Positions 1-38,760 of a stretch of DNA of 38,760 nucleotides are shown here, piece by piece. The stretch covers positions 1 to 38,760 of IMG/VR virus record IMGVR_UViG_3300042868_002039. One strand, given 5' to 3'. The translations under genes and the position numbers were made by a program. Within the stretch, counting starts at the first letter, position 1; every line of letters begins with the position of its first letter. Under the pieces are notes generated by a model. That model saw only the letters and a list, made by a program, of their open reading frames with translations, ran no database searches and was not told where the DNA came from. The DNA comes from a virus.

Positions 1-127
1 GGGCGGCACCACGCATGGCAGGACTACTCAAGACACTGGAACGAGCTTGTCGAGGCTTCTAAGGGCTGCTTAGAGGAATCGCTACATAACCTAAATGGCA
101 TTCGGTCACTTGAGGAATTTGGCGACT
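1..127. repeat. Terminal direct repeat, left copy
   Basis: Bases 1-127 are identical to 38634-38760. An overlap of exactly 127 bases is a common assembler k-mer size, so this is most simply the closing overlap of a circular assembly, not a biological terminal repeat. The non-redundant length is 38,633 bp. Confidence 0.95.
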
Positions 128-192
128 TTGCGGGGATAGACTTTGCAACTCGACAGCTCAAAGGTCATCAGCTGACACATGGCATAGAATAG
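1..192 (+). CDS. 3' part of GT60/PF11397-type glycosyltransferase (continues from 37926-38760)
   Basis: This is the C-terminal end of the gene that starts at 37926. Frame 1 is open from base 1 to the TAG at 190-192, and it is the frame that arrives at 38634, the copy of base 1. The joined protein is about 299 aa, of which the last 63 aa are encoded here. The tail contains a short segment with R-S-L-E-E-F and G-I-D, as I recall from the end of the GlcNAc (PF11397) family. There is no start codon here because the contig was cut inside the gene. See the entry at 37926 for function. Confidence 0.85.
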   Translation, partial: GRHHAWQDYSRHWNELVEASKGCLEESLHNLNGIRSLEEFGDFAGIDFATRQLKGHQLTHGIE

Positions 193-226
193 TAGCAACC
201 TACATTTCTGAGTATTGGAGAAGTGT

Positions 227-436
227 ATGGACGAGCAGATTCCAACGTGGGCGATTGAACTAATCAAACAGGTTGAGCGGCTAAACGAAAAGCTGCCAAC
301 TCACGTTGAATGGGTAGAGCGCAACATCCTCGATCACGAAAAGCGTATCCGAGAGATCGAACGCCGCATTTGGGTCGCTGCCGGTGCATCAGGTGTATTC
401 GGTGCGGCCATCACCTTCTTCGTTCAAAGCTTGTAA
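227..436 (+). CDS. XhlA-like small membrane-anchored lysis protein
   Basis: A 69-aa protein. Residues about 8-50 are amphipathic and coiled-coil-like, rich in E, K and R. They are followed by one hydrophobic segment (about 50-67, with A-A-G-A-S-G-V-F-G-A-A-I-T-F-F). This layout matches the hemolysin XhlA family (PF10779), small proteins that associate with membranes and accompany phage holins. The ATG at 227 is chosen over the in-frame TTG at 215 because GGAG at 217-220 sits at good spacing before it. The stop overlaps the next ATG (TAATG). Its position at the head of the lysis cassette supports a holin or holin-accessory role. The role is inferred. Confidence 0.55.
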   Translation: MDEQIPTWAIELIKQVERLNEKLPTHVEWVERNILDHEKRIREIERRIWVAAGASGVFGAAITFFVQSL

Positions 437-1509
437 TGAGCAGACTCAGAAATTCGGTATTGGCCCTTGGCCTTGCCTTTGCTCCGTTATTTCTATCTAC
501 CCCAGCACACGCTGAAACATTCCAGTTCACCTATTACTGGACTGCCCGGGAGTTCACCTTTACAGATCAGACCGTGAACGTCATCGTTATCAACGACATC
601 ACTAACAAGATCGGTGGCAATGGCGAGGTTATAGACACATACCGCATCACACTCGGTCAGCAGGTTATAGAAAAGACCGAAAAGCATGGGCCGGTTACTT
701 ACAGCTTTGACATCGTAGGCACTCAGACGCTCAAGCTAGAGGGTATTGACAGAGGCTTCTGGGCTGGCTTTTACGGGCCTATTATGCAGGTAGAGGTAGT
801 TACACTTGCTCCGGTTGTCACAGAGCCTTCTACGGCCTCTCCAAGCGTGTCTGACACCATAAGCGAGTCGGTTACAGTAGCGCCAGAGATAACACAATCG
901 GCAGACCTATCGCAAAGCCCAGTAGTAGAAGCCACTCAATCACCAACCCCAGAACCGTCACCAGAGCCCTCACCCGCTCCACAGCCTAGTCCCGAACCCG
1001 TCCAGCCAGAACCGACCCCAGAGCCAACACCATTAGAAACGCCAACGGTAAGTTCCCCGACGCAATCGCCAGAGCCAACAGCATCACCAGAGCCAACGGC
1101 AAGCGATCCGGTCGAAACGCTAACGCAATCACCGCAGCCAGTAGAACCACTACCGCTGCCGACATCTTCACCAATGCCATCCCTATTGCCGACCATTGAA
1201 CCATCACCGGTTCAGTCTAGTGAGGAGTCAAGTGAAACACCATCTATCACAGCCACGGAAGCTCCTGAAGTCACAGAAGAAACTCAGTCAGACTCGGTAT
1301 CAGGCACAATCCAAACAGCCGTCACCCAAGCCCTCGGAGCAGCAGTCGAAGCCGTGGGAGAATTAGTACAGGCTTTTCAGTCGGCAGGTCTTGATATGAC
1401 TCCCGAGCAGCGTGAAGAGGCTCAGGACGTTGTTGTTTCGACCATCATTGTTTCGCAAGTAGCATCGGCAGCATCAGCAGCAGCAGTATCGGCAAGGAAA
1501 ATAAAGTGA
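436..1509 (+). CDS. Secreted Pro/Thr/Ser/Glu-rich protein in the lysis cassette
   Basis: A 357-aa protein beginning at the ATG that overlaps the previous stop. Residues 1-26 form a classic Sec signal peptide: basic start, hydrophobic core, A-H-A before a mature E27. Residues 27-124 look like a compact beta-rich domain with many aromatics. Residues about 125-285 are a low-complexity linker of P-E-P, S-P and T-P units. Residues about 288-357 are Ala-rich and helical, ending in a basic K-I-K. No cysteines or catalytic motif are evident. Export plus a Pro-rich stalk suggests a protein spanning or decorating the cell wall, perhaps a lysis helper or surface/exclusion factor. Ser/Thr/Pro-rich exported proteins are typical O-mannosylation substrates in actinobacteria. 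I do not recognise the family. Confidence 0.75.
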   Translation: MSRLRNSVLALGLAFAPLFLSTPAHAETFQFTYYWTAREFTFTDQTVNVIVINDITNKIGGNGEVIDTYRITLGQQVIEKTEKHGPVTYSFDIVGTQTLKLEGIDRGFWAGFYGPIMQVEVVTLAPVVTEPSTASPSVSDTISESVTVAPEITQSADLSQSPVVEATQSPTPEPSPEPSPAPQPSPEPVQPEPTPEPTPLETPTVSSPTQSPEPTASPEPTASDPVETLTQSPQPVEPLPLPTSSPMPSLLPTIEPSPVQSSEESSETPSITATEAPEVTEETQSDSVSGTIQTAVTQALGAAVEAVGELVQAFQSAGLDMTPEQREEAQDVVVSTIIVSQVASAASAAAVSARKIK

Positions 1510-1688
1510 AATTCATCAAAGCATTACTAAAGGACCTATTAGACCAAGCTTGGACGCTAGTAGCCTTGGTTATCGGTTACATCGTCCTCGAGGGCTCTGC
1601 TCGCACTCTGACGGGTTGGCTGATCCTTGGCACCCTTCTGGTGTGGGTTATGACCTTCCCGCTTAGGTATGAGCCAGAAGTAGAATAG
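1506..1688 (+). CDS. Small two-helix membrane protein, holin candidate
   Basis: A 60-aa protein starting at a GTG that overlaps the upstream TGA (GTGA). It has two hydrophobic segments, about residues 15-31 and 36-51, joined by a short polar turn, with a charged N-terminus and an acidic C-terminus. This is a holin-like architecture. The M23 peptidase follows four bases after the stop, so this protein may let the enzyme reach the wall. A second holin-like gene lies at 2121, and sequence alone does not say which one is the true holin. Confidence 0.5.
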   Translation: MKFIKALLKDLLDQAWTLVALVIGYIVLEGSARTLTGWLILGTLLVWVMTFPLRYEPEVE

Positions 1689-1692
1689 AGTC

Positions 1693-2124
1693 ATGCGCTT
1701 TCCATTTGAACCTAAATTTATCACCGGTCGGTTCGGTACTCTAAGCGAGTTCCGCAAGAAGAACGGCATGCAGCCGCACTCCGGCGTGGATTGGGCGCGT
1801 CCAGAGGGAACTCCGATTCCATCTATCTCCAACGGCACGGTAGTTCTTCAGCAGTGGTCCGATGTGCTTGGCAATGTTTCGGTCATTCGCACCATGGGCA
1901 AGGACAAGGCGCTTTACTACATTGGTTACTGCCACCTAAAGGCTGAGGGCCTAAAGGTCGGTACCAAGGTCAAAGAGGGCGAGACTGTAGGACTGGTCGG
2001 CAACACCGGGTCTGCCTCATCGGGTCCGCATCTTCATATGACCGTCTCGACAGAGCTAAAGGGCGTATTCGGTCCAACCTCCGTCAAGCAAGACGCTATT
2101 CAATTCATCAAGGACAACAAGTGA
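1693..2124 (+). CDS. M23-family peptidoglycan endopeptidase (endolysin candidate)
   Basis: A 143-aa single-domain LytM/M23 zinc metallopeptidase. The zinc ligands and catalytic residues are visible: H29-x3-D33 (P-H-S-G-V-D), H81 and H113-L-H115 (G-P-H-L-H). The glycine-rich S-N-G-T-V and V-G-N-T-G-S segments typical of the family are present. M23 enzymes cut peptide cross-links in peptidoglycan. There is no signal peptide and no separate wall-binding domain, so export would depend on the neighbouring holins. It lies between two holin-like genes and its stop overlaps the next GTG start. It is probably the lysin, although M23 domains also occur in virion-associated wall enzymes. Confidence 0.88.
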   Translation: MRFPFEPKFITGRFGTLSEFRKKNGMQPHSGVDWARPEGTPIPSISNGTVVLQQWSDVLGNVSVIRTMGKDKALYYIGYCHLKAEGLKVGTKVKEGETVGLVGNTGSASSGPHLHMTVSTELKGVFGPTSVKQDAIQFIKDNK

Positions 2125-2480
2125 TCAAAGACATTATCTTCAGGGCTGTCGGTCTATTCCTCGCAACCTTTTTCGCCGGTACCGGTGTCGGTTCTATCGC
2201 CACTAACGGCGACTGGATGCTCGGTTCTATCATCGGTGTCGGTACTGCCTTTGCCGCAGTCCTGACCATGCTTGGCGTATCGCTTACTTGGCAGGGAACC
2301 CTAAACGCTGACGATGTGGCAAATGCCTTTCGCGCGGCGGTAGCAAAAGCCGCCGAGGGTAATGAAAATCTTCAGAAGGCACTAGAAGTTGAAAAAGATG
2401 GCAACTTCGATTTCGACGACGTAGATTTCGATGGCGACGACGACCTATACGACCCTAACGCCAAAGACAACATCAAATAA
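2121..2480 (+). CDS. Holin-like membrane protein with acidic C-terminal tail
   Basis: A 119-aa protein with a GTG start overlapping the lysin stop. Two hydrophobic helices (about 6-24 and 33-56), rich in G, A and V, are separated by a short N-G-D-W turn. An amphipathic helix and a very acidic tail dense in D follow (residues about 92-112). The two-helix plan at the end of a lysis operon fits an r1t-type holin. The long Asp-rich tail is unusual and could bind divalent cations or a partner. The gene ends just before two convergent whiB genes. Confidence 0.55.
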   Translation: MIKDIIFRAVGLFLATFFAGTGVGSIATNGDWMLGSIIGVGTAFAAVLTMLGVSLTWQGTLNADDVANAFRAAVAKAAEGNENLQKALEVEKDGNFDFDDVDFDGDDDLYDPNAKDNIK

Positions 2481-2483
2481 AAC

Positions 2484-2804
2484 TTATCTCGTCCAGTGGT
2501 ATCTTCGGGTAGTCCGGTCACGGGCTGCTCGCATCTGCTGACGCTGCTTCGGCGTTAGACCTCCCCAAATGCCGTCCATTTCGTTAGCCTCAAGTGCGTA
2601 CTTGCCGCATTCATTTACGACAGGACATTGGCCGCAGAACTCTTTGGCCACGCGATAGTTGAATCCAACATCGCCCTTCTCGCTGTACCAAATCTCGGGA
2701 TCGGTGGTCTGGCATGGTGGGATGCTAGGCGCTTCGTCAATAGCCTTGAGAAGCTTCATGTACAAGTGTTCGTTCGGTATGCGTATCTTCATGTCGAAGA
2801 ACAT
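2484..2804 (-). CDS. WhiB-family transcription factor 1
   Basis: A 106-aa protein on the - strand. Four cysteines in WhiB arrangement bind a [4Fe-4S] cluster: C31, then C57-x2-C60-x5-C66. The G-I-W-G-G turn (78-82) and a basic C-terminal tail with several arginines complete the family signature. WhiB proteins are actinobacterial regulators that work through the primary sigma factor, and they occur in actinophages such as mycobacteriophage TM4. The start could also be M5 (end 2792); neither start has a clear ribosome site. It lies downstream of the second whiB, probably as one leftward unit. Confidence 0.9.
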   Translation of the reverse strand: MFFDMKIRIPNEHLYMKLLKAIDEAPSIPPCQTTDPEIWYSEKGDVGFNYRVAKEFCGQCPVVNECGKYALEANEMDGIWGGLTPKQRQQMRAARDRTTRRYHWTR

Positions 2805-2830
2805 ACACAGGGCTGATTCAAAATGTCAAA

Positions 2831-3091
2831 TCAGCGTTCGTTCGGTGACGTGCCTCCCCAGATACCGTGGGTCTGGTTGGTTTCTAGCGCATACTCAAAG
2901 CACTTGTCGATAATCGGGCAAGTGTGGCAGATAGCCTTTGCCGTGCGCGTCGCTAATTGTCGGTCCTCTGGATTAGGGTAGTCCTCTGGAAAAAACAGGT
3001 GAGGGTATGTCTCACAGGGAACACCACCGGCCACGTGTATCTCAGATAACAATTTGATAAACGCGCTAGATAAAAGTCCTTGTGACCGCAT
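2831..3091 (-). CDS. WhiB-family transcription factor 2 (short tail)
   Basis: An 86-aa protein on the - strand with cysteines C26, C55-x2-C58 and C64 and the G-I-W-G-G motif at 76-80. It stops six residues after the motif, so it lacks the basic DNA-binding tail found in WhiB 1 and most family members. It may act through sigma-factor contact only, or antagonise WhiB 1. Its start codon lies only about 30 bases from the divergent early operon start at 3121, so the promoters for both directions must overlap. The two proteins share motifs but differ elsewhere, so this is an old duplication or separate acquisition. Confidence 0.88.
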   Translation of the reverse strand: MRSQGLLSSAFIKLLSEIHVAGGVPCETYPHLFFPEDYPNPEDRQLATRTAKAICHTCPIIDKCFEYALETNQTHGIWGGTSPNER

Positions 3092-3120
3092 ACACTGAGC
3101 CTACTAACGAAAGGAAGAAA

Positions 3121-4008
3121 ATGGACATTTACGCACCGGCGGTTTTCAACGGCGCAAAGCTACTTGGAAACTTCACTGCAGGAAGCCCTGAGTGGCATTC
3201 TGAGCGGTCTAACGGCATCGGAGGTAGTGAAGTAGGCACAATCCTTGGATTGAACCCCTACGAGTCAGCCTACGCTCTATGGGCCAAGAAGCTTGGAAAG
3301 ATTCCATCCGAGATAAAAGAGAACTGGGCCATCCGGTTCGGTAAGGCTTTCGAGGATCCGATTCTGCAGCTTTGGCAAGAAGAGCATCCTGAATGGAAGG
3401 TTTACACCACAGGTACCTATCAGGACCAATACTGCGATTATCGTCACGCTAATCCAGATGCGTTGGCTCACAATGAGGCCACGGACGAATGGATGATTAT
3501 TGAGGTCAAGACTTCACGCAACACTTGGGACGAAGTGCCACCGGCTTACATCGCTCAGGTACTTCATTACATGGGCGTTATGAAAGTGACCCGGGGTGTC
3601 ATTGTGGCAGTGGCCGGAATGACTTGGAATGAATACGAAGTGCCGTTCAATCAGGTGATGATTGACCACCAAAACCGTGCCATTGAGCAGTTCTGGAATG
3701 CGGTGCAGTCTGATACCAAACCGGCTTGGGACGGCTCGGAGTCTACCTACAACGCCGTTCGTCGCCAGTATGAGGACATCGACGGCACTGAGGTAGAACT
3801 TGGACAGCTCGGGTTTGAGCTAGTCATGCTGCAAACCGAATCCGATCAAGCGTACTTCCGTCTTACACAAAAAAAGTCAGAGGTGCTGGATAAGATGGGC
3901 AGCGCTAAGTGGGGCGTTTTGACAGACGATAAATCAACCAGAAGAATTGCCTCACGGCAACTAAGGGCCGGAGTCCCGAGCCTAATCGTAAACAAGAAGG
4001 GAATGTAA
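3121..4008 (+). CDS. YqaJ/lambda-exonuclease-family recombination nuclease
   Basis: A 295-aa protein. It carries the family motifs G-I-G-G-S-E-V-G-T-I-L-G (about residues 34-45), G-K-A-F-E-D-P, N-P-D-A-L, and the catalytic I-E-V-K-T followed by Y-I-A-Q-V-L-H-Y. YqaJ nucleases degrade one strand of linear duplex DNA 5' to 3', producing single strands for annealing. The ATG at 3121 follows AAAGGAAG; an in-frame GTG at 3082 would overlap whiB2 and is rejected. The annealing-protein candidate two genes downstream makes this a Red-like recombination pair for repair, concatemer formation or mosaicism. Confidence 0.92.
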   Translation: MDIYAPAVFNGAKLLGNFTAGSPEWHSERSNGIGGSEVGTILGLNPYESAYALWAKKLGKIPSEIKENWAIRFGKAFEDPILQLWQEEHPEWKVYTTGTYQDQYCDYRHANPDALAHNEATDEWMIIEVKTSRNTWDEVPPAYIAQVLHYMGVMKVTRGVIVAVAGMTWNEYEVPFNQVMIDHQNRAIEQFWNAVQSDTKPAWDGSESTYNAVRRQYEDIDGTEVELGQLGFELVMLQTESDQAYFRLTQKKSEVLDKMGSAKWGVLTDDKSTRRIASRQLRAGVPSLIVNKKGM

Positions 4009-4217
4009 TGGAACTAACACTTGGCGACTACGCCATGATTAGCAAGGATGACAGCGTGATTGTCGCTGGCACCATCAACGGTTTGAAGGTAAACCGACAC
4101 GGTATTGAGAGAGTTAGCTTTGATGGAATCGACCACTGGTTCTGGATTTCCGATGGCTTTCAGTTCGTAGAAACTAACGAAGAAGGAGAGCAAGATGGCT
4201 CGGTTCAACCTGAATGA
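4008..4217 (+). CDS. Small hypothetical protein in the recombination operon
   Basis: A 69-aa protein with TAATG coupling to the exonuclease. It reads as a small beta-rich fold (G-D-Y-A-M-I-S near the start, W-F-W-I-S in the middle) with an acidic end. The family is not recognised. Its last 23 bases overlap the start of the next gene, so translation is probably coupled to it. Confidence 0.7.
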   Translation: MELTLGDYAMISKDDSVIVAGTINGLKVNRHGIERVSFDGIDHWFWISDGFQFVETNEEGEQDGSVQPE

Positions 4218-4764
4218 TTATGAAACAGTTGAGGAAAGGATAAAAAGATTTTATGACACGGAACCAGATGGCCGTATTATTACGGAAAACCTTACAACTA
4301 CCAGTGACCGCATGGTATCAACTTGGGTGGTCAAAGCCAGTATTTACCTTTCGGCAGGCGATCAGGCGCTTGCTCTCCCCAAGGCTACTGGTCTGGCGTT
4401 TGAAGTTGATGGTGGGCAGGGTGCTAATCAAACTGCTGCCCTCGAGAATGCAGAGACTTCAGCAATCGGTCGTGCGTTGGCAAATGCAGGCTACTCAGGA
4501 AATCGTCGAACATCTCGCGAGGAGATGGCAAAAGCTGAGCGCGGAGTTACTCCGGCCGCAGGAAAAGATTGGCTAAAAGAGGCTGATAAGGTTATGAATA
4601 TAGACGCTATGAGATGGCTCTATGCTCAGGCTAAGGATGCCGGAGCTTCGACCGACGTGCTGGAAGGACTAGCGGATCGTGCAAGACTACTCAGTCCAGA
4701 AAGCCAAGATTCGGGAGCTGGAAGAAGCGTACCGAGCAGCACTGCAACAAGGTCAAAGCAATGA
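4195..4764 (+). CDS. Probable single-strand annealing recombinase (ERF/Rad52-like)
   Basis: A 189-aa protein with AAGGAG before its ATG. The block N-A-E-T-S-A-I-G-R-A-L-A-N-A-G-Y (about residues 84-99) is characteristic of phage annealing and ERF-like ssDNA-binding proteins, where E-T-S-A-x-G-R-A-L is the most conserved stretch. These proteins coat the single strands made by the exonuclease and anneal complementary DNA. The C-terminal 30 residues are low in complexity and overlap another candidate reading frame, so this end may not be structured. The assignment rests on motif and neighbourhood. Confidence 0.75.
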   Translation: MARFNLNDYETVEERIKRFYDTEPDGRIITENLTTTSDRMVSTWVVKASIYLSAGDQALALPKATGLAFEVDGGQGANQTAALENAETSAIGRALANAGYSGNRRTSREEMAKAERGVTPAAGKDWLKEADKVMNIDAMRWLYAQAKDAGASTDVLEGLADRARLLSPESQDSGAGRSVPSSTATRSKQ

Positions 4765-4867
4765 GGCCGGGTTCTGGAATGCACAAGTTCTACATCATTT
4801 GTTGGTGCTAAGTGCATCCATTAGAGATAGCAAAACAGATATCCGACCTGACAGCGGAGAACAATAG
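4679..4867 (+). CDS. Possible overlapping small coiled-coil protein
   Basis: A 62-aa GTG-start frame overlapping the end of the annealing protein and the start of the next gene. It has a heptad-like helix (K-I-R-E-L-E-E-A-Y-R-A-A-L) and a further helix, which looks more protein-like than the S/T/R-rich tail it overlaps. It is the only frame that covers the 47 bases between the neighbours. No ribosome site is evident. It could be real, translated by coupling, or an accident of overlap. Confidence 0.4.
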   Translation: MQDYSVQKAKIRELEEAYRAALQQGQSNEAGFWNAQVLHHLLVLSASIRDSKTDIRPDSGEQ

Positions 4868-5138
4868 AGGCGCTGATGCGCTCTACGAAGCTGAGGTCCG
4901 TCTGGCTCATGCCGAGAACGAATTAGACCTTGTTGAACAGCGAGCTTTTATCAAGGCTGAGGGAACTGTCGCTGACAGGACCGCTCTAGCACGTCTAGAA
5001 GCCGCTGAGAGCCGTTTACAGAGGGATTTACGCAAGGCTGAAGCAAATCGTATCAGGGTGAAGATAAAAGCCCTAGAATCGGCTCTGATGGCTGCGGCGA
5101 CCCAAGCCAAGTTGATAGCCTCGGAAATGAAGTTGTAA
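4812..5138 (+). CDS. Coiled-coil hypothetical protein, actinophage recombination-region type
   Basis: A 108-aa, almost entirely helical protein with a GTG start and a TAATG junction with the next gene. It is rich in A, E, R and L in heptad order, with E-G-T-V-A-D-R in the middle. Similar helical proteins sit beside recombination genes in other actinophages, but their function is unknown to me. It is likely a dimer or an accessory to the nearby recombination proteins. Confidence 0.75.
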   Translation: MHPLEIAKQISDLTAENNRGADALYEAEVRLAHAENELDLVEQRAFIKAEGTVADRTALARLEAAESRLQRDLRKAEANRIRVKIKALESALMAAATQAKLIASEMKL

Positions 5139-5485
5139 TGGCAATTAGTAAACCGGTCAGAGATCGAATCATCAAGCGCGACAATCACCAGTGCTGGCAT
5201 TGCCCGGAGGTTGAGGCCATAAGCCTTCAGCACCGGCGCAACCGCCAGATGGGAGGGTCAAAACTGCTTGATAGAACAGATAATCTAATCGTTCTCTGTA
5301 GTTCGATGAATGCACTTATCGAGTCAGATGCTAGGGCTGCGGCCGAGGCACGGGATTTCGGTTGGAAGCTGGCATCATGGGATAGCTTCTCCATGCCAGT
5401 ATTCAATCGCAACGAGTTGAAGTGGTATGTGCTTGACGGAACAGGCAACAAAACAGAGGTAGACCCACCGGGCTACTTGATTTAG
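5138..5485 (+). CDS. HNH-like nuclease domain protein, possibly degenerate
   Basis: A 115-aa protein with R-D-x-H-Q-C-W-H-C near the N-terminus, then L-Q-H-R-R-N-R-Q-M-G-G-S and D-N-L-I-V-L-C, which is the beta-beta-alpha-metal layout of HNH nucleases. The usual final C/H pair is replaced by S-S-M-N-A-L-I-E-S-D, so the last metal ligands appear altered. It may be a variant nuclease or a DNA-binding relic. It is translationally coupled to the upstream gene and precedes the replication initiator. Confidence 0.75.
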   Translation: MAISKPVRDRIIKRDNHQCWHCPEVEAISLQHRRNRQMGGSKLLDRTDNLIVLCSSMNALIESDARAAAEARDFGWKLASWDSFSMPVFNRNELKWYVLDGTGNKTEVDPPGYLI

Positions 5486-5499
5486 AGAGGGAACAACCT

Positions 5500-6207
5500 A
5501 TGCCTCTAGTAAGAGGATTCCATTCATTTGATGACCATTTCACCCAGATACCGAACGAATGGTTACGCGATAGCCGCCTGACGTTCAAAGCAAGAGGACT
5601 TTTAGCGATGCTGCTGAGTCATTCTGAGGGTTGGTCACTGTCTACGTCTGCGATAGCAGAACAGAACCAAGAAGGCAAAGATGCGATTCGATCTGCGATA
5701 GCTGAATTGCAGGAATTTGGCTACCTAAGTCGCTCACAGGTCAATGATAACGGGCGTTTTGGGGAAGCTGTATGGGTTACTCAGGACCCAACTGCGACAC
5801 CGTTGGCGGGTTTTCCGTCGTCGGGTTTTCCGTCGTCGGGAAATCCGACCCCTAAGAATAACAATCTTAAAGAAGAACAATTAACTAATAAAACTAAGAA
5901 TATATATCCGCATTTATTCATCGAGTTTTGGAATGAATATCCTCGAAAGCTAGACAAGGGCAAAGCGAAGCGAGCCTTTGCCTCAGCACTCACCCGAGCA
6001 ACCTTTGAGGACATCATGGCCGGAGCTATCCGTTACAAGAATGATCCAAACCGACTTGACGAATACACGAAGTATCCGGCATCATGGTTGAACGCTGACT
6101 CATGGGAGAACGGTCCACTGCCAGACGACCCACGGGCAGCCAAGCAAAGAGAAGCAAAAGAACAAGCAAGACTAATGAAAGAATGGGGAAACCTTGAATC
6201 TGAATGA
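5500..6207 (+). CDS. O-like replication initiation protein (helix-turn-helix)
   Basis: A 235-aa protein. Residues about 10-95 form a winged-helix/HTH domain with L-T-F-K-A-R-G-L-L-A-M-L-L and a recognition helix region, as in phage replication initiators. Residues 103-120 are a repetitive linker (G-F-P-S-S twice, then G-N-P). Residues about 145-205 hold the C-terminal module with F-W-x-E-Y-P-R-K, K-G-K-A and Y-P-A-S-W-L, common in phage replication proteins. It binds the origin and recruits the host replication machinery. Its own linker DNA contains repeats and an AT-rich stretch, as in lambda O. A GAGGG ribosome site precedes the ATG. Confidence 0.85.
   Translation: MPLVRGFHSFDDHFTQIPNEWLRDSRLTFKARGLLAMLLSHSEGWSLSTSAIAEQNQEGKDAIRSAIAELQEFGYLSRSQVNDNGRFGEAVWVTQDPTATPLAGFPSSGFPSSGNPTPKNNNLKEEQLTNKTKNIYPHLFIEFWNEYPRKLDKGKAKRAFASALTRATFEDIMAGAIRYKNDPNRLDEYTKYPASWLNADSWENGPLPDDPRAAKQREAKEQARLMKEWGNLESE
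5808..5908. other. Candidate replication origin: iterons plus AT-rich stretch
   Basis: Two exact tandem copies of the 15-mer GGGTTTTCCGTCGTC lie at 5808-5822 and 5823-5837. A diverged third (GGGAAATCCGAC) follows at 5838-5849. Immediately after, 5852-5908 is about 81% A+T (11 G/C in 57) and contains CTAAGAAT twice. Iterons followed by an unwinding region inside the initiator gene is the lambda oriO arrangement. Function is inferred from layout. Confidence 0.65.
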
Positions 6208-6640
6208 AACTAAAGCGATTCTCAAAGACATCGCGCTACTGGACAACCGCAAGCTAGACGAGGCCGTAGCAATGGCTTGGCATGCTGTAATCGGTCACAT
6301 GAACTTCGACGTGGCTAAGCAGGCGCTAATCCTCGCTAGGCAGGATGCGAGCATCGGTTACCTAGAGCCAAAGCACATCGTCTCATGGGGCAAAGAGGCA
6401 TCGCACCGACTACACCGCGACCAACCCGCAGAAGAGCCGACTGTCGGCACACCAGAGCCAATCTGCCGTGCGCACAAGCTAGGTATCAACCAATGTAAGG
6501 CTTGCACCCGAGCCATCACCGCTAAGGCTAGTGAGTGGAACATGTTTCAAACACCATCAAAAGCAAACAATTACGAAGATCGTATGTGGGCTTACTCGAA
6601 GCGTCTACACGCATGGGCCATCGAAAACATCTATGCTTAG
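6194..6640 (+). CDS. Replication-associated hypothetical protein (helicase-loader-like position)
   Basis: A 148-aa protein with a TTG start just after GGGGAAA, overlapping the initiator stop. Residues 1-70 form a helical domain containing A-M-A-W-H-A-V-I-G-H and ending S-W-G-K, as I recall from proteins that follow the initiator in actinophages. A C-x16-C-x2-C cluster (I-C-R-A-H ... C-K-A-C) may bind zinc. Position suggests a helicase loader or primosome partner. No ATPase motif is present, so this remains a guess. Confidence 0.65.
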   Translation: MNLNETKAILKDIALLDNRKLDEAVAMAWHAVIGHMNFDVAKQALILARQDASIGYLEPKHIVSWGKEASHRLHRDQPAEEPTVGTPEPICRAHKLGINQCKACTRAITAKASEWNMFQTPSKANNYEDRMWAYSKRLHAWAIENIYA

Positions 6641-6643
6641 TGC

Positions 6644-6931
6644 GTGGATGAATTTGTAACCTGCGCTCGATGCGGTCAAACCTTTGAGGTGAACCGTAAG
6701 CGACGGAAGTTGCGAATGCTTTGCGAAAGCTGTAGAGTCACAAAAGCAACAACAATTCAACAAGGCGAACTCAAGTGTCTACCGTGGCATGGCAATTATG
6801 ACTATGACATGGTGACACCGGTGGACGAAGAAGGTTATGCGGTTTTACCCGGAACTAGAGTTTGCGGCAACATAGATTGTGTCCAACCCGGACACGTGAA
6901 AGGAAAAGAAAATGGCAATAGTCAAGATTGA
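6644..6931 (+). CDS. Small zinc-ribbon/HNH-like protein
   Basis: A 95-aa protein with a GTG start. The N-terminal ribbon is C-A-R-C ... C-E-S-C with a basic patch (R-K-R-R-K-L-R) between the pairs. The C-terminal C-G-N-I-D-C-V-Q-P-G-H-V resembles the zinc-binding end of HNH-type proteins. It probably binds DNA or RNA. Catalysis is doubtful because a full HNH core is not visible. It overlaps the following SSB-like gene by 20 bases. Confidence 0.7.
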   Translation: MDEFVTCARCGQTFEVNRKRRKLRMLCESCRVTKATTIQQGELKCLPWHGNYDYDMVTPVDEEGYAVLPGTRVCGNIDCVQPGHVKGKENGNSQD

Positions 6932-7193
6932 GGGCGCAGAAGTCGCTCGCTTGATTGCAGGATATGGATTCAAGGCTAAGGCTGAGGTTCCAATGCGTAA
7001 CGGCGAGAAGCGCACCGAGTGGTACACCGTTTGGAGCGATGCAAACGTAACTGAAGGCGCTCTCGTAGACATCGTAGGTAGCCTCGGTGTAAAGATCGAA
7101 GAGTTTACTGGTCGCGACAATGTTCCAAAGACTATCGCGGCTATCCACGTGAACGATGCAAAGGTTACCACCTCACTGAGCGCTCCGTTCTAA
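6912..7193 (+). CDS. OB-fold single-stranded-DNA-binding-like protein
   Basis: A 93-aa protein with a purine-rich AAAGGAAAAG ribosome site. The order of beta strands, with E-K-R-T-E-W-Y-T-V, then G-A-L-V-D-I-V-G-S and a final A-A-I-H-V-N-D-A-K-V, follows an SSB OB fold. Those stretches correspond to the W-H-x-V, G-D-x-V-x-V-x-G and final strand of bacterial SSB. The acidic tail of cellular SSB is absent. It sits with recombination and RusA genes, where an SSB would be useful. Homology is by pattern only. Confidence 0.6.
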   Translation: MAIVKIEGAEVARLIAGYGFKAKAEVPMRNGEKRTEWYTVWSDANVTEGALVDIVGSLGVKIEEFTGRDNVPKTIAAIHVNDAKVTTSLSAPF

Positions 7194-7339
7194 TGGCTAA
7201 GTTTGTAGGGCTGTTCACTGCTGTAATTGTGGGGCTGTTGGCTGCACAAGCCGAACCTATAACAGCTACCATCGGTTACGTGTGGGCAGCCCTACATCTC
7301 ATCGCTATTGCAAAGTATTGGTATGAAAATAGAGATTGA
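7193..7339 (+). CDS. 48-aa membrane microprotein
   Basis: The ATG is in a TAATG overlap with the SSB-like gene and the TGA stop is at 7337-7339, overlapping the RusA start. The 48-aa product has two hydrophobic stretches (about 4-19 and 24-41) and a charged end (Y-W-Y-E-N-R-D). Tight coupling on both sides argues that it is translated. Function is unknown; it is a two-helix inner-membrane miniprotein. Confidence 0.6.
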   Translation: MAKFVGLFTAVIVGLLAAQAEPITATIGYVWAALHLIAIAKYWYENRD

Positions 7340-7727
7340 GGTCCTTGGTGACCCGGCACCTCAAGGCTCTAAAAGAGTTTTCAACGGCCGAGTAGTAGAG
7401 GCCGCAGGCGAGAAGCTAAAGCGCTGGCGTAAAGCTATCGCCGCCGCATGCGTGGCCGCTAGAGAGAACAACGACGTTTTCTTTACTGGCCCGGTAGAAG
7501 TCCGAGTCACGTTTTACATGCCACGTCCCAAGACAATCAGCATCGAGAAGCGACTGCTCCCGATTGTGCCACCAGACCTAGACAAGCTGGCTCGAGGATT
7601 ACTCGATGGCATCGGTCAGTCAGAGATGATCTGGGGCGATGACTCACAGGTGATTCACCTAGACGCTAAGAAGTTTTATGCCGATGGTCGCGAACCCGGC
7701 GCAAAAATCGAAATATTCGGTTTGTAA
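7323..7727 (+). CDS. rusA: RusA-family Holliday junction resolvase
   Basis: A 134-aa protein. Family signatures are G-D-P-A-P-Q-G-S-K-R near the start, V-R-V-T-F-Y-M-P-R-P, P-P-D-L-D-K-L-A-R-G-L-L-D-G-I and W-G-D-D-S-Q-V. The aspartates in D-L-D-K and G-D-D are the metal-binding active-site residues. RusA resolves Holliday junctions and other branched DNA before packaging. The ATG at 7323 is preferred because it begins the family-typical M-K-I-E-I-E-V. It closes the recombination block; non-coding DNA follows. Confidence 0.92.
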   Translation: MKIEIEVLGDPAPQGSKRVFNGRVVEAAGEKLKRWRKAIAAACVAARENNDVFFTGPVEVRVTFYMPRPKTISIEKRLLPIVPPDLDKLARGLLDGIGQSEMIWGDDSQVIHLDAKKFYADGREPGAKIEIFGL

Positions 7728-7784
7728 CAAAATCATAACGACTCAAAAAATGAGTTGCTAAATGTCTTTCAGTTCGGTTAGTCT
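7727..7784 (+). promoter_or_regulatory. Intergenic element with inverted repeat and weak promoter
   Basis: AACAAAATCATAACGACT followed by an A-run closely matches 11578-11602. ACTCA at 7741-7745 and TGAGT at 7751-7755 form a small inverted repeat. A weak -35/-10 pair is TTGCTA (7755-7760) and TAGTCT (7779-7784), 18 bases apart. It precedes the small-gene operon at 7811. Confidence 0.4.
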
Positions 7785-7810
7785 GGCTACAGCTCGAACG
7801 AAAGGACAAA

Positions 7811-8017
7811 ATGAATATCAGTGAGCTAAAGTCCAAACTGGACTTTTATGTAGACGCTATTTACCAAAAGGGATTTGATTACGGATTTGAAACTGTAATT
7901 GAAGAGCTAGATTCCATCTCAGATCGTCTCTGGAACGATGGACACAAGGACGCTGCGGAAATCATCCGTGGCGTAGTAAAGCTAGTAAAGGGAGGCTTCG
8001 ATGAAGAAAATCTATAA
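7811..8017 (+). CDS. Small hypothetical protein
   Basis: A 68-aa, helical, acidic protein with AAAGGA before its ATG. It is the first gene of a run of overlapping small genes to 8930. It has a Y-x-K-G-F-D-Y-G-F-E-T stretch and a mostly amphipathic C-terminal half. The family is not recognised. The preceding non-coding DNA contains the shared ATAAC element, so it may begin its own transcript. Confidence 0.65.
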   Translation: MNISELKSKLDFYVDAIYQKGFDYGFETVIEELDSISDRLWNDGHKDAAEIIRGVVKLVKGGFDEENL

Positions 8018-8216
8018 CTGGGTCCAGCGCGGCATTGCCGAGTTGCTATTTGCAAACATCCTTGATGAAGATTACTGGATGGGCATTAGGCATGGCAGGG
8101 TTAGCGGCCTAAAGGCTGACATCCTATTTCTAGAGAATCTCCAGAAGGGCGAGAACAAGACCAACGCTAAGGGCCTACAGATCGCTATTGACAAGCTAAA
8201 AGAGATGGACAAATGA
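8001..8216 (+). CDS. Small hypothetical protein
   Basis: A 71-aa basic, helical protein whose ATG overlaps the previous gene by 17 bases and follows AGGGAGG, a strong ribosome site inside that gene. It contains aromatic residues near the start (Y-N-W) and Y-W-M-G-I-R-H-G-R in the middle. The family is not recognised. Confidence 0.65.
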   Translation: MKKIYNWVQRGIAELLFANILDEDYWMGIRHGRVSGLKADILFLENLQKGENKTNAKGLQIAIDKLKEMDK

Positions 8217-8512
8217 TGAAGATTACCGTATGGGAGCTGCCTAATTGTGTGCAGTGCAACCAGACCAAAAAAGAGTTTGACAAGCGCGGGATTATCTACA
8301 CCACCCGCAAGCTAACCCCAAAGGCCGTAGACCGTTTTCTAGCTATTGGCTTTACCTCAGCACCTATTGTCGAAACCGACGCTAAGCGCTGGTCCGGCTT
8401 TCGGTTGGACAAAATCAAGAGCCTAGAACACCACCTCAAGTTTGAGCGCATACGTGGTGTAAACGTTCCGCTAGAGCCAATGGTGCAGGTAGCAGACGAG
8501 GTGGCAGAATGA
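8213..8512 (+). CDS. NrdH-like glutaredoxin
   Basis: A 99-aa protein with a thioredoxin fold. The redox pair is C12-V-Q-C15, near the start of helix 1. Downstream S-A-P-I-V (cis-proline loop) and W-S-G-F-R match the NrdH subgroup, which reduces ribonucleotide reductase. No reductase is encoded here, so it would serve the host enzyme or another thiol target and raise dNTP supply. A C-terminal extension of about 20 residues is not typical. The start is one of two adjacent ATGs in an ATGATGA overlap. Confidence 0.85.
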   Translation: MMKITVWELPNCVQCNQTKKEFDKRGIIYTTRKLTPKAVDRFLAIGFTSAPIVETDAKRWSGFRLDKIKSLEHHLKFERIRGVNVPLEPMVQVADEVAE

Positions 8513-8727
8513 AAATCTGGGAACAGAAAAAGCAAGAGCGGACCGAGCAGGTTCAAAATCTAATCAACCGCCTCAATGCTATTGACGACAAACAAGCTCG
8601 CATGATTGCTATGGCCCTAGAGTATTACGGCTTTCAACGACAGGAAATGCCACACAATGCTTGGGTAAAGATTCGCAAAGAAGTCATAGACAAGGCAAAG
8701 GCATATCTAGGCGAGGTGTCAGAGTGA
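8509..8727 (+). CDS. Small hypothetical helical protein
   Basis: A 72-aa protein with an ATGA overlap with the NrdH-like gene. It is highly charged and helical, with M-A-L-E-Y-Y-G-F in the centre. No known family is recognised. Its stop overlaps a GTG start, continuing the coupled series. Confidence 0.65.
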   Translation: MKIWEQKKQERTEQVQNLINRLNAIDDKQARMIAMALEYYGFQRQEMPHNAWVKIRKEVIDKAKAYLGEVSE

Positions 8728-8930
8728 CGACATGGCATAGAACCAACTACCGTCAGGTAATTGAGTTGCTAAAAGACGACAAACTTGTCTGGTCCTCGGA
8801 CTTCGATTCGATTAGGTTGCTTTTGGCAGATGTGTTTGACGAACACCTAATTGAAAGCAATTTCAGCTTTAGCACTCTAAACTATCTAGCAGAGAAACTA
8901 CTCGAAGAAGAAAACGATCTAACCATTTAG
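8724..8930 (+). CDS. Small hypothetical acidic protein
   Basis: A 68-aa protein with a GTG start in a GTGA overlap. Earlier in-frame starts would lie inside the previous gene without reason. The second half is acidic (L-L-E-E-E-N-D-L). It could be a small protein-protein interaction factor. The family is not recognised. Confidence 0.6.
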   Translation: MTTWHRTNYRQVIELLKDDKLVWSSDFDSIRLLLADVFDEHLIESNFSFSTLNYLAEKLLEEENDLTI

Positions 8931-8938
8931 GGGGAACT

Positions 8939-9163
8939 ATGCTCGAGGACTTGAAACCACCTACGCGACAGTACACTTGCAAAGTAAGGACGATTGCCGA
9001 ACAGCTCGAAACGAAAGACCGAGAGATACTACTCGCGGCCGTTATGAGTCCAGACTGGCAATACAAGACCCTAAGCAATGAGCTGGCTAAGCGGAGTATA
9101 GACATAGCCGACGTAACCATCAAAGCGCACCGCATCAAAACCTGCGGCTGCTTTAGGAAATAA
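8939..9163 (+). CDS. Small HTH-like hypothetical protein
   Basis: A 74-aa protein preceded by AGGGGAAC. It has helices around E-I-L-L-A-A-V and L-S-N-E-L-A-K-R that resemble a small helix-turn-helix. The end has K-x-H-R-x-K-T-C-G-C. Similar small proteins occur in actinophage early regions. DNA binding is an inference. It is coupled by TAATG to the metallophosphoesterase. Confidence 0.6.
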   Translation: MLEDLKPPTRQYTCKVRTIAEQLETKDREILLAAVMSPDWQYKTLSNELAKRSIDIADVTIKAHRIKTCGCFRK

Positions 9164-10308
9164 TGCTAGAGAACTTGACACCGGCACAAAAGGTGACCGC
9201 GCCAGCTAACTTTCGCCCGGGCGTTGAGTTTGATGGCACTGAGGGTATTGCTACTACTCCGGGTTACACCGAGGCACCTAACTTCGATCAGTTTCTACTA
9301 GAGGCAGGGTTCGACCCAAGCGAGATTGAGGTTGTTGGTACACCTCGCACCTCACGCTGGCAAAGGTATGACGGCGAATGGCTAACAAGCTATCGCTTTC
9401 AGTTCCGCAAGATTACTGCCGGGATTGACCTGCCACTGCTACTAGCTGAGGCTAAGAAAAAGGTAAAGGTCGAACCGCTGAAGCAGACAAGCGACAAGTG
9501 CTTGGTTGTCATGTGGTCCGACTTACAGGTTGGCAAGGTAGATTACCGCGGCAACTCACAGAGCCTAATTGAGCGCGTAGAACTTATGAAGGCTCGACTA
9601 ATGGACATGATAAAACGAGAGAAGCCAAGCAAGGTAATCTTCGCGGACCTAGGTGATACGGTCGAGAATTTCAATAATGCGGCTGATACCGCCCAGCTCC
9701 AAAGCAGCGATTTGTCGATTATGAGTCAGGTGGATTTGGCCACCACTTTTGCATGGGAGACACTTCGCATGATTGCTACCAAAGTGCCAGATGTCACCTA
9801 TGCTTCGGTTGGCTCGAATCACTGCCAGTGGCGCGTAAACAAGCAGGTAGTCGGCAAGCCATCGGACGATTGGGGCATCTTCATTGGACGACAGCTCGCA
9901 AGACTAAGTAAGGAATTATCCTTACCGATTCGGTTTATCGAGCCTCAAGAGCATGATGAATCCTTAGCCATTGACGTATTCGGTGACGGGTTTCACATTC
10001 TCGGCATTGCGCATGGCCACCAAGCCAAGCGTCCAGACATGATGGCTACATGGTGGAGAGGTCAGGCGTTTGGCCGCCAGCCGGTCGCTGATGCCTCGCT
10101 GCTGATTCACGGTCACTGGCACCACCTACGGGTAACCGAGTTGGGCTCGACACCACGCGGCACATCTCGGTTTATGGTTATGGCTCCAACCATGGACAAC
10201 GGCTCCGGCTGGTGGCGTAAGGTCACCGGTGAGGATTCGGTGCCGGGCTTGGCTACTCTAATCTTGGAAAAAGGCGTGGACTACACGGGAACGGTTTACA
10301 AGCTCTAA
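9163..10308 (+). CDS. Calcineurin-like metallophosphoesterase
   Basis: A 381-aa protein. The two-metal site is laid out in order: S-D-L-Q (119-122), G-D-T (164-166), N-H (219-220), H284-G-H286 and H-G-H-W-H-H (316-321). Residues 1-110 form an extra N-terminal region, perhaps for DNA binding. The family includes phosphodiesterases, nucleases and protein phosphatases. In actinophages such genes lie among DNA-metabolism genes, suggesting nuclease or DNA-processing activity. The substrate cannot be told from sequence. It is coupled at both ends by TAATG. Confidence 0.85.
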   Translation: MLENLTPAQKVTAPANFRPGVEFDGTEGIATTPGYTEAPNFDQFLLEAGFDPSEIEVVGTPRTSRWQRYDGEWLTSYRFQFRKITAGIDLPLLLAEAKKKVKVEPLKQTSDKCLVVMWSDLQVGKVDYRGNSQSLIERVELMKARLMDMIKREKPSKVIFADLGDTVENFNNAADTAQLQSSDLSIMSQVDLATTFAWETLRMIATKVPDVTYASVGSNHCQWRVNKQVVGKPSDDWGIFIGRQLARLSKELSLPIRFIEPQEHDESLAIDVFGDGFHILGIAHGHQAKRPDMMATWWRGQAFGRQPVADASLLIHGHWHHLRVTELGSTPRGTSRFMVMAPTMDNGSGWWRKVTGEDSVPGLATLILEKGVDYTGTVYKL

Positions 10309-10790
10309 TGGCTAATCTAGGCAACGAACAGTCGGTAGCCGGAACTGAGGTATGGCTCACGCCGCCTCACATCCTAGGGGCGCTAGGCGAGTTTGACCTC
10401 GACCCTTGCTCGTCACTAGACCGACCGTGGGATACCGCTAAGAGCCACTACACCGTAGACGATGACGGCCTTATCCAGCCTTGGTTTGGTCGCGTCTGGT
10501 GTAATCCTCCGTATGGCCCAAAGATGGGGCCTTTCCTAGAAAAGCTGGCTGCTCACGAGAACGGGATTGCCCTTATTTTTGCTCGTACAGAAACTAGGGC
10601 TTTCTTTGACTATGTATGGGACAAGGCGGATGCCTTGCTATTCCTGAAAGGCCGACTACGCTTTCACAAGCCAGATGGCAGCCTAGGTGGGACTGCTGGT
10701 AGCCCGTCCGTTTTGATTGCTTATGGGCAAGAAAATGTAAAAATTCTCGAAGAATGCGGACTAGAAGGAAAGTTAGTCAGGTTGAAGTAA
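10308..10790 (+). CDS. Phage DNA N6-adenine methyltransferase (Dam-like)
   Basis: A 160-aa protein with W-L-T-P-P near the start, F-D-L-D-P-C-S, and the catalytic N-P-P-Y-G motif (in W-C-N-P-P-Y-G). This combination defines the phage Dam family (PF05869), which methylates adenine using S-adenosylmethionine. It probably protects phage DNA against host restriction or marks it for packaging or timing. The target sequence is unknown. It has no restriction-enzyme partner here, so it is a solitary methylase. Confidence 0.9.
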   Translation: MANLGNEQSVAGTEVWLTPPHILGALGEFDLDPCSSLDRPWDTAKSHYTVDDDGLIQPWFGRVWCNPPYGPKMGPFLEKLAAHENGIALIFARTETRAFFDYVWDKADALLFLKGRLRFHKPDGSLGGTAGSPSVLIAYGQENVKILEECGLEGKLVRLK

Positions 10791-10966
10791 TGCCTAGTTA
10801 TGTATACGAATGCGCTTGTGGTCAGGTCTACGACGTAAACCACAGCATCCATGAGGACCCAGAGATCGAATGCGATAATTGCGGTGGCTCGATGGACCGC
10901 AAGCCGCAGGTAGCATTTACTCAGTTCACCGGCTCTGGGTTTTACTCAACAGATAAAAATAAATAA
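10790..10966 (+). CDS. FmdB-type zinc-ribbon protein
   Basis: A 58-aa protein beginning M-P-S-Y-V-Y-E-C-A-C-G, with the second pair C-D-N-C-G-G. This closely matches the FmdB/CxxC-CxxC regulatory family (PF09723), including the F-T-Q-F-T-G-S-G-F-Y end. It is a single zinc knuckle, likely nucleic-acid or protein binding. The ATG at 10790 overlaps the methylase stop (TAATG). It is the last gene of the early operon before the promoter at 10976. Confidence 0.8.
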   Translation: MPSYVYECACGQVYDVNHSIHEDPEIECDNCGGSMDRKPQVAFTQFTGSGFYSTDKNK

Positions 10967-10975
10967 CTTTGCAAC

Positions 10976-11005
10976 TTGACATTCGGTCAAAACTTATGTC
11001 AGAAT
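10976..11005 (+). promoter_or_regulatory. Sigma70-type promoter
   Basis: TTGACA at 10976-10981 is a perfect -35. CAGAAT at 11000-11005 is a fair -10 with an 18-base spacer and an upstream TG (extended -10). AT-rich DNA with an ATAAC precedes it. It would start a transcript near 11012. Confidence 0.6.
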
Positions 11006-11011
11006 GAATAC

Positions 11012-11127
11012 GGCAACAGACAGGTAGAGATTTTTGTTCATTTTCTCTCTAGGGTTCGTGTGTGTTCATGTTGCTCCTCAAATGAGAGGCCCGGAGGTTA
11101 CCCCCTTTCCCTCCGGGCTTTCTCTTT
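11012..11127 (+). ncRNA. Candidate small RNA between a promoter and a terminator
   Basis: About 115 bases lie between a good promoter and a strong terminator with no convincing gene. It holds a T-rich stretch, a small CTC-AAAT-GAG hairpin and the terminator stem. An open frame across this stretch has no ribosome site and would run through the terminator. It may be a discrete small RNA, or a leader that attenuates expression of the HNH gene at 11146. Confidence 0.45.
11089..11127 (+). terminator. Rho-independent terminator
   Basis: A perfect 9-bp stem, GCCCGGAGG (11089-11097) with CCTCCGGGC (11110-11118), has a 12-base loop and is followed by TTTCTCTTT. The stem and loop resemble the terminator at 21197, suggesting duplication. 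Confidence 0.85.
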
Positions 11128-11145
11128 GGATAGGATTCGGTTCAG

Positions 11146-11460
11146 ATGGCCTTTAAGAAGCCCTGCTTAGATTGCGGCATTTTGAGTTACGGCTCCCGAT
11201 GCGAAGCCCACACTAAGCGCGTAGAGCAACTACGGGACATCAAGCGAGCCGGTAAGAAGCGAGCGCTTTACAATTCCGATTATCGCAAGCAGGCAGCGAT
11301 TGTCAGAGCGACCGCGATCGCTTGTCACCTATGCGGCGACGGGGCCAGACTGAATGACCCTTGGCAGGCAGACCACATCATTGCCGGGGACCCGACATCG
11401 CCTCTGGCAGCAGCCCATAGATCTTGCAACGCCAAGCGCGGAGACAAGCCGCTTTCCTAG
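11146..11460 (+). CDS. HNH endonuclease
   Basis: A 104-aa protein. The N-terminal C-L-D-C-G ... C-E-A-H is a small zinc knuckle. The HNH core follows: C-H-L-C-G, A-D-H-I-I, then A-A-H-R-S-C-N-A-K-R-G, with all metal ligands kept. In many siphoviruses an HNH nuclease sits immediately before TerS and helps terminase cut DNA. Here about 4.9 kb of small genes separates it from TerS, so either the link is broken or the module was inserted. No strong ribosome site is seen. Confidence 0.85.
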   Translation: MAFKKPCLDCGILSYGSRCEAHTKRVEQLRDIKRAGKKRALYNSDYRKQAAIVRATAIACHLCGDGARLNDPWQADHIIAGDPTSPLAAAHRSCNAKRGDKPLS

Positions 11461-11465
11461 CGCCA

Positions 11466-11512
11466 ATATTCGGTTCGATCGGCCTTTATAGAGAAGCCGA
11501 TATTCGGTTCGA
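11466..11512. repeat. Direct repeat of a 13-mer in intergenic DNA
   Basis: ATATTCGGTTCGA occurs at 11466-11478 and 11500-11512, 34 bases apart. ATCGGC and GCCGAT between them can form a hairpin. ATTCGGTTCGA recurs at 14246-14256, and ATTCGGTTCA occurs just before the HNH gene (11135). They may be binding sites. The rest of the 11461-11677 gap contains a GTCCCC/GGGGAC hairpin at 11544-11561 without a T-run. Confidence 0.6.
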
Positions 11513-11577
11513 AACCGCTTAAGGCACCCAGAAATTCTGAGCAGTCCCCTACTTGGGGGACAGTCTGACCCAAAAAT

Positions 11578-11613
11578 AACAAAATGATAACAACTTCAAA
11601 AAGGTGCTAGACA
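11578..11613 (+). promoter_or_regulatory. Shared ATAAC element upstream of the small-gene module
   Basis: AACAAAATGATAACAACTT followed by an A-run matches the element at 7727 with few changes. It continues into GGTGCTAGACA, which could be an extended -10 (TGC-TAGACA). It precedes the gene cluster starting at 11678. GATAACAATTT at 3045 and TGATAAC at 14421 are related. Confidence 0.4.
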
Positions 11614-11677
11614 GGATCGCGGCCGGCGTGTGACTATTGCCTAGCCGGACCCGAACAACCGGCAGAAAAAGGGAAAA

Positions 11678-12034
11678 ATGAGCATAGAGATTACCCGATA
11701 CCCAACTCACTACCAAGTGAAAATGGGGCTAAGCACTTATCTATTTACACCTAGCGACTACACCGCGCTATTTCACGCGATGTTGCAAACCCCGGCCGAC
11801 GACGTGGTGTGGGTTAGTTGCGTGACCGCCGACATGGTTGCAGACCCGGAAGATTGCGGCGGCCTAATCGACGAATTGGACGAAGCCGTAGAACGGGCCG
11901 TTTGCGACCCGTCGAAACGCTATGCCAAGTGCCTAACTTGCAACACCGAAGATCAAATAATGGAAATGGTTGATCTTGGTTACATGGGTGGTTGGGAATG
12001 CGAGTCTTGCAATAGCAAAGGGGTTGAGAACTAA
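11678..12034 (+). CDS. Hypothetical protein with C-terminal zinc ribbon
   Basis: A 118-aa protein with AAAAAGGG before its ATG. Residues 1-55 look beta-rich. Residues 91-115 carry C-L-T-C ... C-E-S-C, a zinc ribbon with a 20-residue insert. The acidic middle (E-L-D-E-A-V-E) is probably helical. The family is not recognised. It starts the accessory module, in which every junction to 13327 is TAATG or ATGA. Confidence 0.7.
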   Translation: MSIEITRYPTHYQVKMGLSTYLFTPSDYTALFHAMLQTPADDVVWVSCVTADMVADPEDCGGLIDELDEAVERAVCDPSKRYAKCLTCNTEDQIMEMVDLGYMGGWECESCNSKGVEN

Positions 12035-12294
12035 TGCTACTTACGGCAACCGACAAGTTTACACCGGGCGAATACGCCATGGTGTCTTGGTATTGCTCGG
12101 ACGCTATTGACCGCCAGACGCTTTACAAAGTAATAAAGCGAACCCCTAAGCGCGCGACACTAGCCCCGATCTATACAAACGGAATGGGGACACCGATAGT
12201 TGTCACGATCAAAAGCGACGTTATTTCTGAATACGCGCAACACGCAGATACTAATTACTCACTTATCCAAACTTACCGGGAGGTAGCAGAATGA
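12034..12294 (+). CDS. Small hypothetical protein of the accessory module
   Basis: An 86-aa, beta-rich, basic protein with G-E-Y-A-M-V-S-W-Y near the start, like the G-D-Y-A-M-I-S of the 69-aa protein at 4008. The two may share a small barrel-like fold. TAATG overlaps the upstream gene. Function is unknown. Confidence 0.65.
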   Translation: MLLTATDKFTPGEYAMVSWYCSDAIDRQTLYKVIKRTPKRATLAPIYTNGMGTPIVVTIKSDVISEYAQHADTNYSLIQTYREVAE

Positions 12295-12473
12295 CAGAGA
12301 AAATCGAAAACGACGAACAAGCCCTAGACATGATTTTGAATTTAGTCCGGGCAACCGAACCAGACTTTGAACTAGCACTAGGCGCTACAACTACTATCTG
12401 GCGCTTACAAGAAAAAGGGTACAGAGATCTAGCCTTCGACGTATTGGCAACATACAACCCGGCGGTGAACTAA
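12291..12473 (+). CDS. Small hypothetical helical protein
   Basis: A 60-aa acidic and helical protein coupled through ATGA. It contains E-P-D-F-E-L-A-L-G-A followed by a W-R-L-Q-E-K-G-Y segment. No family is recognised. The stop overlaps the next ATG. Confidence 0.6.
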   Translation: MTEKIENDEQALDMILNLVRATEPDFELALGATTTIWRLQEKGYRDLAFDVLATYNPAVN

Positions 12474-12622
12474 TGCTAAATGAACTAAACGAACTAAAAG
12501 CACAGATTGAGCGCGATCTACAAGTAGCGACAAGCCCGGAGGATAATGCCTATCACCTACAAGGGTTAAGCGCCGTTGAATCACTAATCGGTTACGTAAC
12601 CGGGGAAATGGAGATGAACTAA
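12473..12622 (+). CDS. 49-aa hypothetical protein
   Basis: The ATG is in TAATG with the previous gene and the TAA at 12620-12622 overlaps the next ATG. The 49-aa product is a short amphipathic helix pair beginning M-L-N-E-L-N-E-L-K. Codon use and the coupling at both ends indicate a real gene. Function is unknown. Confidence 0.6.
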   Translation: MLNELNELKAQIERDLQVATSPEDNAYHLQGLSAVESLIGYVTGEMEMN

Positions 12623-12789
12623 TGCCTAAATACCAGATTGAAGTAAGTCGCCACTACACCTACAAGATTGAAGTAGAGGCAGACAGCGAAATAGATGCCT
12701 ATTATGAAGCACGAACTTGGGAGATAGAGGATCTAGAACCCTACGAAACTGCCGCATGGTTTGAAACTAACGTTATTGGAGGGAACTAA
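12622..12789 (+). CDS. 55-aa hypothetical protein
   Basis: A 55-aa product between two TAATG overlaps. It begins M-P-K-Y-Q-I-E-V-S and repeats K-I-E-V-E, as in two beta strands, then an acidic helix with several tyrosines. It resembles small ferredoxin-like or beta-alpha phage proteins in shape only. Function is unknown. Confidence 0.6.
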   Translation: MPKYQIEVSRHYTYKIEVEADSEIDAYYEARTWEIEDLEPYETAAWFETNVIGGN

Positions 12790-13007
12790 TGGCTAAACCA
12801 AGTATTGCTTTAGTAAAGACATGGGAGATCACGGACCAAACCGAATACGTGCAACTTGCCGCCGGAACCGCGATCTATGACTACGACTATTGGCGAGTAA
12901 CGCCACGTAACGGCCGGCCCAAGTATTTCTATGGTGAGAGCGCATGGTCAGACTCTAGGCGCTACGCGGACGATGTCGAATGGGAACTAATGCGAGGTGA
13001 GTTCTAA
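12789..13007 (+). CDS. Small hypothetical Trp/Tyr-rich protein
   Basis: A 72-aa protein rich in W, Y and D (Y-D-Y-D-Y-W-R). GGAGGGAAC before the ATG is a strong ribosome site. It is coupled by TAATG on both sides. The family is not recognised. Confidence 0.65.
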   Translation: MAKPSIALVKTWEITDQTEYVQLAAGTAIYDYDYWRVTPRNGRPKYFYGESAWSDSRRYADDVEWELMRGEF

Positions 13008-13327
13008 TGAGAAAGATCTACCGAGACAAGGGATTACTACTAATCCCGCTACCGGGTAACAAGGGTCTAAACATTGGCCGTTACTTTACCGGGTATTGCA
13101 CTATCCGCGATTGGCCATGGGCCGTGTATGACTTTGCGGACCATGTTTCGCCATGGTCAGACAAGGCAGAATGGGCAGAGAATGTGTTGGAGGCCGGCTA
13201 CCCGAAAATTACGTATAGGTACGAATGTTGGAAATGCAGCGAGGATCATTACGGCAGTGCCGACAACATGGAGGAAATTAGATACATTCAAGAAGATCTG
13301 AACGTAAAGGTAAAAGTAATTGACTAA
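13007..13327 (+). CDS. Hypothetical protein of the accessory module
   Basis: A 106-aa protein with a basic start, a W-P-W-A-V-Y motif and one C-W-K-C pair near residue 80, which could be half a metal site. It is coupled upstream by TAATG and overlaps a TTG-start gene at its end. Function is unknown. Confidence 0.65.
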   Translation: MRKIYRDKGLLLIPLPGNKGLNIGRYFTGYCTIRDWPWAVYDFADHVSPWSDKAEWAENVLEAGYPKITYRYECWKCSEDHYGSADNMEEIRYIQEDLNVKVKVID

Positions 13328-13622
13328 GCAACTACCATACGCGGCATGGGTAAGAATTACGCTAGAACCGCTAACGCCAGAACACCAACAAGAACTACGC
13401 GGCAGTTACTTTAGCGATACCGGCAAGATCAAGCGCTATGACACCTATAAGGCTTATTGCATAGAAAAAGGCTATAAGCACGACCCGGCCCCGGACGGCT
13501 ATTGGGAAGCCAAAGAGGAACCATGGCATAAGCCGGCCGGTGTCGCCATGATCATAGGGGGATACCTAGGCATGATTTTGCTAAGCGCCATGGGATCTGG
13601 CATAAGGACAAGAAACAGATAA
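13320..13622 (+). CDS. Small protein with C-terminal membrane helix
   Basis: A 100-aa protein with a TTG start overlapping the previous stop; AAAGG lies upstream. Residues 1-70 are soluble and charged, and residues about 72-93 form one hydrophobic, Gly-rich membrane helix followed by basic R-T-R-N-R, a C-terminal anchor. It is probably located at the inner face of the membrane. Function is unknown. Confidence 0.65.
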   Translation: MTKQLPYAAWVRITLEPLTPEHQQELRGSYFSDTGKIKRYDTYKAYCIEKGYKHDPAPDGYWEAKEEPWHKPAGVAMIIGGYLGMILLSAMGSGIRTRNR

Positions 13623-13661
13623 CCGGGGGCAACCCCTACAAACAACAGACAAGGAAACAAA

Positions 13662-14243
13662 ATGAATGCACAACAACTAAAGGGACTACTAACCGATGTA
13701 ACGGGCCGAATCTGGCGCTTATCTGGCACCGATGAACGCGGACACGTGTTTGATTGGATACACCCGGACGCGCCAACCGGGGACGGCGTGGACGGCACAC
13801 AGATTACATGGCAAGAAGATAGCGACGTAGTAGAGGTTTACAGCGAGGATCGCGAGTTGCTTTATTGGCAGAAGATAAGCGAACTAGACAACCGCCTATC
13901 TCTCGCTTGCGACTATGCGCAAATGGCCGGTGGCCTAGCCGCCATGATAGAAGATAAGGATAAGTTGCCTACGGCTTGGGCGTGTAACCAAGTAGTAGAG
14001 GCGCTACACCTAGCCGGTGCCACAGAGGGATTATTCACCGGCGGCTCGGACGGGATCTGCTGGTGGACCGAAGAAAACTACGTAGCCGAATACGATAGCG
14101 GCAAAGAGGCGTTTATTATCTGGCATGAAGGTCAGTATTGGATCGCCGGGACACCGGCCGGTTATGTAGCGGCCCTGAAAAAAGCCGCGACAGACATTGA
14201 ACGAATGTTGTTTAACAGAATGAAGGCAGATTTGGAAAAGTAA
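13662..14243 (+). CDS. Hypothetical protein, largest of the small-gene block
   Basis: A 193-aa protein with AAGGAAAC before its ATG. The N-terminal third is beta-rich with many W and D. The middle has a hydrophobic Y-A-Q-M-A-G-G-L-A-A-M helix, and the C-terminal part is helical. No catalytic pattern is seen. It is followed by 270 bases of non-coding DNA. Confidence 0.7.
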   Translation: MNAQQLKGLLTDVTGRIWRLSGTDERGHVFDWIHPDAPTGDGVDGTQITWQEDSDVVEVYSEDRELLYWQKISELDNRLSLACDYAQMAGGLAAMIEDKDKLPTAWACNQVVEALHLAGATEGLFTGGSDGICWWTEENYVAEYDSGKEAFIIWHEGQYWIAGTPAGYVAALKKAATDIERMLFNRMKADLEK

Positions 14244-14256
14244 AAATTCGGTTCGA

Positions 14257-14303
14257 TTGACATTAAGGGAGGTACCGAAACTCTTGCACCGAACAAATGT
14301 TCG
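14257..14303 (+). promoter_or_regulatory. Possible promoter -35 and SOS-box-like palindrome 1
   Basis: TTGACA at 14257-14262 is a perfect -35, but no good -10 is seen (ACTCTT at 14280-14285 is weak). At 14290-14303 lies CGAACAAATGTTCG, a perfect inverted repeat (CCGAACA and TGTTCGG, 14289-14304). It matches the Gram-positive/actinobacterial LexA-box pattern CGAAC-N4-GTTCG. It would cover the transcription start. Confidence 0.5.
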
Positions 14304-14320
14304 GACAAGGCCCCCTAGAC

Positions 14321-14360
14321 AAGCCCGGCTATGCGAACACTTGTTCGCCGGCCGGGTTTA
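14321..14360 (+). terminator. Hairpin with SOS-box-like palindrome 2, terminator-like
   Basis: The outer stem AAGCCCGGC (14321-14329) pairs with GCCGGGTTT (14351-14359). The inner stem GCGAACA (14333-14339) pairs with TGTTCGC (14342-14348), which is also a CGAAC-N4-GTTCG site at 14334-14347. The T-run is short (TTTA), so it could be a weak terminator, a structured RNA or a second operator. Confidence 0.45.
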
Positions 14361-14420
14361 GTCATTCCCGACGGCGTGGCCCTAGGTTGCCATGGACCGG
14401 CCGGCAGCGTTACCAAATTG

Positions 14421-14436
14421 TGATAACGAATTATCA
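14421..14436. promoter_or_regulatory. Inverted repeat upstream of promoter, operator candidate
   Basis: TGATAACGAATTATCA is a perfect 6-4-6 inverted repeat. A third TGATAA lies at 14451-14456 inside the promoter spacer. Repeats around a promoter suggest a repressor or activator site. Confidence 0.5.
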
Positions 14437-14444
14437 AAATAAAT

Positions 14445-14473
14445 TTGACTTGATAACCGGGAACCCGTAATCT
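14445..14473 (+). promoter_or_regulatory. Strong sigma70-type promoter
   Basis: TTGACT (14445-14450) and TAATCT (14468-14473) are separated by exactly 17 bases. The leader then contains a CCGGCC/GGCCGG hairpin (14481-14498) before the ribosome site AAAAAAGGGA. This is the best promoter in the window, and it drives the genes from 14517. Confidence 0.75.
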
Positions 14474-14516
14474 CTAATTACCGGCCAACACGGGCCGGCT
14501 AAAAAAGGGAATGAAA

Positions 14517-14705
14517 ATGAACACTATGGAATGGCTAAACGTCGAATTAGCGAACGCGCAAGCGGCTTATGAAACGGCCACCCGCTTAGAGGAACGCGAC
14601 GACTTTACGATTGAACGAACCATGGAACGGACCTATTGGAACGGCTACATGGACGCGATTACTAATGTTCTGAACGAACTCTATGGACCGGGAGATACGA
14701 ACTAA
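14517..14705 (+). CDS. Small hypothetical acidic helical protein
   Basis: A 62-aa protein. The ATG at 14517 is preferred to the in-frame ATG at 14511 because GGGA then has a normal spacing of six bases. It is helical, with an E-R-T-M-E-R-T-Y-W-N-G-Y stretch. It is the first gene behind the strong promoter and may therefore be highly made. The family is not recognised. Confidence 0.65.
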   Translation: MNTMEWLNVELANAQAAYETATRLEERDDFTIERTMERTYWNGYMDAITNVLNELYGPGDTN

Positions 14706-14887
14706 TGACTACAAAGACAAAAATTCTTAATGGCTACAAAGTAAACGGAATTCGCATTACCAAGCGCCGCAGCGGGTGGATAGTTTCTAAGCGGGACTTA
14801 AACCCAAATTACACGCCGGCGGGTAATCCGTGGGTTTTTTACCGAACACTCACCGAGGCTATCGCGGCAGTTAAGGCGGCGGCCTAA
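14705..14887 (+). CDS. Small basic hypothetical protein
   Basis: A 60-aa, very basic protein (K-T-K-I, I-T-K-R-R-S-G-W, S-K-R-D) with an Ala-rich helix at its end. It could bind nucleic acid. TAATG joins it to both neighbours. Confidence 0.6.
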   Translation: MTTKTKILNGYKVNGIRITKRRSGWIVSKRDLNPNYTPAGNPWVFYRTLTEAIAAVKAAA

Positions 14888-14967
14888 TGGAAACTGTTGG
14901 AATAACACTATGGTTGCTAACCGCGGCGCTTTTATACGTGGCTTATCAAGCCGGGAGGGATAACTAA
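14887..14967 (+). CDS. 26-aa single-pass membrane microprotein
   Basis: The ATG lies in TAATG with the previous gene and the TAA stop is at 14965-14967. The product is one hydrophobic helix (I-T-L-W-L-L-T-A-A-L-L-Y-V-A-Y) followed by a polar A-G-R-D-N. Its end holds GGGAGGG, the ribosome site of the next gene, so it may also act as a coupling leader. Translation is not proven. Confidence 0.4.
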   Translation: METVGITLWLLTAALLYVAYQAGRDN

Positions 14968-14969
14968 AA

Positions 14970-15317
14970 ATGACAACCAAGGCAGCAGAACGCGCGGTGG
15001 ACTTAGAGCGCGCAAAGGCAATACTTGACAGCATGGCAACACACTTTCATTACAACGGATTATTGCTAGTGTCTGCCAACTACGGGACCGGAACCACGGA
15101 TTACTTTAGGGTTAGTGCCGTGGACACGCTACGAACCAACCAAATGCTAAGCAATTTGACTTGGGCCATGTCCAAAGTATTTGGCTATTCACTACGGGAC
15201 CGCAACGGGCGAATGTATTTGGCCCTCAACGGCGGCAATTACTCTAAGCCGGACGAACTAGCGCGAACTCTCGCGGACTACTACGGCTTAGACCGCGTAC
15301 GTTACGAAATTGTTTAA
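14970..15317 (+). CDS. Hypothetical protein of the accessory module
   Basis: A 115-aa protein with a helical first third, then alternating beta strands and a C-terminal helix with D-E-L-A-R-T-L-A-D-Y-Y-G. No known domain is recognised. It lies just before the clamp-like gene, so it may belong to the same DNA-replication task. Confidence 0.65.
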   Translation: MTTKAAERAVDLERAKAILDSMATHFHYNGLLLVSANYGTGTTDYFRVSAVDTLRTNQMLSNLTWAMSKVFGYSLRDRNGRMYLALNGGNYSKPDELARTLADYYGLDRVRYEIV

Positions 15318-15344
15318 TCGATCAATAAAAAAAGGAAAATGAAA

Positions 15345-15980
15345 ATGCTAACTATCCAACTAACCGCAACCGACGCGGTGTCTATCGCGTCCCTAATCGC
15401 AACCGCCGGCGACGTGAAAGAAACGCCCCCGTTAGGCCAGGTGAGAATTTTGCCAGACTCCAACGGCCAGATTATCGCCGTGGCTACCAACCGCTACATC
15501 GCGGCCACCTATGCCACCGACACGGCAGCACCGGCAGACTTACCGGCCGACGGGTTTGGACTAAGCGCCGCCGCGTGCAAGTTCATAACCGCGAACGTGA
15601 AGCGCGGCAATAAGTGGCACACACCGGCTGGCGTGGAACTAATCGCAAACCTAGACACCCGCGAACTATCCGTGAGACATGGCGCGGCCGTGCTCGGAGA
15701 CACGTGGCCGGCCGGGAACTATCCCGCGGCTATTGTCGGAATGGTGGACGCATGGCAACCCGCCACCGATTACGGCGCGGTGAAACTAGGCCAGACATGG
15801 CTAAACCAATTAGGCAAACTAATCGACGGCTTTACCAAGGTGGACGCTTGGCTATTGGAACTAGGCCAGAACGCCGCCTATGCCGCCGCCGGCGTGACAC
15901 GCGACAACATGAAGCCGGGCCCGGTCCGTGCCACCTCCGGCCGATTCACGGCGCTTATCCAACCGCGCGTCGATAGATAA
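15345..15980 (+). CDS. Probable DNA polymerase sliding-clamp-like protein
   Basis: A 211-aa protein; the ATG at 15345 gives a better spacing to AAAGGA than the in-frame ATG at 15339. The pattern follows small phage beta clamps. A-T-N-R-Y-I-A matches the A-T-D-R-Y-R of DnaN, a central strand-helix block follows, L-N-Q-L-G-K-L matches the Y-L-x-x-L-A-K segment, and the protein ends near F-T-A-L-I-Q-P-R, like the F-x-G-L-I-M-P-V-R clamp end. A clamp tethers polymerase to DNA. At about 210 aa it would form a smaller ring subunit than cellular DnaN. This is pattern recognition and needs a structure search. The DNA is notably GC-rich. Confidence 0.5.
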   Translation: MLTIQLTATDAVSIASLIATAGDVKETPPLGQVRILPDSNGQIIAVATNRYIAATYATDTAAPADLPADGFGLSAAACKFITANVKRGNKWHTPAGVELIANLDTRELSVRHGAAVLGDTWPAGNYPAAIVGMVDAWQPATDYGAVKLGQTWLNQLGKLIDGFTKVDAWLLELGQNAAYAAAGVTRDNMKPGPVRATSGRFTALIQPRVDR

Positions 15981-15998
15981 CCAAACACGCAACACGCG

Positions 15999-16034
15999 AA
16001 CCCGCTAGGCCACCCGGCCCGGCGGGTTTCGCTT
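15999..16034 (+). terminator. Rho-independent terminator after the accessory module
   Basis: AACCCGC (15999-16005) pairs with GCGGGTT (16022-16028). Inside it GGCC pairs with GGCC (16008-16019). TTTCGCTTT follows. It ends the rightward transcript before the late genes. Confidence 0.75.
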
Positions 16035-16045
16035 TATCCGGGCAA

Positions 16046-16336
16046 CCATGGCCGCGCCATGGCACCGGCACGGCCCTAGGTGCCGCCCTATAATCGAAAA
16101 TACGCAAATACGGCCCTAGGCGGCGATTACAGGCCACGGAATAGCCGGCTAAGGTTATTACACGCAACCTACGGCCAACGGCCGCCAGAACGCCGCGTAT
16201 GGCCGCTGAGAGTAGATAGGGCCGGGGATACCCCCGGGGGACGGGTCCCGCCACGGCCAGAGTCAGCCTTCGGCACCCCGAGCCTGCTGTCGCGCATAAT
16301 GTCGCGAAATAACTTAGTTTCTGATAGCCTTGAAAT
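16046..16336. other. Non-coding GC-rich region before the terminase, with repeats and a -10 box
   Basis: No convincing gene is seen in 15981-16336. It holds a perfect inverted repeat CCATGGC-CGC-GCCATGG (16046-16062), CGGCCCTAGG twice (16071-16080 and 16111-16120; GGCCCTAGG also at 14378-14386), a consensus TATAAT at 16089-16094 without a good -35, and TGTCGCG twice around CATAA near 16285-16305. TATAAT or CATAAT could start the late operon. Packaging starts often lie beside TerS, so a pac-like role is also possible. Confidence 0.5.
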
Positions 16337-16777
16337 ATGGGCAGACCACCGAAACCTACCGAGCAGAAGCGTCTCATAGGCAATCCCGGCAAACGGCCGT
16401 TACCTGACGAGAAGGCTGTAATCGCCCTACCGGGCGGCTATACGCCACCTATCAGGCCACTAGAGCAGGCGGGGCTATCTCTTTGGGATGCAATCTTCCT
16501 CAAGGGTGAGCTTTGGATCTCAAACAGAACTGACATTCATTTTTTGCAAATGGTTTGTGAACAGCATGACCGCAGGGAATTTCTGCGCGACATGTTGGTT
16601 AGCGACCCGGAGAACTGGCGACTTCACCGCCAACTAACTGACCTTGAGAACATCCTGACCTCAAACATGGGCCGTCTAGGGCTTACGCCGGCAGATCGAA
16701 CCAAGTTGGGCTATGCCGAGGTCAAGCGACAGTCGAAACTAGAAGAATTGCAAGAGAAGTGGTCTAACCGTGAGTAG
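16337..16777 (+). CDS. Terminase small subunit (P27-like)
   Basis: A 146-aa protein. It begins M-G-R-P-P-K-P-T and then has G-N-P-G-K-R-P-L-P, the P27-family TerS start. The rest is helical, with a central segment for oligomerisation and a basic end. TerS recognises the packaging site and controls TerL. No good ribosome site precedes the ATG. The stop overlaps the GTG of TerL, the usual pairing. Confidence 0.9.
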   Translation: MGRPPKPTEQKRLIGNPGKRPLPDEKAVIALPGGYTPPIRPLEQAGLSLWDAIFLKGELWISNRTDIHFLQMVCEQHDRREFLRDMLVSDPENWRLHRQLTDLENILTSNMGRLGLTPADRTKLGYAEVKRQSKLEELQEKWSNRE

Positions 16778-18281
16778 CTGGCCTCCCCGATGGCTAACAC
16801 CGGTACCCGAAGATGCGATAGCCTCTTCTCATGGAGACAGAGCTATTGACTTTATTGACACGTTCGCGACGATTACTAAAGATTCTGTTGGTGGCCGTGC
16901 TGGTGAGCCAATGCGTCTTAGGGATTGGCAGCGCGATCTTCTAAGAAACGCATTCGCTACTGACGGCACCGGCTTCCGACACCGCGTAAATCTCGTAGGC
17001 GTTCCGCGCAAGAATGGAAAATCGGCGCTCGCATCACCTATCGCACTATGGTCACTGCTTACCGGTCCGCGTGGTGGTGAGGTCTATTCATGTGCTGCTG
17101 ACAAGGATCAGGCCCGTATTGTGTTCGGTGAAGCTAAGAAAATGCTTGAAGCCGAGCCAGAACTAGCAGAATTAGCCAAAATCTACCGAGATGCCATTGA
17201 AATACCCGGAACTGGCTCCGTTTACCGCGTTTTGTCGGCAGAAGCCTTCACAAAAGAGGGTTTGTCGCCAACAATGGTGATTTTTGACGAGTTACACGCT
17301 CAACCTACCCGTGAACTCTTTGACGTAATGCAACTAGCGCAAGGTGCGCGTGGTTCTTTGGCCACAATGTTCTGTATTACGACCGCTGGGCAGAAATCCG
17401 ACTCAACTGGGCAAGATTCCATCGCTTATTCGTTATATAACTACGGTAAGCGCGTCTCAACGGGCGAAATTGACGACCCAAGTTTCTTTATGGCATGGTG
17501 GGAAGCTGCTGCAGAGGCAGATCACCGCGATCCGGAGACTTGGAAGGGTTCAAACCCGGGATTTGGCGACCTAAACAGCGCTGAGGACTTTGCAAGCACC
17601 GTTTTGCGCACTCCAGAGGCAGAATTTCGCACTAAACGCTGTAATCAGTGGGTTTCGAGCAATATGACGTGGCTTCCGACCGGTTCTTGGGACGGATTGG
17701 CCACAGAACGTGAAATAACCGAAGATGCTGAGCTAATTATCGGTTTTGACGGCTCATTTAGCGGTGACACGACCGTTTTAATTGGTTGCACCATCGAAAA
17801 GGACGAAACTCCGCCACATTTATTCCTAATCAAAGCTTGGGAGAAGCAGCCGACCGATGACAACGATTGGCGCGTTAATATCACCGAAGTAGAAGATACA
17901 ATCATCGACTTTTGCCAAAAGCACCCGCGAGTTCGCGAAATCGCGTGTGACCCTTACCGCTGGCAGCGCTCCATGGCCATTTTGGAGGAAATGGGGCTAC
18001 CAATCGTAGAATTTCCATCTACAAGCGCCGCTCGCATGGTAAAAGCGACCGCAACGTTCTTTGATGCGGTTATGGACGGCAAACTAACGCATTCTGGCGA
18101 CCCATTACTCGCTAGACACCTTGATAACGCTGTTTTAAAGATTGACAGCATCGGTCCACGTATTGTCAAGGAAAACCGTAACTCTAACCGCCGTATTGAC
18201 GCTGCCGTAGCTGCTCTTATTGCCTACGATCGCGCGACCGCGGGTAGAATGGAAGAAGTAGTGCCTCAAGTTTTTGTATAG
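16770..18281 (+). CDS. Terminase large subunit
   Basis: A 503-aa protein with ATPase and nuclease domains. Walker A is G77-V-P-R-K-N-G-K-S85, Walker B is M-V-I-F-D-E (169-174) and the nuclease aspartate lies in G-F-D-G-S-F-S-G-D (D327). A second acidic site is likely in R-I-D-A-A-V-A-A near the C-terminus. This matches Terminase_1 (PF03354), the motor that cuts and packages DNA. The GTG start overlaps the TerS stop. Length is normal. Confidence 0.95.
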   Translation: MSSWPPRWLTPVPEDAIASSHGDRAIDFIDTFATITKDSVGGRAGEPMRLRDWQRDLLRNAFATDGTGFRHRVNLVGVPRKNGKSALASPIALWSLLTGPRGGEVYSCAADKDQARIVFGEAKKMLEAEPELAELAKIYRDAIEIPGTGSVYRVLSAEAFTKEGLSPTMVIFDELHAQPTRELFDVMQLAQGARGSLATMFCITTAGQKSDSTGQDSIAYSLYNYGKRVSTGEIDDPSFFMAWWEAAAEADHRDPETWKGSNPGFGDLNSAEDFASTVLRTPEAEFRTKRCNQWVSSNMTWLPTGSWDGLATEREITEDAELIIGFDGSFSGDTTVLIGCTIEKDETPPHLFLIKAWEKQPTDDNDWRVNITEVEDTIIDFCQKHPRVREIACDPYRWQRSMAILEEMGLPIVEFPSTSAARMVKATATFFDAVMDGKLTHSGDPLLARHLDNAVLKIDSIGPRIVKENRNSNRRIDAAVAALIAYDRATAGRMEEVVPQVFV

Positions 18282-18291
18282 GCGGTAAGTT

Positions 18292-19647
18292 TTGGGTATT
18301 TTAGATTGGTTCACCCCTAGAGGGGTCGAAGAGCGCGCAGTTACCTTCCAGAAGATATGGGGTTCGGGCGACGCTTTCGAAGAAGCCTCGCTATCTGCAA
18401 CAGTTGTAAACTCTGACACCGCTTTGCAGGTAAATGCCGTGTATTCGGCAGTGTCTTTGATTTCAGACACACTTTCGACCCTACCTATCGACGCATACAT
18501 CCGCAGAGACGGCGCTAGATACCCTCTCAGGCCACGACCAGTGTGGGTTACTAAGCCAGACGTAGATACAACCAAAGAAGCCTTCTACGGGGCGCTTATT
18601 GTCTCTCTACTAATTGACGGCAACGCTTTTATCCGTAAATACCGCAATGCTCAGGGCAAAGTTATCAACATGGTGGTTCTAAACCCTATCGACGTTGAAA
18701 TTCGTCGTAATGGGCTAGGCCGCGTTATGTATGTGGTCAAGGGCGAAGAAAAAGCTCTGACCAACGAAGAAATCATTTTTATTCCAGACGTAGTTCGTCC
18801 GGGACACCTACGCGGCATCTCTCGCGTCGAGGCCCTAAAGGAAAACTTCGGTCTAGCGCTTGCACTTGAGAAGTATGCTGCCAAGTTCTTTGGTTCTGGC
18901 ACTCAGACCTCCGGTGTTATCGAAGTTCCGGGCAACTTGACTGGCGAGCAAGCCAAGCTTATGCAGGATGCCTTTGACAGCCGTCACAAGGGCTGGCACC
19001 GAGCGCACAAGACCGCGATTATCTCTGGCGGAGCTGTTTACAAGCCAACCAACGTGCCAAACGACCAAGCGCAGTTCTTGGACAGCCGCAGAATGGCCGT
19101 TGAAGATGTTGCTCGCGCATTCAACGTGCCTCCGCACCTACTAGGGCTACCCGGAACCAACACCTACAGCTCCGTCGAACAAAACAACATCGCCTTTGTA
19201 ACGCACACTCTACGCCCAATCGCTCAGAAGATTGAAGGCGCTCTAACCGACCTACTTGCTCAGGAAACCGGCTACGAAGCCGCTTTTGTCAAGATTTCGT
19301 TGGATGGACTACTCCGTGCAGACATCACCGCAAGAACCGCAGCGTATAGCACTATGCTTCAGGCCGGCGTGTACACGATCAACGATGTGCGAACCTTCGA
19401 GGACCTGCGCCCGATTCAAGACCCAAGCGCTGATACCGTTCGCGTACCATTGGCGAATGTCAATGTGGATGCTGCAGACCTTAGCGGAATGCGAGAGCGA
19501 GTAGACATGGCTCAGCGTTTGATTCAGGTTGGATTTGACCCAGACGACGTAATGGCAAAGCTAGAGCTACCTGCAATTAGTCACACCGGCAAGGATTCGG
19601 TCCAGTTGCAACCTGACGCTAACACCCAAATAAACCCGGCGGTCTAA
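18292..19647 (+). CDS. Portal protein (HK97-type)
   Basis: A 451-aa protein with a TTG start (G-I-L-D-W-F) after GGCGGTAAG. Portal signatures are visible: V-N-A-V-Y-S-A-V-S-L-I-S-D-T-L-S-x-L-P near residue 50, G-N-A-F-I and I-D-V-E-I-R-R-N-G, then P-P-H-L-L-G and S-S-V-E-Q-N-N-I-A-F. It matches Phage_portal (PF04860). The 12-mer ring is the DNA entry channel and the terminase docking site. It lies in the expected order after TerL. Confidence 0.95.
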   Translation: MGILDWFTPRGVEERAVTFQKIWGSGDAFEEASLSATVVNSDTALQVNAVYSAVSLISDTLSTLPIDAYIRRDGARYPLRPRPVWVTKPDVDTTKEAFYGALIVSLLIDGNAFIRKYRNAQGKVINMVVLNPIDVEIRRNGLGRVMYVVKGEEKALTNEEIIFIPDVVRPGHLRGISRVEALKENFGLALALEKYAAKFFGSGTQTSGVIEVPGNLTGEQAKLMQDAFDSRHKGWHRAHKTAIISGGAVYKPTNVPNDQAQFLDSRRMAVEDVARAFNVPPHLLGLPGTNTYSSVEQNNIAFVTHTLRPIAQKIEGALTDLLAQETGYEAAFVKISLDGLLRADITARTAAYSTMLQAGVYTINDVRTFEDLRPIQDPSADTVRVPLANVNVDAADLSGMRERVDMAQRLIQVGFDPDDVMAKLELPAISHTGKDSVQLQPDANTQINPAV

Positions 19648-19648
19648 C

Positions 19649-19915
19649 TTGGGAATTTATTCTGGCACTCAGACAATCGGCACCGTAGCAACTCAGCTAG
19701 ACGGAAATTCGGTTCACTGGACTCACATACACATTCGCAATAATGACAACACCAAGACTATGTATATTGGAAACAGCGATGTCAGCGTTGGCAATGGTTT
19801 ATTGGTAGATGGCGGTGCGACTATTGACTTTGACTTGCCACCAAATCAGCATCTATTTATGGTTAGCTCTTCAGGCAACCATACCGTTTCTTGGCTGAAA
19901 ATAGAGGTAGCGTAA
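19649..19915 (+). CDS. Small beta-rich head-region protein
   Basis: An 88-aa protein with a TTG start two bases after the portal stop. It is beta-rich (H-W-T-H-I-H-I-R, then M-Y-I-G-N-S and D-F-D-L-P-P-N-Q) with no basic region, like small decoration or fibre-base proteins. Its place between portal and protease suggests a head role. The family is not recognised. Confidence 0.65.
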   Translation: MGIYSGTQTIGTVATQLDGNSVHWTHIHIRNNDNTKTMYIGNSDVSVGNGLLVDGGATIDFDLPPNQHLFMVSSSGNHTVSWLKIEVA

Positions 19916-20997
19916 TGATTGAGCAAAGAGCAGCCAACGGCACTATCAAGATTGGTGACTACGTTACCTTCAAGAGCCGTGATGAAGTCAAATACGGTGA
20001 AGTGTTGGACCATGTAGAACAGGGCAGCATTAGCATTCCGGGAACAGCCATTCAGCTACAAGGCTCTGCGCTAGATCCAGTGCTGCTAATTCAAATTTAC
20101 GAAGAGATGGATGGCGACTGGCAAGAGACTAGTGAGTTTATTGCTAAGCACGTTTCAGCAGTTCAAAGAATTGAGCGTTTAACTGCAATGTCCGAAGAAT
20201 CAGAGGATGTAGAAGGTGTGCTTGATACACTAGATACAGAAAACGAAGGCCGAGCGAAAGGCAAAGCATTGTCAAAGGTTGAAACTCGCGTAAATGTGAC
20301 CGAGTTTGAGATCCGTGAAGAGTCAGAGGGAATGCGTTTCAGCGGATACGCTGCAGTATTCAACTCTCCATCTGAGCCATTGCCATTTACTGAGGTAATC
20401 GAGCGCGGCGCTTTTCACAAGACTCTACGAAGCAAGAACGATGTCAAGTTTCTATGGAACCACGATTCCGGTGAGATTCTAGGCAGCACTCGCGCCAAGA
20501 CTCTATCTCTAATTGAGGACGAGCGCGGATTGCGCGTTGAGGGATTGCTTCCAAACACCTCGCGTGGCCGTGACGTTGCAGAACTACTACGCCGTGGCGA
20601 CGTGGACAGCATGAGCTTCGGTTTTAGCGTTCCAGCTGGCGGTGACGACTGGAGCAAGGATGGCGCTCAGCGCACTCTAAAGTCCGTCAGACTTCACGAA
20701 GTTTCTCTAGTAGCCTTCCCCGCTTATCCAGAAACCGCTGGCCTCCAGTCGGTTCGTGGATTTGACAAGGTAGCTCAGAGAGCAGAAGTAGACCCTGATC
20801 AACTAGCAGACGCTTGGATCAAGGTTGAACAGGGCCAGAGTCTTACCGAAGATGAAGGTCGCCTACTAAAGCAGGTCGTAGACGCTTTGGTGCCACAGCC
20901 AGAACAGGCTGAAGCAACCGAGGCTCCAGACCTAAGTATGCTAGAACTCAAGAAGAAGAAACTAGCTCTATTGACAGGAAAACTAAATGGCAACTAA
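19915..20997 (+). CDS. Capsid maturation (prohead) protease with extra N-terminal domain
   Basis: A 360-aa protein. The HK97 protease domain spans residues about 125-270, with H183 in W-N-H-D, then S-M-S-F-G-F-S-V (S232 region) and E-V-S-L-V-A-F-P-A-Y. Residues 1-90 form a separate beta domain (G-D-Y-V-T-F, Y-G-E-V-L-D-H-V, L-L-I-Q-I-Y-E-E). It is like the small barrel domain found in XkdF-type proteins, probably fused here. The acidic/Ala-rich tail may act as an assembly or scaffold region. It cleaves the capsid N-terminus during maturation. The ATG is a TAATG overlap. Confidence 0.9.
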   Translation: MIEQRAANGTIKIGDYVTFKSRDEVKYGEVLDHVEQGSISIPGTAIQLQGSALDPVLLIQIYEEMDGDWQETSEFIAKHVSAVQRIERLTAMSEESEDVEGVLDTLDTENEGRAKGKALSKVETRVNVTEFEIREESEGMRFSGYAAVFNSPSEPLPFTEVIERGAFHKTLRSKNDVKFLWNHDSGEILGSTRAKTLSLIEDERGLRVEGLLPNTSRGRDVAELLRRGDVDSMSFGFSVPAGGDDWSKDGAQRTLKSVRLHEVSLVAFPAYPETAGLQSVRGFDKVAQRAEVDPDQLADAWIKVEQGQSLTEDEGRLLKQVVDALVPQPEQAEATEAPDLSMLELKKKKLALLTGKLNGN

Positions 20998-21175
20998 GGA
21001 ACAGATCGTCGCCGCAATCCTTGAGGTTGCCGGTAACCCAGAATCAGGTCCAATCCCGGCTCTAGCCGTGAAGTGGGCAGACGCAATCGTTGGCCTAGAC
21101 ATCGCGACCCCAGAGGTTGCATCTGAAAGGCCGGCCAAAGAAACCCGCATAACCAAGCCAGAAGAGACTCGCTAG
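20987..21175 (+). CDS. Small hypothetical protein before the capsid gene
   Basis: A 62-aa protein whose ATG overlaps the protease end. The first half is helical (I-V-A-A-I-L-E-V-A-G) and the rest is Pro/Glu/Lys-rich. It is followed at once by a terminator. It could be an assembly helper or the remainder of a scaffold. Function is unknown. Confidence 0.6.
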   Translation: MATKEQIVAAILEVAGNPESGPIPALAVKWADAIVGLDIATPEVASERPAKETRITKPEETR

Positions 21176-21196
21176 TCCCCTGCCAAGATGGGTTCG

Positions 21197-21231
21197 CCCC
21201 CGGAGAGTTACCCTTTCGCTCCGGGGGTTTT
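21197..21231 (+). terminator. Rho-independent terminator upstream of the capsid gene
   Basis: CCCCCGGAG (21197-21205) pairs with CTCCGGGGG (21219-21227), with a 13-base loop and TTTT. The loop contains GTTACCC and TTTC, as in the 11089 terminator. Confidence 0.85.
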
Positions 21232-21252
21232 CCATTGTCTGCGGAAAATCAT

Positions 21253-21265
21253 TGTAAAATTTACA
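21253..21265 (+). promoter_or_regulatory. Candidate capsid promoter region with inverted repeat
   Basis: TAAAAT (21255-21260) matches -10 at 5 of 6 bases, with no convincing -35 (TTGTCT lies 14 bases upstream). The same bases form TGTAAA-A-TTTACA (21253-21265), a perfect inverted repeat and a possible operator. It lies between the terminator and the capsid gene, so it would give the capsid gene its own transcript. Confidence 0.5.
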
Positions 21266-21299
21266 TAGCGGGTGTGAGTTAGCTCTACCGTGTTGCAGT

Positions 21300-21313
21300 C
21301 TGCGTCAGCGCAG
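21300..21313 (+). promoter_or_regulatory. Capsid leader hairpin
   Basis: CTGCG-TCAG-CGCAG makes a 5-bp stem and 4-base loop in the capsid 5' leader. About 20 bases later lies the strong ribosome site AAGGAG. Such hairpins may protect abundant mRNAs. Confidence 0.5.
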
Positions 21314-21346
21314 CTGAATTTTATAGGAAACTAACAAGGAGACTAA

Positions 21347-22504
21347 ATGTCTGAGTTCATCAAGACTCAGCAGGAGCTTCGCGCTAACCTAACCGAGCAG
21401 ATCCGCGATGTAATCGAGGACGCTGAGAAGGCAAACCGCGGACTAGACACTGCTGAACTAGAAAAGATTGACCGCATTGAAGCCGACATCCGTCGCGCTG
21501 ACGAGGCAATCGCAATCGCAACCCGTAACGAAGAGCGTTCGGTAGAGGCTTCTGTAGCTGCAAAGGGCTTTGCTCTTCCAGCTGCCGAGAACCGCTCTGC
21601 TTCTGCAATTCTTCGCGACATCGCTGCAACCCGTAGCTCTCACACTTTCGAGCAGCGCACCCTAACCAACAGCGACAACACCGTGCCAAAGTCGTTCTAC
21701 GACGAGGTATTCGACGTTGCTCGCTTGGTAGGCCCAATGCTAGATGTTGGTCAGCGCATCAACACTTCATCTGGTGAGGACATCACCATCCCAACCCTAA
21801 CCGCTTACAGCACTGCAACCATCACTGCTGCTGCTGGCACCGTAGCTACTTCAGAGCCTACTTACAGCTCCATCACTCTTGGCGCTTACAAGTACGGTCT
21901 ACTAATCGGTGTAGCAAACGAGCTAATCGCAGATGCGGGATTCAACATCGCATCGCACTTGGCAGAGCAGGCTGGTAACGGCCTAGGTTACGCGGTAAAC
22001 GCTGCTCTAACCACCGGTACTGGATCATCTCAGCCAAACGGTATCATCACCGCAGCTGGCACCGGCGTTACCGGTGGCACTGGAGTTACCGGTCAGTTCA
22101 CCGGCGACAACCTAATCGACCTTCAGTATTCACTAGATGGTGCTGCTCGTCGTCTACCGGGTGTTGCTTACATGGCTAACGGTTCTTCCATTGGCAAGAT
22201 GCGCAAGCTAAAGGACGATGCCGGCAACTACCTCTACGCCGTAAACGTAGGCCAGCCAGACACCTTCGCTGGATACAACGTAATCGAGAACCCAGCAATG
22301 GCCTCTACCGGCACTGCTGCAGCTTCGGTGCTATTCGGACACCTACCTTCTTACAAGGTTCGTGTTGCAGGTGGCATTCAGGTTGCAACCTCGACTGACT
22401 ACGCATTCAACACCGACGTCACCACCTTCCGTGTGATGATGCGCGTTGATGGTGACCTAACTCACCAGAGCCACGTCAAGTATTTCAAGGGTGCTGCAAG
22501 CTAA
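21347..22504 (+). CDS. Major capsid protein (HK97 fold)
   Basis: A 385-aa protein. Residues 1-75 form a charged helical delta domain, the internal scaffold removed by the protease. The rest has the HK97-fold pattern: a long spine helix (L-L-I-G-V-A-N-E-L-I-A-D), Q-P-N-G-I, and a C-terminal A-F-N-T-D-V-T-T-F-R-V-M-M-R-V-D-G. A strong AAGGAG ribosome site, its own promoter and flanking terminators point to high expression. Of 26 leucine codons, 18 are CTA and none is CTG. It is the main shell protein. Confidence 0.95.
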   Translation: MSEFIKTQQELRANLTEQIRDVIEDAEKANRGLDTAELEKIDRIEADIRRADEAIAIATRNEERSVEASVAAKGFALPAAENRSASAILRDIAATRSSHTFEQRTLTNSDNTVPKSFYDEVFDVARLVGPMLDVGQRINTSSGEDITIPTLTAYSTATITAAAGTVATSEPTYSSITLGAYKYGLLIGVANELIADAGFNIASHLAEQAGNGLGYAVNAALTTGTGSSQPNGIITAAGTGVTGGTGVTGQFTGDNLIDLQYSLDGAARRLPGVAYMANGSSIGKMRKLKDDAGNYLYAVNVGQPDTFAGYNVIENPAMASTGTAAASVLFGHLPSYKVRVAGGIQVATSTDYAFNTDVTTFRVMMRVDGDLTHQSHVKYFKGAAS

Positions 22505-22522
22505 TCCTTGAAATAGGTGAGG

Positions 22523-22553
22523 CCCCCGGCGTTGTAGGTTGCGCCGGGGGTTT
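22523..22553 (+). terminator. Rho-independent terminator after the capsid gene
   Basis: CCCCCGGCG (22523-22531) pairs with CGCCGGGGG (22542-22550), a 9-bp perfect stem with TTTCTTCT. It ends the capsid transcript 20 bases after the stop. Confidence 0.88.
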
Positions 22554-22573
22554 CTTCTATGTAGAGTAAAACC

Positions 22574-23764
22574 ATGAAAACCTACGAACAACTAAATGGC
22601 GCTGTTGCCCTAGCTTCTAACTCTCCCGGTATGCCTACTGGCTACGGAACTCAAAGCTTGTTACTGGCTGAGCGCATGATTAGGCACGGGCTAAAGTTTG
22701 CCGCGCTTTCTAACTATGGTCTTGAGGGCAGAAACGACACCCTCGACATCGGTGGCACTTCGGTCCCACATTACCCACGCGGCCTAACTCAGTATTCAAC
22801 AGACGTAATGCCGGTATGGACCAAAGACTTTGCATCCAAGCACCCAGATTTAAAGACCGTCCTATTTACGCTTTATGACGTGTGGGTCTACAACAACCTT
22901 GAGTATGACGACCAGATTGTGTCATGGGTGCCACTAGACCACATCACTTTGCCTCCGGGCGTAAACAAGTTCTTGACGCGAGAAAACGTCAAGCCAATCA
23001 CAATGTCGATTCATGGGCAAGAGCAGCTCAACAATGTTGGCATTGAAAACACCTACATTCCTCACGCGATCGACACAACCGTATTCAAGCCGACTGACAA
23101 GATGCCTAATGGTCAAATCGTGCGTGAATATATGTCAGTGCCAGATGATGCTTTCCTAGTCGGCATGATTGCAGCTAACAAGGCCAACGGACAGATTCAT
23201 AGAAAAGCATTTGCAGAAAACCTGTTGGCGTTTGCTATCCACCTAAAGAAATACCCAAACAGCTACCTCTACATTCACTCGGAGCCAAGCAGGGTTTACG
23301 GAGGATTTGACCTAGGCATTCTTTTGCGCATGGTTGGCATTCCACAAGAGAACGTTCTGCTACCAGATTCGTTTGAACTACGCAACGGATTCTCAGACGC
23401 GGCTATGGCAGCCTTTTACAGCGCCTTTGATGTGCTACTAAGCACTTCATACGGCGAGGGATTCGGTATCCCTACCATCGAGGCTCAGGCGTGTGGCACA
23501 AGGGTAATTACAAGCAACTTTGCCGCATCTAAAGACCTAGCATCTGAAGATAGCTGGAAGATCGAGGGTCAGCCGTTCTGGGACGAGCCGCAGTCATCAT
23601 TCTTTCAAATTCCATCTGTAAACAAGATTACAGCGGCGCTAGAAGAGGCTTACAACACCGAACGTGGCACTAGCAAGGTTGCTCGCGAGTTCGCGCTGCA
23701 GTATGACGTTGAAAAGGTTTGGAGCGAAAAGTGGATGCCATTTCTGAAGGACCTTTACAAGTGA
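22574..23764 (+). CDS. GT-B glycosyltransferase (GT4-like)
   Basis: A 396-aa protein with two Rossmann domains. The N-terminal part has S-P-G-M-P-T-G-Y-G, as in GT4 nucleotide-sugar transferases. The C-terminal donor site is S-Y-G-E-G-F-G-I-P-T-I-E-A-Q-A-C-G (about 294-310), with E-x7-E spacing. It transfers sugar from an NDP-sugar to an unknown acceptor. It follows the capsid terminator with no strong ribosome site and forms an operon with the next two genes. It may glycosylate capsid, tail or host surface. Confidence 0.88.
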   Translation: MKTYEQLNGAVALASNSPGMPTGYGTQSLLLAERMIRHGLKFAALSNYGLEGRNDTLDIGGTSVPHYPRGLTQYSTDVMPVWTKDFASKHPDLKTVLFTLYDVWVYNNLEYDDQIVSWVPLDHITLPPGVNKFLTRENVKPITMSIHGQEQLNNVGIENTYIPHAIDTTVFKPTDKMPNGQIVREYMSVPDDAFLVGMIAANKANGQIHRKAFAENLLAFAIHLKKYPNSYLYIHSEPSRVYGGFDLGILLRMVGIPQENVLLPDSFELRNGFSDAAMAAFYSAFDVLLSTSYGEGFGIPTIEAQACGTRVITSNFAASKDLASEDSWKIEGQPFWDEPQSSFFQIPSVNKITAALEEAYNTERGTSKVAREFALQYDVEKVWSEKWMPFLKDLYK

Positions 23765-24408
23765 TTCCGGTATTAGGGTTTGCTACGCTTAGCCGTTTCG
23801 ACATGGCTCAGCGCCTATTGGACTCTATTGACTATCCGGTCGAACACTTGGTCATTGTGGATAACTCTGGCAAGAAGGAGTTTCAGCCACAGGTAAACGA
23901 ACACGTAAAGAACCTCTGGCTGATTCAAGTGCCTCATGGACTCGGTGCTAACGGAGCTTGGAACCTAATTATTAAGTCCACGCCACATGCGCCTTACTGG
24001 GTCATTCCTAATGATGATGCTTACTTTGAACCGGGTGCTTTGGCGACGATTGCCGCTGAGGTAAATACCGAGGCGTTCAATTTCTTAGACATAACTCCCA
24101 AGTGGTCATGCGTGGTGCCGGGCGAGGGCGCTATTGCAAAAGCCGGCCTATGGGACGAAGCATTCCATCCGATCTACTTTGACGACGACGAATACGAATG
24201 GCGTATGGAGAAGCTTGGCGTGGAGTTTCACACAATCAACGCAAAGGTCCAACATGACAACTCGTCCACACTGGCCAGTGGTTACCACGAGCGCAATAAT
24301 GTTACTTACACTCGTAACCATTCGCTATTTACAAACAAAAAGGCAGCTGAAGATACAAGCATCCGAGGCTGGTCGCTCAAGGTCAGAAGGGATAACCGAT
24401 GGGACTAA
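23761..24408 (+). CDS. GT-A glycosyltransferase (GT2-like)
   Basis: A 215-aa protein starting at a GTG that overlaps the upstream stop. The N-terminal beta-alpha unit contains V-I-V-D-N-S-G, and P-N-D-D-A-Y-F carries the metal/nucleotide-binding DxD-like site. F-D-D-D-E-Y-E-W lies in the position of the catalytic base. It is a short single-domain inverting-type enzyme. With the GT-B partner it could build a disaccharide, or each may use a different acceptor. Confidence 0.8.
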   Translation: MIPVLGFATLSRFDMAQRLLDSIDYPVEHLVIVDNSGKKEFQPQVNEHVKNLWLIQVPHGLGANGAWNLIIKSTPHAPYWVIPNDDAYFEPGALATIAAEVNTEAFNFLDITPKWSCVVPGEGAIAKAGLWDEAFHPIYFDDDEYEWRMEKLGVEFHTINAKVQHDNSSTLASGYHERNNVTYTRNHSLFTNKKAAEDTSIRGWSLKVRRDNRWD

Positions 24409-24821
24409 TGGTTTATACAGGCGGGACATTCGATCTAATTCACTCAGGCCATGTGAATTTTCTTCGGGCTTGTGCAGAGATTGGCAGTGTTACCATTGCG
24501 CTGAATACCGATGAATTTATCGCGGAATATAAAGGCAAGCCTCCGGTAATGAGTTACTATGAGCGCTGGAATGTGCTTACTGAATTGAAATGCGTAGACA
24601 AGGTGGTCCCAAACATAGGCGGCACCGATAGCAAGCCTGCTATCGAACAAGTAATGCCTAATGTTATTGCTATTGGGTCCGACTGGGCGCGCAAGGATTA
24701 CTACAAACAAATGGGCTTTACTCAGGATTGGCTAGACGACCTAGACATTTCGCTGCTTTACATTCCATACACTCCCGGTATTAGCACCACAGAATTGAAG
24801 CGCCGCATTCAGGTAAACTAG
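24399..24821 (+). CDS. TagD-like cytidylyltransferase
   Basis: A 140-aa protein with G-T-F-D-L-I-H-S-G-H-V-N-F-L-R (residues 9-23), the HxGH nucleotidyltransferase motif, and G-I-S-T-T-E-L-K-R-R near the end, the I-S-T-T-x-L/I motif. This matches glycerol-3-phosphate cytidylyltransferase and related enzymes that make CDP-linked precursors. It could supply an activated sugar-alcohol or polyol for the neighbouring transferases. AGAAGGGA precedes the ATG, and it overlaps the upstream gene. Confidence 0.85.
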   Translation: MGLMVYTGGTFDLIHSGHVNFLRACAEIGSVTIALNTDEFIAEYKGKPPVMSYYERWNVLTELKCVDKVVPNIGGTDSKPAIEQVMPNVIAIGSDWARKDYYKQMGFTQDWLDDLDISLLYIPYTPGISTTELKRRIQVN

Positions 24822-24825
24822 TTAC

Positions 24826-25422
24826 ATGGCGATTTCACAGGGCTACACCACACTAAGCGAAGTAAAAGCTATTTTGCGAATTACGGACAACGTGGATGAC
24901 TCGCTATTGGAGACTTGCATCGAGTCAGCGTCCCGTCAGATTGACACTCACTGCGAGCGTGTATTCAGCTACTCAACCGCCACTCGTGTCTACGCTCCAA
25001 TGGACTCTTACCTAACTGAAATTGACGACCTAATCTCACTTACTACTCTCAAGACCGCTTCTGCAGCCGATAGTGTCTTTGACACCACTTGGACTGCTAC
25101 TGATTACCAACTAGAGCCTCTCAATGGGCGCTCAGGCGGCGCGTACGCCCCATACACGACCATTCGTGCCGTAGGTGACTATCTTTACACAATGCAAGGC
25201 CAAGAGGCTACAGTGCAGGTACAGGGCGTATTCGGTTACGCAACCGCAGTGCCTACCGACGTAAAGCAAGCGTGTAACCTATTGGCTATCCGTCAGTTCA
25301 AGCGTTACGACAGCCCTCTAGGTGTTGCAGGATTCGGTGATATTGGCGTAGTCCGTGTTAGCCGCGTAGATCCAGACATCGAAGCTTTACTTGCTCCATA
25401 CCGCAAGGTCAGGTTTGCATAG
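24826..25422 (+). CDS. Head-tail connector (gp6-like adaptor)
   Basis: A 198-aa protein with the helical N-terminal V-K-A-I-L-R-I-T-D-x-V-D-D-S-L-L-E-T-x-I-E-S-A-S-like start typical of head-completion adaptors, and an R-Q-F-K-R-Y-D-S-P-L-G-V region near the end. It joins the portal to the tail terminator. Its position downstream of the capsid fits, although the glycosyl genes intervene. The stop overlaps a GTG start. Confidence 0.8.
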   Translation: MAISQGYTTLSEVKAILRITDNVDDSLLETCIESASRQIDTHCERVFSYSTATRVYAPMDSYLTEIDDLISLTTLKTASAADSVFDTTWTATDYQLEPLNGRSGGAYAPYTTIRAVGDYLYTMQGQEATVQVQGVFGYATAVPTDVKQACNLLAIRQFKRYDSPLGVAGFGDIGVVRVSRVDPDIEALLAPYRKVRFA

Positions 25423-25826
25423 TGGCAAGCATCACTAACATCCGCACTGGCATAGCTACAAACATTGCCACTATTAGCGGATTACGCACTGCCGCAGAAA
25501 TTCCGGATAACCCGAACCCGCCGATCGCTGTAGTAAACCTTGATGGGATTGACTACCACCAAGCGATGCAAAACGGACTGACCCGGTATAACTTCACTGT
25601 AACTGTCGTAGTAGGCCGTTCGGCCGAGCGAGAGATGCAGCGAAAACTAGATGCCTACCTAGGCGTGACCGGCTCTCAGTCTGTCAAAGCTGCGATAGAA
25701 TCTAATAGGACGCTTTCGGGCGAGGTTTACGACCTAGTTGTCGTAAGTTCAAACTCGATTGGTTCAATTCAAATAAACGACCAAACCTATCTGGCGGCTG
25801 AGTTCACAGTCACCGTCTTTGCATAA
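25422..25826 (+). CDS. Tail terminator/tail completion protein
   Basis: A 134-aa protein with a GTG start. It shows alternating helix and strands: I-A-T-N-I-A-T-I-S-G-L start, P-P-I-A-V-V-N, a repeated beta pattern F-T-V-T-V-V-V-G and a final A-E-F-T-V-T-V-F. This fits the tail terminator (Ne1/gpU-like) that stops tail-tube growth and joins the head. Assigned by position and pattern. Confidence 0.7.
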   Translation: MASITNIRTGIATNIATISGLRTAAEIPDNPNPPIAVVNLDGIDYHQAMQNGLTRYNFTVTVVVGRSAEREMQRKLDAYLGVTGSQSVKAAIESNRTLSGEVYDLVVVSSNSIGSIQINDQTYLAAEFTVTVFA

Positions 25827-25837
25827 GGAGAATAACA

Positions 25838-26251
25838 ATGGCTAAATTCGTAGTGACTGGTACTAAGGTCACACTAAATGGCACTGATGTCTCCAGCTCT
25901 TGCGCACGTGCGGAGCTGGTGATCAACGCTGCCGAGGTAACCACTACCGACTTCGGTTCGGCTGGTTGGACTGAGGTAATCGGCGGACTAAAGTCCGGTA
26001 CCGTTTCCCTAGACTTCCACTCGGACTTCGGTGCAAGTGCAATTTCCAACACTTTCCAGCCTCTAGTTGGAACCATTGGAACTGTAGTGCTAATTGCAGC
26101 TAACGGTACTGCCGCTTCTGCAACTACCCCTGCTTACACCGCAACCGTTCTAATCAACAGCTTCACCCCAGTATCGGGCGCAGTTGGCGACTTGGCTACC
26201 TTCTCGGTGTCATTCCCAACCTCCGGTGCTGTTACCTACGCAACCGCTTAG
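25838..26251 (+). CDS. Major tail (tube) protein
   Basis: A 137-aa protein, short for the class, beginning after a strong AAGGAG. Mostly beta, with D-V-S-S-S-C-A-R-A-E-L and V-T-T-T-D-F-G near the start and a G/T/S/A-rich body, a tail-tube (gpV-like) pattern. It forms the stacked rings of the tail. It precedes the frameshifted chaperone, the usual order. Abundant expression is expected. Confidence 0.88.
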   Translation: MAKFVVTGTKVTLNGTDVSSSCARAELVINAAEVTTTDFGSAGWTEVIGGLKSGTVSLDFHSDFGASAISNTFQPLVGTIGTVVLIAANGTAASATTPAYTATVLINSFTPVSGAVGDLATFSVSFPTSGAVTYATA

Positions 26252-26263
26252 TAAGGACTAACA

Positions 26264-26515
26264 ATGCGATTCAACCTACTGATCACTTTCGCAGACAAGA
26301 CCAACAAGGAAATTACGGCCAGCACCCCTGACCTAGTTGCCTTCGAGGACAAGTTCAACATCTCGGTAGGAAAGTTGGCGACCGAACAACGTATCGGTCA
26401 CCTACTTTTCCTAGCGTGGCACAGCGAAAAGCGTAGCAAGGGAACAACCCTTAGCTACGAAGAATGGCTAGAGACTGTAGAGTCTGTTGGAGCATCTGAA
26501 AAAGACCCAAAATAA
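26264..26515 (+). CDS. Tail assembly chaperone, short (G-like) form
   Basis: An 83-aa protein with AAGGA before its ATG. A small helical protein lies in the right place, between the tail tube and the tape measure. It ends at TAA (26513-26515) immediately after a CCCAAAA slippery heptamer. It keeps the tape measure protein soluble until the tail assembles. The longer product comes from a -1 shift (see the 26264-26664 entry). Confidence 0.85.
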   Translation: MRFNLLITFADKTNKEITASTPDLVAFEDKFNISVGKLATEQRIGHLLFLAWHSEKRSKGTTLSYEEWLETVESVGASEKDPK

Positions 26516-26664
26516 AGGGTCTTGGCGATGATTCAGCCCATTGGTACATAGCTGCCATGGCCGTTGAAACCGGAATCTCTCCCAGAGAGTTACTCCAGTT
26601 AGACGACCGAATGCTATGGACCATGTATCGCTGGATAGTTGCTAAGAACACTCCCAAGAAGTAA
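26264..26664 (+). CDS. Tail assembly chaperone, long (G-T-like) -1 frameshift product
   Basis: A -1 slip at 26512 re-reads the last A and continues in the other frame from ATA AAG GGT to the TAA at 26662-26664, adding about 50 aa to give about 133 aa. The added tail has D-D-S-A-H-W-Y-I-A-A-M and L-D-D-R-M-L-W-T-M-Y-R-W, as in the T part of other chaperones. The -1 frame has no start codon that gives a separate gene. This explains the otherwise gene-less 26516-26664. Confidence 0.85.
26506..26512 (+). promoter_or_regulatory. Programmed -1 ribosomal frameshift site
   Basis: C-CCA-AAA in the zero frame is a textbook X-XXY-YYZ heptamer directly before the TAA at 26513. Slipping one base back joins the two frames exactly. 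Confidence 0.85.
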
Positions 26665-26671
26665 AAGAGAG

Positions 26672-26694
26672 CCGCTCCCCCGGGGGCGGTTTTT
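26672..26694 (+). terminator. Terminator between the tail chaperone and the next gene
   Basis: CCGCTCC (26672-26678) pairs with GGGGCGG (26683-26689), with one wobble and a tetraloop, followed by five T (26690-26694). A partial terminator could lower tape-measure expression relative to tail tube. Confidence 0.75.
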
Positions 26695-26732
26695 CTTTAC
26701 GCGGTAGAATTGACAGGACGACAGGCGGTGAA

Positions 26733-27527
26733 ATGACTATCTTTGGCTCTCTACAAGCCGCTTTTCTCGCAGGCGCGTCGCGTGGCGCTACTACAGCAGC
26801 AAGCATGATTTCATCTGGCAACGTCGCTAGAGTCAGCTATGACCAGTTATACGCAAAAGCAATTAGCGGCATCAAGACCGGCCTAGATGTCAAGGACCTG
26901 CGCAACCTAGAAATTATGCTACGCAAATTTGAGCCAGAGATGCTGGCTAAATTCAAAAAAGATTCAACAAAGCTTGGCGACGAGGCTCGTAAGGCTGTCA
27001 ATAAGTCTTTTAGAGACGTAGACTCCAAAGGTCCGCTAGGTGCGCCAAAGCGTAAAAACAGAAACTTTGACAAGATGTATACGCAAAACGGTCGTGACCA
27101 GAACAGGCTAACTTGGGCGGAGTCTAGATCAAAGCGTAATTCGGTTGATGTGAACTACAAGAGCCGCACTCCCGCTTCGGTCAAAAAGCAGATGTGGGCC
27201 ACGGATAAGACCATTTCGGTTATCCGCGTTCGCGTTCGTGGGGCTGCCTATGTCTTGGCTGATATCGCTAAAAATCCTCGTCAGGCAAATGGTTCAATGT
27301 CACGCCCTTACATGATTAACCGCTATGGTCGCGGACTTGTACCCGGCCAACACCGCATCAGCGAGACTAACGTAAGCAACTGGCTGTCTAAGCTAACCGA
27401 CAAGGGTGGTAGCCCATCTCGTTACGCATGGCCAGCATTTATCAAGCACGCTCCAAAGTATCAAGCAGAATTTAGCGGCATTCTAAATAACATTGTCAGC
27501 GAAACAAACAGAAGGTTGTCAAGGTAA
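26733..27527 (+). CDS. Hypothetical tail/neck protein (possibly HK97 gp10-like)
   Basis: A 264-aa basic protein. The first part has a long helix with D-L-R-N-L-E-I-M-L-R-K-F-E-P-E, as in gp10-like proteins. The C-terminal A-P-K-Y-Q-A-E-F-S-G-I-L-N-N-I also fits that group. The central part is Lys/Arg-rich. A gp10-like protein is otherwise missing between the adaptor and the tail terminator, so it may have moved here. Low certainty. It is coupled to the tape measure by TAATG. Confidence 0.55.
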   Translation: MTIFGSLQAAFLAGASRGATTAASMISSGNVARVSYDQLYAKAISGIKTGLDVKDLRNLEIMLRKFEPEMLAKFKKDSTKLGDEARKAVNKSFRDVDSKGPLGAPKRKNRNFDKMYTQNGRDQNRLTWAESRSKRNSVDVNYKSRTPASVKKQMWATDKTISVIRVRVRGAAYVLADIAKNPRQANGSMSRPYMINRYGRGLVPGQHRISETNVSNWLSKLTDKGGSPSRYAWPAFIKHAPKYQAEFSGILNNIVSETNRRLSR

Positions 27528-30500
27528 TGGCATTACAAGCTCTCGTACTACCTCTAGTATCCGTCTTTAGATCTGCTGGATTTAACGAGGCGATAAAAGC
27601 CCTAAAGGGCCTTGACGGTTCGTTCAAGGATGTAGCTAAGTCTGCAGGTTTCGCCGCAGCTAACTTTGCCGCTGCCGGAGTGCTTCAGAACGTTACTCAA
27701 TACATAGATGAAGCTGTTGTCGTAACTCAAAAGTTTGAACGTAATATGCTTGCCCTAAGCCAAGTGTTTGAGTCAAACACCGGCAAGATGCGCGCGTTTA
27801 CTCAAGAAGCCGTCAATATGGGAATTTCGCAATCCCAAGCGGCTCAGGCTTCGGTATTCCTCGGTTCGGTACTAAAGCAGTACGGTGTAAGCGCCAGTGA
27901 GACAACAACTCAAACCCAAAAGCTTGTAAGCCTATCTCAAGACTTGGCGACGACCTTTGGCTATGACCTATCAGAAGCGCTGACATCAGTAACAGCTCTA
28001 TTCCGTGGTGAGTACGACCCGATTGAGAAGTTCGGTGTTGCTATGAAGCAATCCGAAATCAACGCTCTGTTGGCTGCTAGAGGGCAGGATAAGCTCACTG
28101 GCTCACTTTTGATGCAAGCCTCGGTACAAGCTCGTCTGGACCTATTGTATGAACGCTCAGCGGATGCTTTTGGCGCTTTTGAACGTGCCGGCGACACTCT
28201 ATACGTAGCGCAACAAAAACTAAACGCTGCGCTACAGAATCAGCAGATTGCATTCGGTCAGGGCCTTCAAAAGCCATTGGCAGAAACTACCGATCTGTTT
28301 GCGGAGCTTGCAACAACTTCTACTGACATGATGGAGAGCCTCGGCACCGCTACTGGCAATGCCATCACTCTTTTAAACGGATTCTTGGGACTTATGGTCC
28401 AACTTGCCGATCCAGTAATCGGCGGAGTCAATACCGGCCTAACTATTACTAATAATTTCTTCGAGGTTATGCGTTTACGCATCGAGGCAGCTAATGAAGA
28501 ACTAGAAAAATTCTTAGGACTTAGCCAAGATGAGGGTTTTCTAAAATTCAGTAATGACCTAGCTAATAGCATTGGGGCCGAAGCTGTAGCTGGTAATGCG
28601 CTTGTATGGCTAAATACGCAACTTGAAAACTCCATCTACAACTTTAGAGCGCTAAGTGATGAATATGTAATTACTGATGGTGGTGCAAAGCGAGCTGCTG
28701 TTGCCATGCGTGGTGTCGGTTATGCAGCACGTGACGCGGCCAAGGACGAAGATCAAGCTACGGAATCCGGCAAAAAGCTTGAAGCCATACTAAAGGCCAT
28801 AGGCACGACAGCGGATGCGGCCTCCGGTAGCACTTCTAGTTTGACTAAAGTCTTTAACGAGATTGAAAATGCCGTAGCTCAAAGCGAAGCTAAGACAGCG
28901 CTGGAAGGACTTGGACTTAGCGCAGGGCTAATTGAAAAAGTTCTAACGCAGCCTAATTGGGAAGCAATTTTCAAAAAGATTAGTCGCCTTGCTTACCTAA
29001 CGTCTATTGACCTATCTAAAGTATTTAGCATTACTGCTCTAGGTCAGATTGCAGCCGAAAAAGGTCAAATAGCCGAGTATCTAAGCAACGCTTTCAAAAC
29101 GGAAGAAGCCAAGGGCGGTCCGGCAACTGAAAAGCCTCGCGACACAATCAAAGCATTCTTCAACGAAATGCGCGACGAGGTAAACAAGCAGGCTGCTTCA
29201 ATCAAGCTTGCCGCCATGGGCGCATCTGAGGGCCTTATAGACCTAATCCTTGGCAACGATGACTGGATGAAGCTATGGCTTCAAATCAAGACTGGTGTAA
29301 TCAGCCTTGCCGAGTTGCAGCGCCAATTCAACAGCACCGCTGCTGGAGCTGACGAGCTTGCGGAGGCAATGAAGGCTGCTGCAGATGCTAAAGAAGAAAT
29401 GCTCGCCGGCCTAAACGACAAGCTTGAAGAAGCTACTCAGAAGCTTGCAACCGCAACTGAAGCTGCAAAAGACCTAGAGGCAGCGCTAAAGGGCGCTTCA
29501 ACTATCAGCATTTTGCCAACTGTTGCCAAGGACATCGGGCAATTTGAATCACAGATCCAAGGCGTTGCTTTAAATGTGTCGAAAATTCTCAAAGAGGCTT
29601 TGGACAATGGCAGTTTGCTACAAGCTGACTATGACAGGCTAACTAAGTTCGCTAACGACGAGTTAGCCACCCTTGAAGCTAATGCTAGACAGCGTGACGA
29701 GCTATACAAGAGATACAGCTTTACTGAAAACATCATTAAGGAATATCGCGCTGCCCTTACTGGTGCGTTAAGCCTTACTTCGCTCTTCAACAAGCTGACA
29801 AAAGAAACAGAAAAGCGCACTGTTACCGAAGTCCAGAAGGGCATTGTCAGACTTGGCGATTCTGTCAAGACATTCGGTGTTACTATCTCAAAGTCTTACG
29901 AGGAGAGTATAGACAAGGTAACGGATAAGACCGGTGGTTTGCTAGACGGCTTCCGTAAAATGGCGGAAAAGTCACGTGCATTTGCTCAGAACCTACGCAC
30001 TCTGAAGGAAATGAACTTAGATCCTAAGCTCTTTGCGCAACTGGTAGATGCTGGCGTAGAAGCTGGTGGAGAAACTGCTCAGGCAATCGTAGATGGCGGC
30101 AAGGCGGCCGTAGACGAACTTGGCTCTATTTACAATGACATTGACAAGATCGGTGGCAAACTAGGGCTAGACATGGCACCTACGTTCTACAACGCCGGTG
30201 ACAAGTTGATGGAGAGCCTGCTTTCTGGCATCAAGGCTCAGCAGACAGCCCTCGAGACTAGCGCTAAAACGCTTGCTGCGGCCTTCTCAGCGGCTTTCCA
30301 ATCTAACGTGACCATTGCAGTTCAAGTACCGGTTACAAACGCCTCAAACGCCGTTACAGCCGCAACCAACGCAATTTCAAATGTAAATACTGGCGCAATC
30401 GAGCGCATCAACGCGATGCTTCTGCAAGCTACCGAATACTTCATCTCTTCCGGGCTTACTGAAGAGCAGGTTGCGGATGCAGGTCAGAAGATTGGTGCTT

Positions 30501-30757
30501 ACAACGCTTTGCTGCAGGACCTTATGTCCGGTCAAATAACCGACATCTCTGGCATTAGTGCCGCTATGACTTCAGCAGATCTACGCACTGCAGCTCTAGC
30601 AACCGGTGGAACTAACGTAACCAACTACTACAACGTAGAAGTCAATGCTTCGGGCTATGCTGGTGGTGTGCAGGCAGGTCAGGCAGTCATCGAAGAGATC
30701 ATTAACTTCGAACGTAACAACGGTTCCTCTGGCAGATTCTTGATTCAGGCGCAATAA
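27527..30757 (+). CDS. Tape measure protein
   Basis: A 1076-aa protein, the longest in the window. Long alpha-helical coiled regions, with an early segment S-Q-D-L-A-T-T-F-G-Y-D-L-S-E-A and L-F-R-G-E-Y-D-P-I-E-K-F-G-V typical of phage tape measure proteins. It sets the tail length; by the usual 1.5 A per residue this predicts a tail near 160 nm (rule of thumb). No lytic domain is obvious. It lies after the chaperone and before the tail-tip gene, as expected. Confidence 0.95.
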   Translation: MALQALVLPLVSVFRSAGFNEAIKALKGLDGSFKDVAKSAGFAAANFAAAGVLQNVTQYIDEAVVVTQKFERNMLALSQVFESNTGKMRAFTQEAVNMGISQSQAAQASVFLGSVLKQYGVSASETTTQTQKLVSLSQDLATTFGYDLSEALTSVTALFRGEYDPIEKFGVAMKQSEINALLAARGQDKLTGSLLMQASVQARLDLLYERSADAFGAFERAGDTLYVAQQKLNAALQNQQIAFGQGLQKPLAETTDLFAELATTSTDMMESLGTATGNAITLLNGFLGLMVQLADPVIGGVNTGLTITNNFFEVMRLRIEAANEELEKFLGLSQDEGFLKFSNDLANSIGAEAVAGNALVWLNTQLENSIYNFRALSDEYVITDGGAKRAAVAMRGVGYAARDAAKDEDQATESGKKLEAILKAIGTTADAASGSTSSLTKVFNEIENAVAQSEAKTALEGLGLSAGLIEKVLTQPNWEAIFKKISRLAYLTSIDLSKVFSITALGQIAAEKGQIAEYLSNAFKTEEAKGGPATEKPRDTIKAFFNEMRDEVNKQAASIKLAAMGASEGLIDLILGNDDWMKLWLQIKTGVISLAELQRQFNSTAAGADELAEAMKAAADAKEEMLAGLNDKLEEATQKLATATEAAKDLEAALKGASTISILPTVAKDIGQFESQIQGVALNVSKILKEALDNGSLLQADYDRLTKFANDELATLEANARQRDELYKRYSFTENIIKEYRAALTGALSLTSLFNKLTKETEKRTVTEVQKGIVRLGDSVKTFGVTISKSYEESIDKVTDKTGGLLDGFRKMAEKSRAFAQNLRTLKEMNLDPKLFAQLVDAGVEAGGETAQAIVDGGKAAVDELGSIYNDIDKIGGKLGLDMAPTFYNAGDKLMESLLSGIKAQQTALETSAKTLAAAFSAAFQSNVTIAVQVPVTNASNAVTAATNAISNVNTGAIERINAMLLQATEYFISSGLTEEQVADAGQKIGAYNALLQDLMSGQITDISGISAAMTSADLRTAALATGGTNVTNYYNVEVNASGYAGGVQAGQAVIEEIINFERNNGSSGRFLIQAQ

Positions 30758-31983
30758 TGTCATTACCTAACCCGCAAGTATTCGTTGGATTCGACCTTAC
30801 CGATACCGGAGTAGGTCCATTCGCAGTTCTGGATGATGAAACTCGAGGCATCCTCGACGGACCAGACTACGTGCTGGCTGGAACTATCTTCATCAACCTG
30901 ACTGACAAGGTTCGTAAGATCAGCATTGGTCGCGGTAAGCCACGTGACTTCGGTAACTTCACAACCGGTGCTGCCAACGTGGAGTTCAACAACCACGACC
31001 GCGCGTTTGACCCACTGTATGTAGATTCGCCTTACTACGGCAACATTGTGCCTAGACGTGAAATCCTAATCACTGTAGATGGCGTTACTCAGTTCCGTGG
31101 TTGGATCGAGGACTGGGACCTAAACTACCTACCTAGCGGAGATTCCATCGTCACCGCCAAGGCCGTAGATTCTTTGCAGACCTTCGCACAACAAAATTTG
31201 GCGGCAGGCACCCCGACGCAACAGCTAAGCGGTGCAAGAGTAACTGCCATCTTGGATTCACCAGAGGTTAATTGGGCGGTATCTGAGCGCTCAATCGCTG
31301 AGGGCCAAGAGCTTGTCGGCAACTATGCAATCGAAGCTGACACTAACGCGCTTGTTTACCTGCAAAGCATTACTACTGCCGAACTCGGTGAGTTCTATCT
31401 GTCCCGTGACGGATTGGTTACATTCAAAGACCGTTTCAAGACTCCGGCCGGAACAGCTGCCATAATCTTTAGCCCTACTGACATTCCGTTTGCTAACCTG
31501 CAGGTTGTCTACGGTTCCGAGTTGCTTTACAACGACATCTCGCTAAGTCGTCAGGATGGTGGCACGGTTACTGTCACTGACATAGACAGCCAGAACCTTT
31601 ACGGCGCTAGAAACTTTAGCATTAGCAACCTGCCAGTTGTCAATGACAATCAGCTTACAAACCTAGCTTTGGTATATGCAAGCCAATACTCGCAGCCTGA
31701 ATATCGCTTTGAATCGCTAGACGTTACTATTCCGAAATTGTCCGCAGAACAAAAAGAGCAAGTGCTAAGCCTTGACCTTACTTCGGTCGTCAAGATCATG
31801 TTTACGCCTAATGGCATCGGTGACCCGATTGAGCGCTTTGTCGAGGTCATTCGCATCGACCACTTCATAACGCCAAGCAATCACGTAATGACTCTAGGGT
31901 TTGCGGCCACCACTAATAACTACTTCCGGCTAAGCGACGCGGCCTTTGGTAGACTATCAGCAGGTAATTCTTTGTCTTGGTAG
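30757..31983 (+). CDS. Minor tail protein (distal tail/tail-tip hub)
   Basis: A 408-aa protein, beta-rich, coupled to the tape measure by TAATG. It begins with a bacteriophage tail-type beta domain, with N-H-D-R-A-F-D-P-L-Y and R-E-I-L-I-T-V in the first half, then G-W-I-E-D-W, a pattern of distal-tail/hub proteins. It probably forms the tail-tip ring beneath the tube and carries the fibres. No peptidase motif is seen. Confidence 0.8.
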   Translation: MSLPNPQVFVGFDLTDTGVGPFAVLDDETRGILDGPDYVLAGTIFINLTDKVRKISIGRGKPRDFGNFTTGAANVEFNNHDRAFDPLYVDSPYYGNIVPRREILITVDGVTQFRGWIEDWDLNYLPSGDSIVTAKAVDSLQTFAQQNLAAGTPTQQLSGARVTAILDSPEVNWAVSERSIAEGQELVGNYAIEADTNALVYLQSITTAELGEFYLSRDGLVTFKDRFKTPAGTAAIIFSPTDIPFANLQVVYGSELLYNDISLSRQDGGTVTVTDIDSQNLYGARNFSISNLPVVNDNQLTNLALVYASQYSQPEYRFESLDVTIPKLSAEQKEQVLSLDLTSVVKIMFTPNGIGDPIERFVEVIRIDHFITPSNHVMTLGFAATTNNYFRLSDAAFGRLSAGNSLSW

Positions 31984-31990
31984 GAGTGTA

Positions 31991-32665
31991 ATGTCTGGTT
32001 GGAAACAATGGGCCGCACTTGAAGTCGTAGACTTTGACGAGTTTCAGTCCTATTTGCAGGACCAAGTAATACAGGTTTACGCTGGCACTGCTGCCCGTGG
32101 GTCCGCGCTTGGAACTGCCGTTAGTGCCGGTATGGTCAGCTACCTAACCGATAGTTCGGTTCTGCAGTTTTACAACGGCACCGCTTGGGCCAACGTATCC
32201 TCAGTCGGTGACATCACTGCCGTAACCGCTGGCACTGGCTTGTCCGGTGGCGGATCTTCCGGCGATGTAACCCTAAATGTGAACTACGCTGCTGTCGGTT
32301 CTGCTGTCCTAGCGTCCCCTAACATCACTGGCACGGCGACTATTGCCGTTGGTTCGGTCACAGGCAATCTAACGGTAGCTGGCGATTTAGTAGACACTAA
32401 CTGGACTGCATCCCGTGTTCTAACTACTTCTGCCGGAACTGCTGCTGTAACCAACGCTGTAACCACTACGGAGCTTGGCTATCTATCAGGCGTTACCTCA
32501 GCGGTGCAGACGCAACTCGGTGCAAGAGTCGTTACAACTAACGGCACTGTCGCTACGGCTGCGGTAGGCTCTGCTGTAGTCAGAAACATCACCTTGTCTA
32601 CTGCGACCCCGGGAACTGCATCTGGTGGCATGGATGGCGATGTCTGGCTGGTATACACACCGTAA
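31991..32665 (+). CDS. Tail-tip fibre-type protein with shared N-terminal domain
   Basis: A 224-aa protein with GGTAGGAGTG before its ATG. Residues about 1-65 (W-K-Q-W, Y-L-Q-D-Q-V-I-Q-V, L-Q-F-Y-N-G-T-A-W) match the start of the 36663 protein, so they are paralogues in that region. The remainder is V/T/A/G-rich beta repeats, such as T-T-E-L-G-Y-L-S-G-V-T, like a fibre shaft. It probably attaches to the tip through the shared domain. Confidence 0.75.
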   Translation: MSGWKQWAALEVVDFDEFQSYLQDQVIQVYAGTAARGSALGTAVSAGMVSYLTDSSVLQFYNGTAWANVSSVGDITAVTAGTGLSGGGSSGDVTLNVNYAAVGSAVLASPNITGTATIAVGSVTGNLTVAGDLVDTNWTASRVLTTSAGTAAVTNAVTTTELGYLSGVTSAVQTQLGARVVTTNGTVATAAVGSAVVRNITLSTATPGTASGGMDGDVWLVYTP

Positions 32666-32674
32666 GGACTCCCA

Positions 32675-35017
32675 ATGCCAGCTCATGTGCAAGTCTCTAG
32701 TTCTTGGAAAACCGTTTCAGCCCTTTACACTCGTGTTGGCGGTTCTTGGAAGAATGTAGTTGAAGGCTATACCCGCATCGGTGGAGCTTGGAAGCAGTTT
32801 TTTTCATCTGGTGCTGCACCTCTAAATGTTGATTTTCTAGTCATTGCTGGTGGCGGTGGCGGTGGTGGTGTAGGTGGTGGTGGAGGTGCTGGTGGTTATC
32901 GCACATCAGCGGGAACTTCCGGTGGCGGATCGTCTGCGGAATCTATCCTGAGCCTAACTGCTGGGACAAGTTATACAGTCACAGTCGGTGCTGGTGGAGC
33001 AGGTTCCACTGGCGGTGATGGCTCTGCTGGAACTGCGGGATCCAATTCAGTCTTTGGAACAATTACCTCTACTGGCGGTGGGTTCGGTCGTGGTGGCTCT
33101 AGTGCTGCTGGATCGGGTGGTTCTGGTGGCGGTGCTAGATTCGGTGCTGGTGGTGCGGGCTCATCCGGACAAGGTTTTGCTGGCGGCAATGATGCTTCAC
33201 TCGGCGGTGCTGGTGGTGGTGGCGGTGCTGGAGCTGCTGGTCAAAATGGAACTTCTGCTAAGGGTGGCGATGGTGGTGCTGGCGTAAGTTCTACAATTAC
33301 TGGCTCAGCCGTTACTCGTGCTGGTGGCGGTGGCTCTGGTGGTATTGGCGGAAGCCCGCAGAATCAACCCGGTGCAGGTGGAGCTGGTGGCGGTGCTAAT
33401 GGAAGCACTGGAACCGGAAGCTCCGCATCTGCCAATACTGGCGGTGGCGGTGGCGGCGGTGGCTTTGTTGGCCCTAGCATTGCCTCTAATGGTGGTGCTG
33501 GTGGCTCTGGTGTTGTCATTGTCAAATACCCAAGCATCTACGGCCTAGCTGTCGGAGCAGGTCTAACTGCCTCAACAACTACTAGCGGTGGCTTTAGCGT
33601 CACAACCTTTACCGCTGGAACTGGGTCTGTCTCATTTGGCATTTTATTTACCGTGGACTACTTGGTAATCGCAGGTGGCGGTGGCGGTGGTAGGGATAAC
33701 TACGGCCCAGAAAATCGTGGTGCAGGTGGTGGCGGTGCTGGTGGTTATCGCACTTCAATTGGCACATCTGGCGGTGGGGGTTCTGCTGAATCTGCCGCAA
33801 CCGTAATGGCTGGCACTAACTACACAATTACCGTTGGAGCTGGTGGTCGTGGTGGCACTACTACTAACGATACAGCGGGCGTATCGGGCGCAAACGGATC
33901 CAATTCTGTTTTTGGAAGTATTACCTCAATTGGCGGTGGTGGTGGTGGTGGTCACGGCACAAACTTTGGAACTGCTGGTCTAGCTGGAGGCTCAAGCGGT
34001 GGAACATCAAACTGCATTAGCTCAACAGGTTCTCCAACTGCTAATCAAGGTTTTAGCGGTGGTTGGGACTTAGCTTGTAATTCTCCCTATCACGGATTCG
34101 GTGGTGGTGGGGCTGGCTCTGCTGCTGCAACAAGTTCGTCTACCTCAACTGCTGGTGGTAATGGTGTTGCTTCAAGCATTACTGGCACTAGCGTCACCCG
34201 TGCAGGTGGTGGTGGTGGTCGTGGTGGTTCTAACAATGCTGCCGGTGGGTCTGGCGGCGGCGGTGCGGGAACTGGAGTCGCTGGAACTGTAAATACTGGT
34301 TCTGGTGGCGGTGCTTGTAGAGGTGCAGATGGTGGAGCTGGCGGTTCTGGCGTAGTCATCCTAAGCTACCCATCAACCTACGACATCCGCAACGGTGCAG
34401 GTCTAACCTACACAACCTCTGTCGTAGGCAGCAACAAGGTCACAGTATTCACAGCCGGAACAGGCAACATTCAGTTTGCAACGGCAGCTAATTCTTCATT
34501 CGTTCTGCTAGAGACTGTAACCCTGACCTCTGCTCAGGCATCGGTTGAGTTTGCAAACCTTGCTACAAAGTATGCAAGCACATACCAACACCTCCAGCTA
34601 AGAGTTGTTGCAAGAACCAATAGGGCAGATGTAGGCGATGACATCTTGCTACGGTTCAATAATGACAGCACCGTTGGTAACTACCAATACCACGGGCTTT
34701 ATGGCACGGGTTCGGCTGCTGGCTCAGAAAATGCTCAGACTGCAAGCGGAGCTAGATTTATGCAAGCAGCTGGTGGAAGCTTTACAAGTTCTGCCTTCAA
34801 CGCTGGAGTGTGCGACATTCTTGATCCGTTTGAGACAACCAAGAACAAAACCATTAGAACCTTGTCAGGACTACCCGGTTCTTACAATAGAATTTGGCTG
34901 GCATCAAACCTTTGGATGAACACTACTAGCGTGACGAGCATCACACTTCTGTCAGCGTTCTCGTCTAGCTTTGTTGCTGGGACTCGATTCTCGATCTACG
35001 GTCTGAAGGGAAGCTAA
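32675..35017 (+). CDS. Large Gly-rich tail protein, receptor-binding candidate
   Basis: A 780-aa protein. Residues 1-48 contain three S-W-K / A-W-K repeat units. Residues about 52-285 and 325-565 are two copies of a Gly-rich module, each opening with V-D-F/Y-L-V-I-A-G-G-G-G-G and containing A-G-G-Y-R-T-S. Such Gly-rich folds occur in phage adhesins as polyglycine helix bundles. Residues about 607-780 are a beta domain related to the next two proteins. A host-contact role is likely. The synonymous codons vary, so it is a protein-level repeat. Confidence 0.8.
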   Translation: MPAHVQVSSSWKTVSALYTRVGGSWKNVVEGYTRIGGAWKQFFSSGAAPLNVDFLVIAGGGGGGGVGGGGGAGGYRTSAGTSGGGSSAESILSLTAGTSYTVTVGAGGAGSTGGDGSAGTAGSNSVFGTITSTGGGFGRGGSSAAGSGGSGGGARFGAGGAGSSGQGFAGGNDASLGGAGGGGGAGAAGQNGTSAKGGDGGAGVSSTITGSAVTRAGGGGSGGIGGSPQNQPGAGGAGGGANGSTGTGSSASANTGGGGGGGGFVGPSIASNGGAGGSGVVIVKYPSIYGLAVGAGLTASTTTSGGFSVTTFTAGTGSVSFGILFTVDYLVIAGGGGGGRDNYGPENRGAGGGGAGGYRTSIGTSGGGGSAESAATVMAGTNYTITVGAGGRGGTTTNDTAGVSGANGSNSVFGSITSIGGGGGGGHGTNFGTAGLAGGSSGGTSNCISSTGSPTANQGFSGGWDLACNSPYHGFGGGGAGSAAATSSSTSTAGGNGVASSITGTSVTRAGGGGGRGGSNNAAGGSGGGGAGTGVAGTVNTGSGGGACRGADGGAGGSGVVILSYPSTYDIRNGAGLTYTTSVVGSNKVTVFTAGTGNIQFATAANSSFVLLETVTLTSAQASVEFANLATKYASTYQHLQLRVVARTNRADVGDDILLRFNNDSTVGNYQYHGLYGTGSAAGSENAQTASGARFMQAAGGSFTSSAFNAGVCDILDPFETTKNKTIRTLSGLPGSYNRIWLASNLWMNTTSVTSITLLSAFSSSFVAGTRFSIYGLKGS

Positions 35018-35511
35018 TGTCATACATACCTTTGGCAACAGTCACGCTGACTGGCAGCGATGCTTCGATTGTCTTTTCAAACATCCCTGCTATTTTCAAA
35101 GATCTCGTTATCACTTTGAATGGCACTCCGGCGGATACCGCTTACCCAGTTCACGCATTGCGATTCAACAGCGATACAGGCAACAACTATTCGTATGTAG
35201 GCATGAGCGGTAATGGCTCTAGTGCTGCAAGCGGAAATAACAGCTCTCTTGGTTATGCAAGCCTTGGTCAAGCTTGGGGTATTGGGCCTAGCACCTCATC
35301 CAATTTTGCTACTATTGCGAACATCATGGACTATGCCGCTACTGACAAGCACAAGACGGTATTGGCTAGAAACAATGTATCTGGAACAGGCGTAGAAGCT
35401 CAAGCTGTCCGTTGGGCTTCGACTGCTGCTATCAACTCAGTCACAGTCATCACATCTAGTGGTGCTGGTTTTGCGACTGGCACAGTAATCAGTCTCTACG
35501 GGGTGGTATAA
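35017..35511 (+). CDS. Receptor-binding-type protein, paralogue 2
   Basis: A 164-aa beta protein. Its pattern, V-T-L-T-G-S-D-A-S-I-V-F-S-N-I-P near the start, L-R-F-N-S-D in the middle and a final G-T-V-I-S-L-Y-G, follows the C-terminal domain of the 780-aa protein. The ATG overlaps the previous stop. It may be a free copy of the same domain, perhaps a trimeric tip. Confidence 0.7.
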   Translation: MSYIPLATVTLTGSDASIVFSNIPAIFKDLVITLNGTPADTAYPVHALRFNSDTGNNYSYVGMSGNGSSAASGNNSSLGYASLGQAWGIGPSTSSNFATIANIMDYAATDKHKTVLARNNVSGTGVEAQAVRWASTAAINSVTVITSSGAGFATGTVISLYGVV

Positions 35512-36045
35512 ATGACAATGACTTTGATTCAGCACATTGAGCTTGGCTCGGCACAATCAACTATCACCTTTTCTTCAATCCCACAGACTTATACCGACCT
35601 AGTGCTAATCACTTCGCTAAGGACCACTCGCTCAGGCGGAGGTACAGAGGACTCAGTAAAGCTTGAGTTTAACGGTGTTACTACGGCATACAGCGGAAGG
35701 TGGCTAAGAGGTGATGGAGCAAACACAAACAGCAACACTTTTAGCACCGCACTTTTTTTGCAAAATCAAAATTCTAATGACACTACATCAAACACTTTTT
35801 CTAACGCCAGTGTTTACATTCCAAACTACACTTTGAGTACTAACAAATCCTTAACTGTTGAAAATGTGAATGAAAACAACGGCGCAACTGCGTGGGCTTC
35901 AATTGTGGCAGGATTATGGAGTAACACCGCTGCTATAACGAGCCTTACACTTACTCCAAATGTCGGACCCAACTTTGCACAATACTCAAGCGCCACTTTG
36001 TATGGCGTCCTCAAAGGAACTTCAAACGGCGTGACCGTTGTATAA
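35512..36045 (+). CDS. Receptor-binding-type protein, paralogue 3
   Basis: A 177-aa beta protein following the previous stop directly. Its start (L-G-S-A-Q-S-T-I-T-F-S-S-I-P) and end (S-A-T-L-Y-G-V) again match the same domain, with a longer, N/T/S-rich middle. Three related copies in a row suggest duplication and divergence of the host-recognition surface. Confidence 0.7.
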   Translation: MTMTLIQHIELGSAQSTITFSSIPQTYTDLVLITSLRTTRSGGGTEDSVKLEFNGVTTAYSGRWLRGDGANTNSNTFSTALFLQNQNSNDTTSNTFSNASVYIPNYTLSTNKSLTVENVNENNGATAWASIVAGLWSNTAAITSLTLTPNVGPNFAQYSSATLYGVLKGTSNGVTVV

Positions 36046-36059
36046 CAGAAAGAAAAGAA

Positions 36060-36293
36060 ATGACTGAAATCATCACTAAACTAATTGTGGACTGCACCAC
36101 AGGCGAGCAGACCATTGTGCCTCTAACCGAGGAAGAGCTTGCAGAGCGTGAGGCAATGCGTATTCAGGCTGAAGCAGATCAGGCTCAGCGCGAGGCAGAC
36201 GAACTAGCCAAGGCAGAAGCCAAGGCATCGGCACAAGCAAAGCTGGCAGCACTCGGTTTGACTGAAGCCGAGATTGCAGCTCTGGGGGCATAA
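36060..36293 (+). CDS. Small coiled-coil tail-region protein
   Basis: A 77-aa protein with a short beta start (I-I-T-K-L-I-V-D-C-T-T-G) and then an E/A/Q-rich helix ending L-T-E-A-E-I-A-A-L-G-A. It resembles small proteins beside fibre genes in aquatic phages, perhaps a chaperone or fibre helper. AGAAAGAAAAG is a weak ribosome site. TAATG couples it to the next gene. Confidence 0.65.
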   Translation: MTEIITKLIVDCTTGEQTIVPLTEEELAEREAMRIQAEADQAQREADELAKAEAKASAQAKLAALGLTEAEIAALGA

Positions 36294-36640
36294 TGGCACA
36301 CTACGCATTCTTAGACGACAACAATATCGTGACCGAGGTCATTACGGGTATTGACGAGACCGAGCTAATCGAGGGCAAGCACCCTGAAGTTTGGTATGGC
36401 GAGTTCCGTAACCAGACCTGCAAGCGCACTAGCTACAACGGCAACTACCGTAAAAACTACGCTGGCGTGGGTTACACCTATGACGAAGAGCTTGATGCCT
36501 TCATCGCACCTCAGCCGTTTGCCTCGTGGGTTCTGGACGAGGACTGCAAGTGGCAAGCTCCGGTTTCATACCCAACTGACAATTTGATGTATCAGTGGGA
36601 CGAAGAGGCTGGCGACTGGGTTCCGGCCACCTTCGAGTAA
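36293..36640 (+). CDS. Aquatic-phage-type tail-region protein
   Basis: A 115-aa protein. Its start (M-A-H-Y-A-F-L-D-D-N-N-I-V-T-E-V) and the R-K-N-Y-A-G-V-G-Y-T-Y-D segment, with W-V-L-D-E-D, look like a small protein common in marine and freshwater phages. Its function is not established; a fibre-accessory role is possible. This helps place the phage in an aquatic setting. Confidence 0.75.
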   Translation: MAHYAFLDDNNIVTEVITGIDETELIEGKHPEVWYGEFRNQTCKRTSYNGNYRKNYAGVGYTYDEELDAFIAPQPFASWVLDEDCKWQAPVSYPTDNLMYQWDEEAGDWVPATFE

Positions 36641-36662
36641 AATAGACCCATTGGAGGCTTAA

Positions 36663-37187
36663 ATGGCTGGAGCAGGTTACAGACGTTGGATTGCCGGCGA
36701 GATTATCCGCGCAGCGAATGTTCAACCATACTTGATGGATCAGGTTGTCCAAGTATTTGACAACGCTGCCGCTCGGTCAAGCGCAACGATTAGCTTTGTT
36801 TCTGAGGGCATGATTTCGACCCTTAAGGACGACGACAAGCTATACCGTTACTCAGGCTCGGCATGGCTGGACATTCAGAACACGCCTATCAGCACCATCT
36901 CTGCTTCGGCTACTGCAACTTCGGCCAATGCAAACACCTTGCTAGTGGCTACTGCCGCTGCCACCGTAACCATTCCGGATGTGCTAACCATCGGTGAACG
37001 TATTGACATCGAGCGTGACACATCTGGAACCGTCGCTATTGTGGCTGGAACCGGTGTGACTAGCTGGGGCGGTAATGGCACTGCTGGAACTGCCGTAACT
37101 TTCCTAATCGAGAAGCAATATGGCTACGTTTCGGTAATCAAGACCGCTGCTAACGCTTACAGGGTTATTGGTCGGACAACCGTATGA
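36663..37187 (+). CDS. Tail-tip fibre-type protein, paralogue of the 31991 protein
   Basis: A 174-aa protein after GGAGG. Residues 1-70 (R-R-W, N-V-Q-P-Y-L-M-D-Q-V-V-Q-V-F, L-Y-R-Y-S-G-S-A-W) match the 31991 N-terminus. The second half is a T/A/V/G-rich beta domain ending G-Y-V-S-V-I-K-T, like capping domains. It is probably an additional tip or fibre protein. The stop overlaps the ATG of the Thr-rich gene. Confidence 0.75.
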   Translation: MAGAGYRRWIAGEIIRAANVQPYLMDQVVQVFDNAAARSSATISFVSEGMISTLKDDDKLYRYSGSAWLDIQNTPISTISASATATSANANTLLVATAAATVTIPDVLTIGERIDIERDTSGTVAIVAGTGVTSWGGNGTAGTAVTFLIEKQYGYVSVIKTAANAYRVIGRTTV

Positions 37188-37492
37188 TTCCTCTAGCCAT
37201 TCTTGAGTGGCCGGATCCTGCGACAACCACTACCACTACAACTACAACCACGACTACTGGTGGTCCTACTACTACCACTACTACGACTACTACTACAACG
37301 GCTGCTCCAACAACCGAAGGCCCTACACCTACGCCTACTCCAACAACCGAAACACCTACATCTGGAACCCCAACTCCGACTCCAACCACAGCCGCTCCGT
37401 GTAATTGTTCCCGCTTCGACAACCGATGCCCACCGGAATTTATCGCAACTTGTGATGAAAACTGTAACTTTACTGGCATTTGTTTGGGATAA
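37184..37492 (+). CDS. Mucin-like Thr/Pro-rich protein with Cys-rich C-terminus
   Basis: A 102-aa protein. Residues 14-25 are twelve consecutive threonines, followed by G-G-P and eleven more (29-39). Residues 43-70 are Thr/Pro-rich. Residues 73-100 hold six cysteines (73, 75, 82, 90, 94, 100), possibly three disulfides or metal ligands. All four Thr codons are mixed in the runs, so the Thr content is kept at the protein level. Such tracts are typical O-glycosylation targets. A polypeptide-GlcNAc-transferase-like gene lies three genes downstream. The ATG overlaps the previous stop; there is no signal peptide. It is probably a virion or tail-tip component. Confidence 0.8.
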   Translation: MIPLAILEWPDPATTTTTTTTTTTTGGPTTTTTTTTTTTAAPTTEGPTPTPTPTTETPTSGTPTPTPTTAAPCNCSRFDNRCPPEFIATCDENCNFTGICLG

Positions 37493-37501
37493 TATTTCAA
37501 T

Positions 37502-37705
37502 ATGACTACACGAGTATTTGCTTTCATCGCTGATGGCGATGTCTTTATGCGCTTTCATTTAAGCGACAGTGCGGCACCTCAAAACGCTGGCTACATCGCT
37601 GGACTACAGAGCAATCCGCAGGTTGTAGATGTAACTGACATAAACCTACCTATTGAGCAGGGTTGGACTTATGACGGTAAAAACTTCAACCCACCGGCTG
37701 AATAA
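37502..37705 (+). CDS. Small hypothetical tail-region protein
   Basis: A 67-aa protein with F-A-F-I-A-D-G-D-V-F near the start and W-T-Y-D-G-K-N-F-N at the end, a pattern shared with small proteins of aquatic phages. The start is 9 bases after the Thr-rich gene. Function is unknown; it is probably co-expressed with its neighbours. Confidence 0.65.
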   Translation: MTTRVFAFIADGDVFMRFHLSDSAAPQNAGYIAGLQSNPQVVDVTDINLPIEQGWTYDGKNFNPPAE

Positions 37706-37932
37706 TGTCGGCTTGGCAAGAGTATAAAAAGAAACTAGGTGCTACTCGACCTTGGGACTTGCTCGACCCTAATACTGAGTATGTAGATAAGGCTGAAGCT
37801 GAAGCTCGCCTAAACATCTGCCGTGAATGTCCGTTTTTCATTAAGAACACTCAGCAGTGTAAAGAGTGCGGTTGCTTTATGAATCTAAAGACCAAACTCA
37901 AACTGGCTGAGTGTCCACAGCACAAGTGGTAA
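37705..37932 (+). CDS. Small Cys-rich zinc-binding protein
   Basis: A 75-aa protein. Four clusters, C-R-E-C-P, C-K-E-C-G-C, and a final C-P-Q-H-K-W with K-T-K-L-K-L-A-E before it, form a compact zinc site. Similar proteins with A-x-C-P-x-x-K-W ends occur in aquatic phages and bacteria. The role is unknown. It is coupled by TAATG and overlaps the glycosyltransferase start. Confidence 0.7.
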   Translation: MSAWQEYKKKLGATRPWDLLDPNTEYVDKAEAEARLNICRECPFFIKNTQQCKECGCFMNLKTKLKLAECPQHKW

Positions 37933-38760
37933 GCATCTTTATACAGATTTCGGCTTATCGAGATCGGGAACTGCAAAAGACCATTAAGGACGCTATCGCC
38001 AAGTCCAGCGGTCAGTATGAGCTGAAATTCGGTGTTCACGAACTAATAGCCGAAGATGACGAAGTAGTAGACCTCGGTGTGCCAACTCTAACTTCAGTGG
38101 CTCCAGAAAACCTAGGGGTAAACGCCGGTCGCTATCTTGCTAACTCTCTGTATGACGGCGAGGACTATTACTTTCAGATTGACTCGCACATGCGCTTTGT
38201 TTATCACTGGGATTCGGTAGCTGTTGCCGGCATCAAGTATTACCAAAGCCAAGGTATAGCCAAGCCACTTATGACAATGTATCCGGGCAACTTTTGGTAT
38301 GAAGATGGGGTAGAGAAGTTTGACTCCATTCAGAACTTTACGCCGACGCTAATCTCATTTCACGAAAAGCCGCAGCAGCTTGTAGACACTATGGCTCCAT
38401 CTCAAATGGCCAAGCCGACATCTTTAGCGTGTGCATACACTTACAGCGTTTCCGCGGCCAACATCTTTACTTTGGGAGAGTTCGCCAACCTGCCCCGTGA
38501 TACCCGCATTATGTTCTGGGGCGAAGAGATACTGACAGCTGCTACCGCATTCTGCCATGGCTTCGACCTAGTTGTTCCGACCGGGCCTTTGGTGTGGCAT
38601 TTATACCACTCTGGGCAGTCCTACGAGGCGACTGGGCGGCACCACGCATGGCAGGACTACTCAAGACACTGGAACGAGCTTGTCGAGGCTTCTAAGGGCT
38701 GCTTAGAGGAATCGCTACATAACCTAAATGGCATTCGGTCACTTGAGGAATTTGGCGACT
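37926..38760 (+). CDS. GT60/PF11397-type polypeptide GlcNAc-transferase-like glycosyltransferase
   Basis: The GTG at 37926 overlaps the previous stop and the frame is open to the end, then continues at base 1 (192 more bases). The joined product is about 299 aa. The GlcNAc family signature is clear: I-F-I-Q-I-S-A-Y-R-D near the start, the metal-binding D86-S-H88 in Q-I-D-S-H-M-R-F with W-D following, and W-G-E-E-I ... G-F-D-L-V-V-P-T-G near residue 200. Members include alpha-GlcNAc transferases acting on Skp1 hydroxyproline and on threonines of trypanosome mucins (CAZy GT60). The donor cannot be fixed from sequence. The Thr-rich protein three genes upstream is an obvious candidate acceptor. 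Confidence 0.85.
   Translation, partial: MVSIFIQISAYRDRELQKTIKDAIAKSSGQYELKFGVHELIAEDDEVVDLGVPTLTSVAPENLGVNAGRYLANSLYDGEDYYFQIDSHMRFVYHWDSVAVAGIKYYQSQGIAKPLMTMYPGNFWYEDGVEKFDSIQNFTPTLISFHEKPQQLVDTMAPSQMAKPTSLACAYTYSVSAANIFTLGEFANLPRDTRIMFWGEEILTAATAFCHGFDLVVPTGPLVWHLYHSGQSYEATGRHHAWQDYSRHWNELVEASKGCLEESLHNLNGIRSLEEFGD
38634..38760. repeat. Terminal direct repeat, right copy
   Basis: Identical to bases 1-127. It carries the same coding frame as the left end, so the reading continues smoothly. It marks the assembly join. Confidence 0.95.

Follow-up and report, generated by a model that had tools for sequence, protein, structure and literature searches.

A PF11397-family glycosyltransferase beside a threonine-rich protein in a phage tail operon: a candidate mucin-type O-glycosylation module

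The window, that is, the whole 38,760-nucleotide stretch of viral DNA analysed here (IMG/VR record IMGVR_UViG_3300042868_002039), contains a tailed-phage structural block comprising terminase, portal, prohead protease, major capsid, and tape measure genes. The Thr-rich ORF and the transferase considered below are located where the tail operon ends, downstream of the fibre-like genes, a placement consistent with the Thr-rich product being a tail component. The features are as follows:

22574..23764, + strand: second glycosyltransferase, group 1 type (PF00534, E 1.4e-8; phrog_2170, E 8.9e-41)
23719..24408, + strand: third transferase, GT2-like (galactosyl transferase PHROG phrog_29879, E 8.4e-33; Pfam GT2 below cut-off)
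24399..24821, + strand: cytidylyltransferase-like enzyme (PF01467, E 1.1e-15; phrog_7878)
27527..30757, + strand: tape measure protein (phrog_1535, E 5e-13)
32675..35017, + strand: Gly-rich fibre-like protein of the same operon (PF21722, E 1e-30; phrog_2295)
36663..37187, + strand: structural protein directly 5' of the Thr-rich ORF, overlapping its start (ATGA)
37184..37492, + strand: Thr-rich mucin-like ORF, 102 aa, proposed acceptor
37223..37399, + strand: Thr/Pro tract of the 102-aa ORF (aa 14-72)
37400..37489, + strand: Cys-rich C-terminal module of the 102-aa ORF (aa 73-102, 30 aa, 6 Cys)
37502..37705, + strand: 67-aa ORF between the Thr-rich ORF and DUF6171, with a weak PHROG match only
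37705..37932, + strand: DUF6171 small protein (PF19668, E 4.1e-9; phrog_13558, E 2.7e-18; alignment)
37911..38760, + strand: PF11397 glycosyltransferase, first 283 aa (PF11397, phrog_24687, predicted fold)
38181..38189, + strand: D-S-H codons (aa 91-93) of the transferase, proposed metal/donor-binding DxH motif
128..192, + strand: 3' end of the transferase gene, past the 127-bp overlap of the contig ends (304 aa in all)

The contig begins and ends with the same 127 bp (window 1-127 and 38634-38760). Therefore, the transferase gene crosses the junction and encodes 304 aa, and the preliminary description was wrong in ending it at 38760. Assemblers often use a k-mer length of 127, so these ends probably reflect circular overlap in the assembly and not a genuine terminal repeat. 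The contig probably represents a closed genome of some 38.6 kb. Two adjacent WhiB-like genes (2484-2804 and 2831-3091, both on the minus strand) suggest an actinobacterial host; WhiB-like genes also occur in records L035, L013, L014, and L028. A Dam-type DNA N6-adenine methylase gene was found at 10308-10790 (+).

The transferase matched the PF11397 profile with 108.7 bits (curated cut-off 21; E 5.7e-31) and phrog_24687 with an E-value of 4e-25, which places the family assignment far above its threshold. As the preliminary description had noticed, it is the third gene downstream of the Thr-rich ORF and carries the Q-I-D-S-H hallmark, here at aa 89-93. In an alignment of 30 sequences, the invariant residues included Q89, D91, H93, W100, D101, E206, and H230. 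The predicted structure (pLDDT 92) is a compact globular domain of GT-A type without an extra membrane segment. In the fold search, the top solved-structure matches were ppGalNAc-T enzymes (E about 1e-8), with the wall teichoic acid modifiers TarS and RmlT also ranking high; thus, the prediction agrees with the fold expected of the family. A sequence search identified no related solved structure. A DNA search of a phage collection with the module returned nothing, and protein searches of it yielded no matches beyond three jumbo phages, with 25-27% identity; the XacN1 homologue gene lies among replication and metabolic genes, without tail-gene neighbours.

The 102-aa ORF begins with a short hydrophobic N-terminus, continues with the Thr/Pro tract, and terminates with the Cys-rich end. 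The tract comprises T12 (aa 14-25), GGP, T11 (aa 29-39), and TP repeats to aa 72, so that the two Thr runs and the Cys-rich end described earlier are both present, and aa 14-72 form a long Thr/Ser/Pro-rich tract of the kind that marks a mucin domain. Profile searches gave neither a Pfam nor a PHROG match for this ORF. The ending ...CD(D/E)NCN(W/F)TG(V/I)CLG is shared with L028. Thr accounts for 8.4% of residues in 15 other window genes, where the longest Thr run is 3, and the chance expectation for runs of at least 11 Thr in 12,000 aa is about 1.5e-8. The Thr codons of the ORF (17 ACT, 10 ACA, 8 ACC, and 4 ACG) are mixed in the same way as in the genome's other genes (chi-square p = 0.42), which confirms the varied synonymous codons reported before and argues against a recent triplet expansion. 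A pure low-complexity artefact was ruled out as the origin of the tract by this codon mix together with the locus controls given below.

The protein encoded at 36663..37187 matched phrog_21978 (E 3.5e-8) and the virion structural protein family phrog_18179 (E 5.5e-4); in L003 and L013, its counterparts matched minor tail and tail fibre families. A small ORF similar to the 67-aa ORF occupies the same place in L028. The DUF6171 protein has a conserved Cys pattern that resembles a zinc ribbon in the alignment. In 37 of 41 clade representatives, its gene is found no more than 3.5 kb upstream of the transferase, in 25 of them directly adjoining it; the gene is also widespread without the transferase. 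In L026 (8985-9998), L057 (9115-10002), and L315 (10905-11879), members of a related gene family adjoin the transferase and may encode a further enzyme belonging to the module; the one in L026 matches DUF7164. Further upstream in the window, the second glycosyltransferase adjoins the major capsid gene and is a possible glycan-extending enzyme, and the cytidylyltransferase-like enzyme is possibly involved in sugar-nucleotide synthesis. The arrangement at 22574-24821 (+), just after the major capsid gene, looks as if the capsid were glycosylated too.

For the co-occurrence analysis, a first scan collected 80 viral loci with transferase relatives, and one locus was scored per 80%-identity cluster; a Thr tract was defined as at least 40% Thr in 30 aa on the same strand. 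Of the 20 discovery clusters, 14 had a Thr tract in the 2.5-kb bin immediately upstream of the transferase, with 0-2 in the other 2.5-kb bins. Under the same rule, new clusters from a second scan gave 19/21, again with 0-2 in other bins. Thr tracts accompanied none of 5 distant viral homologues and 2 of 50 bacterial homologues. Loci anchored on DUF6171 and on the tail gene phrog_7759 served as controls for the same tail niche. The tract occurred in 6/9 DUF6171 loci with the transferase versus 4/36 without it (p = 0.0016), and in 6 of 50 phrog_7759 loci that lack the transferase. These controls therefore answer the objection that such phage tails simply carry Thr tracts. Pooled with the window left out, 31 of 38 clusters had the tract (Fisher p = 5e-10 and 3e-11 against the two niche controls and 9e-15 against bacterial homologues, values that overstate independence, as the clusters share descent). 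Thus, the suggestion that the two genes occur together above chance in related phages was clearly borne out, with a replicated, position-specific association and low niche controls.

The tract carriers ranged from 102-aa ORFs to 2278-aa fibres, and since the tracts sit in such different carriers, the link does not come down to a single inherited gene pair. Seven clusters were scored as tract-less; six of them (L003, L009, L010, L036, L056, and L285) still carry a Thr/Pro tract, though a shorter one, or else a tract that is rich in Pro and has a Cys-rich end. L343, a clade member, showed neither a tract nor a tail context. At least three Cys within 60 aa after the tract were present in 34/37 transferase-linked tracts versus 14/73 random viral poly-Thr tracts, which suggests, at the sequence level, a stalk with a Cys knob. 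The tract-associated transferases group in a single clade (99/95 support) that contains phage sequences only and excludes the bacterial homologues. In L296, an 848-aa Thr-tract protein lies upstream of the transferase, and its C-terminal part appears by eye to be intein/Hint-like (CVEENTLVDTPNGQIPVKNLQVGDVIW).

In the reverse direction, 2 of 120 poly-Thr loci in viral contigs carried the transferase, and among longer poly-Thr records, one of 37 had a PF11397 match. The proposition that poly-Thr implies PF11397 was accordingly rejected; the association is one-way, and the tract does not need the enzyme. Poly-Thr tracts are thus a frequent feature of viral contigs that lack PF11397 (L083-L202), and most have no Cys-rich end.

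We propose that the tail operon probably holds a phage-encoded mucin-type O-glycosylation module, in which the PF11397 enzyme puts HexNAc on Thr residues of the adjacent stalk. The in silico support consists of the enzyme family, the predicted fold, the motif conservation, the recurrent linkage, and the stalk-plus-Cys architecture; the acceptor, the sugar, the virion location, and the purpose of the Thr-rich product are what we infer. The soluble enzyme, with its predicted GT-A-type fold and DxH motif, would act in the cytoplasm of the infected cell before tail assembly. By analogy with the enzyme family, the transferred sugar would be an N-acetylhexosamine, most likely GlcNAc taken from host UDP-GlcNAc, and the targets would be Thr side chains in the adjoining Thr/Pro-rich tract. 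The product would be a stiff, protease-resistant, glycan-covered stalk bearing the Cys-rich knob on the tail, and stalk and knob may aid in reaching or binding the host. Other transferases, such as those beside the capsid gene in the window and a GT2-TPR gene present in four relatives, could extend the glycan.

Several other readings of the locus were weighed. The transferase might modify another virion protein, such as the Gly-rich fibre or Cys-rich knobs, leaving the Thr tract as a flexible linker or spacer. Thr-rich linkers without this transferase are indeed frequent, and the same operon holds other tail proteins; however, it is the tract itself, and no particular carrier protein, that recurs beside the transferase, and the tract is rare in the niche controls that lack the enzyme, so we regard this reading as unlikely. 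An enzyme that alters the host surface, for instance wall teichoic acid, and thereby excludes other phages or changes the serotype, could be imagined from the TarS and RmlT fold matches. Nevertheless, ppGalNAc-T structures come first in the ranking, the model lacks an extra membrane segment, and the gene is tied to tail genes with Thr tracts, which makes such a role very unlikely. Glycosylation of phage DNA was judged highly improbable: DNA-modifying phage transferases are known (cited in PMC12619734), but neither the window genome nor any of 29 related records, many of them fragmentary, gave a match to the PF00303 thymidylate synthase/hydroxymethylase family, searched as a source of hydroxymethylated bases, and the Dam-type methylase was the only DNA-modifying gene seen. 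Similarly, viral contigs often have low-complexity tracts, and a low-complexity ORF might lie near an accessory transferase by chance; the replicated, position-specific association and the negative controls contradict this reading, which we consider extremely improbable.

The remaining alternative is that, like Skp1 Gnt1, the transferase glycosylates hydroxyproline, here in the section of the tract that contains Pro. The hydroxyproline enzyme belongs to CAZy GT60 (PMC6939170), where it is described as cytosolic and acting on a hydroxyproline of Skp1. In addition, the lineages with TP- or PPP-type tracts (L042, L036/L039, and L056) have a 2OG-Fe(II) oxygenase in the cassette. In the L042 cassette (L042:8228-10906), it lies between DUF6171 and the transferase, with prolyl 4-hydroxylases as its best solved-structure matches; L042 also carries a radical SAM/SPASM gene. 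This link covers about two independent lineages, was noticed post hoc, and serves as a lead only; it hints that the Pro-rich variant may be a second, hydroxyproline version of the module. For the window itself, the hydroxyproline reading is distinctly unlikely: the tract is mainly Thr, 28 of 36 Thr-rich clusters have no 2OG oxygenase nearby, and a profile search found no PF13640 2OG oxygenase anywhere in the window genome that could act as a prolyl hydroxylase before the transferase, although a host hydroxylase is possible. Separately, clusters of 2OG-Fe(II) oxygenases, with 6-10 matches per record, were seen in L291, L296, L301, L286, L051, L059, L003, L037, and L091.

Thr-linked modification of the adjacent stalk by the PF11397 enzyme is therefore the reading that we compare with known systems. 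GT60 enzymes initiate mucin-type O-glycans with GlcNAc in the protists Dictyostelium and T. cruzi (PMC8724618), and in T. cruzi mucins the GT60 enzyme acts on Thr of a Thr-rich protein (PMC3769586). The phage enzyme resembles these UDP-GlcNAc:polypeptide alpha-GlcNAc transferases (CAZy GT60; TcOGNT-2, Gnt2) in its PF11397 profile family and in the Thr-rich acceptor proposed here; in contrast, those are eukaryotic Golgi enzymes, and the phage enzyme is predicted to be soluble and is encoded in a tail operon. In family, and in being soluble and cytosolic, the phage enzyme as proposed here matches the related Skp1 enzyme (PMC8724618), and the Pro-rich phage variant adds a prolyl-hydroxylase-like neighbour. 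Skp1 Gnt1, however, targets one Pro on a ubiquitin-ligase subunit rather than long tail-protein tracts, and its system needs a hydroxylase, of which the PF13640 search gave no counterpart in the window genome. The animal ppGalNAc transferases (GT27), which start mucin-type glycans, provide the nearest solved structures to the phage model, but share only about 10-14% sequence identity with it, and their ricin-like C-terminal domain (PMC8724618) has no room in the 304-aa phage protein.

Serine-rich-repeat adhesins are encoded next to GtfA/GtfB. They likewise combine a hydroxyl-rich low-complexity stalk with their own glycosyltransferases at one locus, but they are cellular, use other transferase families, and contain Ser instead of Thr. 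In mycobacteriophages (Che8 and relatives), capsid and tail-tube subunits are glycosylated (Freeman et al. 2023, cited in PMC12619734 and PMC11256854). The likeness lies in phage-encoded glycosyltransferases and in glycans on virion proteins; according to PMC12619734, those glycans are on the C-termini of the capsid and tail-tube subunits rather than on a dedicated mucin-like stalk, and the passages on them there name no PF11397 enzyme. The preliminary description had held that a phage glycosylating its own tail component would be novel. In this general form, the claim is anticipated by the published mycobacteriophage virion glycans; what appears to be new is the mucin-type enzyme together with its dedicated stalk. 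In the freely accessible literature searched, we found no relevant report on phage PF11397/GT60 enzymes or on Thr-rich phage tails.

More tentatively, the phage-only PF11397 clade may represent widespread mucin-type O-glycosylation of virion stalks, Thr-linked as in the window and hydroxyproline-linked in the Pro-rich lineages. If so, the two phage versions would mirror both eukaryotic branches of the family, and a mucin-like pathway would exist in bacterial viruses. Mucin-type O-glycosylation is usually regarded as a feature of eukaryotes. If phages make their own mucin-like tail stalks, they would offer a compact enzyme-acceptor pair to study, phage transferases now filed as accessory genes would gain a new role, and a testable explanation would exist for part of the Thr-, TP-, and Pro-rich tracts in phage tail proteins.
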